Positions 1 through 64,000 of a stretch of DNA of 64,000 nucleotides are shown here, piece after piece. Both the position numbers and the translations under genes were made by a program. The stretch spans positions 7,072,823 to 7,136,822 of the forward strand of contig NZ_AP017422.1 in assembly GCF_002355595.1 (NCBI RefSeq), in the 5' to 3' direction. Position 1 is the stretch's first letter, and every line of letters begins with the position of its first letter. The notes beneath the pieces are model-generated. The model made no database searches, was not told the DNA's origin, and worked only from the letters and a program-made list of their open reading frames with translations. This stretch comes from Filimonas lacunae. GTDB taxonomy: Bacteria > Bacteroidota > Bacteroidia > Chitinophagales > Chitinophagaceae.

Positions 1-1
1 C

Positions 2-214
2 GACCAGTTCTATTTACGTTTAGTAAACGCACCGGATGTGGAAAACATGGTAGTTTATGACAACTATGGCCAGTTCCTGTTCTCCAAAGTAATCACCAAT
101 TCCTTAACGCCATTTAACCTGGGCACTTATCCACAGGGTAACTACTACGTTGTGCTATATGGAAAAGGCAAAAGAAAGATCATGACCGAAAAAGTGATCA
201 AATTGAACAGATAG
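2..214 (+). CDS. C-terminal end of a secreted protein with a T9SS-like sorting tail (partial)
   Basis: An open frame enters from the left edge and ends at TAG 212-214, giving the last 70 residues of a protein. They contain a short beta-rich module (VVYDNYGQFLFSK, then LGTYPQGNYYVVLYG, then EKVIKLNR). This follows the usual pattern of type IX secretion C-terminal sorting domains: a strand, a G-rich turn, a G-x-Y-x-V strand and a basic end. T9SS is a Bacteroidota outer-membrane secretion route, so the protein is probably exported to the surface. The catalytic or binding part lies outside the window, so no function can be named. A DUF3244-type tail is an alternative reading of the same pattern. 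Confidence 0.6.
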   Translation, partial: DQFYLRLVNAPDVENMVVYDNYGQFLFSKVITNSLTPFNLGTYPQGNYYVVLYGKGKRKIMTEKVIKLNR

Positions 215-296
215 CACAAAATAGCGTTAAAAACCCTGTAGGCTTTCTGATCATAGCAAGCTTAATAGTATTATTACAGTTTACAAGCATAGCGCA

Positions 297-1133
297 TTGA
301 GACCAAATCATTACTTCAAGCTGGCAGTTATTCACATACTGTTTACCCTCCCTTTATTTGCAGGTGCGCAACAGAAATGGGACATTCAGGGTACAGTGTT
401 CGATTTCTTCAACAAGCAACGTGTAGAAGCAGTAAGCGTGTTTTCTAAATCGGGCAGTGTTGCCATTACCGATAGCCTGGGACGTTATTCTATCCCTGTA
501 CGGTCAGGTGACTCTATCTGGTTCTCTTATCTGAACAAGAACACGATGAAGTTTTCTGTGGATACCATTGTGAATATCTCGTCATTTGACATTGGTTTGC
601 ACATCGATGCCCGCTACTTACCGGAAGTAAGGGTGAGAAACAAGAACTACAAAGAGGATTCTGTGCAAAACCGGAAGGACTATGCTAAAATCTTCAACTT
701 TAAAAAGCCGGGTATTGCCCTCAGCTCCAACCCTCCTTCTACTTATACACCGGGTAGCCTTACTGTGGGACTGGATCTGGACGAGTTTATTAACATGTTC
801 CGTTTCAGAAGGAACAAAAGAATAGAAGCTTTACAGAAGAGATTACTCGAAGAAGAACAGGATAAGTACATTACCCACCGCTTTACGAAGCGTTTTGTAA
901 GACAACTCACCGGGCTGGACAGTACCAACCTCGATGAGTTTATCAACTATTTCAAACCTGATTACGATATTCTGCTTACCATGAACGACATGGAGCTGGG
1001 CTATTACATCCAGCTATGCTATCAGCAATACGTGGAACTGAAAAAACAGGGCTTACCCTTGTACAACAGGAGACTGATGAACAAATTCCGTAAGCCGGAC
1101 GGTAAGGAGCTGGATATTATCCTACCCTATTAA
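297..1133 (+). CDS. Secreted carboxypeptidase-regulatory-like domain protein, function unknown
   Basis: 278 residues. It begins with a convincing signal peptide (hydrophobic core [12 protein letters not shown], then Q). Residues about 28-100 read as a carboxypeptidase regulatory-like (CarboxypepD_reg-like) beta-sandwich: [12 protein letters not shown], then [11 protein letters not shown], then DSIWFSYL. The rest, about 110-278, is charged and partly helical, without a motif I recognise. The start is TTG at 297: no ATG precedes the signal peptide, the frame is closed upstream by TAA 228-230, and the signal sequence begins exactly there. The gene is convergent with nadA and overlaps its end by 12 bp. 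Similar small proteins occur in the envelope of many Bacteroidota, often with surface or polysaccharide machinery, but nothing here fixes a role. Confidence 0.8.
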
Positions 1134-2135
1134 GCCAGCTGCCCTGCTGATGTCCAGCATCCTTTCGATCGGGCGAAGGGATGCCAGTCGTAATTTTTCG
1201 TCCATGTGAATTTCCGGCGTTTCGTATTCCATGCACAGGTATAACTTTTCCAGCGTGTTCAATTTCATGTGTGGACAATCGTTGCATGCACATGAATTAT
1301 TCGGTGGTGCAGGAATCAACGTTTTTGTGGGTGCATCCTGTTGCATCTGGTGCAAAATTCCCGTTTCGGTGGCCACGATGTATTCCTGTGCATCATCCTT
1401 CACCACAAACTTCAATAACTGGGTGGTACTGCCTATAAAATCCGAAATTCTCAGAATTGCTTCTTCACACTCCGGGTGAGCCACCAGCTTTGCCTTCGGA
1501 TTGCGCATTTTAAGCTTCATTATCTTCTCCAAACTGAAAATCTCATGAACCATACACGCGCCGTTCCAAAGGACCATATTGCGCCCCGTTTTCCTGTTTA
1601 GGTATCCGCCCAGATTTTTGTCCGGTGCAAAAATGATCGGCTGATCTTCCGGAATGCTCTCAATTATCTTTTCTGCGTTGCCACTTGTGCAGATGATATC
1701 GCTTAAAGCCTTGATTTCAGCACTGCAATTGATGTAAGAAACCACCAGGTGATCGGGATACTTCTCTTTGAACCGTCTGAACAACTCTGCAGGGGCACTG
1801 TCGGCCAGTGAACAACCTGCTTTAAGATCTGGCAGCAACACCTTTTTATTCGGATTTAAAATTTTCGCTGTTTCCGCCATAAAATGCACACCGGCGAAAA
1901 CAATGATGTCCGCATCTGTTTTGGCAGCCTGTTGTGCTAACCCTAAACTATCCCCAATGTAATCCGCCACATCCTGGATATCCGGCTCCTGATAATAGTG
2001 CGCCAGCAGTATTGCGTTTTTTTCTTTTTTCAATCTTTCAATTTCCTGAAACAAATCCAAAGAAGGATTCACGTCAATATCCAGAAAGCCTTTTTCATTC
2101 ACTTTGGATCTTGCTTCAAAAATGTTGATATCCAT
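1122..2135 (-). CDS. nadA: Quinolinate synthase NadA
   Basis: Makes quinolinate from iminoaspartate and dihydroxyacetone phosphate in de novo NAD synthesis; a cytosolic [4Fe-4S] enzyme. With the ATG at 2135 the protein has 337 residues, close to the usual 340-350. Family motifs are clear: [20 protein letters not shown], then [11 protein letters not shown], and the cluster cysteines C108 (KAGCSLAD), C194 (NGACMVHE) and one of C282/C284/C287 ([10 protein letters not shown]). The frame is open 39 bp further to a GTG at 2174, but those codons are not NadA-like, so the ATG is preferred. No nadB or nadC is adjacent, but pnuC and nadR at 17.4-18.6 kb serve NAD salvage. It reads away from the DnaA-box-rich gap at 2136-2633. 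Confidence 0.96.
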
Positions 2136-2507
2136 TGTAATATTCTTTATTAATACATTATTTAAATAACCCACTACTACTATTACGGGTGTGTATATCG
2201 GGAAAACTTACTTATCCCCAGCTAACAAAGTTAATTATAGTGACGGTATCCACCACTATCCACAATTAAATCACATTGAATAAGTTAGATACAGTAAGGA
2301 TTTGACGCCATTTTACACAATGGTGGAAAACAGAATCGACAGAAATGCACATCACCTAATTCACACGAAATGCACTGTTAATTAACTGCGTGTAAAAAGT
2401 GCGGATTTAGTGGACATTCCCGGAAAGTGGAAAAGCGGCCCGAGTTGTTCTACTCCCGTCCACAACCCGGAATGTCGAAAACCGGGTTTTTCCACAGGAA
2501 ATGGTGG

Positions 2508-2531
2508 TTATCCCCAAAAAGCTGGGGATAA
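2508..2531. repeat. Inverted repeat TTATCCCCA / TGGGGATAA
   Basis: Perfect 9-bp inverted repeat (2508-2516 and 2523-2531) with a 6-nt spacer. A third copy of the half-site is at 2212-2220. Each half differs from the DnaA consensus TTATCCACA at one position. It could bind DnaA as a pair of opposed boxes, or another dimeric regulator. Confidence 0.6.
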
Positions 2532-2595
2532 GCCCATAATTGACTAAAATTTACTATTTCTCACTTTTGATTTCTTAATTCACTCCGGTTTCCTA

Positions 2596-2603
2596 TATTT
2601 TTG
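2596..2603 (+). promoter_or_regulatory. Promoter -7 element of the ppiD-like gene
   Basis: TATTTTTG matches the Bacteroidota -7 consensus TAnnTTTG and lies 30 nt before the ATG at 2634. I see no well-spaced -33 TTG. Confidence 0.5.
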
Positions 2604-2633
2604 CCAACATTATTTGTAAACCTTTAATAGAGT

Positions 2634-4739
2634 ATGTCAGTTATTCAACGAATTCGTGACAAGGCAGCGTGGATAATATTTGGTGCGATTGCTTTGGCAT
2701 TGATAGCTTTTATTGTACAGGACGCTTCTTTTCGTCGTGGCAGTTTATTTAGTAACAGTACTACTGTTGGTAAAGTAAACGGCGAAAGCATAGATAAAAA
2801 GGAATTTGATGCTAAGGTGGATTTAGTGCAGCAAATGCAAGGCGCTCAAAATTCACAGCGTAACCAGTTAACTGCTAGCGTGTGGAATTTTATGGTGGAA
2901 CAAACCATTTTGCATCAGCAGCTGGATAAACTGGGAATTGTTGTTCCGGGTAAAGAATTAAGTGACATATTATTTGATCCTACTTCTTCTCCTTTCGCGA
3001 GAGAATTTACCGATCCACAAACTGGTGTGTTTGATGTGGAAAAAGCTAAACAGGCTTTTGCTCAATTAAAGAAAAGCAGAAACGCTGAGCAGCTGAATAT
3101 GATTATGCAGGCTTATGTGCAGCCAGCTGTTGACAGAGCCCTGATGCAAAAGTACCAGGCCCTGATTACCCAGGCTGTTTACATTCCAAAATGGATGGCT
3201 GAAAAAACAAACGCTGACAATAGTGCTATTGCTAATATATCATATGTATATGTGCCCTACTCTACTGTAACTGACAGTACTGTAAAAGTAAGTGACGACG
3301 AAATCGCAGCTTATGTAAGCAAGCACCCAAATGAATTTAAGCAGGAAGAAGAAACAAGGTCTATATCTTATGTAACCTTCGACGCTTCTGCCAACGGCAG
3401 TGATACTGCTGCTGCGTTGAACCTGATCAACGAACTGAAACCAGAATTTGCTACCACTTCTGACGCAAAATCATTTTTAGGAACAAAAGGAACAGAAAAC
3501 CCGTATTACGATGGTTATGTTACCCGCGCTAATATGAAAATGCCAAATGCTGATAGCATTATGAGCCTGGCAGATGGTCAGACTTTCGGCCCTTACCTGG
3601 ACGGAAGCAATTTCACCGTAGCTAAAATGGTTGGCCGTCGTGAAATGCCTGATTCTGTAAAAGTTCGCCACATCTTAATTAAAGAAGGTGAGCAAGGTCA
3701 GTTGACTTTACCCGACAGCGTTGCAAAAGCACGTATCGACAGTATTGAAGCTGCTGTTAAAGGTGGCGCCAGCTTTGAAGCACTTGTTCAGAAATATTCT
3801 GATGATCCGGGAAGCAAAGCTACCAATGGTGAATATGAATTTGCTTCTACCCAGTTCGCTGGTTTAAGCAAAGAATTTGCTGAGGTTGCTTTCTATGGTA
3901 ACGTTGGTGATAAAAAAGTAGTGAAAGTGGAAAACGGCGCTTATGCTGGTTACCATTATATAGAGGTGTTGTCACAAAAAAATAAGCAGATTGCTTATAA
4001 AGTGGCTTACCTGGCAAAACCAATTTCTGCCAGCTCAGAAACAATTGGTACTGCAAGTACTGCTGCTATGCAATTTGCATCTGCCAGCAAATCAAAAGCT
4101 CAGTTTGACGAAGCTGCTAATAAAGCAAACAAATTCCCTTCTCCTTCTCCTGACATTAAAGAGAACGATTTCTCTATTATGGGTCTGGGCGAAAACAGGC
4201 AGTTTGTAAAATGGATTTTCGAAAATAAAGTGGGTGACGTTTCAGATCCTACTGAAATTGGCGATAAATATGTTGTTGCTATTATTACTGGTGTGAATAA
4301 AGCAGGTACTCTTTCTGCCCGTGCTGCAAGGCCAATGGTAGAAGGTATTCTGAAAAACGAGAAAAAAGCACAACAGATTCTGGCTAAGTTTACCGGCAAC
4401 AGCCTGGAAGCTTACGCACAAAGCACTGGTACTGCCGTTCAACGTGCAGACAGTCTTTCTTTCCAATCGCCATTTATCCCGGCGGTGGGTAGCGAGCCTA
4501 AAGTGGTAGGTGCTGCTTTCAACAAAGATGTACAGGGTAAAGTTTCTGCAGCTATTGCAGGTAACACCGGTGTATTTGCTGTTAAAGGCGAAGGCGTTTC
4601 TGCAAAACCATCTTTCGGTGGTGCTGATGGTCAGCGTACTGCGCTGGAAAACAGCATGCGTTCACAAATCGGTTACCGTGCATTGGACGCTTTAAGAAAG
4701 GCTGCTGTTATAAAAGACAACAGGTCTACTTTTTATTAA
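2634..4739 (+). CDS. Membrane-anchored peptidyl-prolyl isomerase (PpiD/SurA-like foldase)
   Basis: 701 residues. A short cytosolic N-terminus is followed by one membrane anchor (residues about 12-30, WIIFGAIALALIAFIVQ) and a large periplasmic part. Residues about 37-220 form a SurA-N-like chaperone domain. A parvulin-type PPIC rotamase domain sits at about 340-450 (VKVRHILIKEGEQG, then FEALVQKYSDDPGSKATNGE). The rest looks like a second, degenerate parvulin-like segment. This is the PpiD arrangement: a periplasmic folding helper for newly exported envelope proteins. The gene stands alone between the DnaA-box-rich gap and a terminator, with a -7 element 30 nt before its ATG. The isomerase fold is clear; substrates are unknown. 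Confidence 0.92.
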   Translation: MSVIQRIRDKAAWIIFGAIALALIAFIVQDASFRRGSLFSNSTTVGKVNGESIDKKEFDAKVDLVQQMQGAQNSQRNQLTASVWNFMVEQTILHQQLDKLGIVVPGKELSDILFDPTSSPFAREFTDPQTGVFDVEKAKQAFAQLKKSRNAEQLNMIMQAYVQPAVDRALMQKYQALITQAVYIPKWMAEKTNADNSAIANISYVYVPYSTVTDSTVKVSDDEIAAYVSKHPNEFKQEEETRSISYVTFDASANGSDTAAALNLINELKPEFATTSDAKSFLGTKGTENPYYDGYVTRANMKMPNADSIMSLADGQTFGPYLDGSNFTVAKMVGRREMPDSVKVRHILIKEGEQGQLTLPDSVAKARIDSIEAAVKGGASFEALVQKYSDDPGSKATNGEYEFASTQFAGLSKEFAEVAFYGNVGDKKVVKVENGAYAGYHYIEVLSQKNKQIAYKVAYLAKPISASSETIGTASTAAMQFASASKSKAQFDEAANKANKFPSPSPDIKENDFSIMGLGENRQFVKWIFENKVGDVSDPTEIGDKYVVAIITGVNKAGTLSARAARPMVEGILKNEKKAQQILAKFTGNSLEAYAQSTGTAVQRADSLSFQSPFIPAVGSEPKVVGAAFNKDVQGKVSAAIAGNTGVFAVKGEGVSAKPSFGGADGQRTALENSMRSQIGYRALDALRKAAVIKDNRSTFY

Positions 4740-4751
4740 AATTTTTTCGCC

Positions 4752-4820
4752 GGCCCTTCGGGCCTGTTTATAAATTTTTAATAGACCAGCTTCTGTTATG
4801 GGAGCTGGTCTATTATTTTA
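4752..4820 (+). terminator. Two hairpins after the ppiD-like gene
   Basis: First a GGCCC-TTC-GGGCC hairpin (4752-4764). Then a strong 12-bp stem: AATAGACCAGCT (4780-4791) pairs with AGCTGGTCTATT (4803-4814), followed by ATTTTATAT. The second is a good intrinsic terminator. Confidence 0.75.
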
Positions 4821-4853
4821 TATAGTGGCAAGTAATTTTCGGATTGCGGAAAA

Positions 4854-4887
4854 TTGGCTGTGCAACACAGAATGTTGATTAATTTTG
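4854..4887 (+). promoter_or_regulatory. Promoter of the DUF2480 gene
   Basis: TTGG at 4854-4857 and TAATTTTG at 4880-4887 (exact TAnnTTTG) are 22 nt apart, fitting a Bacteroidota -33/-7 promoter. Transcription would start near 4893. That rules out the longer in-frame starts at 4854 and 4872 and supports the ATG at 4905. Confidence 0.65.
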
Positions 4888-4904
4888 TGGATAAAGGAAA
4901 GGTT

Positions 4905-5411
4905 ATGCAGGAAACTATTGTAAACAAGGTTGCGGAGAGTGGTTTATTAACACTGGATCTGGAAGAATTCTATCCAAAAGGTGATATTGTGATGTTTGAT
5001 TTGAAGGATTACCTGTTTATGGGCCTGATTCTGAAAGAAAAAGATTTCAGAGCAGCATTGCTGGGGCTGGATTGGGAAACTTTCCGGGATAAATATGTAG
5101 CTGTAACCTGTACCGCTGATGCTATTATACCACTTTGGGCCTATATGCTGGTGGCCAGTTATTTACAGCCAATTGCAAAAGATGTGGTAGCCGGCGATGA
5201 AAAGACACTTATTAACACCTTGTTTGTGAAAAACCTGGCTTCACTGAAAGGAGAAGAATACCTGGATAAACGTGTGGTGGTAAAAGGATGTGGAGAACTG
5301 CCTATTCCTGAAACGGCTTATCTGGAAGTTACCAACAAACTAAGGCCTTTTGCCAAAAGCATTATGTACGGCGAACCTTGCAGCACCGTGCCTGTGTATA
5401 AGAAAAAATAG
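4905..5411 (+). CDS. DUF2480 family protein
   Basis: 168 residues from the ATG at 4905, which follows a purine-rich AAAGGAAAGG and lies just downstream of a recognisable promoter. Conserved stretches I associate with DUF2480, a Bacteroidota family of unknown function, are VNKVAESGLLTLDLEEFYP, LILKEKDFR, CTADAIIPLWAYML, VVKGCGELPIPETAYLEVT and KSIMYGEPCSTVPVYKKK. No signal peptide or membrane segment, so it is probably cytosolic. Three conserved cysteines (in VTCTAD, VKGCGE and GEPCST) stand near hydrophobic motifs and hint at metal or thiol chemistry, but that is inference. It is monocistronic and convergent with corA. Confidence 0.88.
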   Translation: MQETIVNKVAESGLLTLDLEEFYPKGDIVMFDLKDYLFMGLILKEKDFRAALLGLDWETFRDKYVAVTCTADAIIPLWAYMLVASYLQPIAKDVVAGDEKTLINTLFVKNLASLKGEEYLDKRVVVKGCGELPIPETAYLEVTNKLRPFAKSIMYGEPCSTVPVYKKK

Positions 5412-5442
5412 TGGCGATCGCCCGGCAGAATTTGAATCAACG

Positions 5443-5468
5443 CCCAATGAGGGATATTCCCCATTGGG
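5443..5468. other. Stem-loop between convergent DUF2480 gene and corA
   Basis: CCCAATG (5443-5449) pairs with CATTGGG (5462-5468), with an inner GGG/CCC pairing and an ATATT loop. There is no U-tract on the plus side. It probably acts as a bidirectional 3' end structure. Confidence 0.4.
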
Positions 5469-5486
5469 ATGTGGATAACCGGGCTA

Positions 5487-6575
5487 TTAAAACCAACCGC
5501 GTTTTCTAAAAATGCGGATCATCCATAAAGGAATAAACAACATGAGTGATACGGCTATCAAAAAGCCGTATTTATTATGTATAGCGGGAATGCTGTCGAA
5601 ATTCATTCCAAAGATTCCCCCTATTACGGTGGCTGGCGCCATCAGGCAGGTAACAATAGCCATCACTTTCATTACTTCGTTCAACCGCATGTTGGCTTTG
5701 TTCAAATACAAGTCCTGCATGCTGGTCATCATATCACGGTAGTTTTCCACAAGGTCGGTGGCTTGTACAATGTGATCGTATACGTCTTTGAAATATTTGG
5801 TGGTTTTTTCTTCCAGCAAATCATTATCACTGCGGATAAATCCGTTTACCAGTTCTCTTACAGGTGATACGTTCCTTTTTAACACGATCAATTCTTTACG
5901 CATGCTGTTGATGCGGGCGAGCGAACGGGCATTACCAAAGCGGATGATTTCCTCTTCAATAAATTCAATCTGCTCGCTTAGCTTTTCCATTACCACAAAA
6001 TAGTGGTCTACAATCATGTCAATCAATGAATAACAGAGATAATCCGCGCCGGTTTGCCTTAGCTTACTGCCAGTTACCCGCAGTTTTGAGCGTAATGAAT
6101 CAAAAACATCGCGATCAGCATCGTCCTGGAAGCTGATAACAAAGTTTTTACCCAAGGCTATACTAATCTGTTCTGTTTCTACCGCTGCATCTTTATTGGT
6201 ATATAGCATATTCAGCAGGCAAAACATAACATCATCCACTTCATCCATTTTAGGCCGTTGGCCTACACTCAATATATCTTCACTTAGCAGAAAGTGAATT
6301 TTAAACTGCTGACACACTTTTTCCACATCTTCTTTACGCAGGCCATCTATGTTTATCCACGTAATATTAGATGTGTTGGAAAAAGGAAAGCAATCCTCCA
6401 CCTTAGTGAAATGCTTTTCTGTGAACTCGGTAGCGTTATAGCTGAACAAATGAATTTTTACATTGGTCGCTTCTTCCCTTACTGGTGTAATAGTGGGGTT
6501 AACGCCAAAAATTTCCTTGGTACGTTTGGTGTTAAACACCGGGAATATCATTTGAAGGTATTTGGTAGCTACCAT
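5487..6575 (-). CDS. corA: CorA family magnesium/cobalt transporter
   Basis: 362 residues, close to the Thermotoga CorA length. A long acidic N-terminal cytosolic domain of alternating beta strands and long helices runs to about residue 295. Two C-terminal membrane helices follow, with the diagnostic GMN motif between them (IGGIFGMNFDSIP), and the protein ends in a basic RIFRKRGWF tail. CorA pentamers carry Mg2+ (and Co2+ or Ni2+) into the cell. The ATG at 6575 lies 17 nt after the stop of the upstream antiporter gene on the same strand, so the two are probably co-transcribed as an ion-homeostasis pair. Confidence 0.95.
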   Translation of the reverse strand: MVATKYLQMIFPVFNTKRTKEIFGVNPTITPVREEATNVKIHLFSYNATEFTEKHFTKVEDCFPFSNTSNITWINIDGLRKEDVEKVCQQFKIHFLLSEDILSVGQRPKMDEVDDVMFCLLNMLYTNKDAAVETEQISIALGKNFVISFQDDADRDVFDSLRSKLRVTGSKLRQTGADYLCYSLIDMIVDHYFVVMEKLSEQIEFIEEEIIRFGNARSLARINSMRKELIVLKRNVSPVRELVNGFIRSDNDLLEEKTTKYFKDVYDHIVQATDLVENYRDMMTSMQDLYLNKANMRLNEVMKVMAIVTCLMAPATVIGGIFGMNFDSIPAIHNKYGFLIAVSLMLFIPLWMIRIFRKRGWF

Positions 6576-6592
6576 AGTTATTAGTTAAAACG

Positions 6593-8182
6593 TCATTTAC
6601 GTAAACGTGCTTCTTCTAAATCCAGTTCTCTTTCTTTGCGGCGTAATAACTCATCTGAGTATTTGGCTTCTGTTCGCATTTTTTTCAACTCATCGCGTTG
6701 CACATGCACCAGTTGTAATAGAAATTTCCGGTAGGCAGGTATAAAACCAAACATCTTTTCTTTGGCTTCTGCCTCCAGTTTTTTGTCTGCCGACTCTGCC
6801 AGACGGCTGTATCTGGCACGCATCTGAGCAAATGCTTCAATATTATTCACTTCTTCTGTATACTCAGCATCTATAAAACCCAGTGCTGCATTAGATATCT
6901 GGTATTGTATGCCCAATTCCTGCTCTTGTTCGTTGTCTTCTGCTTTGATATTTAATAAACGTATAACAAATGGAAGCGTTAAGCCTTGTAACACCAATGT
7001 AAACAGGATTACCACAAAAGTGATGAACAATATCAGGTCACGATGTGGAAAACCGCTGCCATCTGTTAACGTTAAAGGAATAGATAAGGCAGATGCCAAA
7101 GATACTACACCCCGCATACCGCTCCATGCAACAATGAATACCTGTTTCCATCCCGGTTTGGTTTCACGCTGACGAATTTTTTTGCTCAACAGGCGCGGAA
7201 TGTAAGCTCCGGGGAAAACCCACAAAATGCGAATGAAGATGGTAACCAGGCTGATGATAACGGAGTAGCCAATCACTTCCGGTAAATAATAACTGCCTAT
7301 ACCCTTTACTATATCTGGCAATTGTAATCCAATTAATATAAATACCACACCGTTTAATAAAAACACCAACGTATCCCAAACACTTTGTACCTGTAAACGG
7401 GAATTGTAACTATATATGTCCTGTGAACGGAAAGAAAGAAACAATCCACCACTTACCACAGATAGTACACCCGATGTTTCAAAATGTTCTGCAATTAAAT
7501 ACATCAGGTAAGGTGATATTAAAGATATGGCGGTGTCTACACTGGGTGTGGTGGGTAAAAAGCGATGAACCGCATATACAATGTGAGCTATTGCCAGGCC
7601 CACTAAAATACCACCACCGGAAACCAGCAGAAAATCTGTTTCTGCTTTCCATAATGTAAAAGTGCCGGTGAAAACCGTAGCCAGTGCAAAACGGAACACA
7701 ATCAAACTCGATGCATCGTTCACCAGGCTCTCTCCTTCCAGTATGGTAACAATTCTTTTTGGTATACGAATGCCTTGCAGCACAGAAGTAGCAGCCACTG
7801 CATCAGGGGGCGAGATAATGCCACCTAATAAAAAACCAAAAGCCAGTGAAAAATCAGGTATGATGGCATTGGATACAAAAGCGACACCCGTGGCAGTAAA
7901 AATTACCAGCCCTAACGCCAGCATACTAATAGGCCATCGGTTGTTCCAAAAGTCTTTCCATGAGGTGTGCCAGGCGGCAGAATATAACAAGGGTGGTAAA
8001 AAAATGATAAAAACTATATCAGGACTTAAGTTAATACGGGGCATTGCCGGAATAAGACTAATGCCTAAACCTGCAATTACTAAGATAATAGGATACGAGA
8101 TACGCAACTTTTCGCTCAGCAACGACAACATAGAAGTACCAAACAGTAGCGAAATAATGAGAACAAGTTGACTTTCAAACAT
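6593..8182 (-). CDS. CPA1 family Na+/H+ antiporter
   Basis: 529 residues with about 12 membrane helices up to residue about 420, then a charged cytosolic tail rich in coiled-coil-like segments (EAEAKEKMFG, RRKERELDLEEARLRK). CPA1 signatures are present: FLPPLLYSAAWHTSWKDF, and GGIISPPDAVAATSVL with the ion-binding PDA, then EGESLVNDASSLIVFR with the conserved ND. These antiporters exchange cytosolic Na+ (or K+) for protons and control pH and salt. The gene leads a two-gene unit with corA and is divergent from the OmpA-family gene across 96 bp. Ion selectivity cannot be read from sequence alone. Confidence 0.93.
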   Translation of the reverse strand: MFESQLVLIISLLFGTSMLSLLSEKLRISYPIILVIAGLGISLIPAMPRINLSPDIVFIIFLPPLLYSAAWHTSWKDFWNNRWPISMLALGLVIFTATGVAFVSNAIIPDFSLAFGFLLGGIISPPDAVAATSVLQGIRIPKRIVTILEGESLVNDASSLIVFRFALATVFTGTFTLWKAETDFLLVSGGGILVGLAIAHIVYAVHRFLPTTPSVDTAISLISPYLMYLIAEHFETSGVLSVVSGGLFLSFRSQDIYSYNSRLQVQSVWDTLVFLLNGVVFILIGLQLPDIVKGIGSYYLPEVIGYSVIISLVTIFIRILWVFPGAYIPRLLSKKIRQRETKPGWKQVFIVAWSGMRGVVSLASALSIPLTLTDGSGFPHRDLILFITFVVILFTLVLQGLTLPFVIRLLNIKAEDNEQEQELGIQYQISNAALGFIDAEYTEEVNNIEAFAQMRARYSRLAESADKKLEAEAKEKMFGFIPAYRKFLLQLVHVQRDELKKMRTEAKYSDELLRRKERELDLEEARLRK

Positions 8183-8278
8183 ATCTTAAAATTAAGCAAT
8201 CAGTATTAGAATGTAACCGTATCAGAAATTTTTGGCGCGGTTTTCGGATTAGCTAGTTAACCTAAAATCTAAGACATT

Positions 8279-9193
8279 ATGAAAAAACAAGTTTTGGTAA
8301 TGGCTGCGGTGTCTTCTACACTGCTATTTGCCTGTGTTAGTCCTAAGAAATTAAGAGAAGCCGAGTCTCGCTACACACAGCTCAACGGAGCCTATCTTGA
8401 GTTACAAGGAAAATTAAGAACCTGTGAACAAAATGCTAAAGATTCTGCTGACGCCTATAATAGAAGAAAAACAGCCTACGAATACAGACTGAACAATGCC
8501 ACCGAACAGGTTGACTTTTTAAAACAAAACAACAACCAGGTGTTGAACCAGTTAAAAGACCTTTCTGTGATATCCGGCTCACAAGCAGAAAGCATTAAGA
8601 AATCGCTGGAAAACATCGGTATGAAAGATGCCTATATCAAAGACCTGCAAAGCGCTATTGCTAAAAAGGATTCTTTGAACATGGCACTGGTAATGAATTT
8701 GAAAGGTGCTATTGGTAACCTGGATGATAAGGATATCAACATTAAGGTGGATAAAGGGGTAGTATATATTGATATTTCTGATAAACTCCTTTTCAAAAGC
8801 GGAAGCTACGATATTACCGACCGTGCTAAAGAGGTGTTAGGTAAAGTAGCCACAGTATTGAACAACCAGCCTAACATTGAATTTATGGTAGAAGGCCATA
8901 CAGACAATGTGAAGTTTGCCCGCGGTATATTGCAGGACAACTGGGATTTGAGCGTGAAACGTGCTACATCTGTGGTACGCGTATTACAGGATCAATATAA
9001 TATTCCACCAGCACGTATGACTGCAGCTGGTAGAAGTGAATATGTGCCTGTTGCCGATAACAACACTGCAGAAGGTAAAGCTGCTAACAGGCGTACAAGA
9101 ATTGTGATTTTACCACAGCTGGATCAGTTCTTTAAATTATTGGAAAATCCACAACAAGGTGGTGGTCAGCCAGTACCTGCTCCGGCACGTTAA
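8279..9193 (+). CDS. OmpA family outer-membrane lipoprotein
   Basis: 304 residues. The N-terminus is a lipoprotein signal with lipobox LLFAC, cysteine at residue 19. Residues about 25-135 are a heptad-rich coiled-coil stretch. An OmpA/MotB-like peptidoglycan-binding domain follows (about 170-285), with VEGHTDNVKFARG, then NWDLSVKRATSVVRVL and AAGRSEYVPVADN, ending NRRTRIVI. Such proteins tie the outer membrane to peptidoglycan. The C-terminus is proline- and glutamine-rich. The gene is followed by a strong terminator, so it is a single-gene unit. Confidence 0.93.
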   Translation: MKKQVLVMAAVSSTLLFACVSPKKLREAESRYTQLNGAYLELQGKLRTCEQNAKDSADAYNRRKTAYEYRLNNATEQVDFLKQNNNQVLNQLKDLSVISGSQAESIKKSLENIGMKDAYIKDLQSAIAKKDSLNMALVMNLKGAIGNLDDKDINIKVDKGVVYIDISDKLLFKSGSYDITDRAKEVLGKVATVLNNQPNIEFMVEGHTDNVKFARGILQDNWDLSVKRATSVVRVLQDQYNIPPARMTAAGRSEYVPVADNNTAEGKAANRRTRIVILPQLDQFFKLLENPQQGGGQPVPAPAR

Positions 9194-9211
9194 TATAAAT
9201 AGATCATGTTT

Positions 9212-9248
9212 AAAAGCCGGTTCATCCAAAGGGTGACCCGGCTTTTTC
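9212..9248 (+). terminator. Intrinsic terminator after the OmpA-family gene
   Basis: AAAAGCCGG (9212-9220) pairs with CCGGCTTTT (9238-9246), and the T run follows directly. A short inner pairing GGGT/ACCC extends it. Confidence 0.8.
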
Positions 9249-9317
9249 GTGATGTAACATCGTAAAATAACGGTATACCGGCATTATAATTGAAGGTTTT
9301 AAAGCAAAACAGCTTGT

Positions 9318-9809
9318 ATGAAACGTAATCAACACTTTTTTACCGGCCTTTTTTTCATTTGTATAGCTGTAGCTATTGCCTGCCATTCAAAAAGTTCGCA
9401 AACCTCCCGTTATTCGGATACAACCTCAGCTAAGCAAGTAGCTTATGTAAATGTGGGTGGATCGCTGGAAGGTAAATGGTATTTGCAACCTGAACTGGCT
9501 TCTGATACCAGTACCGGGCGTATACCGGAAATTACTTTCCACGCATCGGATGGCCGTTTTACTGGTAGCACCGGTTGTAACAGAATGAGCGGCACTTTTA
9601 TCAGAAAAGATGATACACTGCAATTTGATAGCAGGATTGTATCTACAAGGATGGCTTGCATTGGTTATAATGAGAAGCCCTTCATTGATAATTTACTGCG
9701 CACGAATCACTTTGTGATTAAAGGAGGTATTCTGATGTTGATGTACAATGAAACCGTTCTATCAAAATGGGTACGTCATCTTGAAGATCAACCTATAAAG
9801 AAAGCGTAA
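9318..9809 (+). CDS. META domain lipoprotein (HslJ-like)
   Basis: 163 residues. A lipoprotein signal with lipobox AIAC places the cysteine at about residue 22. Residues about 50-155 form a META (HslJ-type) beta domain: LEGKWYLQPEL, then ITFHASDGRFTGSTGCNRMSGTF and the RMACIGYNEKPFIDNLL segment that carries the conserved cysteine. META proteins are small envelope proteins linked to stress or antibiotic tolerance in enterobacteria; the biochemical role is unknown. The gene ends 3 bp from the convergent DUF72 gene. Confidence 0.85.
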   Translation: MKRNQHFFTGLFFICIAVAIACHSKSSQTSRYSDTTSAKQVAYVNVGGSLEGKWYLQPELASDTSTGRIPEITFHASDGRFTGSTGCNRMSGTFIRKDDTLQFDSRIVSTRMACIGYNEKPFIDNLLRTNHFVIKGGILMLMYNETVLSKWVRHLEDQPIKKA

Positions 9810-9812
9810 ACT

Positions 9813-10556
9813 TTATTCACTGGTCATGTGGATAAGTTGCAAGGCATTATTAATAGCGTTACCATAATAGCAGTTATTAAAATATGCCCAGATAGTATGG
9901 CCGTTGCTAACCTCTTTTTTAATGAATGTGCTGAAATGTAGTAGCATCTCTTCTGTATAGTTGCTTTTGTACAAAGCATGCGGCCCGTGAAACCGGATAT
10001 ATATGTTATCAGCAGTAACATGTTCAGCGTATGGGAAGCCGTGGCCGGATTGTGAAATCACAAAAGCGATGTTGTATTTAGCCATCAGCGTAATACTCTC
10101 TTCCTGCATCCAGGTTGAATGTCTCACTTCCATAGCAAAAGAGTACATGGAGTATTTTGTAGAAAGCAGTTTGTAAAAGTGTTCTGCTACTTCATAATCG
10201 AAAACAAGGGAGGGTGGTAGTTGTATTAATACAGGTCCCATCTTTGGATGCATGGGCTCAAATACCTGGAAAAATCTTTCCAGTGATTCTTCTGTATTTT
10301 TTAATTTCTGAATGTGCGTAACATACTGGCTCATCTTGGGGCAAAACAGAAAGTCGTCTGGTACTTTATGCACCCAGTTTTCCACCGTTTTCTTCAAAGG
10401 CAGATGATAAAAGCTGGCGTTGATCTCTGTTGTGGAAAATGTGTTGGCGTAGAAGGTAAGCCAGTCGGTGCTTTTTAGTTTCTGCGGATAAAACAATCCT
10501 TTCCAGTCCTGATAGCTCCATCCTGATATACCTATATGTATTTTTCCTGTTTGCAT
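9813..10556 (-). CDS. DUF72 domain protein (YecE-like)
   Basis: 247 residues covering a complete DUF72 TIM-barrel-like domain: IHIGISGWSYQDWKGLFYP at the start, TFSTTEINASFYHLP, FLFCPKMSQYVTHIQKL, PVLIQLPPSLVFDYE, FAMEVRHSTWM, and the end IWAYFNNCYYGNAINNALQL. All hallmark stretches are present. The family resembles TIM-barrel nucleases or sugar-phosphate enzymes, but its reaction is not established. It is the second gene of a probable pair with the EamA transporter, 77 bp downstream on the minus strand. Confidence 0.9.
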   Translation of the reverse strand: MQTGKIHIGISGWSYQDWKGLFYPQKLKSTDWLTFYANTFSTTEINASFYHLPLKKTVENWVHKVPDDFLFCPKMSQYVTHIQKLKNTEESLERFFQVFEPMHPKMGPVLIQLPPSLVFDYEVAEHFYKLLSTKYSMYSFAMEVRHSTWMQEESITLMAKYNIAFVISQSGHGFPYAEHVTADNIYIRFHGPHALYKSNYTEEMLLHFSTFIKKEVSNGHTIWAYFNNCYYGNAINNALQLIHMTSE

Positions 10557-10633
10557 GGTACCGGCTTAATAGGTTAACAGGTAAATCAGTACAATTTATC
10601 TGCCAACGTAAACCGGTGATACAAAGAAGGTGT

Positions 10634-11563
10634 TTATTCCTCGGTTTTTGCTTTGCGATATTTAGCAAGGTTTATCAACAACAAGCTCACAAGAATAACG
10701 ACCAGACCCACGAACTGTAATGTGGACATGGTTTCGTTGGCAAAGAATACACCTAGTATTACTGCCACCACCGGATTTACATAAGCATGTGTACTTACCT
10801 GCGTAGCTGTGCAAACCTGTAGCAACCATACATAAGCACTATACCCGGCCAGTGAACCAAACACTACCAGATAAGCCAGGGCCAGCCACGACTTCATGGG
10901 CACTTCCATCGGATGAAAATGCTTTATTTCGCCAATGCAGGCACCAAATGTTACACACACCACTCCTGCAATCAGCATTTGCCAGGCAGTGGTTACCATA
11001 ATATGTCCGGTAGAATAATACTTGGAATACAACGATCCACCTGCCCAGCTAAGTGAGGTAAAAACCAAACCTGCCATGCAAATGATTTCCAGCTTGCTGC
11101 CACTGAGTGAGATATTACCTAAGCGTTCTGTGAATAACAGCACCACGCCAACCAATCCTACCAGTAAACCGATTAAAGTAGGCTTACTGTGGAAATTAGT
11201 TTTCCACATAGGTTTGTCTAACAGCACAAAAGAAATGGGGGTGGCTGATAAAAAGATAGCTACCAATGAGCTGGGTAATGTTTTTTCAATCAAACCCACG
11301 CTGCCATTAGATATAAATAATAAAAAAATGCCGCTGATGCCAGCTGTCTTAATCTGTTGTGCGTTAGCCCGTGGCAATTTTTTGATACCACAAAAACTAA
11401 GTAATAAAGTTCCGGCTATTAAAAAGCGCATACCAGCCATGGTATAGGGAGGTATATGTTCAACACCCATGCTGATAAAGAAATAAGTAGAGCCCCAAAC
11501 CAGGTACACCGTGATAAACGCAATGATTATCAGGATGCGGGAAGCGCTTTTTGTGTTATCCAT
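10634..11563 (-). CDS. EamA/DMT superfamily transporter (RhaT/YdcZ type exporter)
   Basis: 309 residues with ten predicted membrane helices in two EamA repeats. The first opens with VYLVWGSTYFFISMGVEHIPPYTMAG and the second ends with YVNPVVAVILGVFFANETMSTLQFVG, both classic for drug/metabolite transporters. Members export amino acids, metabolites or drugs; substrate unknown. It is divergent from the UvrD helicase gene and precedes the DUF72 gene. Confidence 0.92.
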   Translation of the reverse strand: MDNTKSASRILIIIAFITVYLVWGSTYFFISMGVEHIPPYTMAGMRFLIAGTLLLSFCGIKKLPRANAQQIKTAGISGIFLLFISNGSVGLIEKTLPSSLVAIFLSATPISFVLLDKPMWKTNFHSKPTLIGLLVGLVGVVLLFTERLGNISLSGSKLEIICMAGLVFTSLSWAGGSLYSKYYSTGHIMVTTAWQMLIAGVVCVTFGACIGEIKHFHPMEVPMKSWLALAYLVVFGSLAGYSAYVWLLQVCTATQVSTHAYVNPVVAVILGVFFANETMSTLQFVGLVVILVSLLLINLAKYRKAKTEE

Positions 11564-11658
11564 AACAGGTGTAGTTGTTTTCTCAGTGATATTGGATAAC
11601 GAACTTACTTAAAATTGGAAGTATATCCACACCTTTCAAAACATCGCCCCGGCTTTCT

Positions 11659-11666
11659 TACCTTCG
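11659..11666 (+). promoter_or_regulatory. Promoter -7 element of the UvrD/PcrA gene, only 4 nt before the ATG
   Basis: TACCTTCG matches TAnnTTTG at 7 of 8 positions. With transcription starting about 5 nt downstream, the mRNA would have almost no leader. Confidence 0.45.
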
Positions 11667-11670
11667 CAGG

Positions 11671-14034
11671 ATGCAACATTTAGTGAAGGGATTGAATGAA
11701 CAGCAGCTTGCCGCTGCTACACATATTAACGGTCCGTTAATGATTGTGGCTGGTGCGGGAAGCGGTAAAACCAAAGTGCTAACTACCCGTATTGCCTATT
11801 TAATGGCCAATGGTATTGATGCCTTTAATATTCTGGCGCTGACTTTTACCAATAAGGCTGCGCATGAAATGAAAGAACGTATTGGTAAAATGCTGGGAAG
11901 TAACGAAGCCCGCAATTTATATGTGGGAACGTTCCACAGTGTGTTTGCCCGCATATTACGTGCCGAGGCGCACCAACTGGGTTACCCTAACAGCTTCACC
12001 ATTTATGATTCAGATGATGCCCGCAGTGTAATTAAAACTGTGGTGAATGAATTAAACCTGGATGATAAACATTATAAGCCCAACATAGTAAACAGCAGGA
12101 TCTCTGCTTTGAAAAACGCATTGATCGGTCCTGCCGATTACCTTAACAACAGAGCTGCGCAGGAAGAAGATACACGTGCCAACCGCCCGGCCATTGGTCA
12201 GATTTACCAATCTTACGCTGCCCGTTGTTTCAAAAACGGCGCGATGGATTTTGATGACCTATTGTTGAAAATGCATGAATTACTGAAAAACTTTCCGCCG
12301 GTGCTACATAAGTACCAGCATAAGTTTAAGTATATCATGATTGATGAGTATCAGGATACTAACCCGGTACAGTACGAAATTACCAAGCTGCTGGCTGCCG
12401 CCAATGAAAATATTTGTGTGGTGGGTGATGATGCGCAAAGTATCTATAGTTTCCGTGGTGCTACTATTGAAAACATTCTCCAGTTTCAGAAAGACTATGA
12501 GGATGTAAAAGTGGTGAAGCTGGAGCAAAACTATCGTAGTACCAAAAGTATCCTGCATGTGGCCAACCATGTTATTAAGAATAACACCGGCCAGATTGCA
12601 AAGGATTTGTGGACAGATAATGCAGGTGGGGAAAAAATCAAACTTGTTCGTACCATGACGGATAACGAAGAAGGCAAGTTTGTAGCAGATACCATTAAAG
12701 AGCAAAAACTCAGAAACCATTATACCAATAAAGACTTCGCTATTTTATACCGTACTAACTCACAAAGCCGTGCTTTTGAAGAAAGCCTGCGCCGTATGGG
12801 TATTGCCTATAAAATTTTCGGAGGTTTAAGTTTCTATCAGCGTAAAGAAGTAAAAGACTTTATCGCTTACCTGCGGGTTATTGCTAACACACGTGACGAA
12901 GAAGCGCTGAAACGTATTATCAACTATCCTGTACGCGGTATTGGTAAAACTACCATTGAGCGCGCAGTGATTGTGGCTAACGAACAAAACATTACCCTGT
13001 GGGAAGTTTTTTCTGCTGCCGGTGCCTATGGTTTTAAAGCGAGTACGTTGGAAAGTATTACCAACTTCGTTACCATGATCAGGTATTTCCAAACAATGCT
13101 TACCGATAAAAATGCTTCTGATGTTGCTGTGCAGGTAGGTAAGCACACAGGTCTGGTAAAAGAACTGTTTGCAGATAAAAGTGTGGAAGGGCTGGCGCGT
13201 TACGAAAACGTACAGGAATTAATGAACTCCATTAAAGAATGGACGGAAAGCCCGGATAGTGAAGATGGCGAAGTGAACGATAAATCATTGGGCGCTTACC
13301 TGCAGCAGATTACCCTGTTAACAGATGCGGACAACGATAAGGAAGATAGCGATGTGGTAAAAATGATGACCATTCACGGTGCAAAAGGCCTGGAGTTTCC
13401 GGTGGTATTTGTAGGTGGTGTGGAAGAGTCTATTTTCCCCAGCGGTATGAGCATTAACACGCGCGAAGAACTGGAAGAAGAACGGCGTTTGTTTTATGTA
13501 GCGGTTACCCGTGCTAAAACAAAGTTGTGGTTAAGCTTTGCCAACAGTCGCTACCGTTTTGGTAACCTGGTGCAAAATGAGCCCAGCCGTTTTCTGGACG
13601 AAATGCCGGAAGATTACATTGATAGAAGCTATGCTGGTGGCGGAGCCCGCAATCAGGGTGGCTTTAGTAATATGGGTACAGCGTTTGAACGCACCCAGCG
13701 TGGATTTGGTGGAGAAGCTGCACAGGCTGAAAGACGTTATGGTCCTCCTCCTGCGAAAAAAACACAGGCACCGGCAGCAGGTACCAACAAACCTTCTTAT
13801 ATGCCACCGCCTAAACAGGCGCCTGTGGTTTCTCATACACCTTCCGGTGATTTTGTACCCAGCGATACCAGCAATTTACAGGCAGGCCAGCAGGTAGAAC
13901 ATCAGAAATTTGGCTTTGGCCAGGTTACCAAAATGGAAGGTTCGGCCCACAACCCCATAGCTACCGTTGTATTCAAGCAAAACGGGGAAAAGAAGATCAT
14001 GCTCAATTATGCCAAGCTGCGTATTGTTGAATAG
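11671..14034 (+). CDS. UvrD/PcrA-type ATP-dependent DNA helicase
   Basis: 787 residues, a superfamily 1A 3'-5' helicase used in nucleotide excision and mismatch repair. Motifs run in order: Q-motif LNEQQLAAA, Walker A GAGSGKTK (about 28-35), motif Ia LTFTNKAAHEM, motif II DEYQDTN, motif III VVGDDAQSIYSFRGA, motif IV QNYRS, motif V TIHGAKGLEFPVVFV and motif VI VAVTRAKTKL. A low-complexity linker rich in G, P and A (about 655-730) leads to a C-terminal Tudor-like module (QQVEHQKFGFGQVTKMEG), as in PcrA, where it contacts RNA polymerase. The start is fixed by motif spacing. PcrA versus UvrD naming is open. Confidence 0.95.
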   Translation: MQHLVKGLNEQQLAAATHINGPLMIVAGAGSGKTKVLTTRIAYLMANGIDAFNILALTFTNKAAHEMKERIGKMLGSNEARNLYVGTFHSVFARILRAEAHQLGYPNSFTIYDSDDARSVIKTVVNELNLDDKHYKPNIVNSRISALKNALIGPADYLNNRAAQEEDTRANRPAIGQIYQSYAARCFKNGAMDFDDLLLKMHELLKNFPPVLHKYQHKFKYIMIDEYQDTNPVQYEITKLLAAANENICVVGDDAQSIYSFRGATIENILQFQKDYEDVKVVKLEQNYRSTKSILHVANHVIKNNTGQIAKDLWTDNAGGEKIKLVRTMTDNEEGKFVADTIKEQKLRNHYTNKDFAILYRTNSQSRAFEESLRRMGIAYKIFGGLSFYQRKEVKDFIAYLRVIANTRDEEALKRIINYPVRGIGKTTIERAVIVANEQNITLWEVFSAAGAYGFKASTLESITNFVTMIRYFQTMLTDKNASDVAVQVGKHTGLVKELFADKSVEGLARYENVQELMNSIKEWTESPDSEDGEVNDKSLGAYLQQITLLTDADNDKEDSDVVKMMTIHGAKGLEFPVVFVGGVEESIFPSGMSINTREELEEERRLFYVAVTRAKTKLWLSFANSRYRFGNLVQNEPSRFLDEMPEDYIDRSYAGGGARNQGGFSNMGTAFERTQRGFGGEAAQAERRYGPPPAKKTQAPAAGTNKPSYMPPPKQAPVVSHTPSGDFVPSDTSNLQAGQQVEHQKFGFGQVTKMEGSAHNPIATVVFKQNGEKKIMLNYAKLRIVE

Positions 14035-14105
14035 TGAAATAACATTTCCTTTTTCATCAATAAAATCTATTAGGGCATCAATAATATCGATTTGATAAGT
14101 AGTGA

Positions 14106-14131
14106 TTACAGGTGCACTTTTGCACCTGTAA
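14106..14131. repeat. Perfect inverted repeat upstream of the peroxiredoxin gene
   Basis: TTACAGGTGCA (14106-14116) and TGCACCTGTAA (14121-14131) are perfect 11-bp arms around CTTT. There is no U-tract, so a weak terminator of the helicase gene or an operator for the ahpC gene 88 bp downstream are both possible. Confidence 0.6.
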
Positions 14132-14218
14132 TTGCATGCCTGTTACAGGTAATACTTGCCATATACAAGTTGGGAAAATCGGAATTAATTATAGTAACGT
14201 TATAAAACATCATCAGTT

Positions 14219-14788
14219 ATGAGTAACAAAGTATTATCCATTGGCAATCAGTTTCCAGCTTTTACTAAGAAAGCGGTTGTATCTATCGAGAAAGGAAAAG
14301 AGTTTACAGAAATCACTGAGCAAGTTGGTGCTAAAGATGGTAAATGGACAGTAATGTTCTGGTGGCCTAAAGATTTCACTTTCGTATGTCCTACTGAAAT
14401 TGCTGAATTCAACAAAAAGCACAGCGAATTCACCGACCGTGATACTGTACTGATTGGTGCTTCTACCGATTCTGAGTTTGTACACGCTGCATGGAGAAGA
14501 GATCACGCTGATCTGCGCGACCTGAAATTCCCTATGCTGGCTGATACTTCTAAGAGCCTGGCTGAAGAACTGGGTATTTTAGATGATGCGGAAAAAATTG
14601 CTTACCGCGCAACTTTCATCATCGACCCTCAAGGTATTGTACGTTGGGTAAGTGTATATGATCTGAGCGTAGGTCGTAGTGTACAGGAAGTTATTCGTGT
14701 ACTGGATGCTCTGCAAACAGACGAACTGTGTCCTTGTAACTGGAGCAAAGGCGAAGAAACATTAACTACAGCCCTGGCTTTGAACTAA
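14219..14788 (+). CDS. ahpC: AhpC-type 2-Cys peroxiredoxin
   Basis: 189 residues, the usual AhpC length. It reduces hydrogen peroxide and organic hydroperoxides. The peroxidatic cysteine is C57 in DFTFVCPTEI. The C-terminal resolving region is LCPCNW, with C171 and C173. A conserved arginine lies in the later YRATFIIDP segment. AhpF is not adjacent. Instead an AhpD-like gene follows after 84 bp, suggesting that reducing power comes through the AhpD-type dithiol. An 11-bp perfect palindrome lies upstream. Confidence 0.95.
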   Translation: MSNKVLSIGNQFPAFTKKAVVSIEKGKEFTEITEQVGAKDGKWTVMFWWPKDFTFVCPTEIAEFNKKHSEFTDRDTVLIGASTDSEFVHAAWRRDHADLRDLKFPMLADTSKSLAEELGILDDAEKIAYRATFIIDPQGIVRWVSVYDLSVGRSVQEVIRVLDALQTDELCPCNWSKGEETLTTALALN

Positions 14789-14872
14789 GAGAAGGGATTT
14801 TAATTTATTGATGAGACACAATACGATGCGGCAGGAATATTCCTGCCGTATTTGTAAATAAAACAAATTACC

Positions 14873-15469
14873 ATGAGCGAGGTTTTAATACAGAACGAAA
14901 CTTTTATCAACCTGCTGAATGAAGTAGGTATTTCTGAATACACTCCTTCTGCCAATGCCCAGGCATTATTGCAGGTAGAAGCGAAGTATATCAAAGACCT
15001 GAAAATAAACGTAAGCAACGTTTTAAATAATTCTCAAAACCTGAACAGGAAAGAAGCGTTATTACTGGCACTGTCTATAGCAGTAAACGAACGTTTTGAT
15101 TTACTGAAACAGTCTTTCACTCAACTGGCTATCGCTGCTGGTGCTACCGAAGCAGAGATTGCAGAGGTAATTGCCTGCACTTCGCTGATGAACACCAACA
15201 ACGTGTTTTATCGTTTCAGGCACTTTATGCACAAAGATTTTTACAACAACCAGCCTGCAGGCATCAAAATGAGCATTATGATGAGTCCTGTACTGGGTAA
15301 AGAATTTTTTGAGCTGTTAAGCCTGGTGGTTTCTTCTGTTAACGGTTGCGAAATGTGTGTAACCAGCCATGAAGCTTCTGTTTTACAACACAATAGCAGT
15401 GAAATTCGTGTTTTTGAAGCGGTAAAACTGGGTGCGGTAATCAAAGGTTTGATCACCATTTTGTCCTAA
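14873..15469 (+). CDS. AhpD-like carboxymuconolactone decarboxylase family protein
   Basis: 198 all-helical residues. The AhpD active-site signature is present: C159-E-M-C162 followed by H166 (NGCEMCVTSHEASVL), with a preceding conserved acidic-helix region. In Mycobacterium AhpD regenerates AhpC through lipoamide; here the same pairing with the upstream peroxiredoxin suggests the same role. It is longer than a minimal CMD domain and carries an extra N-terminal helical stretch, as in two-repeat AhpD proteins. The start is ATG 14873; no better alternative. Confidence 0.88.
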   Translation: MSEVLIQNETFINLLNEVGISEYTPSANAQALLQVEAKYIKDLKINVSNVLNNSQNLNRKEALLLALSIAVNERFDLLKQSFTQLAIAAGATEAEIAEVIACTSLMNTNNVFYRFRHFMHKDFYNNQPAGIKMSIMMSPVLGKEFFELLSLVVSSVNGCEMCVTSHEASVLQHNSSEIRVFEAVKLGAVIKGLITILS

Positions 15470-15545
15470 ATATCTGAGGTTTAGGGTTTTATGTTTACTC
15501 TAACAGATTACTGTTACGGAATAGAGCCTTAAACCTTAAACTTTG

Positions 15546-15553
15546 TACCTTTG
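15546..15553 (+). promoter_or_regulatory. Promoter -7 element of the NFU-type gene
   Basis: TACCTTTG is an exact TAnnTTTG match, 22 nt before the ATG at 15576. Confidence 0.55.
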
Positions 15554-15575
15554 TTGACAAGGTAAAAGCAGCGTT

Positions 15576-16175
15576 ATGATTAAAACAGGAAATCCCGTTA
15601 TTAGCATATATACGGAAATGACACCCAATCCGGAAACAATGAAATTTGTAGCCAACAAATTATTGTATCCCGGTAAGAGTATTGATTTTGCAGATGAAAG
15701 CCTGGCTGGTCCTTCACCCCTGGCTAAAGAATTGTTCAGCTTTCCTTTTATCAGGAGCGTATTTATTGCCAGCAACTTTGTTACGCTGACAAAAACCAAC
15801 GATACAGAAGACTGGCAGGATGTAATCCCTACCATCAAGCAGTTTTTGAAAGACTACCTGGAAAATGGCGGTGCTGTAATCAATGAAGAGGAAGTATCCA
15901 AAATCAAACAGGAAGCCAGCAACACCGTGGAAGCTGATGATGACGATGTTGTAAAAAGAATTAAAGAATTACTGGATAACTATGTGAAACCGGCAGTTGA
16001 AATGGACGGCGGTGCTATCCAGTTTAAAAGTTATAACGAAGGAATAGTAAACCTGATGTTACAGGGAAGCTGTAGCGGATGTCCTTCATCTATGATCACC
16101 CTGAAAGCGGGTATCGAAGGTATGATGAAGCGTATGATTCCTGAAGTAAAAGAAGTAGTAGCAGAAGCTGAATAA
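15576..16175 (+). CDS. NFU-type iron-sulfur cluster carrier (NifU C-terminal domain protein)
   Basis: 199 residues in two domains. Residues about 10-100 are the Nfu N-terminal domain (MTPNPETMKFVANKLL, then FPFIRSVFIASNFVTLTK). Residues about 123-198 are the NifU-like cluster domain with C166-S-G-C169 (LQGSCSGCPSSMITLKAGIE) after VKPAVEMDGGAIQF. NFU1-like proteins accept a [4Fe-4S] cluster and pass it to client enzymes. Clients within this window could include NadA and ActB (inference). The gene is convergent with the AI-2E permease gene, with only 9 bp between stops. Confidence 0.93.
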   Translation: MIKTGNPVISIYTEMTPNPETMKFVANKLLYPGKSIDFADESLAGPSPLAKELFSFPFIRSVFIASNFVTLTKTNDTEDWQDVIPTIKQFLKDYLENGGAVINEEEVSKIKQEASNTVEADDDDVVKRIKELLDNYVKPAVEMDGGAIQFKSYNEGIVNLMLQGSCSGCPSSMITLKAGIEGMMKRMIPEVKEVVAEAE

Positions 16176-16184
16176 GCTTTTCTG

Positions 16185-17321
16185 CTACGCCTTTTTCTCA
16201 GCAGTTGTTACTGCCGGCGGTGAAACTTCTGTAGTAGGCTCGGTTTCTACAATGATTACCTGGGTTGTATTACTGGTTTCATCGCCTAATAAAATTCCCC
16301 AGGCCTGTGTGGATTCTATTCCATCGAATATTACTTTCAAAATAGCCATGATCGGTATCGCTAAGAACATACCGGCAATTCCCCATATGGCGCTACCTAC
16401 CAACACGCCAACTATTGTAACCAGCGCATTTATTTTCACTTTAGAACCTACCACACGCGGTAATAGAATATTGCTGTCTATAATATGAACAATTACCAAC
16501 ACTATAGCCACACCTAGCACCGTAGCGGGTGAATTGGTGGTAAACGTAATCAGCAGACTTAATATGCAGGCAGTAAAAATACCTACATACGGTATCAGGT
16601 TTAATAAAGCAGCTATTACACCCAACATCAACGCATATTTTACACCCAGTATAAAAAAGCCGGTGCAGTTCATAATGGCTACAATGATCATTTCAATGAT
16701 AAGACCAGCAATGTAGCTTTTAATCACATGGCGGGTTTTGCCCATAATATTTCTTACCGCAGGGCTGTGTTCTTCCTGGAAACTGCGTATGAAAAAGCGG
16801 GTGATAATGCCCCTATACAATAACAATAAAAAGGTATAAATAGGAATCAGCACCATGTAAATAACGGCGCTGGATAAAGTGGAAACAGTGGTGCCTACTA
16901 CTGTAGAAGTGTGTGACAATGTTTGCGAGCTGGCTGAGTTTAAAAACTCACGCATTTTAGCGCCGCTGATGTGAAAGCGTTCCTGGATACTGTTTTCGAG
17001 ATTTACTAATGCCCCCTGCAATTGCACACCCAGTTTGGGTAAATCGTTTTGAAAGCTTACCAGTTGTGAAAAAATGAAATAGAGTATTATGCCAATGATG
17101 ATAATGAACAGCAGCACAGATAACGCGGCAGCTACGGTACGTGGTACTTTACGCTTTTCCAGAAAATCACAAGGCGTCATTAATATAATACTGAACAAAG
17201 AAGCAAAAGCCAGTGGTACTAATATGCTATGACCCACGTACATGATAAAACCAATCAATACAATGCTGATCAATGTATGGCTGAGTTTCATATAAAAAGG
17301 CTGCGGACTGGTAAGGGGCAT
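16185..17321 (-). CDS. AI-2E family transporter (YhhT/PerM-like permease)
   Basis: 378 residues. About eight membrane helices include the paired N-terminal hairpin, a central soluble amphipathic segment (LVNLENSIQERFHISG and following) and the C-terminal pore repeats with NLIPYVGIFTA and VVGSKVKINALVTIVGVLVGS. The protein ends in a threonine- and valine-rich tail (TEPTTEVSPPAVTTAEKKA). Family members are exporters of varied solutes, including the quorum signal AI-2 in one case and Na+/H+ antiport in others; substrate unknown here. It starts at ATG 17321, divergent from pnuC. Confidence 0.9.
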   Translation of the reverse strand: MPLTSPQPFYMKLSHTLISIVLIGFIMYVGHSILVPLAFASLFSIILMTPCDFLEKRKVPRTVAAALSVLLFIIIIGIILYFIFSQLVSFQNDLPKLGVQLQGALVNLENSIQERFHISGAKMREFLNSASSQTLSHTSTVVGTTVSTLSSAVIYMVLIPIYTFLLLLYRGIITRFFIRSFQEEHSPAVRNIMGKTRHVIKSYIAGLIIEMIIVAIMNCTGFFILGVKYALMLGVIAALLNLIPYVGIFTACILSLLITFTTNSPATVLGVAIVLVIVHIIDSNILLPRVVGSKVKINALVTIVGVLVGSAIWGIAGMFLAIPIMAILKVIFDGIESTQAWGILLGDETSNTTQVIIVETEPTTEVSPPAVTTAEKKA

Positions 17322-17390
17322 AACAATTGATTTGTACTATTGTAAATATAATACTAAAAGCCACTGCAAATCAGTGGCCATCTTCGCCTT

Positions 17391-17398
17391 TATCTTTG
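17391..17398 (+). promoter_or_regulatory. Promoter -7 element of pnuC, 7 nt before the ATG
   Basis: TATCTTTG is an exact TAnnTTTG match. Its position implies a leaderless or near-leaderless pnuC-nadR transcript. Confidence 0.5.
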
Positions 17399-17405
17399 AT
17401 AAATA

Positions 17406-18023
17406 ATGGAATTACTGTTTCACCAGTTTATGGATGGGCTTCGGGCTACTACCTGGCCTGAGTTTATGGCTGTACTCACCGGTATTGCCAGTGTGTATTT
17501 TTCCCGTTCGGCTAATATACTCGTGTATCCTTTTGGTGTTATCAGCACGGCTATTTATGTATACATCAGTTTTGCCGGCGGTCTGTTTGCGGAAGCTGGC
17601 TTAAATATCTACTATGTTATCATGAACCTGGCCGGTTGGTATATGTGGTCGCGCCGCACAGATACAGGCGAAAAGGTTTTACACATCACCACATCAAATG
17701 GTCGGGACTGGCAACAAACACTGTTGTTTTTTGGCGGCATGTGGCTTGCTCTCTGGTTACTGTTACGAAAATTTACTACCAGCACGGTTCCTCTGGAGGA
17801 TGCATTGGCTTCTGCTTCGGCTTATACAGGCATGTTCCTGATGAATAAAAAGAAAATGGAGAACTGGATCTGGTGGATTATTACTAATATCGTTTCCATT
17901 CCCTTGTATTTTATCAAGGGATATGTATTTACGAGTGTTCAGTTTATTATTTTTCTGGCGCTGGCTATTTCAGGTTGGATAGTATGGTATAGAAAATGGA
18001 AACAGGAAAATTTGATGGCATGA
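17406..18023 (+). CDS. pnuC: PnuC family nicotinamide riboside/mononucleotide transporter
   Basis: 205 residues with about seven membrane helices. The PnuC signature IYYVIMNLAGWYMWSRR is present, as are the later NKKKMENWIWWIITNI and the closing ISGWIVWYRKWK stretch. PnuC imports nicotinamide riboside by facilitated diffusion, trapped by phosphorylation. The kinase needed for that step is encoded by the next gene, whose start codon overlaps the pnuC stop (ATGA at 18020-18023). No riboswitch (for example PnuC-TPP) is visible: only a -7 element separates the gene from its upstream neighbour. Confidence 0.94.
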   Translation: MELLFHQFMDGLRATTWPEFMAVLTGIASVYFSRSANILVYPFGVISTAIYVYISFAGGLFAEAGLNIYYVIMNLAGWYMWSRRTDTGEKVLHITTSNGRDWQQTLLFFGGMWLALWLLLRKFTTSTVPLEDALASASAYTGMFLMNKKKMENWIWWIITNIVSIPLYFIKGYVFTSVQFIIFLALAISGWIVWYRKWKQENLMA

Positions 18024-18556
18024 AGAAAGTAGTGGTGATAGGCCCGGAGTCAACGGGCAAAAGTACCTTATGCGAGCAGTTGGCAAAACATTACCAAACT
18101 GAGTGGTGTGCCGAGTATGCACGTGAATATCTGTTAACTCATGGCAGTAATTATACTTTCGACAACCTGCTTACCATTGCTCAGGGGCAAATAGTGCTGG
18201 AAAACCAACACGCAGTTTCTGTTGCGCAAAAGCAAAATCCTTTTCTTTTTATTGATACGGATATGTATGTGATGAAGGTTTGGTGTGAATATGTATTCAA
18301 CCGTTGCCATCAGTGGATACTGGATGAAATTGTATCGCGTAAATACGATCTGTATCTGCTGTGTAATATTGATCTGCCCTGGGTAAAAGATGAATTACGC
18401 GAATACCCGGACGAACAACCACGTCGTGAACTATACCAGATTTACAAGGATATCATGATTAATCAATCCACACCTTGGGTGGATATCAGTGGTAATTACG
18501 ATGAACGTTTACAAAAAGCCATTGCAGGCGTAGATACATTCATTACCGCCGGATAG
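18020..18556 (+). CDS. nadR: NadR-type ribosylnicotinamide kinase (ATPase domain only)
   Basis: 178 residues, a P-loop kinase with Walker A GPESTGKST near residue 8, then LAKHYQTEWCAEYAREYL, a central LFIDTDMYVMKVWCEYVF and the closing VDISGNYDERLQKAI. This matches the C-terminal kinase half of NadR, which phosphorylates nicotinamide riboside to NMN. The adenylyltransferase half and the DNA-binding domain of enterobacterial NadR are absent. ATG 18020 overlaps the pnuC stop by 4 nt, a classic coupled start; an in-frame ATG at 17996 would overlap pnuC more and lacks family similarity. Together with PnuC it forms an NR uptake-and-trap module. Confidence 0.92.
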   Translation: MKKVVVIGPESTGKSTLCEQLAKHYQTEWCAEYAREYLLTHGSNYTFDNLLTIAQGQIVLENQHAVSVAQKQNPFLFIDTDMYVMKVWCEYVFNRCHQWILDEIVSRKYDLYLLCNIDLPWVKDELREYPDEQPRRELYQIYKDIMINQSTPWVDISGNYDERLQKAIAGVDTFITAG

Positions 18557-18584
18557 TCCAGGTTAATTTGTTCTAAGCGTAACG

Positions 18585-19403
18585 TCAGTAATCCGTTTTC
18601 ACCTTTTTATCAAAGGGCAGTAATAACTGCTCTTTCAGATTGCCATCTTCCCTGCCGGTTAGTACGTCCAGACCGTATTGCAGTTTGTTAGTATCGGCAT
18701 TGGAATAGGTGCCGAAAAGTCTATCCCAGAATGAAAAGATGTTTCCATAGTTACTGTCGGTTTCGGGCCGCACATAATGATGATGTACCCGGTGCATGCC
18801 AGGTGTAACAATTACCAGTTTTATAAGACGATCTGCCCAACGAGGAAGCTTAATGTTAGCGTGGTTAAACTGGGAAAGCACTACTGATAAGGATTGATAT
18901 AACATCACCAACCAGATAGGAGCGCCGCTAACAAAAACGGCTATAATAGTAAACACGGCTCTGAAAACGCTTTCACCGGGGTGGTGGCGGTTAGCCGTGG
19001 TGGTGTCTACATATATATCAGAGTGGTGTACCATGTGAAATTTCCACATCCACTTTATTTTGTGTTCGATAAAATGCACGAGGTAAGCACCTACCAGGTC
19101 CAGCACCGGCAAACCAATCAGTAATGTTAACCATAAGGGAGAGTTGAGCCATTGCACCAGGCCAAAATGATGATTTACACACCAGTCACTGCTTAATACA
19201 ATTAGCAAGGCAAAACCAAAATTGATAATGATAGTGGTAAACGTGAAAAAGAAGTTGATACCTGCATGCCGCCATTTGTTATAAGTAAATGATACCAGCG
19301 GAATGGCTGATTCTATTAACCAGAAAAGGGTGATACCACCTGCCAGAATTAGCGCACGATGGGCAGAAGGTATGTGTGAGAAATATTGGGCTATTGTTTC
19401 CAT
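18585..19403 (-). CDS. Sterol desaturase / fatty acid hydroxylase family membrane protein
   Basis: 272 residues, four to five membrane segments and the di-iron histidine clusters of the family: HFIEHKIKWMWKFHMVHHSD (HxxxH then HxxHH), a later RHHPGE, and GMHRVHHHYVRPETDSNYGN. Such enzymes hydroxylate or desaturate lipids with an oxygen-activating non-heme di-iron centre; the substrate is unknown. It is downstream of dnaN but separated from it by a strong terminator, so transcription is probably independent. Confidence 0.93.
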   Translation of the reverse strand: METIAQYFSHIPSAHRALILAGGITLFWLIESAIPLVSFTYNKWRHAGINFFFTFTTIIINFGFALLIVLSSDWCVNHHFGLVQWLNSPLWLTLLIGLPVLDLVGAYLVHFIEHKIKWMWKFHMVHHSDIYVDTTTANRHHPGESVFRAVFTIIAVFVSGAPIWLVMLYQSLSVVLSQFNHANIKLPRWADRLIKLVIVTPGMHRVHHHYVRPETDSNYGNIFSFWDRLFGTYSNADTNKLQYGLDVLTGREDGNLKEQLLLPFDKKVKTDY

Positions 19404-19437
19404 GGCAAGCTTTTTACAGCTATACCAATTTACAAAA

Positions 19438-19462
19438 AAACTCCCGTTTGCGGCGGGAGTTT
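19438..19462 (-). terminator. Intrinsic terminator after dnaN
   Basis: CGGGAGTTT/AAACTCCCG, 9-bp stem with a 7-nt loop, and on the minus strand a run of seven T. It separates dnaN from the downstream hydroxylase-family gene. Confidence 0.8.
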
Positions 19463-19485
19463 CTTCTTATCAAAAAGTTGTATTC

Positions 19486-20601
19486 TTAGCTGTTTAACAT
19501 CAGTGGCATCACCAGCATCAGTAATTCTTCGTTTTCAGCCTGTTCGGTAGGTTTGATGATACCGGCTTTGGTAGAAGTAGATAATTCAATTTTTACTTCA
19601 TCGCTGTTGGCAGCGTTCAGCATTTCAATCAGGAACTTTGCGTTGAATGCAATCTGCAGGTCTTCACCATCATATTGACAGTTCATGCGTTCGTTACCTT
19701 CAAAGCTAAAGTCAACGTCCTGTGCAGCCAGTTGCAGTTCGCTTCCGCTAATGCTCAGGGCTACCTGGTTAGTGCTTTTGTTACTGAATACGCTTACACG
19801 ACGCAGTGCGCTTTGGAAATCAGCTTTGTTTACCAGCAGCTTATAAGGGTTATCGGTTGGGATAACTACTTTATAATCAGGGAAACGAGCGTCGATCAGG
19901 CGACAAATCAATTGGGTAGAACCGTGTGTAACAAACAGGTGGCTGGCGTTGTAGTTCAAAGTCAGCTCATCTTCGTTGTCTGGTAAAGCATTTTTCAACA
20001 GGTTCAAAGGCTTTTTAGGCGCAATGAAGCTATCCGCTTTAGGACAGGTAATGTTTGTTTTTTTATAGCGAACCAATCTGTGTGCATCTGTAGCTACAAA
20101 CTGGATAGCATCTTTATGTAATTCAAAGTAAACACCGGTCATTGCAGGACGCAGGTCATCGTTACTTACTGCAAACAAAGTTTTGTTGATGGCAGTTAAT
20201 AATGCGTGGCTGCTGATAGTAAAGCTGTTGGTATCATCTGCTACTGGCTCTTTCGGAAAATTGTCCGGGTTCTCGCCCATTACTTTGTACTTACCATTGT
20301 CGCTGGTAATTTCAATAGCGAAGTTTTTGTCGATACTGAAAGTAAGAGGTTGATCCGGGATATTTTTAAGAGAGTCTATCAGAATTTTTGCCGGGATACA
20401 CACTTTACCGTTTGCCTTACTTTCCACATCCATCTGCACCCGCATTACTGTTTCCAGGTCGGTGGCTACAATAGTCAGCTTTTTTTCCTCAATTTCAAAT
20501 AAGAAATCTTCCAGAATAGGCAGAACCGTATTAGAGTTAATTACCCCGCTGATTTGTTGTAAATGTTTCAATAATGAAGAAGACGATACAATAAATTTCA
20601 T
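19486..20601 (-). CDS. dnaN: DNA polymerase III beta subunit (sliding clamp)
   Basis: 371 residues, the normal clamp length. Starts MKFIVSSSSLLKHLQQISGVI and contains the three repeat domains, including EDFLFEIEEKKLTIVATDLE, GVYFELHKDAIQFVATDAHRL and the conserved C-terminal LVMPLMLN end. The ring clamps DNA polymerase and repair factors onto DNA. dnaA, recF and gyrB are not next to it, as is common in Bacteroidota. It is divergent from recX with an intergenic region holding its own promoter. Confidence 0.97.
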   Translation of the reverse strand: MKFIVSSSSLLKHLQQISGVINSNTVLPILEDFLFEIEEKKLTIVATDLETVMRVQMDVESKANGKVCIPAKILIDSLKNIPDQPLTFSIDKNFAIEITSDNGKYKVMGENPDNFPKEPVADDTNSFTISSHALLTAINKTLFAVSNDDLRPAMTGVYFELHKDAIQFVATDAHRLVRYKKTNITCPKADSFIAPKKPLNLLKNALPDNEDELTLNYNASHLFVTHGSTQLICRLIDARFPDYKVVIPTDNPYKLLVNKADFQSALRRVSVFSNKSTNQVALSISGSELQLAAQDVDFSFEGNERMNCQYDGEDLQIAFNAKFLIEMLNAANSDEVKIELSTSTKAGIIKPTEQAENEELLMLVMPLMLNS

Positions 20602-20629
20602 ACTGTCACTGCAATTTTTGAGTTGGCAA

Positions 20630-20663
20630 CAAACCTACAGCAAAAAAATTAATATACAGTCAA
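20630..20663 (-). promoter_or_regulatory. dnaN promoter
   Basis: On the minus strand TTG (20661-20663) is followed after 23 nt by TAGGTTTG (20630-20637), an exact -7 match. The start codon is 28 nt further on. Confidence 0.55.
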
Positions 20664-20757
20664 TAGAATTGCGTATAACCTGTATAAGTACGCGAATGTG
20701 AATTATTTGTACACCAAACGGGTCTGTTTTTAAGGAAATCCACAATTTTGCGGGGCT

Positions 20758-21255
20758 ATGCAGCCATTCCGTAACCACATATCAAAAGAAAAAGCTATAC
20801 CTAAGATCAGGCATTACTGTGCTTATCAGGAAAGAACCCACCAGGAAGTGAAAGAAAAACTATATGGTTTTGGACTTCGCAAAGATGATGTAGAGGAGAT
20901 ACTGTCGGGATTAATTGAAGAAGATTACTTAAATGAAGAGCGGTTTGCGTGCCAGTTTGCCGGAGGAAAGTTCCGCTTAAAAAAATGGGGTCGGGTTAAA
21001 ATAATGCACGAGCTGAAACAAAAAGGGGTAAGCAGTTATAATTTAAAGAAGGCATTGACTTCTATAGATGAAGATGATTACGCTGCCACGCTGCAGAAGC
21101 TGGCTATAGATAAGTGGGATAGTCTCAAAGGTGAGCAATATCTGAATCGCCAGGCAAAAGCTATCAGCTATCTTTTGCAAAAAGGTTATGAATTGCCGCT
21201 GGCTCAAAAAGCGGTAAAAGGTTGCCGTGAGGGTAACGATCCGGTAAATGATTAA
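20758..21255 (+). CDS. recX: RecX regulatory protein
   Basis: 165 residues made of three-helix repeats typical of RecX: AIPKIRHYCAYQERTHQEVKEKL, then VEEILSGLIEEDYLNEERFACQFAGGKFRLKKWG, then IMHELKQKGVSSYNLKKAL. RecX inhibits RecA filaments. It lies 1.3 kb upstream of recA, separated by an alcohol dehydrogenase gene on the same strand. Only 7 nt separate a weak -7-like CAATTTTG from the ATG. Confidence 0.93.
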   Translation: MQPFRNHISKEKAIPKIRHYCAYQERTHQEVKEKLYGFGLRKDDVEEILSGLIEEDYLNEERFACQFAGGKFRLKKWGRVKIMHELKQKGVSSYNLKKALTSIDEDDYAATLQKLAIDKWDSLKGEQYLNRQAKAISYLLQKGYELPLAQKAVKGCREGNDPVND

Positions 21256-21261
21256 ACATAT

Positions 21262-21269
21262 TACCTTCG
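21262..21269 (+). promoter_or_regulatory. Promoter -7 element of the KdnB-like gene
   Basis: TACCTTCG, 7 of 8 match to TAnnTTTG, 19 nt before the ATG at 21289. Confidence 0.4.
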
Positions 21270-21288
21270 CTGTTCTAATAAACTAGCT

Positions 21289-22368
21289 ATGGCACAGTTT
21301 CGAAACTTTAGAATGGTAAACTACGTGGTATACGGCAGAGGTTCGTTTAACCAATTAGACGATATCCTGTCACCACAGCGCAAGGGCGATGCGCCGATGA
21401 TTTTTTTCGTAGATGAATTTTTCAGAGATAACCAGGCTTTTCTTTCCCGTATTCCTTTACGCGGAAAAGATAAAGTAGTAATAATAGATGTAGAACACGA
21501 GCCTAAAACTTCGGGTGTTGACAAACTGCGTGATGAATTAAAAGCAGAGTTTGGTGAAGTAAGTGGTATTATAGGTATTGGTGGTGGTTCTGTAATGGAC
21601 ACTGCTAAAGCTGTTGCATTGATGATGACCAACCCCGGTTCGTCAGTTGATTACCAGGGGTGGGATCTGGTAAAAGTGCCAGGTGTGTACAAAGCGGGTA
21701 TTCCTACCATTGCCGGTACCGGTGCGGAAGTAAGCCGTACTTGTGTGCTTACTGGTCCTACCCGTAAATTGGGTATGAATTCTGACTTTACCACTTTCGA
21801 TCAGATTGTACTGGATCCGGAATTATGCAAAACCGTTCCTGACAACCAGCGTTTTTACACAGCTATGGATTGCTTTATCCATTGTGTGGAATCGTTAAAC
21901 GGAACTTACCTCAACGCTTTTAGCCAGAGCTATGGCGAAAAAGCCCAGGTATTGTGTGAAGAAGTGTTCCTGGACAAAGACCAGTGGGATGACGAGTGTG
22001 ACGAGAAACTGGTAATGGCTTCTTATGCCGGTGGTATGAGCATTGCCTACAGCCAGGTGGGCGTGGCACACGCAGTAAGTTATGGCCTGGCCTACGTGTT
22101 GGGTACCAAACATGGTATTGGTAACTGTATTGTATTTGACAAACTAGAAGAATATTATCCCGAAGGCGTTGAGAAATTCAAACGCATGGTGGAGAAGCAT
22201 AAAATAGAAATTCCGCAGGGAATTACTAAAGGACTTACTGAAGAGCAGTTTGAAAGCATGATCTCTGTATCGTTGGGTATGAAGCCTTTATGGGAGAATG
22301 CCTTGGGTAAAGACTGGGAAAAAATAATGACCCGCGAAAAATTACGCGCTTTATACGAGCGTTTATAA
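21289..22368 (+). CDS. Iron-containing alcohol dehydrogenase, KdnB-like (Kdo 8-oxidase family)
   Basis: 359 residues, a group III metal-dependent alcohol dehydrogenase. The nucleotide-binding half has GIIGIGGGSVMDTAKAVALM; the metal-binding half has TAMDCFIHCVESL, SQVGVAHAVSYGLAYVLG and HGIGNCIVFD, supplying the usual Asp/His/His ligands. Stretches such as VYGRGSFNQLDDIL, DYQGWDLVKVPGV and EEYYPEGVEKF recall KdnB of Shewanella, which oxidises C8 of Kdo for 8-amino-Kdo lipopolysaccharide. The KdnB assignment rests on remembered similarity and is moderate. The partner aminotransferase KdnA is not in the window. Confidence 0.8.
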   Translation: MAQFRNFRMVNYVVYGRGSFNQLDDILSPQRKGDAPMIFFVDEFFRDNQAFLSRIPLRGKDKVVIIDVEHEPKTSGVDKLRDELKAEFGEVSGIIGIGGGSVMDTAKAVALMMTNPGSSVDYQGWDLVKVPGVYKAGIPTIAGTGAEVSRTCVLTGPTRKLGMNSDFTTFDQIVLDPELCKTVPDNQRFYTAMDCFIHCVESLNGTYLNAFSQSYGEKAQVLCEEVFLDKDQWDDECDEKLVMASYAGGMSIAYSQVGVAHAVSYGLAYVLGTKHGIGNCIVFDKLEEYYPEGVEKFKRMVEKHKIEIPQGITKGLTEEQFESMISVSLGMKPLWENALGKDWEKIMTREKLRALYERL

Positions 22369-22401
22369 TTCATTACCAACATTTTAGTGAATAAAACGAC
22401 C

Positions 22402-22455
22402 AGCGGTAAACAGCAGGAATTTTTACTCCTTTTGTTTGCCGCTTTTTATTTTTTA
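22402..22455 (+). terminator. Intrinsic terminator after the KdnB-like gene
   Basis: AGCGGTAAACA (22402-22412) pairs with TGTTTGCCGCT (22433-22443) with one G-T pair, followed by TTTTATTTTTTAT. A 20-nt T-rich loop. Confidence 0.75.
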
Positions 22456-22474
22456 TCCTGTAAACTTTAGCATT

Positions 22475-22486
22475 ACTTACTATACG
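22475..22486 (+). promoter_or_regulatory. Element shared with the uvrB upstream palindrome
   Basis: ACTTACTATACG matches 11 of 12 bases of ACTTGCTATACG in front of uvrB (27907-27918). It lies 112 nt upstream of the recA ATG. A damage-responsive operator is conceivable; conservation in relatives is untested. Confidence 0.3.
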
Positions 22487-22559
22487 TGCCAAAAAAATTG
22501 GATAAAAAACTAAATAAGTTAGTGTTGATAATAAAATTATTGTACTTTTATGGCGTTGT

Positions 22560-22567
22560 TACATTTG
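22560..22567 (+). promoter_or_regulatory. Promoter -7 element of recA
   Basis: TACATTTG, exact TAnnTTTG, 31 nt before the recA ATG. A TTG lies 17 nt upstream, slightly short spacing. Confidence 0.5.
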
Positions 22568-22598
22568 ACAAACGAAAACACACTAAAACATACTTACT

Positions 22599-23642
22599 AT
22601 GTCTAATGCAGATAAACTGAAAGCGCTGAAATTAACAATTGACAAAATTGACAAGGATTTTGGAAAGGGCAGCGTAATGATGATGAATGAGCGTACTGAT
22701 AAGCAACTGGAAGTAGTTTCTACCGGTTCTATTGGTTTAGATATTGCGCTTGGCGTAGGCGGTTTACCTAAGGGAAGAATTATTGAAATATATGGCCCTG
22801 AATCTTCTGGTAAAACCACTTTATCTACACACGTAATTGCGGAAGCACAGAAAAAAGGTGGCATCTGCGCTATTATAGATGCGGAACATGCTTTTGACAG
22901 CGCTTATGCCAGAAAACTTGGCGTTGATGTAGACAGCCTGTTAATTTCCCAGCCCGATTATGGTGAGCAGGCGCTGGAAATTGCCGATCGTTTAATTTTA
23001 TCCGGTGCATTGGATGTAGTAGTAATTGATTCTGTTGCGGCGTTGGTTCCTAAAGGGGAACTGGAAGGCGAAATGGGCGACAGCAAAATGGGCTTACAGG
23101 CGCGTTTGATGTCTCAGGCGCTGCGTAAGTTAACCGCTACCATCAGCAAAACAGGTACGGTATGTATATTCATTAACCAGTTGCGTGAAAAAATCGGTGT
23201 TATGTTCGGTAACCCCGAAACTACTACCGGTGGTAACGCGCTTAAGTTCTACGCTTCTGTAAGGTTGGATATCCGTCGTTCTACTCAAATTAAAGATGGC
23301 GATGAAGCAGTAGGTAACCGCGTTAAAGTAAAAGTGGTTAAAAACAAAGTAGCTCCTCCATTCCGTAGCACCGAGTTCGATATCATCTTTGGTGAAGGTA
23401 TCAGCAAAGTAGGCGAAATCATCGACATGGGTGTTGAGCTGGGTATTGTTCAAAAAAGTGGTAGCTGGTTCAGCTACGAAAGCAATAAGTTAGGCCAGGG
23501 TCGTGATGCTGTGAAGCAGTTAATGCACGATAATCCAGAGCTGGCTGCAGAAATCGAAGGGAAAATAAGAGCCAAAGTGGCACAGGCCGCAGCTGGCATA
23601 GCAGAAGTAAAACCTGCTGTTGCTGAATCTGCAGAAGCCTAA
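22599..23642 (+). CDS. recA: RecA recombinase
   Basis: 347 residues. Walker [11 protein letters not shown] at about residue 67, Walker B region [18 protein letters not shown]-binding loop L1 [20 protein letters not shown] and L2 region [34 protein letters not shown] are intact. The C-terminus is A- and E-rich. RecA drives homologous recombination and the SOS response. Own promoter and terminator flank it, so it is a single-gene unit. Confidence 0.98.
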
Positions 23643-23687
23643 TCCATGGCGGTTGCCAAGTATATGTTTGGGGGTTTAGTAAGTATG

Positions 23688-23724
23688 AGCCATCCCGGGT
23701 CTCCGGGATGGCTATTTTATTTTT
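23688..23724 (+). terminator. recA terminator
   Basis: AGCCATCCCGG (23688-23698) and CCGGGATGGCT (23703-23713), a perfect 11-bp stem with loop GTCT and then ATTTTATTTTTA. Confidence 0.9.
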
Positions 23725-23731
23725 ACCTTTA
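23724..23731 (+). promoter_or_regulatory. Promoter -7 element of the Crp-family regulator gene, 7 nt before the ATG
   Basis: TACCTTTA, 7 of 8 match, overlapping the T-rich tail of the recA terminator. Confidence 0.35.
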
Positions 23732-23738
23732 ACGGGTT

Positions 23739-24317
23739 ATGTACGAACAACTTCGCCAGAACATTACCCGAAAAGTTTCTCTTACCAACAGTGAATTTGA
23801 ACAAATCGAAGCTGTGGTAAAACCGCTTTCTATCCGAAAGAAATCGCGTGTACTTACGGCCGGCGAAATATGTAACTACACCATTTTTGTAAACAAGGGC
23901 TGCCTGCGGTCGTTTTCTGTTAATTCCAAAGGGGTTGAATCTATTGTGCAGTTTGCTTTTGAAGATAACTGGATCAGCGATTTGTACAGTTATGTTTCAG
24001 AAGCGCCTTCGCTTCTACATATAGAAAGCGTGGAGGATTGTGACTTGTTACTGCTTTATAAAGAAGACATGGAAAACCTCTTCAACAAAATTCCTATGCT
24101 GGAACGTTGGAAGCGGTTATTACTACAAAATGCCTACGTGGCTGTACAGCGCAGGCTCAACTCCTCCCTTAGTGTTACTGCCGAAGAGCGGTATGCCGAA
24201 TTACTTCATTCCCATCCGGATATTGCCAATCGTGTACCCCTTATTCATATTGCTTCTTACCTCGGTATTACGCCTGAAAGCCTTAGCCGTATCAGGCGGC
24301 AGTTACTGACTAAATAG
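23739..24317 (+). CDS. Crp/Fnr family transcriptional regulator
   Basis: 192 residues. An N-terminal cyclic-nucleotide-binding-like beta barrel (about 20-115, KKSRVLTAGEICNYTIFVNKGCLRSF) is followed by a dimerisation helix and a short C-terminal helix-turn-helix (VPLIHIASYLGITPESLSRIRRQLL). The second half of the recognition motif SLSRIRR is standard for the family. No cluster cysteines of Fnr type are evident, so the ligand is unknown. Bacteroidota carry many such regulators. It is followed by mgsA 71 bp later, which may be a target. Confidence 0.9.
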   Translation: MYEQLRQNITRKVSLTNSEFEQIEAVVKPLSIRKKSRVLTAGEICNYTIFVNKGCLRSFSVNSKGVESIVQFAFEDNWISDLYSYVSEAPSLLHIESVEDCDLLLLYKEDMENLFNKIPMLERWKRLLLQNAYVAVQRRLNSSLSVTAEERYAELLHSHPDIANRVPLIHIASYLGITPESLSRIRRQLLTK

Positions 24318-24388
24318 CTCAAAATCCAATGCAGCTTTACTGCAATTTGAAGCAGATGTTACTATGTGGAAATATCTTATTATTGCGT

Positions 24389-24847
24389 ATGCCGAAAATT
24401 AAAAAACTAGCAATCAACAAAAGGATTGCCATGGTTGCGCATGATAACAGGAAAGCAGATTTGATAGAATGGGCTACTGCCAATAAAGAGCATTTGGCGC
24501 AGCATGATTTAATAGCTACAGGTACAACAGGTAAATTGCTGGAACAAATGCTGGGCGTACCGGTAAAGCGGGTACTAAGTGGTCCGCTGGGCGGTGACCA
24601 GCAGCTGGGGGCAATGATTGCAACGGGCGATATAGATGTAATGATCTTTTTCTGGGATCCGATGGAAGCGCAGCCGCACGATAGTGATGTAAAAGCATTG
24701 CTTCGTTTAGGAGTTGCCTGGAACATTCCTATGGCCATGGATAGGGCCACGGCAGATTTTCTTATGACCTCTCCTTACATGAAAAGTGAATATGAGGCTG
24801 ATGTGCCTGATTACACGGGTTATTTATCGAGGGGCATTCACACCTAA
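24389..24847 (+). CDS. mgsA: Methylglyoxal synthase
   Basis: 152 residues from ATG 24389, the same length as the E. coli enzyme. It converts dihydroxyacetone phosphate to methylglyoxal plus phosphate, an overflow valve of glycolysis. Signature residues: RIAMVAHDNRK, TGTTGKLLEQM, LSGPLGGDQQLGAMI (with the catalytic aspartate) and FFWDPMEAQPHDSDVKALLRL. The frame is open to 24329, but the extra 20 residues are not family-like. The next gene begins 13 nt after its stop. Confidence 0.96.
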   Translation: MPKIKKLAINKRIAMVAHDNRKADLIEWATANKEHLAQHDLIATGTTGKLLEQMLGVPVKRVLSGPLGGDQQLGAMIATGDIDVMIFFWDPMEAQPHDSDVKALLRLGVAWNIPMAMDRATADFLMTSPYMKSEYEADVPDYTGYLSRGIHT

Positions 24848-24860
24848 ATCTCAGCATAAA

Positions 24861-27104
24861 ATGAAACCCACAATTGTTACCGGTGCAATGGCAGGTTTAC
24901 TACTGATGAGTAGTGCAGCTTTAGCACAATCCAATACCAAACCGTTGGCAGGTTTTACCGAAAAAGCCAGCCAGACACAACTGCAAAACGAAGCGAGGTT
25001 CGACCAGCTGATCAGTGCAGATAATATTGGCAAAACCATTTACGAATTTTCTGCCCGTCCGCATCATATAGGTTCTGCTGCAGGTAAAGCAGTGGCCGGG
25101 AAAGTAGCGGCCCGGTTTAAGGAGTACGGTTTTACTGTCAATATTGAAACCTTCCAGGTTTTGTTTCCCACACCCAAAGTGCGTGAACTGGAATTAACCT
25201 ATCCCACCAAATACAAAGCAGTACTGAAAGAGCTGGCTGTAAAAGAAGATCCCAGTTCATCACAGGAAGGGCAATTGCCTACTTATAATGCCTGGGGTGC
25301 AGATGGGGATGTGAATGGAGAACTGGTGTTTGTAAACTATGGGCTGCCTTCTGACTATGAACAGCTGGAAAAGCTGGGCATTGATGTGAACGGCAAAATT
25401 GTAATAGCCAAATATGGCCGGTCCTGGCGTGGCATTAAACCTAAAATAGCGCAGGAACATGGCGCTATAGGTTGTATCATTTACTCCGATCCCAAAGATG
25501 ATGGGTATTACCAGGGCGAGGTGTATCCAAAAGGTGCTTTCAAAAATGAATATGGTGTGCAGCGTGGTTCGGTAATGGATATGGTAGTGTATCCCGGCGA
25601 CCCGCTTACTCCTAATATCGCTTCTACAGAAAATGCGCCCAGGCTGGAAAGATCTAAAGCAGCCAACTTATTAAAAATACCGGTACTGCCTATCAGCTAT
25701 CACGATGCTAAACCTTTATTGGAAGCATTGGGTGGCCCTGTGGCTCCGGAAGATTGGCGTGGTGCTTTGCCTATTACCTATCATGTAGGTCCGGGCAGCG
25801 CCAAAGTGCATTTACATGTAGAATGCGAATGGAAGCAAACACCCTGTTATGATGTTATTGCTACTATGCAGGGAGAGGCTTATCCTGATGAATGGGTAAT
25901 AAGAGGTAACCACCACGATGCCTGGGTAAATGGTGCTGCTGATCCGGTTAGTGGCCTGGCTGCTTTGCTGGAAGAAGCAAAAGCTATTGGACAACTGGTG
26001 AAACAAGGCTGGAAACCACAACGCACCCTGGTGTATTGTGCATGGGATGGAGAAGAGCCGGGTTTAATGGGTTCCACCGAATGGGTAGAAGCACACGCGG
26101 ATGAACTGGAACAAAAGGCAGTTATTTATATCAACACCGATGGCAATGGTCGCGGCTTTTTACAGGCTGGCGGTTCACATGCCCTGGAGCCTTTAATGGA
26201 TGATATTGCCAAAGCAGTGATTGATCCACAAACCAAAGTAAGTGTTTACGAACGTAGAAAGGCAAATGATATTATTAAAGCATCTACCCTTATTGCCCGT
26301 AAAGATGCGTTGGCTAAAAGATCACTCAGTTTAAGTGCGCTGGGTTCAGGTTCTGATTATACTTCTTTTCTGCAGCATGTGGGTGTGCCCAGTTTAAACC
26401 TGGAGTTTGGTGGAGAAGATGATGGCGGAGAGTATCATTCTATTTATGATTCCTACAGCAACTATGTACGTTTTAAAGATTCTGGCTTTTTATATGGAGC
26501 AGCGTTGGCACAAACTGCGGGTCGTGTAGCGTTGAGAATGGCAAATGCAGAAATCCTGCCTTTTAATTTCCGTACATTATATACAACCGTAAACGGATAT
26601 GTTACCGATCTAATGAGCCAGGTAGAACAGATGCGGGAAGCTACCAATGTAGAAAACCAGATACTACGTGGTCGTGCTTATAAACTGGCAGCTGATCCTA
26701 AAACGTTGAGTATTGCGCCAAAGCCAAAGGAGGAATTGCCTTATATGGATTTTTCGCCTTTGCAAAACGCCATGCAGGATTTTGATAAAGTAACCCGGCT
26801 GGCGGGAGATTCGTTGAGCAGGTTTTTGCTTACCACCAACGATCATGGGCCTATCAATAAATTATTATTCCAGGCAGAGCAACAGTTAATGAATCCGAAG
26901 GGATTGCCTAGCCGTCCCTGGTTTAAACATACTTTATATGCTCCCGGATTTTATACGGGCTATGGTGTAAAAACAATGCCGGGTATACGGGAAGCTATAG
27001 AACAGCGTAAGTGGAATCAGGCGCAGGAACAAATTAATTTGGCTGCCGATGCCATTCGCCAGCTGGCTGATCATTTATACCTGCTGGCAAAACTGGCGGG
27101 CTAA
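24861..27104 (+). CDS. M28 family zinc aminopeptidase with PA and dimerisation domains (glutamate carboxypeptidase II-like)
   Basis: 747 residues from ATG 24861, chosen because it begins the signal peptide (TGAMAGLLLMSSAALAQ). Then a PA domain (about 120-300), the M28 catalytic domain with binuclear zinc residues in NHHDAWVNGAADPVSG, WDGEEPGLMGSTEW, INTDGNGRG and GGEYHSIYDSY, and a C-terminal transferrin-receptor-like dimerisation domain. This is the GCPII/NAALADase layout; exported peptidase of the periplasm or surface. The upstream 25 codons overlap mgsA and are not used. Convergent with rpiA. Confidence 0.93.
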   Translation: MKPTIVTGAMAGLLLMSSAALAQSNTKPLAGFTEKASQTQLQNEARFDQLISADNIGKTIYEFSARPHHIGSAAGKAVAGKVAARFKEYGFTVNIETFQVLFPTPKVRELELTYPTKYKAVLKELAVKEDPSSSQEGQLPTYNAWGADGDVNGELVFVNYGLPSDYEQLEKLGIDVNGKIVIAKYGRSWRGIKPKIAQEHGAIGCIIYSDPKDDGYYQGEVYPKGAFKNEYGVQRGSVMDMVVYPGDPLTPNIASTENAPRLERSKAANLLKIPVLPISYHDAKPLLEALGGPVAPEDWRGALPITYHVGPGSAKVHLHVECEWKQTPCYDVIATMQGEAYPDEWVIRGNHHDAWVNGAADPVSGLAALLEEAKAIGQLVKQGWKPQRTLVYCAWDGEEPGLMGSTEWVEAHADELEQKAVIYINTDGNGRGFLQAGGSHALEPLMDDIAKAVIDPQTKVSVYERRKANDIIKASTLIARKDALAKRSLSLSALGSGSDYTSFLQHVGVPSLNLEFGGEDDGGEYHSIYDSYSNYVRFKDSGFLYGAALAQTAGRVALRMANAEILPFNFRTLYTTVNGYVTDLMSQVEQMREATNVENQILRGRAYKLAADPKTLSIAPKPKEELPYMDFSPLQNAMQDFDKVTRLAGDSLSRFLLTTNDHGPINKLLFQAEQQLMNPKGLPSRPWFKHTLYAPGFYTGYGVKTMPGIREAIEQRKWNQAQEQINLAADAIRQLADHLYLLAKLAG

Positions 27105-27109
27105 CAATA

Positions 27110-27805
27110 TTATGGTAAAGTACTGGTGGTGGTGGTAATGCGCCCATCTGCGTAACCCACCACCGCTATATCTGCCATGTTCGGAAACAATCCAGTTTCT
27201 ACTACACCGGGTATGTTATGTATAGCTTCATTGAGCTCAGGTGTATCTGTTATCTGCGAGAAGTGGCAATCCAGTATATAGTGGCCATGATCGGACACAA
27301 AAGTTTCCCCGTTCTTCTCCCTTAACTCCACCAGCTGACAGCCAAGTTGCTGTATTATTTTCTTCTGTACCTGCTTCCATCCAAATGGAATTACTTCTAC
27401 AGGCAAGGGAAACCTGCCCAGCACATTCACCATTTTACTTTCATCGGCCAGTATAATCAGTTGGCGCGAAGCAGCGGCTACAATTTTTTCCTGTAATAAT
27501 GCACCACCTCCTCCTTTAATCAATTGTAAACCGGGGGCTACTTCATCTGCACCATCCAGGGTAAGTACCAACTGGTCTACGTTGTTTAGGTCTACCAGTG
27601 AAATACCCAGTTCAGTGGCCAGTGTTTGTGTTTGTCGTGAGGTGGGTACGGCTTTAAAATGCAGGCCTTGCTGCACACGTTTACCCAATTCCTGTAATAA
27701 CCAGTACACTGTACTGCCCGTGCCGATGCCTATGGTCATGCCCGCTTCTACGTAATCGGCTGCGTATTCAGCAACCCGCTTCTTAATTTCTTCGTGGGAA
27801 AACAT
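27110..27805 (-). CDS. rpiA: Ribose-5-phosphate isomerase A
   Basis: 231 residues. Interconverts ribose 5-phosphate and ribulose 5-phosphate in the pentose phosphate pathway. Motifs: MTIGIGTGSTVYWLLQELG near residue 25, DGADEVAPGLQLIKGGGGALLQEKIVA with the catalytic region, and a C-terminal NIPGVVETGLFPNMADIAVVG. Length and order are normal. It is divergent from uvrB across about 120 bp and convergent with the M28 peptidase gene. Confidence 0.97.
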   Translation of the reverse strand: MFSHEEIKKRVAEYAADYVEAGMTIGIGTGSTVYWLLQELGKRVQQGLHFKAVPTSRQTQTLATELGISLVDLNNVDQLVLTLDGADEVAPGLQLIKGGGGALLQEKIVAAASRQLIILADESKMVNVLGRFPLPVEVIPFGWKQVQKKIIQQLGCQLVELREKNGETFVSDHGHYILDCHFSQITDTPELNEAIHNIPGVVETGLFPNMADIAVVGYADGRITTTTSTLP

Positions 27806-27897
27806 GTGTTTGATAATGTCTATGTACTTTAAAATTACAATATTCCGGTCAGCCCGCGTTTTTCTGGCACAAAGCTTTTAACATTCTCACAAGTGAC

Positions 27898-27923
27898 ATA
27901 TTCGTAACTTGCTATACGAATAT
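27898..27923 (+). promoter_or_regulatory. Operator-like palindrome directly upstream of uvrB
   Basis: Perfect 9-bp arms ATATTCGTA (27898-27906) and TACGAATAT (27915-27923), 8-nt spacer, ending 1 nt before the ATG. A -7-like TAACTTGC overlaps its centre, so a bound dimer would block the promoter. Confidence 0.5.
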
Positions 27924-27924
27924 T

Positions 27925-29964
27925 ATGCCTTTTACACTACACGCACCGTACTCTCCCGGTGGAGATCAGCCTTCTGCTATTGCCCAGTTAACAGATGGAT
28001 TGAATGATGGAGAAATGTATCAAACTTTACTGGGTGTTACCGGTTCAGGTAAAACATATACCATTGCCAATGTTATTGCCAATGTGCAGCGCCCTACACT
28101 GGTGCTTACGCACAACAAAACACTGGTGGCACAGCTGTATGGTGAGTTTAAACAGTTTTTTCCTGATAACGCGGTAGGCTATTTTGTAAGCTATTACGAT
28201 TATTATCAGCCCGAGGCTTACATGCCTGTGAGCGATACTTACATAGAAAAGGATTTAAGCATTAACGAAGAGCTGGACAAACTGCGTTTGCAGGCAACCA
28301 GCGAACTGCTCACCGGCCGCCGCGATATTATTGTGGTAGCCAGCGTAAGCTGTATATACGGTATGGGTAACCCTACCGAATTTGAAAACGGAATCATACG
28401 CATTCACCGGGGCCAGATGCTGAGCCGGCAGGCTTTTTTGCATAGCCTGGTAAACAGCACCTATACCCGCACACAGATAGAATTTAAGCGTGGCACCTTT
28501 CGCGTAAAAGGCGATACGGTGGATATTAACCTGCCGTACAACGACTACGGTTACCGTATTACTTTCTTTGGTGATGAAATTGAAGAGATAGAAAGTATTG
28601 ATGTAACTACCAGCAAGCGTATTGCCACTGTTGATAATGCAGCTATCTTCCCGGCCAACCTTTACCTGGCGCCGAAAGACATGCAGCAGCAGATCATGTA
28701 CGAGATACAGGATGAAATGATGGCGCAGGTAGAGTACTACAAATCTGTAGGTAAACTGCTGGAAGCGCAGCGTTTGAAAGAACGGGTGGAATACGACCTG
28801 GAAATGATACGGGAACTGGGTTACTGTAATGGTATTGAAAACTATTCCCGCTTTTTCGACCGCCGTAATCCGGGCACACGTCCTTTCTGTTTGCTGGATT
28901 ATTTCCCGAAAGACTTTTTATGTGTGATAGATGAAAGTCACCAAACCATTCCGCAGATAGCCGGTATGTATGGTGGTGACCGTAGTCGTAAAATGGTGCT
29001 GGTAGATTATGGTTTCCGTTTGCCCAGCGCACTGGATAACCGACCGCTTAACTTTCACGAATTTGAAGCGATGACGGGACAAACCATTTATGTAAGTGCC
29101 ACTCCGGGCGATTTTGAACTGGAACAAACCGGCGGTATGGTTGTAGAGCAAGTGGTAAGACCTACCGGTTTGTTAGATCCACCCATTGAAATACGTCCCA
29201 GTGTTAACCAGATTGATGACCTGTTAAACGAAATTGATAAGCGCGTTAAAAAGGGCGACCGTACCCTGGTTACTACGTTAACCAAGCGTATGGCGGAAGA
29301 GATGGATAAATACCTGCAACGCATTAATGTAAAATCGAAATATATACACAGCGATGTGGATACGCTGGAACGGGTAGAAATATTACGCCAGTTGCGTTTG
29401 GGCGAGATTGATGTGCTGGTGGGTGTAAACCTGTTAAGGGAAGGTCTTGACCTGCCCGAAGTTTCGCTGGTTGCTATATTGGATGCTGATAAAGAGGGTT
29501 TTCTTCGTAACGAGCGTTCTTTAACCCAAACGGCGGGTCGTGCGGCCCGTAACGTGGATGGCCTTGTTATCTTTTATGCCGATAAGATGACAGAGAGCAT
29601 GCAACGTACCATTGACGAAACCAATCGCCGCCGCGAAAAGCAGATTGCTTCCAATATATTAAACGGTGTAACGCCTACAACGGTGAAGAAGTCGATAGAG
29701 CAGATTATGAAGCAGACTTCTGTATTGGATATTAAGGGCTACGATACAAAAGATAAATACGCTATACAGCCGGATGAAGATATTGTACACATGGCAGCGG
29801 AAGAGCAGGAGGTGTACAAAACCATTCCGCAAGTGGAAAAGGGCATTTCGAAAGTGAAAAAAGAGATGGAAAAAGCAGCACGCGACCTGGATTTCATAGA
29901 AGCTGCCCGCTTGCGAGACGAGATGTTCAGGCTTCAGAAAGAGCTGGAAGCGATGAAAAAATAG
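27925..29964 (+). CDS. uvrB: Excinuclease ABC subunit UvrB
   Basis: 679 residues. Damage-verification helicase of nucleotide excision repair. Walker A GVTGSGKTYTIANVI (about 36-50), the beta-hairpin region YYDYYQPEAYMPVSDTYIEKD, motif II DESH, YVSATPGDFELEQ, LREGLDLPEVSLVAILDADKEGF, QTAGRAARN, and a C-terminal UVR motif (DLDFIEAARLRDEMFRLQKEL) that contacts UvrC. All standard. Start ATG follows the palindrome. ParA-like gene begins 25 bp after the stop. Confidence 0.98.
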   Translation: MPFTLHAPYSPGGDQPSAIAQLTDGLNDGEMYQTLLGVTGSGKTYTIANVIANVQRPTLVLTHNKTLVAQLYGEFKQFFPDNAVGYFVSYYDYYQPEAYMPVSDTYIEKDLSINEELDKLRLQATSELLTGRRDIIVVASVSCIYGMGNPTEFENGIIRIHRGQMLSRQAFLHSLVNSTYTRTQIEFKRGTFRVKGDTVDINLPYNDYGYRITFFGDEIEEIESIDVTTSKRIATVDNAAIFPANLYLAPKDMQQQIMYEIQDEMMAQVEYYKSVGKLLEAQRLKERVEYDLEMIRELGYCNGIENYSRFFDRRNPGTRPFCLLDYFPKDFLCVIDESHQTIPQIAGMYGGDRSRKMVLVDYGFRLPSALDNRPLNFHEFEAMTGQTIYVSATPGDFELEQTGGMVVEQVVRPTGLLDPPIEIRPSVNQIDDLLNEIDKRVKKGDRTLVTTLTKRMAEEMDKYLQRINVKSKYIHSDVDTLERVEILRQLRLGEIDVLVGVNLLREGLDLPEVSLVAILDADKEGFLRNERSLTQTAGRAARNVDGLVIFYADKMTESMQRTIDETNRRREKQIASNILNGVTPTTVKKSIEQIMKQTSVLDIKGYDTKDKYAIQPDEDIVHMAAEEQEVYKTIPQVEKGISKVKKEMEKAARDLDFIEAARLRDEMFRLQKELEAMKK

Positions 29965-29989
29965 TATATTCCCTTTTAAAACCGTTACT

Positions 29990-30727
29990 ATGATTTCACT
30001 GGCCTTATACAATCTGAAAGGAGGTGTGGGTAAAACTGCTTCTACAGTGAACCTCGCTTACCTGGCAGCGGCAGATGGGTGGAAGACGCTGGTATGGGAT
30101 CTTGATCCGCAAGGATCTTCTTCTTATTACTTCAACGTAGAATCGGACGTTAAAAATGTAAGCAGGAAACTGCTTACCGACGAAATTTCAATTGCCGATG
30201 CGGCTCACGAAACAGCTTACGAAAATTTATGGGTAATCCCGGCCGACCTTTCTGCCCGTAATGCAGATGTGGTGCTGGATGAAATGAAGCAGAGCAAAAA
30301 GAAAATCAAAAACCTGCTTAGCAATGTAAAAGGTTTTGATATTGTTTTTCTGGATTGTCCTCCGGGGATTTCCCTGTTACACGATAATGTTTTTCATGCG
30401 GCGGACTGGGTGCTGATGCCTAATATACCTACCACACTTTCCATACGTTCTTACGAAACAGTGGTGGATTACTTTACGGAGCATGATCTGGACACGGCTA
30501 AGATCAAATGCTTTTTCAGCATGGTGGATCATCGTAAAAACCTGCATCACGAAATTGTACAGACGTTTTATAAAGACAAGATCTTTTTTAAAAACTATAT
30601 ACCCTATCTCAGCGATGTGGAGAAAATGGGTGTGAACCAATTGCCTTTGTTCGATTTTGCCAATAGTAGTTATGCCGCACAGTGTTACCGCGATCTGTGG
30701 CAGGAGATAAAAAAGACCATTCGTTAA
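29990..30727 (+). CDS. Solitary ParA/MinD-like P-loop ATPase
   Basis: 245 residues with a deviant Walker A near the N-terminus (NLKGGVGKTASTVNLAYLAA), a switch region WDLDPQGSSSYYF, Walker B DIVFLDCPPGISLL, and the closing QCYRDLWQEIKK. It belongs to the ParA/Soj superfamily of dimerising ATPases for DNA or protein positioning. No parB or DNA-binding partner is adjacent, so it is not a standard partition operon. It sits 25 bp after uvrB and 15 bp before an AsmA-like gene, perhaps one transcript. Role unknown; the Soj name would be too specific. Confidence 0.88.
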   Translation: MISLALYNLKGGVGKTASTVNLAYLAAADGWKTLVWDLDPQGSSSYYFNVESDVKNVSRKLLTDEISIADAAHETAYENLWVIPADLSARNADVVLDEMKQSKKKIKNLLSNVKGFDIVFLDCPPGISLLHDNVFHAADWVLMPNIPTTLSIRSYETVVDYFTEHDLDTAKIKCFFSMVDHRKNLHHEIVQTFYKDKIFFKNYIPYLSDVEKMGVNQLPLFDFANSSYAAQCYRDLWQEIKKTIR

Positions 30728-30742
30728 CATACCAATAAACCT

Positions 30743-33208
30743 ATGAAAGAATGGATGCAGCATAAACTGGTAAGGATAAGTGCGCTGATTGTATTAATTA
30801 TTATCAGCCTTATTGCTGTTATTATCATTATCGCCCAGGTTTATATTTCCTCCCACAAAAGCGAATTACTGCAACGCATCAATTCCCAGCTCAGTGAAGC
30901 GCTCAAGGGCGATGTTCATGTGCAAAACCTGGAAGTAAATGCCTGGGGTTATTTTCCTAACATCAACATTGTATTGCAGCAGGTAACTATTACCGATTCG
31001 TTGTATCATAAGCCACTGTTGGATGTAAAGGAAGTTTCTACCCGCATTCCTATTATGGCCATTGTGCGTAAAAAGGTAATAGTACGGTATGTAAAACTGT
31101 CTGAGGGAACGGTGCATATTTTTACTGATTCCACAGGTTACACCAATAAATATTTGCTGGCTATTAAACAACCCCGCCCCAAAGATTCCACTACCCGCCG
31201 GCAGGTGATGATTGAAGAAGTGGCTTTGCAAAACATTACGGCTGTTTCAGAAAACGCGATCAAAAACAAACGTTTTGAAATCGCTTTTAAAAAGCTGGAT
31301 GCTACCGTGCGTAAAAAGGACACTGTGTATGCCATTGACCTGAGAGAAAATGTGCTGATAAAAGGGTTGGGCTTTAACCTGGAGCGGGGCAGTTATTTTA
31401 CCAATAAAACACTGGAAGCCCGTTGGAAGCTGGCATATAACACCAACAGCAAAACCTTGTCTTTTCCTGATACCCGTGTAAAAATCGACAACCAACCTTT
31501 TAACATCAAAGGATTCTTTGTACTGGGCGATAGCACCCAGTCGCAATTTTCTATAGAAGCCAATACTAAAAAGGTGATGTATCAGCAGGCTGCTTCTATT
31601 TTAAACCAACGTATACAACAGCGGCTGGGCATTATCAATTTTGAAAAGCCTTTGAATGTATCGGTCTCATTACAGGGAAAACTCACGGGCGGTCACCGGC
31701 CCCGGGTAAATGTATATTGCGAAGTGGCAGATAATGCTCTGATAACACCATTGGCCCGTTTCGATCAATGTTTTTTCACGGCATCTTTTACCAATGCAGT
31801 CAGCGATACCCTGCCTTACATAGATGAAAACTCACAGATAGCGCTCAATCATTTTTCAGCGGGCTGGGGCGGTGCTGTGTTTGAAGGGGAGAAGATCATG
31901 CTCACCAACCTGGTACACCCGAATCTCTTTTTTGATGTAAAAAGCAGTTGTGCATTGTCGGCGCTGGAAGGCAAAACGGGATTACAAACTCTCCATTTTG
32001 TAAACGGCACAGCACAGATATTTTTACAGTATAATGGTCCTGTTGCTATTAACACCAATGTTACCCAATATCTCAGTGGTAAATTAATAGTGAAGGATGG
32101 CGCTGTTCAATATGAACCCCGGAATCTTCTGTTTTCACATTGTAACGGGGAAATTGCTTTTTCTCCGGACGACCTTCATACTACCAATATGGAGTGTAAC
32201 GTAGGTAAAAACCATTTTACGGTTAACCTTCAAGGAAAAGATCTTCGTTCGCTTACGCTGGAAAAGGCCGAACAAAAAGCCAGCTTATTTTGTGAACTGC
32301 GTACACCGTTTTTAAACCTGGCCGATTTTCGCACGCTGTTCAGCAAAAAACAGCGACAGGCAAGTTCTGGTGGAAGGCGTATGAAATCCATGTCGCAGGT
32401 AGCGGGGAAATTTGATGACCTGTTGGAAAAAGGCACCTTCCATCTAAAAATTGGTGCAGATACCATTGAACTCAATCACTTTACTGCTACCAGCTTAAAC
32501 GGCGAAGTCGTTTTCAGCAGCGACAGCTGGGATATACAACAGGTAAGTGTAGATCATGCAGGCGGATCTTTGCAAATGCAGGGTACCATCACACAGGATG
32601 GCAGCCAGCACGTGGCTTCTACCCGTATTGCTTTAAATAATGTGGATATACGGCGGGCTTTTTATGCTTTCGACAATTTTGGTTTAAAAGGGCTTAGTTC
32701 TCAAAACCTGCGGGGACGATTGAGTACCAACGCCAAACTGCGGCTGAACCTGGACAGTAAAGGGGATATTGTATCCAATACTATGAATGGCCTGGTGTAT
32801 TTTTCTGTCAAAGATGGAGAGCTGATCAAATTTGAACCACTGGAAAATATTAAAAGCTTTGTGTTTCGCGATAAAGACCTTAGCCATGTACAGTTTGCCG
32901 AATTGAAAGACAGCCTTATTATCAAAGACAGTGAAATGCGCATCCAGCGTATGGAAATACAATCTACCGTTATGACCCTCTATGTAGAAGGTTTGTACAG
33001 TCTGCGGGGAAATACAGATATCAGTATCCAGATTCCGCTGCATAGTTTTTTGTCTACCCCACAGGAAAAACCTAAAAACAAGGGTGCCCATGCTAAAATG
33101 GGAGCCAGTATCCACCTCCGCGCCCGGCCCGATTTAAAGGGAAACATCAAAATCGGGCTGGATTTATTCAAAAAATACCGGAAAGAACATAAAAATGATC
33201 CTCTGTAA
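30743..33208 (+). CDS. AsmA-like periplasm-spanning protein
   Basis: 821 residues. One N-terminal membrane helix (about 11-33, LIVLIIISLIAVIIIIAQVY) then an extended beta-rich domain of repeated strands typical of the AsmA/TamB/YhdP group (LKGDVHVQNLEVNAWGYFPNINIVLQQVTI; later VDHAGGSLQMQGTITQ; VYFSVKDGELIKFEPLENIKSF). AsmA-type proteins are thought to form grooves that move lipids between envelope membranes. The end has a basic tail KKYRKEHKNDPL. It follows the ParA-like gene by 15 bp. Confidence 0.85.
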   Translation: MKEWMQHKLVRISALIVLIIISLIAVIIIIAQVYISSHKSELLQRINSQLSEALKGDVHVQNLEVNAWGYFPNINIVLQQVTITDSLYHKPLLDVKEVSTRIPIMAIVRKKVIVRYVKLSEGTVHIFTDSTGYTNKYLLAIKQPRPKDSTTRRQVMIEEVALQNITAVSENAIKNKRFEIAFKKLDATVRKKDTVYAIDLRENVLIKGLGFNLERGSYFTNKTLEARWKLAYNTNSKTLSFPDTRVKIDNQPFNIKGFFVLGDSTQSQFSIEANTKKVMYQQAASILNQRIQQRLGIINFEKPLNVSVSLQGKLTGGHRPRVNVYCEVADNALITPLARFDQCFFTASFTNAVSDTLPYIDENSQIALNHFSAGWGGAVFEGEKIMLTNLVHPNLFFDVKSSCALSALEGKTGLQTLHFVNGTAQIFLQYNGPVAINTNVTQYLSGKLIVKDGAVQYEPRNLLFSHCNGEIAFSPDDLHTTNMECNVGKNHFTVNLQGKDLRSLTLEKAEQKASLFCELRTPFLNLADFRTLFSKKQRQASSGGRRMKSMSQVAGKFDDLLEKGTFHLKIGADTIELNHFTATSLNGEVVFSSDSWDIQQVSVDHAGGSLQMQGTITQDGSQHVASTRIALNNVDIRRAFYAFDNFGLKGLSSQNLRGRLSTNAKLRLNLDSKGDIVSNTMNGLVYFSVKDGELIKFEPLENIKSFVFRDKDLSHVQFAELKDSLIIKDSEMRIQRMEIQSTVMTLYVEGLYSLRGNTDISIQIPLHSFLSTPQEKPKNKGAHAKMGASIHLRARPDLKGNIKIGLDLFKKYRKEHKNDPL

Positions 33209-33216
33209 AGAAGCCG

Positions 33217-33224
33217 TAACTTTG
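33217..33224 (+). promoter_or_regulatory. Promoter -7 element of the FrnE-like gene
   Basis: TAACTTTG, exact TAnnTTTG, 23 nt before ATG 33248. Confidence 0.5.
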
Positions 33225-33247
33225 GGTTACTGGTTAAACGTTATTGT

Positions 33248-33949
33248 ATGAAAGTAGAGATATGGAGTGACGTAGCCTGTCCTTTTTGCTATATAGGCAA
33301 ACGCAGGTTTGAAGAAGCTCTGGAGCAATTTCCACATAAAGATCAATTACAGGTAGAATGGCGCAGTTTTCAACTCAACCCTGATTTGAAAGATGGTGTG
33401 TATAAAAACCTTGAAGAATATTTAAGCAAAACCAAGGGCTGGCCGGTAGAGCAGGTGCGCCAGATACAGGAGCGTGTTACCTCCATGGCTGCAGACGCGG
33501 GTTTGCATTTCAACATGGAAAACACGGTTTTAGCTAACACCTACCGGGCACATTGCCTCATCCAGATGGCTAAGGCAGCTGGTAAAGGAGATGAAATGGA
33601 AGAAATTCTGTTTCGTGCTTACTTTATCGATGGCAAAAACGTGTCGGAAAAAGCCACTTTAACAGAACTGGGAGTAGAAGCGGGGCTGGATAGGGCGGCG
33701 GTGAGTGAGATGTTGGAAAAATACACGTATGCCAGCCAGGTGCAGCTGGATGTAATGGAAGCCAAAGCGTTAGGTGTAAACGGGGTACCGTTTTTTGTAA
33801 TGAACAGGCGTTATGCTGTTTCCGGTGCGCAGGAAAGTGAAGCCTTTTTGCAAATCCTGGAAAAATCATTTGCTGAGTGGCAGCAGCAACCAACCACTCT
33901 GGAAGTAAATGAGGGCGAAACCTGCACTACCGACGGCAATTGCGGATAA
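33248..33949 (+). CDS. DsbA family FrnE-like dithiol oxidoreductase
   Basis: 233 residues without a signal peptide, so cytosolic. Active site C11-P-F-C14 in SDVACPFCYIGKRRFEE, typical for FrnE/2-hydroxychromene-isomerase-like DsbA members. The helical insert and the cis-proline segment LGVNGVPFFVMNRRYAVSGAQ match the family. An added C-terminal pair C226/C232 (ETCTTDGNCG) may be a second redox couple, as reported for FrnE in Deinococcus. It lies 89 bp upstream of the secreted metal-handling genes but has its own -7 element. Role in cytosolic thiol or oxidative stress is inferred. Confidence 0.9.
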   Translation: MKVEIWSDVACPFCYIGKRRFEEALEQFPHKDQLQVEWRSFQLNPDLKDGVYKNLEEYLSKTKGWPVEQVRQIQERVTSMAADAGLHFNMENTVLANTYRAHCLIQMAKAAGKGDEMEEILFRAYFIDGKNVSEKATLTELGVEAGLDRAAVSEMLEKYTYASQVQLDVMEAKALGVNGVPFFVMNRRYAVSGAQESEAFLQILEKSFAEWQQQPTTLEVNEGETCTTDGNCG

Positions 33950-33961
33950 AATAAATACGAG

Positions 33962-34025
33962 GTAAACAGGATGTTGCAATTTTTTTAGGAAATTTTATAA
34001 ATATCATCCGGCAAATCCTGTTTAC
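33962..34025. repeat. Inverted repeat spanning the promoter of the metal cluster
   Basis: GTAAACAGGAT (33962-33972) and ATCCTGTTTAC (34015-34025) are perfect 11-bp arms, 42 nt apart. The right arm reaches the -7 element TACTTTTG. A related half-site AATCCTGTTT recurs at 34476-34485 before the next gene. Confidence 0.55.
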
Positions 34026-34030
34026 TTTTG
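34023..34030 (+). promoter_or_regulatory. Promoter -7 element of the HYC_CC_PP-like gene, 8 nt before the ATG
   Basis: TACTTTTG, exact TAnnTTTG. It overlaps the right arm of the inverted repeat, so a bound protein would occlude it. Confidence 0.5.
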
Positions 34031-34038
34031 AAAGGATA

Positions 34039-34434
34039 ATGAAAAAGCTCGTAGTAGCCATATTAGCTGTTCTGTACCTGGGAGTTTCTTCCGGCGCTAC
34101 TTTGCACCTGCATTTTTGCATGGGCAAGTTGCTGGGGGTAAGCCTGGTAGACAACGACAGCCATAAATGCGGTAAATGTGGAATGAAAAAATCCGCTGCG
34201 CCTGGCAAAAGCTGCTGCAAAGACGAGCATAAACTGGTAAAACTGGAGAAAGACCACACGGCATCTGCTTTTATAGAATTGATGCAGGCTCCTGTGGTAT
34301 ATCAACCAGTTCACCAATACCACGCAGGTATTACAGCTATTGCTGAACAGCCCGTTTTATTCCCTTCCCCGCATTCTCCTCCGCTTGCCAGCGAGGTTCC
34401 TTTGTTTGTACGTAACTGCGTATTTCGTATCTGA
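34039..34434 (+). CDS. Secreted HYC_CC_PP-like cysteine/histidine-rich protein
   Basis: 131 residues with a signal peptide (VVAILAVLYLGVSSGA). Metal-ligand-rich motifs follow in order: H23-L-H25-F-C27, C44-x-x-C47, C59-C60 and a C-terminal SPPL stretch. This succession matches what I recall as the HYC_CC_PP family of Bacteroidota, small exported proteins of unknown function that lie near copper or other heavy-metal genes. Here it heads a cluster with two HMA-domain proteins and a barrel protein. I infer metal binding or delivery in the periplasm; the metal is not known, copper being the most likely. Confidence 0.75.
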   Translation: MKKLVVAILAVLYLGVSSGATLHLHFCMGKLLGVSLVDNDSHKCGKCGMKKSAAPGKSCCKDEHKLVKLEKDHTASAFIELMQAPVVYQPVHQYHAGITAIAEQPVLFPSPHSPPLASEVPLFVRNCVFRI

Positions 34435-34475
34435 TACTCATTTTTTATGCATACAGCCATCCTTCCGGTATGGCC

Positions 34476-34485
34476 AATCCTGTTT
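34476..34485 (+). promoter_or_regulatory. Third copy of the AATCCTGTTT motif, before the first HMA gene
   Basis: Identical to 34014-34023 before the HYC_CC_PP-like gene. It lies 66 nt upstream of ATG 34552 in the 117-bp gap. Possible shared regulator site. Confidence 0.35.
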
Positions 34486-34551
34486 GTACCCGTAGCAACA
34501 GGTTACCAACAGTGTTCTTATTTCCCATCATTCCATTAAAAAAGTAATTGT

Positions 34552-34890
34552 ATGAAATCAATTAAAATGTTACTGGTAGCCGTTTGTGCTATCCTGACTG
34601 TATCTCTGTTTGCCCAGGAAATCAAAACCGTGGTTATTAAAGTAAACGGTGAATGTGGCATGTGCAAAAAGAAAATTGAAACCGCTGCCAAACAACCAGG
34701 CGTAACCAAGGCCGACTGGAATAAAGACACAAAGCAACTCACCCTGTCTTACAATCCTGCTAAAGTGAATACCGACTCTGTACAAAAGAAAATTGCAGCA
34801 GTAGGTTACGACACTGAAAAATACAAAGCAGACGACAAGGCTTATGGCGAGTTAGATGAGTGTTGCCAGTACGAAAGGAAAAAACAATAA
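34552..34890 (+). CDS. Exported heavy-metal-associated (HMA) domain protein
   Basis: 112 residues. Signal peptide (LLVAVCAILTVSLFAQ), then one HMA ferredoxin-like domain (about 24-90) with the metal site C35-G-M-C38 in VNGECGMCKKKIE, and the usual later GYD motif (AAVGYDTEKYK). The end carries a second pair C-C (ELDECCQYE). HMA domains bind Cu(I), Zn or Hg through CxxC and hand it on. Here the protein is periplasmic or surface-bound. It is 117 bp downstream of the HYC_CC_PP-like gene and 21 bp from the second HMA gene. Confidence 0.88.
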   Translation: MKSIKMLLVAVCAILTVSLFAQEIKTVVIKVNGECGMCKKKIETAAKQPGVTKADWNKDTKQLTLSYNPAKVNTDSVQKKIAAVGYDTEKYKADDKAYGELDECCQYERKKQ

Positions 34891-34911
34891 GTCATTACAC
34901 ACGCATAAAAA

Positions 34912-35457
34912 ATGAGTATGAAAAAGTTAGTATTTGCATTTGCCCTGGTAGTGCTGGCCGTTGTGGCTGGTTCTGCCCAGGAAATTACTTCGGTATATGT
35001 AAAAGCCAGTGGTCTTACCTGCAGTATGTGCAGTAAAGCCATTTTTAAAGCTTTACAAAAACAGCCTGCTGTGAACACGGTAGAAGCTGATATTGAAAAC
35101 TCCGGCTACCTGATCACTTTTAAACCCGACGCGGTTATCAGTCTCGATGCTTTAAAAGATGCCGTATTAGACGCCGGTTTTTCTGTGGCTGCCATGGAGG
35201 TGAAAGCCAATTTTGCCAACACAGCTATTGAAAACGATTCACATGTAAAAGTGAACAACAGTACGTTCCATTTTATGAAGGTGCAAAACACCACGTTGCA
35301 GGGCGAGCAAAAGCTGCTGGTGCTGGACAAAGATTTTTTGCCTGAAAAAGACAGGAAATTGTATGCTTCTGCTACTACAATGACCTGCTTTGAAAGCGGA
35401 AAAATGAAAAACGCTTCAGGCCAGCAACAACGCATTTATCATGTAACCATGCAATAA
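34912..35457 (+). CDS. Exported HMA domain protein with an extra C-terminal domain
   Basis: 181 residues. Signal peptide (FAFALVVLAVVAGSAQ) and an HMA domain with C37-S-M-C40 (ASGLTCSMCSKAIFKAL), lacking the short loop residues of strict Cu chaperones but with the fold spacing. A second, unfamiliar domain follows (about 105-181, VKVNNSTFHFMKVQNTTLQGEQ, YHVTMQ). ATG 34912 and an in-frame ATG at 34918 are equally possible starts. With the first HMA protein it could form a relay that passes metal ions to the barrel protein or to an enzyme. Unknown function. Confidence 0.82.
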   Translation: MSMKKLVFAFALVVLAVVAGSAQEITSVYVKASGLTCSMCSKAIFKALQKQPAVNTVEADIENSGYLITFKPDAVISLDALKDAVLDAGFSVAAMEVKANFANTAIENDSHVKVNNSTFHFMKVQNTTLQGEQKLLVLDKDFLPEKDRKLYASATTMTCFESGKMKNASGQQQRIYHVTMQ

Positions 35458-35469
35458 GAAGAAGAACGT

Positions 35470-36279
35470 ATGACAAAATATTTCAAGGCCGGCAGCTTGT
35501 GGGCTGGCCTTTTATTTACTGCATGCATCAGCCATGCACAGGAATTGTTTGTGTTTTCCGAGCCGGCCAGTAACATGCCGGCCAAATCGATGGGTGTGCG
35601 GCTAACCAGTAATATTATGACCCAGCGCATGACCGGAACACCTGATTATCAACTGCTTCCGGAGGTAATGTTGGGTGTCAACAAAAAATTGATGCTTCAC
35701 GGCGAGGGATATGTAAGTAATAGCAATGGCACCACCCGGGTAGAAGGTGGTGGGGTTTACGCCAAATACCGTTTTTACACCACTGATAATATGTATCGCC
35801 ATTTTCGGCTGGCTGCTTTTGGCAGGGCAGGCAGTTCCGGGGTAAGCCGCGTGAAGGAAGAAATTGAAACCAACGGCTTACAAAAAGGTTATGAGCTAGG
35901 GTTTATAGCTACCCAATTATTGCACAAACAGGCCATTTCGGCCAGTGTCAGTTTCGAACAGGTGGTGGGCAACAGCCGTCAAACCGGTTTTCCGGGTGAG
36001 GCCATGAATTATTCACTGTCTACCGGCAGGCTGCTTTATCCATCCAGCTATACCCATTACGGTCAGTTGAATTTTAACCTGATGGTAGAATTATTGGGCC
36101 AACACAGTTTGAATAATAATAAATCGTTCCTGGACATCGCTCCGGCCATACAGTTTATCATTAATAGCCAAACCCGGATAGATGTAGGTTACCGTCAGCA
36201 ATTATACAGCACATTAAGCCGTTATTCGGCCAATAGCTTTTTAATCCGTTTCGAGCATACGTTGTTCAACGTGCTATAA
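35470..36279 (+). CDS. Predicted outer-membrane beta-barrel protein of the metal cluster
   Basis: 269 residues: signal peptide (LWAGLLFTACISHAQ) and a series of alternating amphipathic strands rich in aromatic residues (YAKYRFYTTDNMYRHFRLAAFGRAG, QLNFNLMVELLGQ, IDVGYRQQLYSTLSRYSANSFLIRFEHTLFNVL), typical of an outer-membrane barrel and ending with a hydrophobic strand. No known enzyme motif. It lies 12 bp after the second HMA gene, so it is the fourth member of the cluster. Export or uptake pore, or metal-binding surface protein; not determinable. Confidence 0.75.
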   Translation: MTKYFKAGSLWAGLLFTACISHAQELFVFSEPASNMPAKSMGVRLTSNIMTQRMTGTPDYQLLPEVMLGVNKKLMLHGEGYVSNSNGTTRVEGGGVYAKYRFYTTDNMYRHFRLAAFGRAGSSGVSRVKEEIETNGLQKGYELGFIATQLLHKQAISASVSFEQVVGNSRQTGFPGEAMNYSLSTGRLLYPSSYTHYGQLNFNLMVELLGQHSLNNNKSFLDIAPAIQFIINSQTRIDVGYRQQLYSTLSRYSANSFLIRFEHTLFNVL

Positions 36280-36294
36280 ACCAATAAAATGAAT

Positions 36295-36364
36295 CAGCCG
36301 GAGGTATTTTCGATCACTGACAATGCGGATAAGAATTTGCCAATAGCAATCCGGCTGTTTTCTC
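36295..36364 (+). terminator. Possible terminator after the barrel gene
   Basis: CAGCCGGA (36295-36302) and TCCGGCTG (36350-36357), perfect 8-bp arms, followed by TTTTCTCTTTA. The 47-nt loop is long, so the call is moderate. Confidence 0.45.
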
Positions 36365-36372
36365 TTTACTAA

Positions 36373-36993
36373 TTACGCTTTCCCCGTTTTACGAATGGTT
36401 TCTTCCACCACCCTTGGATAATGTGCGTGTTCCAGCTGATGAATGCGTTGCGCCAGTGTAGCCGGGGTGTCATCTGCCAGCACAGGGCAGGTAGCCTGGA
36501 ATAAATGCGCGCCGTTATCAAATACTTCGTCTACCATATGTATGGTAATACCACTTTCCGGTTCTTTATTAGCAATTACGGCTTCATGCACAAAATTGCC
36601 GTACATGCCTTTCCCCCCATATTTGGGTAACAAGGCCGGGTGAATGTTCACCATGGCACCAGCATACGCCTGTACCAGGGTAGAAGGTATCTTCCATAAA
36701 AATCCGGCGAGTACCACAAAATCAATCCCCGATTGCTTTAATTCATCTACGTAACCGTTACCCCTGAAAAATTTCTCCTTCTCAATAATCAGGGTTGGAA
36801 TCTGGAACTCAGCGGCAATTTGTAAAACGCCGGCATCTATTTTATTACTCACCACCAGGGCCACTTCTATACCCTTCGATAGTGGGGAGGAGATAGTGCT
36901 ATTAAAATGCTCAATCAGCTTACGTGCATTCGATCCGGCGCCGGAAGCAAAAACTGCAATCTTTATGGTAGCGTTGTTTTTATCTGTCGTCAT
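36373..36993 (-). CDS. purN: Phosphoribosylglycinamide formyltransferase PurN
   Basis: 206 residues. It formylates GAR with 10-formyltetrahydrofolate in purine synthesis. Motifs: KIAVFASGAGSNARKLIEHF, VVLAGFLWKIPSTLV, the catalytic NIHPALLPKYGGKGMYG, SGITIHMVDEVFDNGAHLFQ and closing EHAHYPRVV. Length is normal. It is divergent from the act operon (234 bp) and convergent with the metal cluster. Confidence 0.95.
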   Translation of the reverse strand: MTTDKNNATIKIAVFASGAGSNARKLIEHFNSTISSPLSKGIEVALVVSNKIDAGVLQIAAEFQIPTLIIEKEKFFRGNGYVDELKQSGIDFVVLAGFLWKIPSTLVQAYAGAMVNIHPALLPKYGGKGMYGNFVHEAVIANKEPESGITIHMVDEVFDNGAHLFQATCPVLADDTPATLAQRIHQLEHAHYPRVVEETIRKTGKA

Positions 36994-37171
36994 ATTTGCT
37001 CTTTTATTTTATATGGCAGTAAACAATATGTTCAGTTCGTTGTTAATAAAGCCCCCTTGACAAAAATTATAACTGCTTTCTCCACGCAATTTTCAGACAA
37101 ATCGCTGAAATGCAAGCTACATGTGGTTAAAAAAATTTTTAAGGTGATGGTTTTTTGTCAGCATCGTGTCA

Positions 37172-37179
37172 TATTTTTG
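37172..37179 (+). promoter_or_regulatory. Promoter -7 element of the act operon
   Basis: TATTTTTG, exact TAnnTTTG, 48 nt before the actA ATG at 37228. TTTTTTG lies about 14 nt upstream (short spacing). Confirms that the longer upstream open frame is not the start. Confidence 0.5.
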
Positions 37180-37227
37180 CACCCGTTCACGGATATTTTT
37201 CCACATCTACACAACAGAATTGTGAAT

Positions 37228-38487
37228 ATGATCCACCTAAGTCGTTTTGCCGGGAAGTTGATATTTGGATTCACACTGGCTTTTATATTGCAGTTGGGAA
37301 ATGGTGCTTTCGCTCAGGATGGTAAAGCGTTGTTTTCGGCAAACTGTGCATCTTGTCACGCTGTAAGTAAGAAATTAACCGGTCCCGCCCTTGCAGGTGT
37401 GGAAGACCGCTGGCCTGACAAAAAAATGTTACACGCGTGGATTAAGAATAACCAGGCTGTAATTAAAAGTGGTTACCCTTATGCGGTAAACCTGTACAAT
37501 GAGTACAACAAAACTCCGATGAACACATTTCCGAACTTAACTGATGCGGAAATTGATGCAATTCTGGGTTACATTAACAAAACTGCTACAGCAACTCCAG
37601 CAACTGGTACTCCTGGTGGTGAAGTAAGTGCAGCAGCAGCTGAAGGTGACAACACCTTACTGTTTGGTATCCTTACTTTAGTTTTAGCCGTAGTTGCTTT
37701 CATCTTGTTACAGGTTAACGCAAACCTGCGTAAACTGGCTGATGACAAAGACGGAATTCCTGCACACGAACCAGTTCCTTTCTGGAGAAACAAAACCTAC
37801 ATCGCTTTCGTTGCGGTAATCTTATTCTTAGTAGGTGGCTTCTTCACTGTTAAAGGTGCTATCGGTTTAGGCCGCACACAAAGCTACGAGCCTAAACAAC
37901 CAATCTTCTACTCTCACAAAGTGCACGCCGGCATCAACCAGATCAACTGTTTGTACTGTCATGGTAATGCACAGGAAAGCAAGCAGGCTACTATTCCTTC
38001 AGTGAACGTTTGTATGAACTGTCACCTGGCTATCAATGAATATTCAGGTAAAGAGAAACTGTATAACGCAGAAGGTGAAGAAGTAAATGGTACTGCTGAA
38101 ATCCAGAAGTTATATAAATATGCTGGTTATACTCCGGGTAAACCATGGGATGCTTCTAAAGCAACTCCTATTGAATGGACACGCATTCACAATCTTCCTG
38201 ATCACGTTTATTTCAACCACTCACAACACGTGATGGCTGGTAAAGTACAGTGTCAAACCTGTCACGGCGAGATCAACAAAATGGACGAAGTGAAGCAATT
38301 TGCTGACTTAAGCATGGGCTGGTGTATTAACTGTCACCGCACTACTCAGGTTCAGTTCAAAGACAATGGCTACTACAGCATTTTCGAGAAGTACCACGAG
38401 CAGCTGAAAAACGGTAAGTTAGACAGCACTAAAGGTGTTACTGTAGAAATGATCGGTGGTACTGAGTGTCAAAAATGTCACTATTAA
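37228..38487 (+). CDS. actA: Alternative Complex III subunit ActA, multiheme c, with an extra N-terminal monoheme domain
   Basis: 419 residues from ATG 37228, followed by a signal-like helix (IFGFTLAFILQLGNGAFAQ). Six CxxCH heme motifs: C40 in an N-terminal monoheme cytochrome c domain, then C241, C262, C342, C366 and C414 in the pentaheme ActA part. A proline/alanine-rich linker and two membrane helices (about 150-165 and 190-210) separate the domains. ActA takes electrons within the periplasmic side of ACIII and passes them on. The appended heme domain could reach CuA or a soluble carrier. The frame is open 107 codons upstream but that stretch is not ActA-like. Confidence 0.92.
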   Translation: MIHLSRFAGKLIFGFTLAFILQLGNGAFAQDGKALFSANCASCHAVSKKLTGPALAGVEDRWPDKKMLHAWIKNNQAVIKSGYPYAVNLYNEYNKTPMNTFPNLTDAEIDAILGYINKTATATPATGTPGGEVSAAAAEGDNTLLFGILTLVLAVVAFILLQVNANLRKLADDKDGIPAHEPVPFWRNKTYIAFVAVILFLVGGFFTVKGAIGLGRTQSYEPKQPIFYSHKVHAGINQINCLYCHGNAQESKQATIPSVNVCMNCHLAINEYSGKEKLYNAEGEEVNGTAEIQKLYKYAGYTPGKPWDASKATPIEWTRIHNLPDHVYFNHSQHVMAGKVQCQTCHGEINKMDEVKQFADLSMGWCINCHRTTQVQFKDNGYYSIFEKYHEQLKNGKLDSTKGVTVEMIGGTECQKCHY

Positions 38488-38559
38488 TAGGATATCCCGA
38501 TCGTATAAAGATCAAAGAGACCCGTTTTACCAATTATCGAATATTATCAAATAGATATA

Positions 38560-41500
38560 ATGGAGCAGAAAAAGTACTGGCAAAGTTTTGGTGAGCTGAA
38601 TGAATCAGAAGCATTTCAGCAATCTGGTAAAGATGAGTTCCAGGAACAACTTCCTTTCGAATCCGATAGCAAAGGCTTCCTTGAGACAGCTACTCCCAGA
38701 AGAGATTTTCTGAAATATTTGGGCTTTAGCACTGCCGCTGCTGCGGTAGCTGCGAGCTGTGAGATACCTGTTAAAAAAGCAATCCCCTTTGCCAATAAAC
38801 CAGAAGATATTGTACCTGGTGTAGCTAATTATTATGCTACTACCTATGTGCAGGATGGTGATGTGTTGAGTGTTCTGGCAAGAGTAAGAGACGGCCGTCC
38901 CATCAAAATAGAAGGTAACGATCTTAGTCCTTTATATAAAGGTTGTACAACTGCCAGAGCGGAAGCTTCTGTGTTAGACCTGTATGATACAGCACGTTTA
39001 CGTTTCCCAACTATCAACGGCAAAGAAGTAACCTTCGATGCAGCAGATAAAGCAGTTGCCAGCGGTTTAAGCAACCTGGGTGGCGCTCCTGTTGTTATCT
39101 TAACTACTTCAATTGTATCTCCTACTACTAAAGAAGTAATTGCCCAGTTCTTAGCTAAATATCCAGGTAGCCGTCAAGTTACTTACGATGCGGTTTCTTA
39201 CAGCGGTATCTTACTTGCTAACGAAGCTACTTATGGTAAAAAGGCAATTCCTTCTTACCGTTTCGATAATGCTAAAGTAATCGCTTCTATCGGAGCTGAT
39301 TTCTTAGCAACCTGGTTATCTCCTGCTGAGTTTGCAAAACAATATGCACCCAACAGAAGAATAGACGAGAAAAACCCAAGCATGAGCAAGCACTTCCAGT
39401 TTGAAAGTGTGTTAAGCTCTACTGGTGCAGCTGCTGACGAAAGAATCCTTTGTCGTCCTTCAGAATGGGGTGCTATTGCAGTAGCCTTACTGAATGCGAT
39501 CAATGGTCAGGCTGTAAGCGGTTTTGACGCAAAATTAAACGAAGGCATTACTAAAACTGCCAAAGAACTGGCTGCCAACAAAGGCCAGGCTTTAGTAGTA
39601 TGTGCCAGCAACGATGTAAATGTTCAGATTGTAGTAAACGCTATCAACGAAGCGTTACAGGCTGGTGGTAAAACCATCGACTGGTCTGCTACTTTAAATA
39701 ACCGTCAGGGTATCGATTCTGAATTTGCAGCATTAGTAGAAGATATGAATGCCGGCAAAGTTGGAGCGTTATTGATTCACGGTGCAAACCCTGCTTACAG
39801 CTGGTTTGCTGCTGACAAATTCAAAAGCGGTTTACAAAAAGTAACCACTACCATCTCTTTCAACGCGAAAGAAGATGAAACAACAACTTTATGTAAGATT
39901 GTTGTTCCTGATCATCACTACCTGGAAAGCTGGGGTGATGCAGAACCAAAAACTGGTTACTTCTCTCTGATACAGCCTACTATTTTCCCATTATTCAAAA
40001 CACGCCAGTGGCAGGACAGCCTGTTAAAATGGAGTGGTGCTACTACTGATTACCTGGGTCTGGTAAAACAATACTGGATTGCTAAACTGGGTAACGAAAC
40101 AGCATGGGACAAGGCTTTACAAGATGGTGTTATCAACCCAACTGAAGCTGCTGCTACAGCTGCTACGTTTAACGCTGGTGCTGCCACTGCTGCTATCTCT
40201 GCAGTAAGCGCTCCTAAGAAAGGTGTTGAACTGGTATTATATCAAAAAGTAGGTATCGGTGAAGGCCAGGGTGCCAGTAACCCATTCCTGCAGGAATTAC
40301 CAGATCCAATCACCCGTGCAGTGTGGGATAACTATGTTATCGTTTCTCCTGCTATGGCAAGAACGCTGTTAGACATCGATCTGAACAACAATGGTCAGGC
40401 GGATGCTTACGAAACACGTCCTGCTAAAAAAGTAGTAAAAGTTACCGTTAACGGTAAAACTATACAATTACCTGCCTTGATCATTCCTGGTACCCAGGCT
40501 GATACCATCGGTATCGCTGTAGGTTACGGACGTTCTGAAAAAGTAGGTAAGGCTGCCAAAGGTGTTGGTCAAAACGCTTTCATCCTGGCTGCTTTAAAAG
40601 GCGCTACTGTAGATTACACTGCAGCTGACGTAAAAATTGAAGTGGTAAAAGGTGAAACATACGATGTAGCCTTAACACAAACACACAACCGTTACGATAC
40701 ATCACAAGGTGTACGTACCGAAGTTGTAAAAGAATTACCACTGTCTGCTTTCCTGGCCGATCCCGGACAAATCCGTGAAGAAAGGGAAGAAGAACTGAAA
40801 CCATGGGGTGGTTTAGAACATTACGAAGAAAAAGGAACCATCTATCCAACTTACGACCGTCCAGGTATTAAGTGGGGTATGAGCATAGACCTGAACGCTT
40901 GTACCGGTTGCGGTGCGTGCGTAGTGGCTTGTAACATCGAAAACAACATTCCTGTTGTAGGTAAATCAGAAGCAATGCGTTATCACGATATGCATTGGTT
41001 ACGTATTGACCGTTACTACAGTGGTGATGTTGATAATCCGGATGTAGTGTTTATGCCAATGATGTGTCAGCATTGCGACAACGCTCCTTGTGAAAACGTT
41101 TGTCCGGTAGCTGCTACCAACCACAGCTCTGAAGGTTTAAACCAAATGACCTACAACCGTTGTATTGGTACCCGTTATTGCGCTAACAACTGTCCTTTCA
41201 AGGTTCGTCGCTTCAACTGGGCTGATTACACAGGTTCTGACAGCTTCCCGGACAACCAGACTGGTGAACTGGATGAAGTGGTTCTGAACATGAACGACGA
41301 CTTAACCAGAATGGTACTGAACCCAGACGTTACAGTTCGTTCACGTGGTGTGATTGAAAAATGTTCATTCTGCGTACAACGTTTACAGGATGGCAAACTG
41401 AAAGCTAAGAAAGAAGGCAGACCGCTGAAAGATTCTGATCTGGATGTGGCTTGTAAATCAGCTTGTCCTAGCGATTGCTTTGTTTTCGGTAACGTAAACG

Positions 41501-41694
41501 ATAAAGAAAGCGATATTTACAAGGCTCGTACTGAAAACCCTAACCGCTTATACTATGCGTTAGAGCAAATTCATGTACTGCCTAACGTAAATTACCTGGC
41601 TAAAGTGCGTAATTCTGATGAACGTGCCGGCGAGCATAAAGCTCATAAAGCAGAGAAAGCTGAAAAAGCAGAAGCTCCCGCTCATCACGGTTAA
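38560..41694 (+). CDS. actB: Alternative Complex III subunit ActB, iron-sulfur and molybdopterin-like protein
   Basis: 1044 residues. A twin-arginine-like motif (RRDFLKYLGFSTAAAA, residues about 48-63) with a nearby CEI lipobox-like cysteine is followed by a B1 domain resembling a molybdopterin oxidoreductase (about 90-720) and a B2 ferredoxin domain (about 760-1010). Fe-S ligand sets: CTGCGACVVAC, CQHCDNAPCENVCPV, CIGTRYCANNCP and CSFC with CKSACPSDC, enough for three 4Fe-4S and one 3Fe-4S. B1 in ACIII is not known to carry molybdenum. It feeds quinol electrons to the hemes. The C-terminus has an HKAEKAEKAEAP low-complexity tail. Confidence 0.95.
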   Translation: MEQKKYWQSFGELNESEAFQQSGKDEFQEQLPFESDSKGFLETATPRRDFLKYLGFSTAAAAVAASCEIPVKKAIPFANKPEDIVPGVANYYATTYVQDGDVLSVLARVRDGRPIKIEGNDLSPLYKGCTTARAEASVLDLYDTARLRFPTINGKEVTFDAADKAVASGLSNLGGAPVVILTTSIVSPTTKEVIAQFLAKYPGSRQVTYDAVSYSGILLANEATYGKKAIPSYRFDNAKVIASIGADFLATWLSPAEFAKQYAPNRRIDEKNPSMSKHFQFESVLSSTGAAADERILCRPSEWGAIAVALLNAINGQAVSGFDAKLNEGITKTAKELAANKGQALVVCASNDVNVQIVVNAINEALQAGGKTIDWSATLNNRQGIDSEFAALVEDMNAGKVGALLIHGANPAYSWFAADKFKSGLQKVTTTISFNAKEDETTTLCKIVVPDHHYLESWGDAEPKTGYFSLIQPTIFPLFKTRQWQDSLLKWSGATTDYLGLVKQYWIAKLGNETAWDKALQDGVINPTEAAATAATFNAGAATAAISAVSAPKKGVELVLYQKVGIGEGQGASNPFLQELPDPITRAVWDNYVIVSPAMARTLLDIDLNNNGQADAYETRPAKKVVKVTVNGKTIQLPALIIPGTQADTIGIAVGYGRSEKVGKAAKGVGQNAFILAALKGATVDYTAADVKIEVVKGETYDVALTQTHNRYDTSQGVRTEVVKELPLSAFLADPGQIREEREEELKPWGGLEHYEEKGTIYPTYDRPGIKWGMSIDLNACTGCGACVVACNIENNIPVVGKSEAMRYHDMHWLRIDRYYSGDVDNPDVVFMPMMCQHCDNAPCENVCPVAATNHSSEGLNQMTYNRCIGTRYCANNCPFKVRRFNWADYTGSDSFPDNQTGELDEVVLNMNDDLTRMVLNPDVTVRSRGVIEKCSFCVQRLQDGKLKAKKEGRPLKDSDLDVACKSACPSDCFVFGNVNDKESDIYKARTENPNRLYYALEQIHVLPNVNYLAKVRNSDERAGEHKAHKAEKAEKAEAPAHHG

Positions 41695-41739
41695 TTGATA
41701 AAAGGAAATTGAAGGCGAAATAAGAATTTAAAGTTAAAG

Positions 41740-41753
41740 CCGGGTTAGCCCGG
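41740..41753 (+). other. Small hairpin between actB and actC
   Basis: CCGGG-TTAG-CCCGG (41740-41753). No U-tract. Possibly an mRNA processing or attenuation structure; weak evidence. Confidence 0.3.
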
Positions 41754-41769
41754 ATCTAAACCATACCAA

Positions 41770-43209
41770 ATGCATCTTAAGTACGAATCACAGCTAAGGG
41801 AACCACTGGTAACTGGTAATAAAGATTATCACCAGGTGACTGAGGATATTTGTCGCCCTATTGAAGCTAAGCCAACCAAATTATGGTATGTTGGTTTTTT
41901 CATCGCAGTATGTCTGCTGATGTTTGGTGTATATAGTGTATACAGGGAGGTTACTTACGGTATTGGCCAGTGGAACCTGAACAAAACCGTGGGTTGGGGA
42001 TGGGATATCACCAACTTCGTATGGTGGGTAGGTATCGGTCATGCCGGTACTTTGATCTCAGCGATCCTGTTGTTATTCCGTCAGGGTTGGAGAACCGGTG
42101 TAAACCGTGCGGCAGAAGCGATGACCATCTTCGCGGTAATGTGCGCAGGCCAGTTCCCTATCTTCCACATGGGTCGTGTATGGATGGCGTTCTTCGTACT
42201 GCCTTATCCTAACACCCGCGGTCCTTTATGGACTAACTTCAACTCTCCGTTGTTGTGGGACGTGTTCGCGATCTCTACTTACTTTACCGTATCACTGCTG
42301 TTCTGGTACTCAGGTCTGATTCCTGACTTCGCTACAGTTCGTGACCGCGCTAAAACTAAATTACGCAAGTTATTATATGGTGTAGCTTCTTTCGGCTGGA
42401 CCGGTAGTACTAAACACTGGCAGCGTCACGAGAGTTTATCTCTGGTACTGGCGGGTTTATCTACTCCACTGGTACTGTCTGTACACACCATTGTATCTTT
42501 TGACTTCGCAACTTCAGTTATCCCTGGCTGGCACACTACCATCTTCCCTCCCTACTTCGTAGCGGGTGCGGTATTCTCCGGTTTCGCCATGGTGCAAACG
42601 CTGATGTTGATGTTACGTAAAATCTTTGTACTGGAAGATTATATTACCCTGGGTCACATCGAAGCGATGAACAAGGTAATTGTATTAACCGGTTCTATCG
42701 TAGGTTGTGCTTACTTAACCGAGTTATTCATGGGTTGGTATAGCCAGAACAAATACGAGGGTTACACATTCTGGTACAGCCGTGCCAACCTGTTCAGCCC
42801 TTATGGCTGGAGCTACTGGGGTATGATGGCTTGTAACGTAATCAGCCCTCAGATTTTCTGGAGCAAGAAAATGAGAAGAAACCTGTTTGTTACCTTCTTC
42901 ATGAGTATCATCGTTAACATCGGTATGTGGTTCGAACGTTTTGTAATCATCGTTACTTCCCTGTATCGCGATTACTTACCATCCAGCTGGTCTGTATACT
43001 ACAGTCCTTCTACCTGGGAAATGGGCTTCTACGCCGGTACATTCGGTTTATTCTTTACCTGCTTCTTCCTGTTTGCGAAATACTTCCCTGTAATCGCCAT
43101 CGCGGAAATCAAGTACGTATTGAAAACCACCGGTGACAACTATAAGGCAGAAGTTACCAAGGAAGAAACAATGGAAGTGGATGAGTTTGTTCACGAGTAC
43201 GCACATTAA
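41770..43209 (+). CDS. actC: Alternative Complex III subunit ActC (NrfD/PsrC-like quinol-binding membrane protein)
   Basis: 479 residues with about ten membrane helices of the NrfD/PsrC family (WVGIGHAGTLISAILLLFRQGWRTGVNRAAEAMTIFAV, FSGLIPDFA-type region, LAGLSTPLVLSVHTIVSFDFA, VFSGFAMVQTLMLMLRK). It holds the quinol site at the ActB interface. In NrfD proteins quinol is oxidised on the periplasmic side. C-terminus EETMEVDEFVHEYAH. Operon position directly after actB is standard. Confidence 0.95.
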   Translation: MHLKYESQLREPLVTGNKDYHQVTEDICRPIEAKPTKLWYVGFFIAVCLLMFGVYSVYREVTYGIGQWNLNKTVGWGWDITNFVWWVGIGHAGTLISAILLLFRQGWRTGVNRAAEAMTIFAVMCAGQFPIFHMGRVWMAFFVLPYPNTRGPLWTNFNSPLLWDVFAISTYFTVSLLFWYSGLIPDFATVRDRAKTKLRKLLYGVASFGWTGSTKHWQRHESLSLVLAGLSTPLVLSVHTIVSFDFATSVIPGWHTTIFPPYFVAGAVFSGFAMVQTLMLMLRKIFVLEDYITLGHIEAMNKVIVLTGSIVGCAYLTELFMGWYSQNKYEGYTFWYSRANLFSPYGWSYWGMMACNVISPQIFWSKKMRRNLFVTFFMSIIVNIGMWFERFVIIVTSLYRDYLPSSWSVYYSPSTWEMGFYAGTFGLFFTCFFLFAKYFPVIAIAEIKYVLKTTGDNYKAEVTKEETMEVDEFVHEYAH

Positions 43210-43269
43210 TTGAATTAGAAATTAGAAAGTAGAAAGACTTTTGGTTTTTGACTTTTGAATCAAAATATT

Positions 43270-43860
43270 ATGGCAAAAAAGACATTTGTTGTTGGGGCTT
43301 TTAGCGATGAGGCGGTATTGTTTCCTGCGGTAAAGAAGGTACGTACTGCAGGCTATAAAATACAAGATGTGTATACGCCTTTTCCTGTGCATGGTTTAGA
43401 TCATGCGCTGGGTATGCGGGAAACCAGCCTGCACACTGCAGGTTTCATATATGGTATCACCGGTACTACTACTGCCCTTAGCTGCATTTCATGGGTATTT
43501 ACGAAAGACTGGCCTTTAAACATTGGTGGTAAACCTCACTTTGCTTTACCGGCATGGGTACCTATTACTTTTGAGTTAACGGTATTATTTGCGGCAGTAG
43601 GTATGGTACTTACTTTCTGCTTCCTGTGTCAGCTGGCACCTTTTGTAAAGAAGCATCACTTCCACGCCCGCGCTACTGATGACCTGTTCATCATGGCTAT
43701 TGAATGTACCAGCAAAACAAATGTTGACGAGCTACAAGCCTTCTTAAAAAGCACCGGCGCTGAAGAAGTGAACGTTCAGGTTGCTGAAGATGGATGGTGG
43801 TACGGCCGTTACGATGAGGATCAACAATTAATTACTGAACCGACAGCTACAGTTGCATAA
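43270..43860 (+). CDS. actD: Alternative Complex III subunit ActD (DUF3341)
   Basis: 196 residues from ATG 43270 (the longer frame begins at a TTG). DUF3341 signature: VGAFSDEAVLFPAVKKVRTAGYKIQDVYTPFPVHGLDHALGM, two membrane helices (about 55-78 and 95-118) and a soluble end with a second partial fold (ELQAFLKSTGAEEVNVQV). It is a structural subunit of ACIII that packs with ActC and ActE. It follows actC by 60 bp containing a purine-rich AGAAA run. Confidence 0.93.
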   Translation: MAKKTFVVGAFSDEAVLFPAVKKVRTAGYKIQDVYTPFPVHGLDHALGMRETSLHTAGFIYGITGTTTALSCISWVFTKDWPLNIGGKPHFALPAWVPITFELTVLFAAVGMVLTFCFLCQLAPFVKKHHFHARATDDLFIMAIECTSKTNVDELQAFLKSTGAEEVNVQVAEDGWWYGRYDEDQQLITEPTATVA

Positions 43861-43880
43861 AAGAATAGAACTTAAGTAAG

Positions 43881-44540
43881 ATGAAAAAATTATCAATCAT
43901 ATTTGTTCTGGCAGCAGCAGGTGTTACAATTGTTAGCTGCAGTGATTCTGCTAAGCGTAAGCCAGGAAGTGTGTATATGCCTGATATGGCTTACAGCCGT
44001 GCTTACGAAACGTACGCCGATCACAGTAACCTTGCAGAAAAAGGAATTAACTATAATAACAGACCAGTAGACGGTACTGTTGCACGTGGAGAAGAAATGC
44101 CTTTTTCACTGGCAAAAGACAAAGCTGGCGATACTGCAAACTATTTTGCTTCAAAATCAATACCTAACCCGGTTGCGGCTTTGAACGAAACTGAAATGAA
44201 AAATGCAGAGCGTTTATACCTGATCAACTGTGCTATATGTCATGGTCCTAAACTGGATGGCAATGGTCCTCTGTATAAAGGTGGTGATGGTCCATATCCT
44301 GCTAAACCTGCTACCCTGGTAGGTGACGCTAAGTATGAAGCAATGCCTGAAGGCCAGATGTTTTACTCTGTACAATACGGTAAAAACCTGATGGGAAGTT
44401 ACGCTTCTCAATTAAGCCGCAAACAGCGCTGGAGCATTATTCATTACATTAAAGCAAAACAAGCTGAAGCAAAAGGCGGTTCTGCTCCTGCCGCTGCACC
44501 AGCAGCTGCTCAGGATAGCACCACCACTGCTAAGAAATAA
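43881..44540 (+). CDS. actE: Alternative Complex III subunit ActE, monoheme c lipoprotein
   Basis: 219 residues. Lipoprotein signal with lipobox IVSC (cysteine near residue 20) and one CxxCH (CAICHGPKLDGNGP), followed by the axial-methionine region NLMGSYASQL. It is lipid-anchored at the periplasmic face, bringing the seventh heme of the complex when ActA has six. Alanine-rich C-terminus. 20 bp after actD. Confidence 0.94.
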   Translation: MKKLSIIFVLAAAGVTIVSCSDSAKRKPGSVYMPDMAYSRAYETYADHSNLAEKGINYNNRPVDGTVARGEEMPFSLAKDKAGDTANYFASKSIPNPVAALNETEMKNAERLYLINCAICHGPKLDGNGPLYKGGDGPYPAKPATLVGDAKYEAMPEGQMFYSVQYGKNLMGSYASQLSRKQRWSIIHYIKAKQAEAKGGSAPAAAPAAAQDSTTTAKK

Positions 44541-44579
44541 ACAAGAGCAAATCATTTAACCAGAGATAAAAGATATACA

Positions 44580-45806
44580 ATGGCATCTATCAGAGCGCAA
44601 TTTGAGATTCCGGGTAAAATGAAAACATGGTCGATAGCCCTGATCGCTATAGGTTTACTGTCTTTCATTATAGGATTGGTTACCAAAGGCATGGGCAACG
44701 AACATGAAAAAGTTGAATTCATAGGTACTCTCATGTACAACAGCATATTCTTTATGCTGGTATGTAATGCAAGCATGTTTTTCATTTGCGCTACTACTTT
44801 GGCTTTGGGTGGCTGGCAAATGGTATTCCGTCGTATACCAGAGGCTATTTCTACCTTGGTTCCGATCTTCGGAGTTATAAGCTTAGTTATTTTACTTTAT
44901 GTTGTTTTAACCGGTAATCATCATATTTACCACTGGCTGGATAAAGAAGCGGTATCGGGTGATGTTATCTTGAACGGTAAAAAAGGCTTCTTAAACCCAA
45001 CATTCTACATCACCTGGACTATTTTGGCTATTGGTGGCTGGAGTTTATTAGGTGCAAGAATGCGTAAATTAAGCTCTGAAGCAGATGAAAGAGCTATGAA
45101 CGGTGAAGAAGGCCAGCGTTTTATCTGGAGAAACACAGTTTCTGCTGCCTTGTTTATTGTATGGTTTGCTTTAACGGTAGGTTCTACTATCCCCTGGTTG
45201 TGGATGATGAGTATTGATGCACACTGGTATAGCACCATGTATAGCTGGTATACTTTCGCAAGCTCTTTTGTTTCTGGTATGTCACTGGTTGCCTTGTTTG
45301 TTATTTACATGAAAAATAAAGGTTACCTGGAATACACTAACCAGGAACACCTGCACGATATTGGTAAGTTCATGTTTGCCTTCTCTATTTTCTGGACATA
45401 TCTGTGGTTCTCTCAGTATATGCTTATCTGGTACGCAAACATTCCTGAAGAAACTATTTATTACAAACACCGTGTTCAGGGTGCTTACAAAGGCATCTTC
45501 TTCCTGAACCTGATCATCAACTTTATTTGTCCTATCCTGATTTTGATGAAACGCGGTGCAAAAAGAAACTATACGCTGATTACCTTTATGGCGGTATTAA
45601 TCATATTCGGTCACTGGGTTGATTTTTATCAAATGGTAATGGGTAGCCTTTCTAAAGAACATGTTACCTTAGGCTGGCTGGATTTCGGTATTGCTGCATT
45701 CTTTGTTGGTATGATTATATTCTTTGTAGGCAGGGCGCTGGCTTCCAAACCACTGGTTGCGAAATACCATCCTTTCCTGAAAGAAAGTATCATCCACCAT
45801 ACGTAA
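44580..45806 (+). CDS. actF: Alternative Complex III subunit ActF (NrfD-like membrane protein)
   Basis: 408 residues, about ten membrane helices with paralogy to ActC in the NrfD superfamily (WTILAIGGWSLLGARMRKLS, MSIDAHWYSTMYSWYTFASSF, HDIGKFMFAFSIFWTYLWFSQYMLIWYANIPEET). The conserved DAHWYSTMYSWY and IFWTYLWFSQ stretches identify ActF. It may form a proton pathway; quinol binding is less certain than in ActC. 55 bp before the oxidase subunit II gene. Confidence 0.95.
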   Translation: MASIRAQFEIPGKMKTWSIALIAIGLLSFIIGLVTKGMGNEHEKVEFIGTLMYNSIFFMLVCNASMFFICATTLALGGWQMVFRRIPEAISTLVPIFGVISLVILLYVVLTGNHHIYHWLDKEAVSGDVILNGKKGFLNPTFYITWTILAIGGWSLLGARMRKLSSEADERAMNGEEGQRFIWRNTVSAALFIVWFALTVGSTIPWLWMMSIDAHWYSTMYSWYTFASSFVSGMSLVALFVIYMKNKGYLEYTNQEHLHDIGKFMFAFSIFWTYLWFSQYMLIWYANIPEETIYYKHRVQGAYKGIFFLNLIINFICPILILMKRGAKRNYTLITFMAVLIIFGHWVDFYQMVMGSLSKEHVTLGWLDFGIAAFFVGMIIFFVGRALASKPLVAKYHPFLKESIIHHT

Positions 45807-45861
45807 GATTGGAGGAATAGCAGAAGATAATTGATTTAGAAAATAACTAGAATAAGAGATT

Positions 45862-46953
45862 ATGTCAATGTTTTTTACCATCGCAGTGATAGTACTGGTT
45901 TTCCTGGTGATCTTCCAGATTGCTAAAGCCAGTGAGTACGTATCTGTGTTGAAGGGTGAAGAAAAATCCCGTGCGCAAAGCAATAAGATTAACGGTTTCC
46001 TGATGGTGGCTTTTCTTGTGCTGGGCTTAATAGGTGTTTACCTGTGCAACAAGGCTTTATATCCTAAAACTTTATTGCCTGTAGGTAGCGCCAGCGAACA
46101 AGGTGAGAAGGTAGATTCCATGTTAATTGTTACCTTATGGATTACAGGTTTCGTATTTGTAGCCACACAAATAGTATTGTTTGTATTTGCCTATAAGTAT
46201 CAGGAAAATCCAAAACGCAAGGTTTTCTTCTTCCCTCATAACAACACCATGGAGTTGATCTGGACAGTTGTTCCAGCTATCACTCTTACTATTCTGGTAG
46301 TAATTGGTTTACGTAACTGGTTTACTTTTACCAGTGATGCTCCTGCCAATTCACTGCGTGTGGAAGTAACAGGTAAACAGTTTGGCTGGATATTCCGTTA
46401 TGCAGGTAAAGACAACGAATTCGGTAAAAAATATTTCCGTGTAATTGACGACGCAAACAATAACCCACTGGGTCAGGTTTGGGCTGATCAGGAGAAATTT
46501 AATATGAAAGCTGATCCTGCTAACAACGATGATATCGTTCAGTCTCAAACTATGTATTGTGTAAAAGGCAAGCCGGTTCAACTGATCATTGGTTCAAGAG
46601 ACGTAATCCATGACGTAGGTTTACCTCAGTTTCGTATGAAAATGGATGCTGTACCAGGTACACCCACTACTTTGTGGTTTACTCCTAAGTACACTACCAA
46701 AGAAATGAAAGAGAAGACAGGTAACCCTGACTTTATCTACGAGATAAGCTGCGACCAGATGTGTGGTAACGGACACTACTCTATGAAAGGGATCATTGAA
46801 GTAGTAACGCAGGAAGAGTTTGATGTTTGGATGGCAAAACAAAAACCTAACTACCTGGTGGCTAATCCTGATAAGGATCCTAGCAACGCACCAGCTGCCG
46901 CTGCCACTACACCTGTTGTAGACAGCACTAAAAAAGTGGCGCTGGCTCACTAG
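45862..46953 (+). CDS. coxB: Cytochrome c oxidase subunit II with CuA site
   Basis: 363 residues. Three N-terminal membrane helices (about 1-20, 42-60 and 90-115), one more than the classic hairpin, are followed by the TVVPAITLTILVVIGLRNW hydrophobic region and the cupredoxin domain. CuA ligands: earlier H in IHDVGLPQF, C297-DQM-C301-GNG-H305-YS-M308. It accepts electrons from the ActA/ActE hemes. Alanine- and proline-rich C-terminus. Its start lies 55 bp after actF, so ACIII and oxidase are likely on one transcript. Confidence 0.95.
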   Translation: MSMFFTIAVIVLVFLVIFQIAKASEYVSVLKGEEKSRAQSNKINGFLMVAFLVLGLIGVYLCNKALYPKTLLPVGSASEQGEKVDSMLIVTLWITGFVFVATQIVLFVFAYKYQENPKRKVFFFPHNNTMELIWTVVPAITLTILVVIGLRNWFTFTSDAPANSLRVEVTGKQFGWIFRYAGKDNEFGKKYFRVIDDANNNPLGQVWADQEKFNMKADPANNDDIVQSQTMYCVKGKPVQLIIGSRDVIHDVGLPQFRMKMDAVPGTPTTLWFTPKYTTKEMKEKTGNPDFIYEISCDQMCGNGHYSMKGIIEVVTQEEFDVWMAKQKPNYLVANPDKDPSNAPAAAATTPVVDSTKKVALAH

Positions 46954-47030
46954 TTTAGTAATTAGTGTTGACGTAATGTCATTGAAACAAAATTTTAGAA
47001 TAAGTTATATAGTCCAATAAAGAGTTTGAT

Positions 47031-48848
47031 ATGAGTAACGAAGCTGTTCTGCATGCAAACGTGGGTGTTTCCGGGCATGATGCTCATCATGATGAACATC
47101 ACGGGCATCACCATGAGACATTTATCTCCAAGTACGTTTTCAGCATGGATCACAAAATGATTGCAAAACAATTCCTGATAACAGGGATGGTTTGGGCTGT
47201 GCTTGGTGGTTTAATGTCTGTTTTATTCCGTTTGCAATTGGGCTACCCCGATTCTACTTTTCCATGGTTAGAAGATATCCTGGGTAAATGGGCTAAAGGT
47301 GGTCGTATTAGCGCTGAAGCTTATTATGCACTGGTTACTACACACGGTACCGTTCTGGTATTCTTTGTATTAACAGCAGGCTTAAGTGGTACGTTCTCTA
47401 ACTTTCTTATTCCGTTGCAGATTGGTGCAAGGGATATGGCTTCTCCTTTAATGAACATGCTTAGCTACTGGTTTTTCTTCATTGCCAGTATCGTAATGCT
47501 TTCATCTGTATTTGTTGAAACCGGTCCATTCAGTGGTGGTTGGACAGCTTATCCTCCGTTAAGTGCGTTAGGCGATGCTTCACCAGGTTCTAAAACCGGT
47601 ATGGATTTATGGTTAACAGCGATGGCCCTGTTTGTGGTATCTCAGCTGTTGGCTGGTTTGAACTATATTGCTACTATCCTTAACATGCGTACCAAAGGTA
47701 TGAGCATGACCAGGTTGCCATTAACTATCTGGGCATTGTTCTTCACCGCTGTTCTGGGTGTATTATCTTTCCCTGTATTATTCTCAGGTTTTATCCTGCT
47801 GATATTCGACCGTAACTTCGGTACCAGCTTCTACCTGTCTGATATCTTTATTGCTACTACCAACACTGCGTTGCCTAACGAAGGTGGTAGTGCCATCCTT
47901 TATCAGCACTTGTTCTGGTTCCTGGGTCACCCCGAAGTATATATCATCCTGTTACCTGCTATGGGTATGGCGTCAGAGGTATTATCTACCAACGCACGCA
48001 AACCTATCTTCGGTTATATGGCAATGGTGGGATCAATGTTTGCTATCGCGGTTCTGGCCTTCTTAGTATGGGCACACCACATGTTCGTAACCGGATTGAA
48101 TCCATTCCTCGGTTCTATATTCGTATTACTGACCTTGTTAATTGCGGTGCCTTCTGCTATTAAAGTGTTCAACTGGTTAACAACGTTATGGCGTGGTAAT
48201 ATCAGGTTTACTCCTGGTATGATGTTCGCCATCGGTTTTGTAAGCTTATTTATCTCAGGTGGTTTAACTGGTATCTGGTTAGGTAACTCTGCACTGGATA
48301 TTCACCTGCACGATACTTACTTTGTAATTGCCCACTTCCACATAGTAATGGGTGTAGCGTCTATGTTTGGTATGTTTGCCGGTGTTTACCACTGGTATCC
48401 TAAAATGTATGGCCGCTACCTGAACAACACATTGGCTTATATCCACTTCTGGATTACCCTTGTTGGTGCTTACCTGATTTTCTGGCCTATGCACTACGAA
48501 GGTTTAGCCGGCATGCCACGTCGTTACTACGATTACGGTGTTTGGGAAAGCTTTAAACAGTTTATTGAACTGAACAGATTTATCAGTACTGTAGTAATCA
48601 TTGTATTTGCTGCACAGTTCTTCTTCCTGTTTAATTTCTTTTATTCTATTTTCAAAGGAAGAAAGGTTACTACTACCAATCCATGGGGTTCTAACACCCT
48701 GGAGTGGACTACACCTATCAATCCTGGTCACGGTAACTGGGCTGGAGAAATTCCTGAAGTTCACCGTTGGGCTTACGATTACGGTAAGGATGGTCATGAT
48801 TTCATTCCGCAAACAGTACCTGTTGGCGATGATGAGTCGGCACACTAA
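47031..48848 (+). CDS. coxA: Cytochrome c oxidase subunit I (A1-type heme-copper oxidase)
   Basis: 605 residues with twelve membrane helices plus a histidine-rich N-terminus (GHDAHHDEHHGHHHE) that might bind metal. Active-site regions: LVTTHGTVLVFF with the heme a ligand, WFLGHPEVYILLLPAMGM (E in HPEVY marks an A1-type proton channel and Tyr-His copper ligand), AHHMFVTG and HDTYFVIAHFHIVMG. It reduces oxygen to water and pumps protons. Start ATG 47031, 77 bp after subunit II. Confidence 0.97.
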   Translation: MSNEAVLHANVGVSGHDAHHDEHHGHHHETFISKYVFSMDHKMIAKQFLITGMVWAVLGGLMSVLFRLQLGYPDSTFPWLEDILGKWAKGGRISAEAYYALVTTHGTVLVFFVLTAGLSGTFSNFLIPLQIGARDMASPLMNMLSYWFFFIASIVMLSSVFVETGPFSGGWTAYPPLSALGDASPGSKTGMDLWLTAMALFVVSQLLAGLNYIATILNMRTKGMSMTRLPLTIWALFFTAVLGVLSFPVLFSGFILLIFDRNFGTSFYLSDIFIATTNTALPNEGGSAILYQHLFWFLGHPEVYIILLPAMGMASEVLSTNARKPIFGYMAMVGSMFAIAVLAFLVWAHHMFVTGLNPFLGSIFVLLTLLIAVPSAIKVFNWLTTLWRGNIRFTPGMMFAIGFVSLFISGGLTGIWLGNSALDIHLHDTYFVIAHFHIVMGVASMFGMFAGVYHWYPKMYGRYLNNTLAYIHFWITLVGAYLIFWPMHYEGLAGMPRRYYDYGVWESFKQFIELNRFISTVVIIVFAAQFFFLFNFFYSIFKGRKVTTTNPWGSNTLEWTTPINPGHGNWAGEIPEVHRWAYDYGKDGHDFIPQTVPVGDDESAH

Positions 48849-48878
48849 TAACTACAGTTTATTTTAACTAATATGTCT

Positions 48879-48908
48879 GATGCCCTGAGAAATCAGGGCA
48901 TCACTTTT
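48879..48908 (+). terminator. Stem-loop with GAAA loop between coxA and the heme O synthase gene
   Basis: GATGCCCTGA (48879-48888), loop GAAA, TCAGGGCATC (48893-48902), then ACTTTTAA. A 10-bp perfect stem but a weak U-tract. Partial terminator or 3'-protecting structure that lowers expression of the downstream genes. Confidence 0.5.
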
Positions 48909-48927
48909 AAAGCGAAGAAGGAACTTG

Positions 48928-49824
48928 ATGACGGCAGAGATACATAACACGTTTAGTTTGAAGAGCAAACTTCAGGACTACAAGCAGCTGATAAAGTTTA
49001 CACTGAGCTTTACAGTGGTTTTTTCCTGCGTGATTTGTTATTTACTGGCGCCTAAAGTAGTGGAGTACGACTGGATTCAGATTATCCTGTTATTTGTTGC
49101 CGGTATGCTGGTAACAGGTAGTGCCAACGCCATTAACCAGGCAGTGGAAAAAGATACGGATGCAGTAATGAAACGTACGGCAGACAGGCCAGTGGCCAGC
49201 GGTCGTATGTCGGTAAAAGAAGCTTACACGTTTGCACTGATTGCCGGCCTGGTAGGAGTGTTTATGATGTATCACTTCTTTAACCTGTCTTCTGCATTGG
49301 TTTCCCTGTTTAGTTTGTTCCTGTATGCTTTTATTTACACCCCGGTTAAAAAAATCAGTTCTATCGCCGTTCTGGTGGGCGCTGTTCCGGGAGCTTTACC
49401 TTGCTTAATTGGCTGGGTAGCGGGTAACGACGATTTTGGAGCAGGTGGCTGGGCTTTATTCGGCATCCAGTTTTTATGGCAGTTTCCGCATTTCTGGGCA
49501 ATAGCCTGGGTGGCGCATGGAGATTACAGTAAAGCAGGTTTTAAATTATTACCTGCTGATAAGGGACCCACTAAGTTTACAGCTGTTCAATGTGTGATGT
49601 ATGCGGTGTTGATGATCCCTGTTTGTATGCTGCCTTATTATTTTGGGTTAACAGGTATTGTGAGTTTCTGGATAGTGCTGGTATTAAATGGTTTCCTGGT
49701 AATGCAATGTGTGCGGTTGTTTATAGCAATGGATATTAAGTCGGCACGCCGGGTAATGTTCAGCAGCTATATATATCTGCCGCTGGTATTACTGGCTTTA
49801 CTGGCAGACAAAATTCATCATTAA
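48928..49824 (+). CDS. cyoE: Heme O synthase (protoheme IX farnesyltransferase)
   Basis: 298 residues from ATG 48928 (a TTG 3 nt earlier is ignored). UbiA-type prenyltransferase with nine membrane helices, NAINQAVEKDTDAVMKRTADRPVASGRMS and a YTPVKKISSIAVLVGAVPGALPCLIGWVA stretch. It adds the farnesyl group to heme b, the first step to heme A for subunit I. Heme A synthase CtaA is not in the window. Also called ctaB. Confidence 0.95.
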   Translation: MTAEIHNTFSLKSKLQDYKQLIKFTLSFTVVFSCVICYLLAPKVVEYDWIQIILLFVAGMLVTGSANAINQAVEKDTDAVMKRTADRPVASGRMSVKEAYTFALIAGLVGVFMMYHFFNLSSALVSLFSLFLYAFIYTPVKKISSIAVLVGAVPGALPCLIGWVAGNDDFGAGGWALFGIQFLWQFPHFWAIAWVAHGDYSKAGFKLLPADKGPTKFTAVQCVMYAVLMIPVCMLPYYFGLTGIVSFWIVLVLNGFLVMQCVRLFIAMDIKSARRVMFSSYIYLPLVLLALLADKIHH

Positions 49825-49845
49825 CGGTATTAAATTTTTGAAGTG

Positions 49846-50433
49846 ATGTATATGAGTGCGGTGAGTACAGACACGGATACACAGAAAAAAAGAATACACC
49901 CTCACAAGTTTACCTTGTGGGTAGCCATGGGCAGCATTATTATGATGTTTGCTGGTTTAACCAGTGCCTATGTGGTGAAAAGAGCACAGAGCAAATGGAT
50001 TGAGTTCGATCTGCCTGTGACTTTCTGGATAGCTACGGTGGTTATTTTAATCAGCAGCGGTACTATTCACCTTGCCTTAAAGGCTTTTAAAGCAAGAGAA
50101 ATGGCGCGCTACCGTTTACTGATCACTATTACCGCGGTATTAGGTTTATTATTTGCCGGTTTACAACTGGTTGGCTTTTTACAGGTAAACCACGAGGTGC
50201 CTATGCTGTATGAAAACAGCAACCCGTCTTCTTCCTTCCTGGGTATTATCGGCGGATTGCATGCTTTACACGTATTAGGTGGTGTAGTGGCTATACTGGT
50301 GATATTCTTTAGGGCTTATAGTGTGAAAAACAAACAGTACGCGAGCACACCGGTGGAAATCGTGGCTACTTACTGGCACTTTGTTGACATACTCTGGATA
50401 TACTTATTTGTATTTTTTAACTGGATTGGATAG
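49846..50433 (+). CDS. Cytochrome c oxidase subunit III-like protein (first copy)
   Basis: 195 residues from ATG 49846 (GTG 49843 and ATG 49852 are alternatives). Five membrane helices of the CoxC family, with the start HKFTLWVAMGSIIMMFAGLTSAYVVKR, FLGIIGGLHALHVLGGVVAILVIFFRAYS and the closing TYWHFVDILWIYLFVFFNWIG. It lies 21 bp after heme O synthase and 33 bp before a second subunit III gene. One of the two probably acts as the true subunit III; the other may be a structural partner. Confidence 0.9.
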   Translation: MYMSAVSTDTDTQKKRIHPHKFTLWVAMGSIIMMFAGLTSAYVVKRAQSKWIEFDLPVTFWIATVVILISSGTIHLALKAFKAREMARYRLLITITAVLGLLFAGLQLVGFLQVNHEVPMLYENSNPSSSFLGIIGGLHALHVLGGVVAILVIFFRAYSVKNKQYASTPVEIVATYWHFVDILWIYLFVFFNWIG

Positions 50434-50466
50434 ATTAAATTTGCGAACGAAATTTCCTTAATTACA

Positions 50467-51138
50467 ATGGCAACGACAGCTACAACAAAACCCAAATACT
50501 GGGCGGGCGGAAGAAGCCCTTTTAACGTGGAGTACGGCAAGGTGATGATGTGGTACTTCCTGATGAGTGATGCCTTTACATTTGGTGCATTCCTGATTGC
50601 TTATGGTACTACCCGTTTTGCCACTAACGGATGGCCTGACCCTAACCACGTGTTTAATTCATTTCCTGGATTGGGCGCTGGTTATCCATTGTTGTTTGTA
50701 AGTTTAATGACTTTTATCCTGATCGTAAGCTCTGTTACCATGGTACTGGCAGTGAAAGCTGGCCAGGAAATGAGAAAACAGGCGGTAGTTAAAAACCTGA
50801 TCTGGACTATTATAGGTGGCTTAGCTTTCTTAAGCTGTCAGGCCTGGGAATGGACACACCTGTTCCACGAAGGCGCATGGTGGGGTAGCAATCCTTTCCC
50901 TAACCATGATGGCACTTTAAGCAGCCCTAACTTCACTAACTTCTTCTTCACTATTACTGGTTTCCACGGTTTCCACGTATTGTCTGGTGTGGTTATCAAC
51001 ATTGTAATGCTGATTATGACCCTGAATGATAAATTCGAGAAAAGAGGTCATTACCTGATGATAGAAAAAGCTGGTTTATACTGGCACTTTGTAGACTTAG
51101 TATGGGTATTCGTATTTACCTGTTTCTATCTGATCTAA
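50467..51138 (+). CDS. Cytochrome c oxidase subunit III (second copy)
   Basis: 223 residues, five to seven membrane helices. GGRSPFNVEYGKVMMWYFLMSDAFTFGAFLIAYG, FLSCQAWEWTHLFHEG, GFHGFHVLSGVVINIVML and AGLYWHFVDLVWVFVFTCFYL are classic subunit III stretches, better preserved than in the preceding gene. Subunit III stabilises the proton pump. 30 bp before the subunit IV gene. Confidence 0.93.
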   Translation: MATTATTKPKYWAGGRSPFNVEYGKVMMWYFLMSDAFTFGAFLIAYGTTRFATNGWPDPNHVFNSFPGLGAGYPLLFVSLMTFILIVSSVTMVLAVKAGQEMRKQAVVKNLIWTIIGGLAFLSCQAWEWTHLFHEGAWWGSNPFPNHDGTLSSPNFTNFFFTITGFHGFHVLSGVVINIVMLIMTLNDKFEKRGHYLMIEKAGLYWHFVDLVWVFVFTCFYLI

Positions 51139-51168
51139 ATTTAAAAACGAATTCATAATCTTATTGTA

Positions 51169-51639
51169 ATGGAACATACATCAGAAGTATTACATCACGA
51201 AGGGCACGTTCACCACGATGCGGAAGCTGGAAAGAAAGAGGTTAAAAAAATTACGCTTTACCTGTCTGTTTTAACCATTTTGGAATTGATTGTTGGTTAT
51301 TATATGTACAGTGCTAAAATAGAAGAAGGTGCTTTCAGAAGCTTTCTGAAAACTTTAATCATCATTATGATGATGTGGAAAGCCACTTATATCGTTGGCT
51401 ATTTCATGCACTTAAAACATGAAATCCGCAACTTCCTGATGACGATTGTTGTTCCTCTTTTCCTGTTCATCTGGTTTATCATCGCATTCCTTGCTGATGG
51501 CCATTCTTATAACAACCTGAGAAATAAGTACGACAAGGCTTATGTGGAAAGGTCTAAGATGAAAATGGAAGTGAAAGAACACGAATCTCACGAGAAAGAA
51601 CACGCTGCTGGTGAAGAAAAAACCGGTGAGCTGCATTAA
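51169..51639 (+). CDS. Cytochrome C oxidase subunit IV family protein
   Basis: 156 residues, three membrane helices (about 28-48, 63-82 and 90-108). The WKATYIVGYFMHLKHEIRNF stretch is the family signature. The N-terminus is histidine-rich (EVLHHEGHVHHDAEAG), as is coxA, and the C-terminus is Lys/Glu-rich. It is a small accessory subunit. A terminator follows. Confidence 0.9.
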   Translation: MEHTSEVLHHEGHVHHDAEAGKKEVKKITLYLSVLTILELIVGYYMYSAKIEEGAFRSFLKTLIIIMMMWKATYIVGYFMHLKHEIRNFLMTIVVPLFLFIWFIIAFLADGHSYNNLRNKYDKAYVERSKMKMEVKEHESHEKEHAAGEEKTGELH

Positions 51640-51678
51640 GATATTAGCAAATACATTAGTGTTTACTATCTTTTAAAC

Positions 51679-51711
51679 CATCCCGCCGGTAACAGCGGGA
51701 TGTGTTTTTTT
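51679..51711 (+). terminator. Intrinsic terminator after the oxidase operon
   Basis: CATCCCGC (51679-51686) and GCGGGATG (51695-51702), then TGTTTTTTT. It separates the oxidase genes from the SCO gene, though read-through could still occur. Confidence 0.8.
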
Positions 51712-51731
51712 AAACCTACAGGAAGAAGAGA

Positions 51732-52538
51732 ATGAATAAGAAAGCGCTACTGGCACTATGTATTGCCATAATGATTCCGGTGGTAAGTTACCTGATAATG
51801 AAATATGCCAGCACTGATGCGGTAATTGTGCCTCGTCGCATGCTGCTGGATACTACTATTACCCGGGTAGAAAGTGGAAAGGAAATAACAGACAGTATCT
51901 GGCATGTTACCAAAAATATCCACCTGGTAAACCAGCTGGGCGATACGGTAGGTTTATACGATGTACCGGGTAAGGTAATCGTAGCTGATTTCTTTTTTAC
52001 CAGCTGCGGCAGCATTTGTCCTACTCTTACCAGCAATATGCTTAAAATGCAACGCTCCTTTAATAAAGGCGGTGAAGCCAGGAATAAGATAGATACCTCC
52101 GTTGTACAGTTTATGTCGTTTACGGTTGATCCGGAACGTGATTCTGTTACCCGCCTTAAAAATTACGCTGACCACTTTGGCGTAAACCATGATAACTGGT
52201 GGATGCTTACCGGACCTAAAGACAGCATTTACCGCTTTGCCTTTGAAGAACTGAAAGTAGATAAGTTCAGTACCGAGCCTATTGACCCGGATTTTGTGCA
52301 CACCAGCCGTTTTGTATTGATTGACAAAGACCACTATGTACGCGGTTATTACAACGGGTTAGATTCTGTTTCCCTACGCAAGCTGGCCCGCGACATTGGG
52401 GTACTGATGCTGGAAAAAGATAGTATGCACCCTGGCAAATTACCTTTCGATCCTTTGTTAATGCTGGTGTTTCTTATTATTTCGGTAGTAGTGGTAGTGG
52501 TGGTGTTAACGGTTGTTTCTAAAAAGAATAAAGCATAA
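51732..52538 (+). CDS. SCO1/SenC family copper chaperone
   Basis: 268 residues with an N-terminal anchor (about 4-24) and a further helix at the C-terminus (about 238-262, PLLMLVFLIISVVVVVVVL). Thioredoxin-like fold with copper ligands C92-G-S-I-C96 in FFFTSCGSICPTLTSNM and a later histidine (FVHTSRFVLIDKD). SCO proteins load CuA of subunit II. The extra C-terminal membrane helix is not in most SCO proteins. Placed 92 bp after the subunit IV gene. Confidence 0.93.
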   Translation: MNKKALLALCIAIMIPVVSYLIMKYASTDAVIVPRRMLLDTTITRVESGKEITDSIWHVTKNIHLVNQLGDTVGLYDVPGKVIVADFFFTSCGSICPTLTSNMLKMQRSFNKGGEARNKIDTSVVQFMSFTVDPERDSVTRLKNYADHFGVNHDNWWMLTGPKDSIYRFAFEELKVDKFSTEPIDPDFVHTSRFVLIDKDHYVRGYYNGLDSVSLRKLARDIGVLMLEKDSMHPGKLPFDPLLMLVFLIISVVVVVVVLTVVSKKNKA

Positions 52539-52554
52539 TTTTTAAAGTATAATC

Positions 52555-53139
52555 ATGTTACAGGCTAGTTTACAGAAGAATGATAAAAAGGCCGGTTGGC
52601 TTATTGGTATATTTTCGGTTGTGGTGTTTGCAGTTGTGGTGGCATTGGGTAAAATACAGTTGAACGTACAATTAGGGTTTAATGTACATGTGTTTGCGTT
52701 GTTTAACGCAGTAGTAAACGCTATGGTAGCGGTGCTTTTAGTAGCCGCCCTGGTAGCGGTGAAGCAAGGCAGGTTTATAGCCCACAAAAAAATTATGATG
52801 GTAGCATTGGTGTTATCCATCGCCTTCCTGGTTTCTTATATCACACACAAACTGTTTGCAGGTGAAGCTCGCTTTGGCGATGCAGATCATGATGGTTTGG
52901 TAAGTGATGCAGAAAAGGCTGCTGTTGGTGGTATGCGCATGGTGTATTTCATTATTCTCAGTACGCACGTGTTCCTGGCCGCGGTAATATTACCTTTTAT
53001 ACTGTTCACTGCTTACAGGGGTTTAACCGCCGAGTTTCCGGCACATAAAAAAATAGCCAGGTATACCTGGCCATTATGGTTTTATGTAGCTGCAACAGGA
53101 CCTATCGTATATGCTATGATAAGTCCTTATTACAGGTAA
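52555..53139 (+). CDS. DUF420 membrane protein with an EF-hand-like loop
   Basis: 194 residues with about five membrane helices (about 15-32, 45-68, 80-98, 125-150, 168-188). DUF420/CtaM-type assembly proteins lie beside cytochrome oxidase genes; here it follows SCO by 16 bp. Conserved stretches: FNVHVFALFNAVVNAMVAVLLVAAL, HKLFAGE and YFIILSTHVFLAAVILPF. Unusual: residues 109-120 read D-A-D-H-D-G-L-V-S-D-A-E, a complete EF-hand calcium loop (acidic residues at positions 1, 3, 5 and 12, G at 6, V at 8), between two helices. See the finding. Confidence 0.9.
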   Translation: MLQASLQKNDKKAGWLIGIFSVVVFAVVVALGKIQLNVQLGFNVHVFALFNAVVNAMVAVLLVAALVAVKQGRFIAHKKIMMVALVLSIAFLVSYITHKLFAGEARFGDADHDGLVSDAEKAAVGGMRMVYFIILSTHVFLAAVILPFILFTAYRGLTAEFPAHKKIARYTWPLWFYVAATGPIVYAMISPYYR

Positions 53140-53144
53140 TGGAA

Positions 53145-54689
53145 TTAGTTTAGTTTTTCCATTCTTAAGTCAATGCGTTTGTCCTTTTTGTAATATTCCA
53201 GAATAGTTACGTAGCCTTGTTTTGCAGGCTGCACTTTCATAGAAGTGGCTTTAGTACCGAGATTAATCTGATCGGTGCTAAAGCTTTTTCCGTTATAGCG
53301 GATAGAGTGAAATACATTGCCTTTGAAATCCTTGCTTCTTTCATAGTCGTTGTAACAAACAGAGAAAGAAGATTTATCTGCATTACTCAACGTAAACTCA
53401 TAATCAAAAGCACCATCCGCTTTCATAATCAGAGCAAGTGCATGCTGGCTGTTGTAATCGGCGTATGGGGTTGGATAAGAGTTGGAATTTTTCTCGTAAA
53501 TCTTTGCATTTATAATTTTATAATCTGTGTTTAATTCCAGCATTACCAGGTCGGTAACCTTCATTTTGGTATAACCTGCATAACCTCCGCCACTTCGGCT
53601 ACCCATACTTAGTACATTTAAACCAATACCTAACGCATCTGCCACACGCTTATAACCTTCAGCTACAGCAAACACTTTACCATCAGCAGCCTGTATAATG
53701 TCGTGGAAATAGAGATAACCGATATCTTCAATTTTACCATTACTTCTCACATTAAAGTACTTGCTTAATTCACCTGTGAAAGAGTTCTGGCTTTTGTTTA
53801 CCAGCTTGCCTTCTGTGCTGTACACATATACACCAATACCCTGGCTATTGTCTTTGATAATGTTAGCATCAGGCTCGTAATAAGCGCCCATAATAATCAG
53901 GTTACCTGTTCCTTTTTGCACAGTCATGTTAACAGGTACAAATGGGTTTTCATTGCCTTTGGTACTTATCTCAAACTGCTTTTTATGGGTGTAAAGGTTA
54001 ATAGCTACAATGTTGGAAGATAATCCGGGTCTTTTTTTAATTACTTCCAGTAATAGCAGGCTGTCTGTTGATCCGAGGTAGCTTGCTACCGAAAACTTCT
54101 CTTCATCTTCTGATGTAAAGCTAAACTGCTTTCTGTTGGCTAAGTAAAATTCCAGGTGGTATGTGAAGTGACCATCTTCTTTTACCGGAAACACTGTCAC
54201 AAATCCCTGCCCTTTTAAGCCGAACATATTTTTGTTCGTGTTTTCATCGTTGTTTACCACGGCGTAAGCCAATGCCAGGCGTCTTTCTGCCTTTTTGTCT
54301 ATTTCGTTAGAAAAGCTGGCCATCATTTTACCGGTCATGTCGTAAATTTTCATGTCCAGTGTTTTGGTATCTCCGTTCTTAAATAAAAAGCCCAGCTGTT
54401 CACCGTTATAAGAGGCTTCCAGCAGCTCTACTTTTTTAGAGTCTTCAAACACCACATCTTTTACCTTGTTCAGGTTCTGATCCAGTATCTGCAGGGTGTA
54501 CTCATTGGTTTTTTTATCTACTTTATCACTTTGATAAAACAGGTAGTAACCTTTAATCTGGTCGCCATCTTTAATAGTTCCTGAGTTTCGCAGGTAAACA
54601 GATCTTACGTTGTCAATACTTAATTTGTTCTGGCACAAGCCTATGCCTGCCAGCATGCAAAAAAATGCAGCAATGATTGTTTGTTTCAT
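53145..54689 (-). CDS. Secreted protein of unknown function (DUF6770-like)
   Basis: 514 residues with a signal peptide (IIAAFFCMLAGIGLCQ) and many short beta strands with repeated charged turns, suggesting a beta-propeller-like fold. Recognisable stretches: KIYDMTGKMMASFSNEIDKKAERR, VGxYVYSTEGKLVNKSQNSF-like segments, GYAGYTKMKVTDLVMLELNTDYKIINAKIY. I recall a Bacteroidota family DUF6770 with this look but cannot verify it. It is last in a four- to six-gene minus-strand run and starts 7 bp after the M48 protease gene. Convergent with the DUF420 gene (5 bp). Confidence 0.75.
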   Translation of the reverse strand: MKQTIIAAFFCMLAGIGLCQNKLSIDNVRSVYLRNSGTIKDGDQIKGYYLFYQSDKVDKKTNEYTLQILDQNLNKVKDVVFEDSKKVELLEASYNGEQLGFLFKNGDTKTLDMKIYDMTGKMMASFSNEIDKKAERRLALAYAVVNNDENTNKNMFGLKGQGFVTVFPVKEDGHFTYHLEFYLANRKQFSFTSEDEEKFSVASYLGSTDSLLLLEVIKKRPGLSSNIVAINLYTHKKQFEISTKGNENPFVPVNMTVQKGTGNLIIMGAYYEPDANIIKDNSQGIGVYVYSTEGKLVNKSQNSFTGELSKYFNVRSNGKIEDIGYLYFHDIIQAADGKVFAVAEGYKRVADALGIGLNVLSMGSRSGGGYAGYTKMKVTDLVMLELNTDYKIINAKIYEKNSNSYPTPYADYNSQHALALIMKADGAFDYEFTLSNADKSSFSVCYNDYERSKDFKGNVFHSIRYNGKSFSTDQINLGTKATSMKVQPAKQGYVTILEYYKKDKRIDLRMEKLN

Positions 54690-54696
54690 AAATGGT

Positions 54697-56166
54697 TTAG
54701 TTGAAACTGTATTTTTTAGGAGAAAATGACTTGTTATAATAGTTCTTCCAATAGGAAAGTTCTTCGGGATTATCGTTTTGTTGTTTGCTCATAGTAAGGG
54801 CATATACAAAATCTTCATAGGATAACAAAGGTCCCTGTTTTTCGTACTGCTGTAAAAAGTGATAGTTGATAGCAGCCATATCTTCGAGATACAGGTTTTG
54901 AATAAACTGTAGCAGGTTATTATAATTGCTGCTGTAATATGGGGCAGGCTGTTGGGTATAAGAACCGAGCTTATGGGCTTTTTGTAAAGTATACATGCGG
55001 CTGAACAACTTACCTATAATGGCCACAACATAGGGGTCGTTTACATTTTTCTGCAGCATTTGCACGGCAAAGTAAAAACAGCCGGAAAGATTACTGCTGT
55101 TATAATAATGATCTACTATTTCGTATGCAAAGCTTTTTTTCAAGCGGGTAAACTCCCCGGCATTTACCAGGAAGTCTTGTCTGCCATCTGCACCAGTTGG
55201 CACTACCATGGAAGTGATGGCTTTTATACGTAACTGACAGTCGGGGTGTGTTTTTAAAGAATCTTCCAGCTTTTTATTGGTTTCCAGTGTGGCATGGCCA
55301 CCTAACAAGCCTTCTTCTTTTTCCAACCACTTAGTTTGAAAGGGGTATGCTTTAGAGGTAAATGTCTGTTGTAAGAAGGCATTAGTGTTAAATGTTTCTA
55401 CATCTATCGTATCCAGTATGCCCAGGGCAGAAACGGTGGCATAAGTATTAAAGCGGGTATTTCTTAAAAACACCACCCCCATAGAATCAGCTTCCGATTC
55501 ATGATCGCGGCTATGCCTGCTACTGTTGAAAGAGAATTTTTCTGATAAGGATTTTAGCTGTGCGTTTTGCCTGTATTCCGAACTCTGAATTTTGCGCAGT
55601 TCTTTTTGCATGTCTTTCGAGTACATGGTATTTACATACTGCTCAATACGATTGTTGCTATGATTCAGATACAGATGGGCTAACTCGTGGCATAACACAA
55701 AAGCTACTTCGGCTTCACTGTTCAATTTGGTAAACAGTCCCACGTTAAAGATAATAGTGCCATCGCCCATGCTAAAGGCATTGGGCACAGCCGAGCGAGA
55801 AAAATAAAACCGGGTGCTGATTCCTGAAAGCTGGCTGTTGGCGTTGATAATAAGGGAAGTAAGCGATTGCAGGTATTGCTGTACGGACGCATCAGTAATC
55901 ACCTCTTTATGTGAGGTCATTGATTTTACCTCCGTAAGACGATATTCATAAAGGTCGGCTATAGATTTTTTGTTACTGCCTTTCAGGGTATTCACATCCT
56001 GTTTATAGCGTTGCTCTACCTGCTTTACCAGGTTTACACCTGCAATGGAATCGTCCTTTAAAGGCACATAAGGGATATTGGTCTGGGCTTTTGTATTGCT
56101 TGTCAATAACAATAACAACAGTCCCGGAATAATATTCCGAAAGTTGGAAGGGTTAAGGGTTTGCAT
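54697..56166 (-). CDS. M48 family metalloprotease, secreted
   Basis: 489 residues. Signal peptide (NIIPGLLLLLLTSNTKAQ), then a zinc-peptidase domain with H160-E-L-A-H164 (VLCHELAHLYLNHS) and the third ligand region HESEADSMGVVFLRN, typical of M48/BepA-like periplasmic proteases. The last 200 residues are helical and without motif. It lies 5 bp after the CocE/NonD gene and 7 bp before the unknown secreted protein. Quality control of envelope proteins is inferred. Confidence 0.92.
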   Translation of the reverse strand: MQTLNPSNFRNIIPGLLLLLLTSNTKAQTNIPYVPLKDDSIAGVNLVKQVEQRYKQDVNTLKGSNKKSIADLYEYRLTEVKSMTSHKEVITDASVQQYLQSLTSLIINANSQLSGISTRFYFSRSAVPNAFSMGDGTIIFNVGLFTKLNSEAEVAFVLCHELAHLYLNHSNNRIEQYVNTMYSKDMQKELRKIQSSEYRQNAQLKSLSEKFSFNSSRHSRDHESEADSMGVVFLRNTRFNTYATVSALGILDTIDVETFNTNAFLQQTFTSKAYPFQTKWLEKEEGLLGGHATLETNKKLEDSLKTHPDCQLRIKAITSMVVPTGADGRQDFLVNAGEFTRLKKSFAYEIVDHYYNSSNLSGCFYFAVQMLQKNVNDPYVVAIIGKLFSRMYTLQKAHKLGSYTQQPAPYYSSNYNNLLQFIQNLYLEDMAAINYHFLQQYEKQGPLLSYEDFVYALTMSKQQNDNPEELSYWKNYYNKSFSPKKYSFN

Positions 56167-56171
56167 AATTG

Positions 56172-57974
56172 CTAAAGTATATCAATTTCTATATTGGATG
56201 GATATTTTTTATCGTGATACAATTTGATAGTGGCCTTCTGAAAATCTGAAGCATTGGCTTCCGGTATGTTTACAAACTTCTGGGGGTTCCTATCTACCAA
56301 TGGAAACCAGCTGCTTTGTACCTGCACCATTAATTGATGGCCTGCTTTAAAGGTATGGGCTACATCGTTCAGCTCCAGGGTAACAGGGGTTACTTTATTG
56401 GGTACAAAAGCTTCTGGTTTTACAAAGCTGTTCCTGAATTTACCACGTATCACTTCTGCCCTTACCAGTTGCTGTTTACCATCGGGCAAAACATCTATCA
56501 GTTTCACTACAAAATCGGCATCAGTACCAGTAGTGCTTGCATACAACTGTGCAGTTACATGTCCGCAAACAGTAAGATCCTGTGGCAGGACCATACCCTT
56601 GTAATGCAATACATCTTTACGCTCAGCAGCAAAGGTTTGATCGGCTGTCATATACTCGTTTATTCTGCCACTTGATTTACGGTCTATGTAAGGCACCGGG
56701 TTGGCGGGGTCGGATACATAAGCGTCGTAAGAAGTATTAGCGGCATAAGGTGTAGTATTTAACTGGTGGTCTGCACCCAAGTACCATTTTTGTGCAGTAG
56801 CAGCTTTGGGTGGCCATTGTTCAAAACCTTTCCATTCGTTGCTGCCGGTTACAAACACCGTGGCTTCCGCTTCGTTAAAACTGCCTTTACCTTTCAGGTA
56901 CCAGGTGAAGAAGTTATATTCCAATTGCTGGTACTTCTCATTCACATTGATATCAAAATCATACCCGCCAAACTTCTTCCAGTCACCGCGTGCCCACGCA
57001 CCATGTGTCCATGGGCCCATTACCAGGCGGTTGTTATTGTTGGGGCTTTGCTTTTCAATAGCCTCATAGGTTTTTAAAGCGCCAAACATATCTTCTGCAT
57101 CAAACCAGCCGCCTACCACCAGCACAGCAGGTTGTATATTATTTAAATGGGTGCGTATGTTACGGGCCTGCCAGTAGGCATCTTTGGTGCTATGCTCCAG
57201 GTATTCATTCCAGATAACACTTTTTCCGTGGAAGTATAGCTTGTCCAGGTTTTTAATGGGGCCTATGCCAAGGTAAAAGGTATAGGCATCCGGTTTTATT
57301 TTTAAAGTATCACAAACCGAAGGATAGTCCTGCCAGGTGGTATCGCCCCGTGGATAATCGAAGTAATTTAAAAAGCTAAAGTTATCCAGCAGGAAAAAAG
57401 CGCCACGGTGGTTAGCGTCATCACCTTCAAATTCATCCGTAACCGGAGCCTGTGGCGAAACCGCTTTAATAGCCGGGTGTGCACCAGGTAAAGATGCGGT
57501 AGCATAAAAGCCGGGATATGAAATTCCATAGATGCCTACTTTGCCATTGTTGTTGTTCACATTATGTAACAACCACTCTATGGTATCATAGGTGTCGCTG
57601 CTTTCATCTACCTCTTTGTTACTTTTCTTTTTGTCAATAGCAGGCGTCATTTCCTGAAACTTACCTTCACTCATGTACCGGCCGCGTACATCCTGGTACA
57701 CGTAAATGTATTTTTCCTTGCTAAACAAATTACCCGGGCCAAACCGGCGGGGTATTTTGTCGCCATAGGGTGCGCAGGAATACGGAGTGCGGTGCATGAG
57801 TATAGGATAAGGCTCTGTACCGGTTTCTTTAGGAATATAAACGGCGGTATATAGTTTCACGCCATCCCGCATGGGAATCATCTTTTCCAGTTTGGTATAC
57901 TCATCCTTGCCTTGTGCACAGGCGGTAAACAGGTGCATCATTACTGCTGCAACAATCGCTGTCATTTTTTTCAT
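56172..57974 (-). CDS. CocE/NonD family hydrolase (S15-type), lipoprotein
   Basis: 600 residues. Lipobox FTAC puts the lipid cysteine at residue 19. Alpha/beta-hydrolase domain with EKMIPMRDGVKLYTAVYIPK, VYQDVRGRYMSEG and the nucleophile S152 in GISYPGFYATASLPG; WFDAEDMFG later holds the acid. A C-terminal jelly-roll domain (VCGHVTAQLYASTTGTDADFVVKLIDVLPDG) follows. Members hydrolyse acyl esters, glutaryl-cephalosporin or X-Pro peptides; substrate unknown. It lies between the ATL and M48 genes with 5-bp gaps. Confidence 0.93.
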   Translation of the reverse strand: MKKMTAIVAAVMMHLFTACAQGKDEYTKLEKMIPMRDGVKLYTAVYIPKETGTEPYPILMHRTPYSCAPYGDKIPRRFGPGNLFSKEKYIYVYQDVRGRYMSEGKFQEMTPAIDKKKSNKEVDESSDTYDTIEWLLHNVNNNNGKVGIYGISYPGFYATASLPGAHPAIKAVSPQAPVTDEFEGDDANHRGAFFLLDNFSFLNYFDYPRGDTTWQDYPSVCDTLKIKPDAYTFYLGIGPIKNLDKLYFHGKSVIWNEYLEHSTKDAYWQARNIRTHLNNIQPAVLVVGGWFDAEDMFGALKTYEAIEKQSPNNNNRLVMGPWTHGAWARGDWKKFGGYDFDINVNEKYQQLEYNFFTWYLKGKGSFNEAEATVFVTGSNEWKGFEQWPPKAATAQKWYLGADHQLNTTPYAANTSYDAYVSDPANPVPYIDRKSSGRINEYMTADQTFAAERKDVLHYKGMVLPQDLTVCGHVTAQLYASTTGTDADFVVKLIDVLPDGKQQLVRAEVIRGKFRNSFVKPEAFVPNKVTPVTLELNDVAHTFKAGHQLMVQVQSSWFPLVDRNPQKFVNIPEANASDFQKATIKLYHDKKYPSNIEIDIL

Positions 57975-57979
57975 ACAGG

Positions 57980-58363
57980 TTATAATGTTAGTTCTGTAGT
58001 GGGATCCCAGTATCGTTCTTTAAAATTTTTAATCGTGTCATTTTCTACTATTAACCCTTCCTTTTCCAGCTTTTCCTGCATAGAGGATGGCGGTTTAAAA
58101 TGCACTTTGGCAGTTAACATACCATTCCTGTTCACCACACGGTGTGCCGGAATTTTAGGTTTAGCATATTCGGCGCTGAACAATGCCCAGCCTACCATGC
58201 GTGCACTCAGGCCTGTACCCAGGTAGCGTGCTATGGCTCCATACGAAGTAACCCGCCCTTTGGGTATTTGCCGTACAACGGCCCATACATTTTCAAAAAA
58301 GGAATATTGTTTAGGCTTCTGTTCCGGTTTTGCCGCCTTGTCTGAGTTAATAGCTTTTTTCAC
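57980..58363 (-). CDS. Alkyltransferase-like (ATL) protein, MGMT fold with Ala in place of the catalytic Cys
   Basis: 127 residues: only the MGMT C-terminal DNA-binding domain. VWAVVRQIPKGRVTSYGAIARYLG, SARMVGWAL (Arg finger and helix-turn-helix) and IPAHRVVNRNG. The methyl-acceptor motif PCHRV reads P72-A73-H74-R75-V76, so it cannot transfer alkyl groups and is an ATL. Such proteins bind O6-alkylguanine and flag it for nucleotide excision repair, where uvrB (27.9 kb) and UvrD (11.7 kb) would act. Start ATG 58363. Confidence 0.92.
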   Translation of the reverse strand: MKKAINSDKAAKPEQKPKQYSFFENVWAVVRQIPKGRVTSYGAIARYLGTGLSARMVGWALFSAEYAKPKIPAHRVVNRNGMLTAKVHFKPPSSMQEKLEKEGLIVENDTIKNFKERYWDPTTELTL

Positions 58364-58388
58364 TCTTTAAAGATAACCGATAAAGTGT

Positions 58389-58607
58389 TTATTCTGTACC
58401 GGAGTTGGTGGCGGGGTTGCTATTGCGGGCACGTTGTAACAACAGCTGGCTGCGCTTTGGCTCGGGCACCTTTTCATATTCATAGGGGCAATGTAAACAA
58501 CCGTTGCCGCAACAAACACCTCTCTTCAAATGAAAGGTGCTTGTTAACACCATCAGTCCTTCTTCATTAAAGTAGAAGTCAACATCCTCAATCAGCTTCT
58601 GACTCAT
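58389..58607 (-). CDS. Small cysteine-rich protein (DUF5522-like)
   Basis: 72 residues with a cysteine cluster GVCCGNGCLHCPY (four cysteines in ten residues) preceded by YFNEEGLMVLTSTFHLKRG. This resembles DUF5522, short proteins of unknown function, possibly a zinc or Fe-S knuckle. Its start overlaps the end of trmB by 20 bp on the same strand, which suggests translational coupling and perhaps a link to tRNA modification. The C-terminal third (QRARNSNPATNSGTE) looks disordered. Confidence 0.75.
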   Translation of the reverse strand: MSQKLIEDVDFYFNEEGLMVLTSTFHLKRGVCCGNGCLHCPYEYEKVPEPKRSQLLLQRARNSNPATNSGTE

Positions 58608-59292
58608 GAAACATGCTTTTCAGTATCTCGTCTTTTTCTTCTGCTAATACTACATTCAAACGGAATTTCAGGTAATGTATGCGATTACTCTGTGCAATAT
58701 CCAGTCCTTCGTAATGTGTTTTAATTTTCAGTTCGTCTGTATAGTTACCGTTACGATACACGTCGTTATCGTCGGCCAGCAGCTCCAATCCATACAGGTT
58801 AATTACTGCTTTGGTAAATTCGTATAAGTTGGGGCTATCTGTTTTTAAATGCACCACTCCGCCCGGTGCCAGAAACTGCTGGTACAGGCGTAAAAACTTG
58901 GGGTGGGTCAATCTTTTCTTAATACGTGACAGGCGCAGCTGCGGGTCGGGGAAGGTGATCCATATTTCTGCCACTTCTCCTGTTTCAAAATACTGATCTA
59001 CTTTATCCATCTGTGAGCGCACAAATGCTACATTTTTCAGTCCATCGTGTAATGCGGTTTTAGCGCCACGCCATATACGGTTGCCTTTTACGTCTATTCC
59101 AATAAAATTGCGCTGTGGGTACATCCGGCCCAAACCCACGGCATATTCACCTTTTCCGCAAGCCAATTCCAGCGTAAGCGGTTGATTATTATTAAAAAAC
59201 TCATGCCATTTACCCTTCATATTTTCCGGGTACTCCAGCACATTGTCAAAGGTTTTTATCTCATTAAACCTGATTAATTTCTTTTGGCCCAT
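58588..59292 (-). CDS. trmB: tRNA (guanine-N7-)-methyltransferase
   Basis: 234 residues from ATG 59292. Makes m7G46 in tRNA with S-adenosylmethionine. Motifs: LELACGKGEYAVGLGRMYPQRNFIGIDVKGNRIWRGA, ITFPDPQLRLSRIKKRLTHPKFLRLY, and GGVVHLKTDSPNLYEFT. A TTG 9 nt upstream is excluded because the promoter -7 element occupies 59299-59306. Heads a likely six-gene run. Confidence 0.95.
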   Translation of the reverse strand: MGQKKLIRFNEIKTFDNVLEYPENMKGKWHEFFNNNQPLTLELACGKGEYAVGLGRMYPQRNFIGIDVKGNRIWRGAKTALHDGLKNVAFVRSQMDKVDQYFETGEVAEIWITFPDPQLRLSRIKKRLTHPKFLRLYQQFLAPGGVVHLKTDSPNLYEFTKAVINLYGLELLADDNDVYRNGNYTDELKIKTHYEGLDIAQSNRIHYLKFRLNVVLAEEKDEILKSMFHESEAD

Positions 59293-59298
59293 AGGGGA

Positions 59299-59306
59299 CA
59301 AAGATA
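59299..59306 (-). promoter_or_regulatory. Promoter -7 element of trmB, 6 nt before the ATG
   Basis: On the minus strand TATCTTTG, an exact TAnnTTTG match. It overlaps a TTG start, so the ATG at 59292 must be used and the mRNA is nearly leaderless. Confidence 0.55.
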
Positions 59307-59405
59307 AGTCACTAAAACCTGTTCATTTTATACACAGTGGGTTACAGGGTAATATTTGCACTTTTTTTGTAACACAATGTTTGTCATGTAAATTACTTGT
59401 GCCCC

Positions 59406-60596
59406 ATGAAAAGGCTCCCTTTACGCGTAGCTATTATATACTTCCTGGCTGCCTGCACCTGGATTGTTGTTACCGATCTGGCCTTGCGAGGTGTGGATAC
59501 GGCTGGGTGGGCGTATTTTCAAACGGTAAAGGGTTTACTGTTTGCACTAATTACTGCACTTATATTTTATGTGGTGGGGGTTAGCAGTTACCGCCGCATT
59601 TTACGGCGTGAGCTGGATTACCGGCGTTTGTTTGAAGGCAGCCCGCATCCTATTGTTATTTACGATATAGAAACACTTTATATCCTCAAGGCCAATGAGG
59701 CATTCTTAAAGCGGTATGAATATGACGAAAGAGACCTGGAAAGGCTACAGGTAATGGATATTTGCACAGTAGATGAGCGGTTGCAGGCGCTGGATTTTAT
59801 CCGCAATGTGGTCAATAAACCTATTTCAGAAAGTGGTGTATGGAAACAGGTTACCCGTTCCGGCCAGGAATTCTACGCCAGCATTACTTCGCATGCTACC
59901 GATTTCCGAAACCGGAGGGCACGTATGATAGTAATTACCGATGTGGACGAGCAACTAAAGGCCAGAAATGCCATACGTTCTACCGAAAAAAAGCTAAAGT
60001 CGTTGATAGACAGCACTTCGGATATCATTTTTATGGTAGACATTGATATGAACCTGGTTACCATTAATGCCGCTTTTGAAGCATTATATAATAATTCTTT
60101 CCCGGGTGCACACCGGTTATATACTCCTATTTCATTGTACGAACTTCCTATTAAAATGTTTGGTGAAGAATGGCTGAAGAACATCAAAATGGCTATGAAA
60201 GGAGAAAGCGTGCGCAAAGAAGATAAGTACGAAATTCCTTCTACCGGCGAAGAAATTTGCCTGGACATATCACTCAACCCCATTTATGATGTACACGACC
60301 AGGTAATTGGGGTGGGATGTATTTCGCGGAATATAAGCGACCGTAAAAAAACGGAAGATCTGATGTCGCGCCAGCTTACCCAGCTACGTGAAATTGCCTG
60401 GATACAATCACACGAATTACGCCAGCCTTTAACCAATATTATGGGCCTGGCTTCCATTATTGAATCGGAAGTGGAAAGCGAAAAAGATGTGAATGACGAG
60501 GAAGTGAAAAAGCATGTATTGCTGATGCAACGGGCCTGCGATCAGCTGGACCAGGTAGTAAAAGGCATTGTAAAAAAGACAGCTGGCATTAGCTAA
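59406..60596 (+). CDS. PAS-domain membrane sensor with histidine-kinase dimerisation helices but no ATPase domain
   Basis: 396 residues from ATG 59406 (TTG 59397 ignored). Two membrane helices (about 8-26 and 40-60), then two PAS domains (about 75-190 FEGSPHPIVIYDIETLYILKANEAF; about 200-315 DSTSDIIFMVDIDMNLVTINAAF with the ISRNIS end), then a HisKA-like helix pair with the phosphoacceptor H336 in WIQSHELRQPLTNIMGLASII. The gene ends about 60 residues later, with no HATPase_c motifs (N, G1, G2 boxes). No second frame continues it. It might be phosphorylated in trans or act as a dimerising adaptor. Confidence 0.9.
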   Translation: MKRLPLRVAIIYFLAACTWIVVTDLALRGVDTAGWAYFQTVKGLLFALITALIFYVVGVSSYRRILRRELDYRRLFEGSPHPIVIYDIETLYILKANEAFLKRYEYDERDLERLQVMDICTVDERLQALDFIRNVVNKPISESGVWKQVTRSGQEFYASITSHATDFRNRRARMIVITDVDEQLKARNAIRSTEKKLKSLIDSTSDIIFMVDIDMNLVTINAAFEALYNNSFPGAHRLYTPISLYELPIKMFGEEWLKNIKMAMKGESVRKEDKYEIPSTGEEICLDISLNPIYDVHDQVIGVGCISRNISDRKKTEDLMSRQLTQLREIAWIQSHELRQPLTNIMGLASIIESEVESEKDVNDEEVKKHVLLMQRACDQLDQVVKGIVKKTAGIS

Positions 60597-60721
60597 CCGC
60601 CCCGCACCTAAAAAATAACATTGCTTTTGAGAGAAATGTAACAAATGTCACCAAACGGATACCTCTTATACAGGAACTTTGGAAAAGATAATCACTAGAA
60701 GAATCCGTTAAATACCCGAAC

Positions 60722-62143
60722 ATGAAAATTGAACAAATTTACACCGGCTGTCTGGCCCATGGTGCATACTACATCCAGAGTGGAAGTGAGATAGCTATTA
60801 TAGACCCTTTACGTGAAACAAAACCTTACACCCTGCGTGCCTTAGGTAACGAGGGTAAGATCAAGTATATTTTTGAAACCCATTTCCACGCCGATTTCGT
60901 TTCAGGTCACGTTGATCTGGCTAAGCAAACCGGTGCAACCGTGGTGTTTGGACCTACTGCGCAACCTGCTTTTGATGCGCATGTGGGTTACGATGGCGAA
61001 AAATTCCAGGTAGGCGAAGTAACTTTTACCTTATTACATACACCTGGTCATACTATGGAAAGTGCGTGTTACCTGTTGACAGATAAAAATGGTAAAGATA
61101 TTGCCCTGTTTTCAGGAGATACCCTGTTTATTGGTGATGTAGGTCGCCCTGACCTGGCACAGAAATTTGCCGGCAAAACGCAAGACGAACTGGCTAAGAT
61201 TTTGTTTCATTCCCTGCGCGATAAAATTATGCCATTGGGTGATGATATTGTAGTTTATCCCGGGCATGGCGCAGGTAGTGCCTGTGGCAAAAATATGAGC
61301 AAGGAAACTTCTGATACCCTGGGTCACCAGAAAAGTCAGAACTATGCTTTACGTGCTGATATGACGGAAGAAGAGTTTGTAAAGGAAGTAACCACCGGGT
61401 TAATGCCTCCACCAGCTTATTTCCCTATCAACGTAATGATGAACAAAACCGGTTATGAAAGCATTGACAAGGTGGTGAAGAAAGGTTCACGTGCTTTCAG
61501 TGCAGAAGAGTTTGAAGCGCTGGCCAACAGCACCAAGGCTTTATTGCTGGATACGCGTAAAGCTTCTGTGTTTGCAGAAGGTTTTATTCCTAATTCTGTT
61601 AACATTGGCATTGATGGTAGTTTTGCTCCATGGGTAGGTGCGCTTATCCAGGATACGAAGCAACCCATTTTACTGATCACTGAGTTTGGTCGTGAAGAAG
61701 AAGCGGTATACCGTTTAGCACGCGTAGGTTACGACAATGCTATTGGTTACCTGGAAGGTGGTATTAAGGCATGGGTAGATGCGGGAAAAGAACTGGATAC
61801 CGTACAAACTATTTCTGCGGAAGACTTTTTCGCAGTGAAAAAAGCAGCTAACGATAACCTGGATATTCTGGATATCAGGAAGAAAAACGAATATGATGCA
61901 GAGCATATCAGGGTAGCTAAAAATCTGCCGCTGGATTATATTAACCAGACGATGGATCAGGTAGATAAAAACAAAACCTACTATGTGCATTGTGCAGGCG
62001 GTTACCGTTCTATGATCTTTGTGTCTATTTTAAAAGCAAGAGGTTACCATAATCTGATAGATGTGAAAGGCGGTATGGGGGCTATTAAAGAAACCAACCT
62101 GTTTTCTCTGACAGATTATGTGAAGCCGGTTTCTATGTTATAA
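60722..62143 (+). CDS. Persulfide-dioxygenase-like MBL/double-rhodanese fusion
   Basis: 473 residues. Residues 1-about 250 are a metallo-beta-lactamase fold like ETHE1: H54-x-H56-A-D58-F59, HTPGHTMES and FSGDTLFIGDVGRPDL. F59 replaces the usual second His of HxHxDH, consistent with a mononuclear iron site. Rhodanese 1 (about 270-355) has TEFGRE where the catalytic Cys would be, so is inactive; rhodanese 2 (about 370-465) keeps C424 in VHCAGGYRS. It likely oxidises persulfide to sulfite or thiosulfate. Adjacent genes: small membrane protein, thioredoxin. Confidence 0.92.
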   Translation: MKIEQIYTGCLAHGAYYIQSGSEIAIIDPLRETKPYTLRALGNEGKIKYIFETHFHADFVSGHVDLAKQTGATVVFGPTAQPAFDAHVGYDGEKFQVGEVTFTLLHTPGHTMESACYLLTDKNGKDIALFSGDTLFIGDVGRPDLAQKFAGKTQDELAKILFHSLRDKIMPLGDDIVVYPGHGAGSACGKNMSKETSDTLGHQKSQNYALRADMTEEEFVKEVTTGLMPPPAYFPINVMMNKTGYESIDKVVKKGSRAFSAEEFEALANSTKALLLDTRKASVFAEGFIPNSVNIGIDGSFAPWVGALIQDTKQPILLITEFGREEEAVYRLARVGYDNAIGYLEGGIKAWVDAGKELDTVQTISAEDFFAVKKAANDNLDILDIRKKNEYDAEHIRVAKNLPLDYINQTMDQVDKNKTYYVHCAGGYRSMIFVSILKARGYHNLIDVKGGMGAIKETNLFSLTDYVKPVSML

Positions 62144-62156
62144 AAACAAACAGATA

Positions 62157-62411
62157 ATGAAAGCACGTTGGCAAAGGGTATTGTTTTCGGGATGGCATTT
62201 TATGCGCTGGGTGCGTTTGGTGTTTGGCACGTTCTTTTTAGTCGCTTCTATAGTATTGCACGATCTGGTGCTGGCACTGGCGGCTTTGTTTTTATTGTTC
62301 CAGGCACTTACCACGGTAGGCTGCAGTAGTGTAAATGGTTGTTTCACCAACCCTTTTACCCGGAAAAAACAGGCGGAAAGCGACATCACTTTTGAAGAAG
62401 TAAAAAGTTAA
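62157..62411 (+). CDS. Small membrane protein linked to the persulfide dioxygenase gene
   Basis: 84 residues, one or two membrane segments (about 18-38 and 40-58) followed by GCSSVNGC with two cysteines and a basic Lys/Glu-rich tail. Similar short proteins with a C-x-x-x-x-x-C end accompany sulfur genes in Bacteroidota as far as I recall. It lies 13 bp after the dioxygenase and 18 bp before thioredoxin, so it is on the same transcript. Role unknown; sulfide or thiol transport is conceivable. Confidence 0.75.
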   Translation: MKARWQRVLFSGWHFMRWVRLVFGTFFLVASIVLHDLVLALAALFLLFQALTTVGCSSVNGCFTNPFTRKKQAESDITFEEVKS

Positions 62412-62429
62412 CCTGAAAATAGAATCCAT

Positions 62430-62726
62430 ATGGCAACGTTCACTGAAATTATCAATAGCGATAAACCTGTGCTGGTAGATTTTTTTGCAGAGTGGTGTGG
62501 CCCTTGCAAAATGATGAAACCCATACTGGACGAATTAAAAGCCAAAGTGGGCGACAATGCTACCATTATTAAGGTAGATGTTGATAAAAACCCGGCAGCG
62601 GCCAATGCTTACCAGGTACAGGGTGTTCCCACCCTGATACTGTTTAAAAAAGGGCAAATCAAGTGGCGTCAGAGTGGTGTGGTGCCCGCAGGAAACCTGG
62701 AGCAGATTATTAAGCAACATGCCTGA
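62430..62726 (+). CDS. Thioredoxin
   Basis: 98 residues, a minimal thioredoxin. Active site [16 protein letters not shown] (C31 and C34 approximately) and cis-proline loop [14 protein letters not shown]. No signal peptide: cytosolic disulfide reductase. Its place after the persulfide dioxygenase gene suggests that it recycles cysteine persulfides or reduces the fusion protein. An intrinsic terminator follows. Confidence 0.95.
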
Positions 62727-62749
62727 GTACAAAGAACATAGACCATGAA

Positions 62750-62780
62750 AAAGGAGCCTGCGAAGGCTCCTTTGCTTTTT
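62750..62780 (+). terminator. Intrinsic terminator after thioredoxin
   Basis: AAAGGAGCC (62750-62758) and GGCTCCTTT (62765-62773), a 9-bp stem with TGCGAA loop, then GCTTTTT. Confidence 0.8.
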
Positions 62781-62796
62781 ATACTGTAACCGTTAC

Positions 62797-64000
62797 TTAA
62801 AACAATTGCACGCCTACCTGCCATCCCAGCCAGCCACGGGTGGCATTGCCGGAAAACAGGGAATGTGCAGGAGTTGTTTCCACATAACCGGCTTTGGCTG
62901 CTTTGGGGTTGCCTACATACAATACCGGCCCTGCTATTATCCCCAGCCTTTTACCCAGCATCATTTGTAAGGCAGGCTGGTAGCTATAAATTTCCTGCCA
63001 CTGGCCATTGTAAATATGCTGTGCGGTAATTTCATTTATCCAGCTGATGCTGTTGTTAAGTGCTATCTCTGTACCAAACCCATATCCGTAACTATAGGCT
63101 TTACGGTTGCTTCCTGTATTGATGCCGCCCATTACCAGGCTGTACAATTTTTTATTACCTGCTTTATATGCCAGGTTTACATCCATTAAGGAGTTATGGA
63201 TTACCAACATTTTATGATACCCACTTTTAGTAATGGTAACCAGGGCCAGGCTACATCCATCCAAGGTATCAGCAATATTTATTAATCCTACCTGCAGGCC
63301 TTTTAAGCGGCGTGTGCGGTTAAGTATGCCTGCCACCTGTAAACCGCTGGTGCTTCCTTTTACAATATTGGCAATGCCCGCCACCTGAAAACCGGTAATG
63401 TTGCTGTCGGTAATGTTGGCAATGCCTGCTACCTGCATCCCTTTCACTGCCCCGGATGTGTTTACAATACCCGCCACCTGCAATCCTTTTACCGAATCCT
63501 GCACATGGTTGTGTATGCCTGCTACCTGTAACCCTTCCACTTTACCTCCTACTGCGTTGTTAATGCCTGCTACCTGAACATACTTTGCATCTTTTTTATT
63601 GATGTTGAACAGGCCGGCTACTTCCAACCCACGGGTACCGGCAGTATAACCGCCCAGCACATTAAAAGAAAACTTATTCACCACCTGGGTACTCATGTTG
63701 CCATGTGAGCCCAGGCCCGGCGTTAATGAAAACTGCACAGGTTTGCTGGCAAAAAAGTTACGCAGGTTCAGGCTTTGAATACTTTGTGCAGGCGTAATAA
63801 ACAAATGTGCTATCCATCCTTTTTCAATTTTCGAGTTCAGCACCAGCGGATCTAACTCGGCCGATATTGGTTGAATGGCAATGGTGAGTTCATAACTCTG
63901 GCCAGGCCGTATTATAATAGCGGTATCTGCATAAGAAATACGGCTGATGCTAATGGCCAGCTGGGGAGGGTAATTTCCTTTCTCTTTCAGCTTTAATTTA
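62797..64000 (-). CDS. VAGI-repeat protein (partial at right edge), likely surface or outer-membrane
   Basis: The frame runs open to the window edge on the minus strand, so it is incomplete at the N-terminus. A GTG at 63841-63843 inside it is not the start: the upstream codons (reading GNYPPQLAISISRISYADTA and ELTIAIQPISAELDPLVL) continue in frame and look like the end of a carboxypeptidase-regulatory-like domain. Residues after that hold about nine 15-16-residue repeats with GxQVAGIxN, then a beta-strand region ending GNATRGWLGWQVGVQLF, a hydrophobic aromatic C-terminus typical of an outer-membrane barrel. No enzyme motif seen. A surface-exposed beta-helix or barrel is likely. Confidence 0.8.
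   Translation of the reverse strand, partial: KLKLKEKGNYPPQLAISISRISYADTAIIIRPGQSYELTIAIQPISAELDPLVLNSKIEKGWIAHLFITPAQSIQSLNLRNFFASKPVQFSLTPGLGSHGNMSTQVVNKFSFNVLGGYTAGTRGLEVAGLFNINKKDAKYVQVAGINNAVGGKVEGLQVAGIHNHVQDSVKGLQVAGIVNTSGAVKGMQVAGIANITDSNITGFQVAGIANIVKGSTSGLQVAGILNRTRRLKGLQVGLINIADTLDGCSLALVTITKSGYHKMLVIHNSLMDVNLAYKAGNKKLYSLVMGGINTGSNRKAYSYGYGFGTEIALNNSISWINEITAQHIYNGQWQEIYSYQPALQMMLGKRLGIIAGPVLYVGNPKAAKAGYVETTPAHSLFSGNATRGWLGWQVGVQLF
63244..63630 (-). repeat. About nine tandem protein repeats of 15-16 residues (GxQVAGIxN)
   Basis: In order on the protein: GLEVAGLFN, YVQVAGINN, GLQVAGIHN, GLQVAGIVN, GMQVAGIAN, GFQVAGIAN, GLQVAGILN, GLQVGLIN and a final degenerate GCSLALV. Spacing 15 or 16 residues. 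The VAGI core is nearly invariant while the linkers vary. A stacked beta structure is plausible. Confidence 0.85.

Follow-up and report, generated by a model that had tools for sequence, protein, structure and literature searches.

A predicted EF-hand-type calcium loop in the DUF420/CtaM oxidase-assembly protein of Filimonas lacunae and its relatives

Introduction

Why would a membrane protein encoded at the end of a cytochrome oxidase operon carry what looks like a calcium-binding loop? This question is raised by a gene of Filimonas lacunae (Chitinophagaceae, Bacteroidota), located in a 64,000-nucleotide stretch of contig NZ_AP017422.1 (positions 7,072,823 to 7,136,822; hereafter, the window). 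A preliminary description, made from the DNA letters and their translations, had pointed to an EF-hand loop in its DUF420 product and proposed that calcium could gate or stabilize the delivery of copper or heme to the oxidase at the periplasmic face.

In the published work, the CtaM proteins studied experimentally are those of Bacillota. CtaM is needed for oxidase assembly in S. aureus and B. subtilis (PMC4958251, PMC9145763) and acts late, with hemes a and a3 still being inserted without CtaM in B. subtilis (PMC9145763, PMC13344008). A 2026 study suggests copper export to Sco as the role of the B. subtilis protein (PMC13344008), and PMC9145763 leaves the task of CtaM in oxidase biogenesis unassigned. 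With respect to calcium, Dx[DN]xDG loops are reported to bind Ca2+ in many settings other than EF-hands, most of them periplasmic or extracellular, and one such loop grafted into CD2 produced a new site (PMC3123361). The term DUF420 is absent from PMC3123361, the term calcium is absent from the main texts of PMC9145763, PMC13344008, and PMC4958251, and we found no report of a Dx[DN]xDG or EF-type loop in DUF420/CtaM in the open-licence literature. What appears to be new here is the calcium-type loop in DUF420/CtaM; Dx[DN]xDG loops outside EF-hands are already known.

Results

The DUF420 gene closes an oxidase operon

The gene (52555..53139, forward strand) encodes a 194-aa CtaM/YozB-type membrane protein with five predicted transmembrane (TM) helices, which matches PF04238 (DUF420) with 129.7 bits against a gathering cut-off of 30.5. 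Two further traits of DUF420/CtaM proteins, namely, four or five TM helices and linkage to heme-copper oxidase genes, are also found, as the AlphaFold2 model of the window protein has five long helices and the gene ends a COX2-COX1-CtaB-COX3-COX3-COX4-Sco run on one strand. Directly upstream, with a gap of 16 bases, lies the gene for Sco (SCO1/SenC; 51732..52538, forward strand; PF02630, 81.9 bits), preceded by the six remaining genes of the operon (45862..51639, forward strand). COX2 (start 45862), the CtaB-like UbiA protein (start 48925), COX3 (start 49843), and COX4 (start 51169) are assigned by Pfam; COX1-like (start 47031) is named by our own reading rather than on a Pfam basis, as is COX3-like (start 50467), which aligns with COX3. 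The protein thus resembles DUF420/CtaM (YozB) in its Pfam family, its five TM helices, and its place beside Sco in an oxidase operon, and differs from the 112 of 296 sampled relatives that have a short loop by carrying a 14-residue calcium-type loop.

The F. lacunae genome contains a second DUF420 gene (L001:1357-1911, position 2994954), which lies away from the oxidase operon, encodes a short loop (YGGGG), and has as its neighbor an ORF that we read as carbonic-anhydrase-like. Two congeners have one DUF420 match each, compared with the two genes of F. lacunae. Judging from match spans, another genome (G068) apparently carries one long and one short DUF420 copy.

An EF-hand-type loop with conserved ligand positions

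The loop, DADHDGLVSDAE, a predicted Ca2+ site, spans residues 109-120 (52879..52914, forward strand), and its translation agrees with the preliminary description. It forms most of an insert of 14 residues (109-122; 52879..52920, forward strand; exact ends dependent on the alignment) relative to the short FGGEG-type loop of other DUF420 proteins. At the DNA level, the pattern D-x-[DN]-x-[DN]-G-x-hydrophobic-x-x-x-E occurs 5 times in the 7.8-Mb genome, including the loop in the window, versus 0 occurrences for a reversed-pattern control in the same genome. Together with the conservation of the ligand positions, this indicates that the loop is not a chance occurrence, the comparative evidence being decisive. 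No Pfam EF-hand model matches the whole protein (E values up to 5) or fragments of the loop (E values up to 10), and where canonical EF-hands occur in pairs, we observe a single loop in 194 residues.

Across 296 distinct DUF420 proteins, the TM3-TM4 loop stretch has 18-22 residues in 112 and 33-35 residues in 184, with none in between (the proteins were fetched favoring long-loop matches, so that 184/296 does not measure prevalence). The short form carries a glycine-rich loop of the FGGEG type, in agreement with the preliminary description. All EF-hand liganding positions (D1, D/N3, D/N/S5, S/T/D/E/N9, and E12) are kept in 182 of the 184 distinct long loops: position 1 is D in 183, position 3 is N or D in 184, position 5 is D, N, or S in 182, position 9 is S, D, T, E, or N in 184, and position 12 is E in 184. 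Position 6 is G in 166 long loops, and positions 2, 7, 10, and 11 drift (entropy, 2.3 to 2.8 bits). After thinning to less than 60% identity, the five ligand positions are kept in all 30 remaining long loops. Two proteins, L255 and L259 (DTDGIKGLSEAE and ETDGIKGLSEAE), share a degenerate version in which the long-loop length is kept and both the position-5 ligand and Gly6 are lost.

The fourth loop residue is histidine (His4) in 135 of the 184 long loops, and 13 of the 30 that remain after thinning lack it. Among the family-genome matches listed, counted by eye, His4 is found in 8 of 11 DUF420 loops versus 6 of 139 other EF patterns (Fisher P ~8e-8). A plain Ca2+ site does not account for this excess, which is the chief point that our analysis leaves unexplained. 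Three genomes of the family (G004, G021, and G027) have 13-20 EF-pattern copies each among the matches listed, and several of these copies share a contig at spacings of a few hundred to a few thousand bases, the kind of layout found in large repetitive proteins.

Predicted structure: half an EF-hand on the periplasmic side

The AlphaFold2 model, computed from 148 sequences (pLDDT 94.5), places helices at residues 10-30, 46-70, 74-102, 118-124, 126-157, and 161-192. In EF-hands, the exit helix begins at loop position 10, which is where the short helix at residues 118-124 (52906..52926, forward strand) begins in the model. The proposed placement of the loop between two helices therefore holds for the exit helix from residue 118 and fails on the other side, where TM3 stops at residue 102 and six residues separate it from the loop, so that the model lacks the canonical helix-loop-helix arrangement. 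As modeled, the loop and its exit helix are half an EF-hand, without an entering helix. For the short-form paralogue of F. lacunae (L001), structure prediction gives a plain nine-residue turn at the same site. A PDB sequence search yielded no DUF420 structure, its four matches (E of 0.017 or worse) including none that is DUF420 by name.

Two lines of evidence place the loop outside the cytoplasm, as had been proposed. In all 148 proteins aligned, an excess of K+R assigns the N-terminus and loops 2 and 4 to the inside (positive-inside rule), and the EF-type loop is therefore outside, in the periplasm. Independently of these counts, three ORFs of the Verrucomicrobiota set (L345:364-1539, L346:376-1530, and L348:471-1673) have DUF420 fused to a C-terminal DUF1573, which is an exported domain; since DUF1573 sits after the last TM helix, the loop lies on its side of the membrane. 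A DSSCSCL motif is present in two of these three fusions, and the fused gene adjoins an ORF read as CtaB-like in L345 and L348. A cytosolic position combined with a lack of conservation in relatives, named in the preliminary description as grounds for dismissing the loop, is the opposite of what the predicted topology and the alignments indicate.

Compared with canonical EF-hands of the calmodulin type, the loop shares the 12-residue consensus and the exit helix at position 10; it differs in being single, unpaired, without a helix directly before it, and unrecognized by Pfam EF-hand models. With the non-EF-hand Dx[DN]xDG loops of Rigden et al. (PMC3123361), it has the following in common: D-x-[DN]-x-[DN]-G, a hydrophobic position 8, a later acidic ligand, a periplasmic location, and presence in only part of the homologues. 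The extended trait D-x-[DN]-x-[DN]-G-x-hydrophobic-[DSTN], conserved across homologues, is found here as well; the difference is one of context, here the hairpin that joins two TM helices in a polytopic assembly factor.

Conserved histidines across the membrane

Four histidine positions are invariant or nearly so among the 296 distinct relatives. His98-Lys99 (52846..52851, forward strand) lies at the periplasmic end of TM3, with His at 98 or 99 in 296/296; His138 (52966..52968, forward strand), inside TM4, is kept in 296/296; and His77 (52783..52785, forward strand) and His164 (53044..53046, forward strand), both on the cytoplasmic side, are kept in 295/296 each. These residues would fit a route for copper through the membrane, with the EF-type loop following its periplasmic end. 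His99 itself is found in 287 of the 296 proteins, the other nine having Lys or Arg there and, without exception, His98 instead. The nine are L002, L003, L004, L137, L219, L250, L262, L093, and L094, with the genus of the window protein represented among them.

Taxonomic distribution and repeated gain and loss

A DUF420-type match was obtained in 233 of 244 genomes drawn from the family of F. lacunae, and in at least 96 of these genomes the match spans the loop (by match length, counted by eye). Its occurrence there and in two congeners (L003 and L004) indicates that the loop is not a sequencing error, a concern raised in the preliminary description. The class search gave a DUF420 match in 350 of 395 genomes, with at least 44 long-loop spans, and by sequence the long loop is present in at least 13 families of the class. 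Among the named carriers are Sediminibacterium, Niastella, Chitinophaga, Pedobacter, Mucilaginibacter, Flavobacterium, Phaeodactylibacter, Neolewinella, and Flammeovirga. Longer loops fetched from other classes of the phylum (L092-L095) are not EF-like. Outside Bacteroidota, the long loop is found in Luteolibacter; of 112 genomes drawn from the Verrucomicrobiota order of this genome, 86 have a DUF420 match, 3 of them with the long loop. On these sequence comparisons, the loop is a widespread all-or-none insert and not peculiar to the window protein.

Both forms occur within six genera of the family (by match spans, with sequences for those fetched). In a Flavobacterium-like genus, a long and a short form are ~91% identical in protein and 82.6% identical in DNA outside the loop, and a Verrucomicrobiota pair, L333 (long) and L340 (short), shares 82% identity; the pair L250/L265, labeled as one genus, spans two genera and was left out of the comparison. 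On a FastTree tree of 244 proteins, built without the insert, we count at least 25 state changes versus at least 60 for shuffled labels, and, where the DUF420 and Sco trees are compared, 22 changes for the former and 32 for the latter (minimum after shuffling, 58-63), all of these counts being rough, as the trees are of short proteins. A rooted tree takes 39 losses or 37 gains, between which gain and loss are indistinguishable. As judged from these trees, the loop is inherited inside clades, yet has been gained or lost many times.

Replacement of the whole gene as the source of the two forms was considered and rejected. The closest long/short pairs are less alike only in the ten residues after the loop (similarity of 0.60, versus 0.71 and 0.75 in same-form pairs), the rest of the protein being not less alike, although the surplus of state changes in the Sco tree is compatible with some transfer. 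Among residues covarying with the loop in DUF420, only positions near the loop stand out. A Sco-like ORF adjoins the DUF420 gene in 171 of 221 long-loop loci and in 93 of 118 short-loop loci (some loci were fetched twice), indicating that the long and short forms fill the same post.

Comparison with oxidase subunit III

In a Foldseek search with the DUF420 AlphaFold2 model (m897b5e5176a7), the first 11 PDB rows are oxidase or respirasome chains (E, 0.28 to 1.5), which we take to be subunit III from chain letter and length. Homology to subunit III is not supported: these Foldseek matches lack significance, VIA Z is ~8 to 10.6 for oxidase chains, no better than the ~10 to 10.9 of designed four-helix bundles, hhalign gives DUF420 versus COX3 a probability of 6.9%, and a broader profile gives E of 0.006 and 0.067 for two COX3 sets versus 0.013 and 0.025 for the Sco and CtaB controls. 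We regard it as a weak lead. A resemblance to the EF loop in the second COX3 (NHDGTLS) was rejected, with NHDG present in only 6 of 68 pattern-readable loops from 180 COX3 proteins.

Discussion

We consider the long form of DUF420 to be, most probably, a copper-delivery protein with a structural, near-permanently filled Ca2+ site at its periplasmic mouth. The periplasmic TM3-TM4 loop of this DUF420/CtaM-type assembly factor would exist in two forms, the 14-residue insert turning it into half an EF-hand in which a Dx[DN]xDG loop is followed by an exit helix. One periplasmic Ca2+ would be bound more or less permanently, fixing the loop and the beginning of TM4 as a rigid platform next to His98/99, the point at which copper would pass to Sco or the oxidase. 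Of the two cargoes originally suggested, copper fits the B. subtilis work better, and heme sits poorly with the insertion of hemes a and a3 without CtaM (PMC9145763, PMC13344008). Some observations go against a structural site: Pfam EF-hand models give no match, the two long loops without the position-5 ligand keep their length, His4 is much more frequent than in EF patterns elsewhere, and the short form in the same operon position implies that the core function can do without the site.

The gating proposed in the preliminary description would have Ca2+ binding and release switch the copper hand-off or oxidase assembly with outside calcium, which we consider unlikely. The all-or-none loop, with its frequent switches between relatives (at least 22 changes on the DUF420 tree), is as expected of a tuning device, and signaling and regulatory roles are described as frequent among known Dx[DN]xDG proteins (PMC3123361). 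Calcium is, however, usually much higher outside than inside (PMC3123361), and the site would stay filled unless its affinity were millimolar; the site is also single, without a partner EF-hand or an entering helix, and we found no correlate of regulation. On the high-calcium side of the membrane, the structural reading is simpler. We would likewise give little credence to a broader form of the idea, in which a transplantable calcium module, gained and lost as a unit and usually bringing His4 beside His98/99, would render copper transfer to Sco or the oxidase dependent on outside calcium.

The excess of His4 might be accommodated if the loop bound or passed copper or another transition metal, either alone or on a Ca2+-pinned scaffold. 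Position 4 is non-liganding in EF-hands, and the D/N/E oxygen ligands suit hard metals. Copper handling has been proposed for CtaM (PMC13344008), and the loop does come after the invariant His98/99; with about a quarter of all loops, and 13 of 30 after thinning, lacking His4, we nevertheless find a transition-metal arm quite improbable. Least probable of all is a metal-free acidic spacer, simply inherited as a soluble linker or as a docking patch: the existence of short forms means that the insert is dispensable, and two degenerate loops (L255 and L259) are tolerated, but a spacer would not keep D1, D/N3, D/N/S5, and E12 in 182 of 184 loops while neighboring positions vary.

The predicted periplasmic Ca2+ site offers a concrete handle on CtaM: natural pairs with and without the loop, ~91% identical elsewhere, exist in the Flavobacterium-like genus. 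It also bears on the open question, set out in PMC3123361, of whether Dx[DN]xDG loops move between proteins whole or form in place through changes to a loop already there, the DUF420 case being one in which the entire loop appears and disappears within one protein family. A conserved, outward-facing loop that is complete in some relatives and wholly lacking in others suggests a role for calcium in oxidase assembly and that, in many Bacteroidota, outside calcium may support this process.
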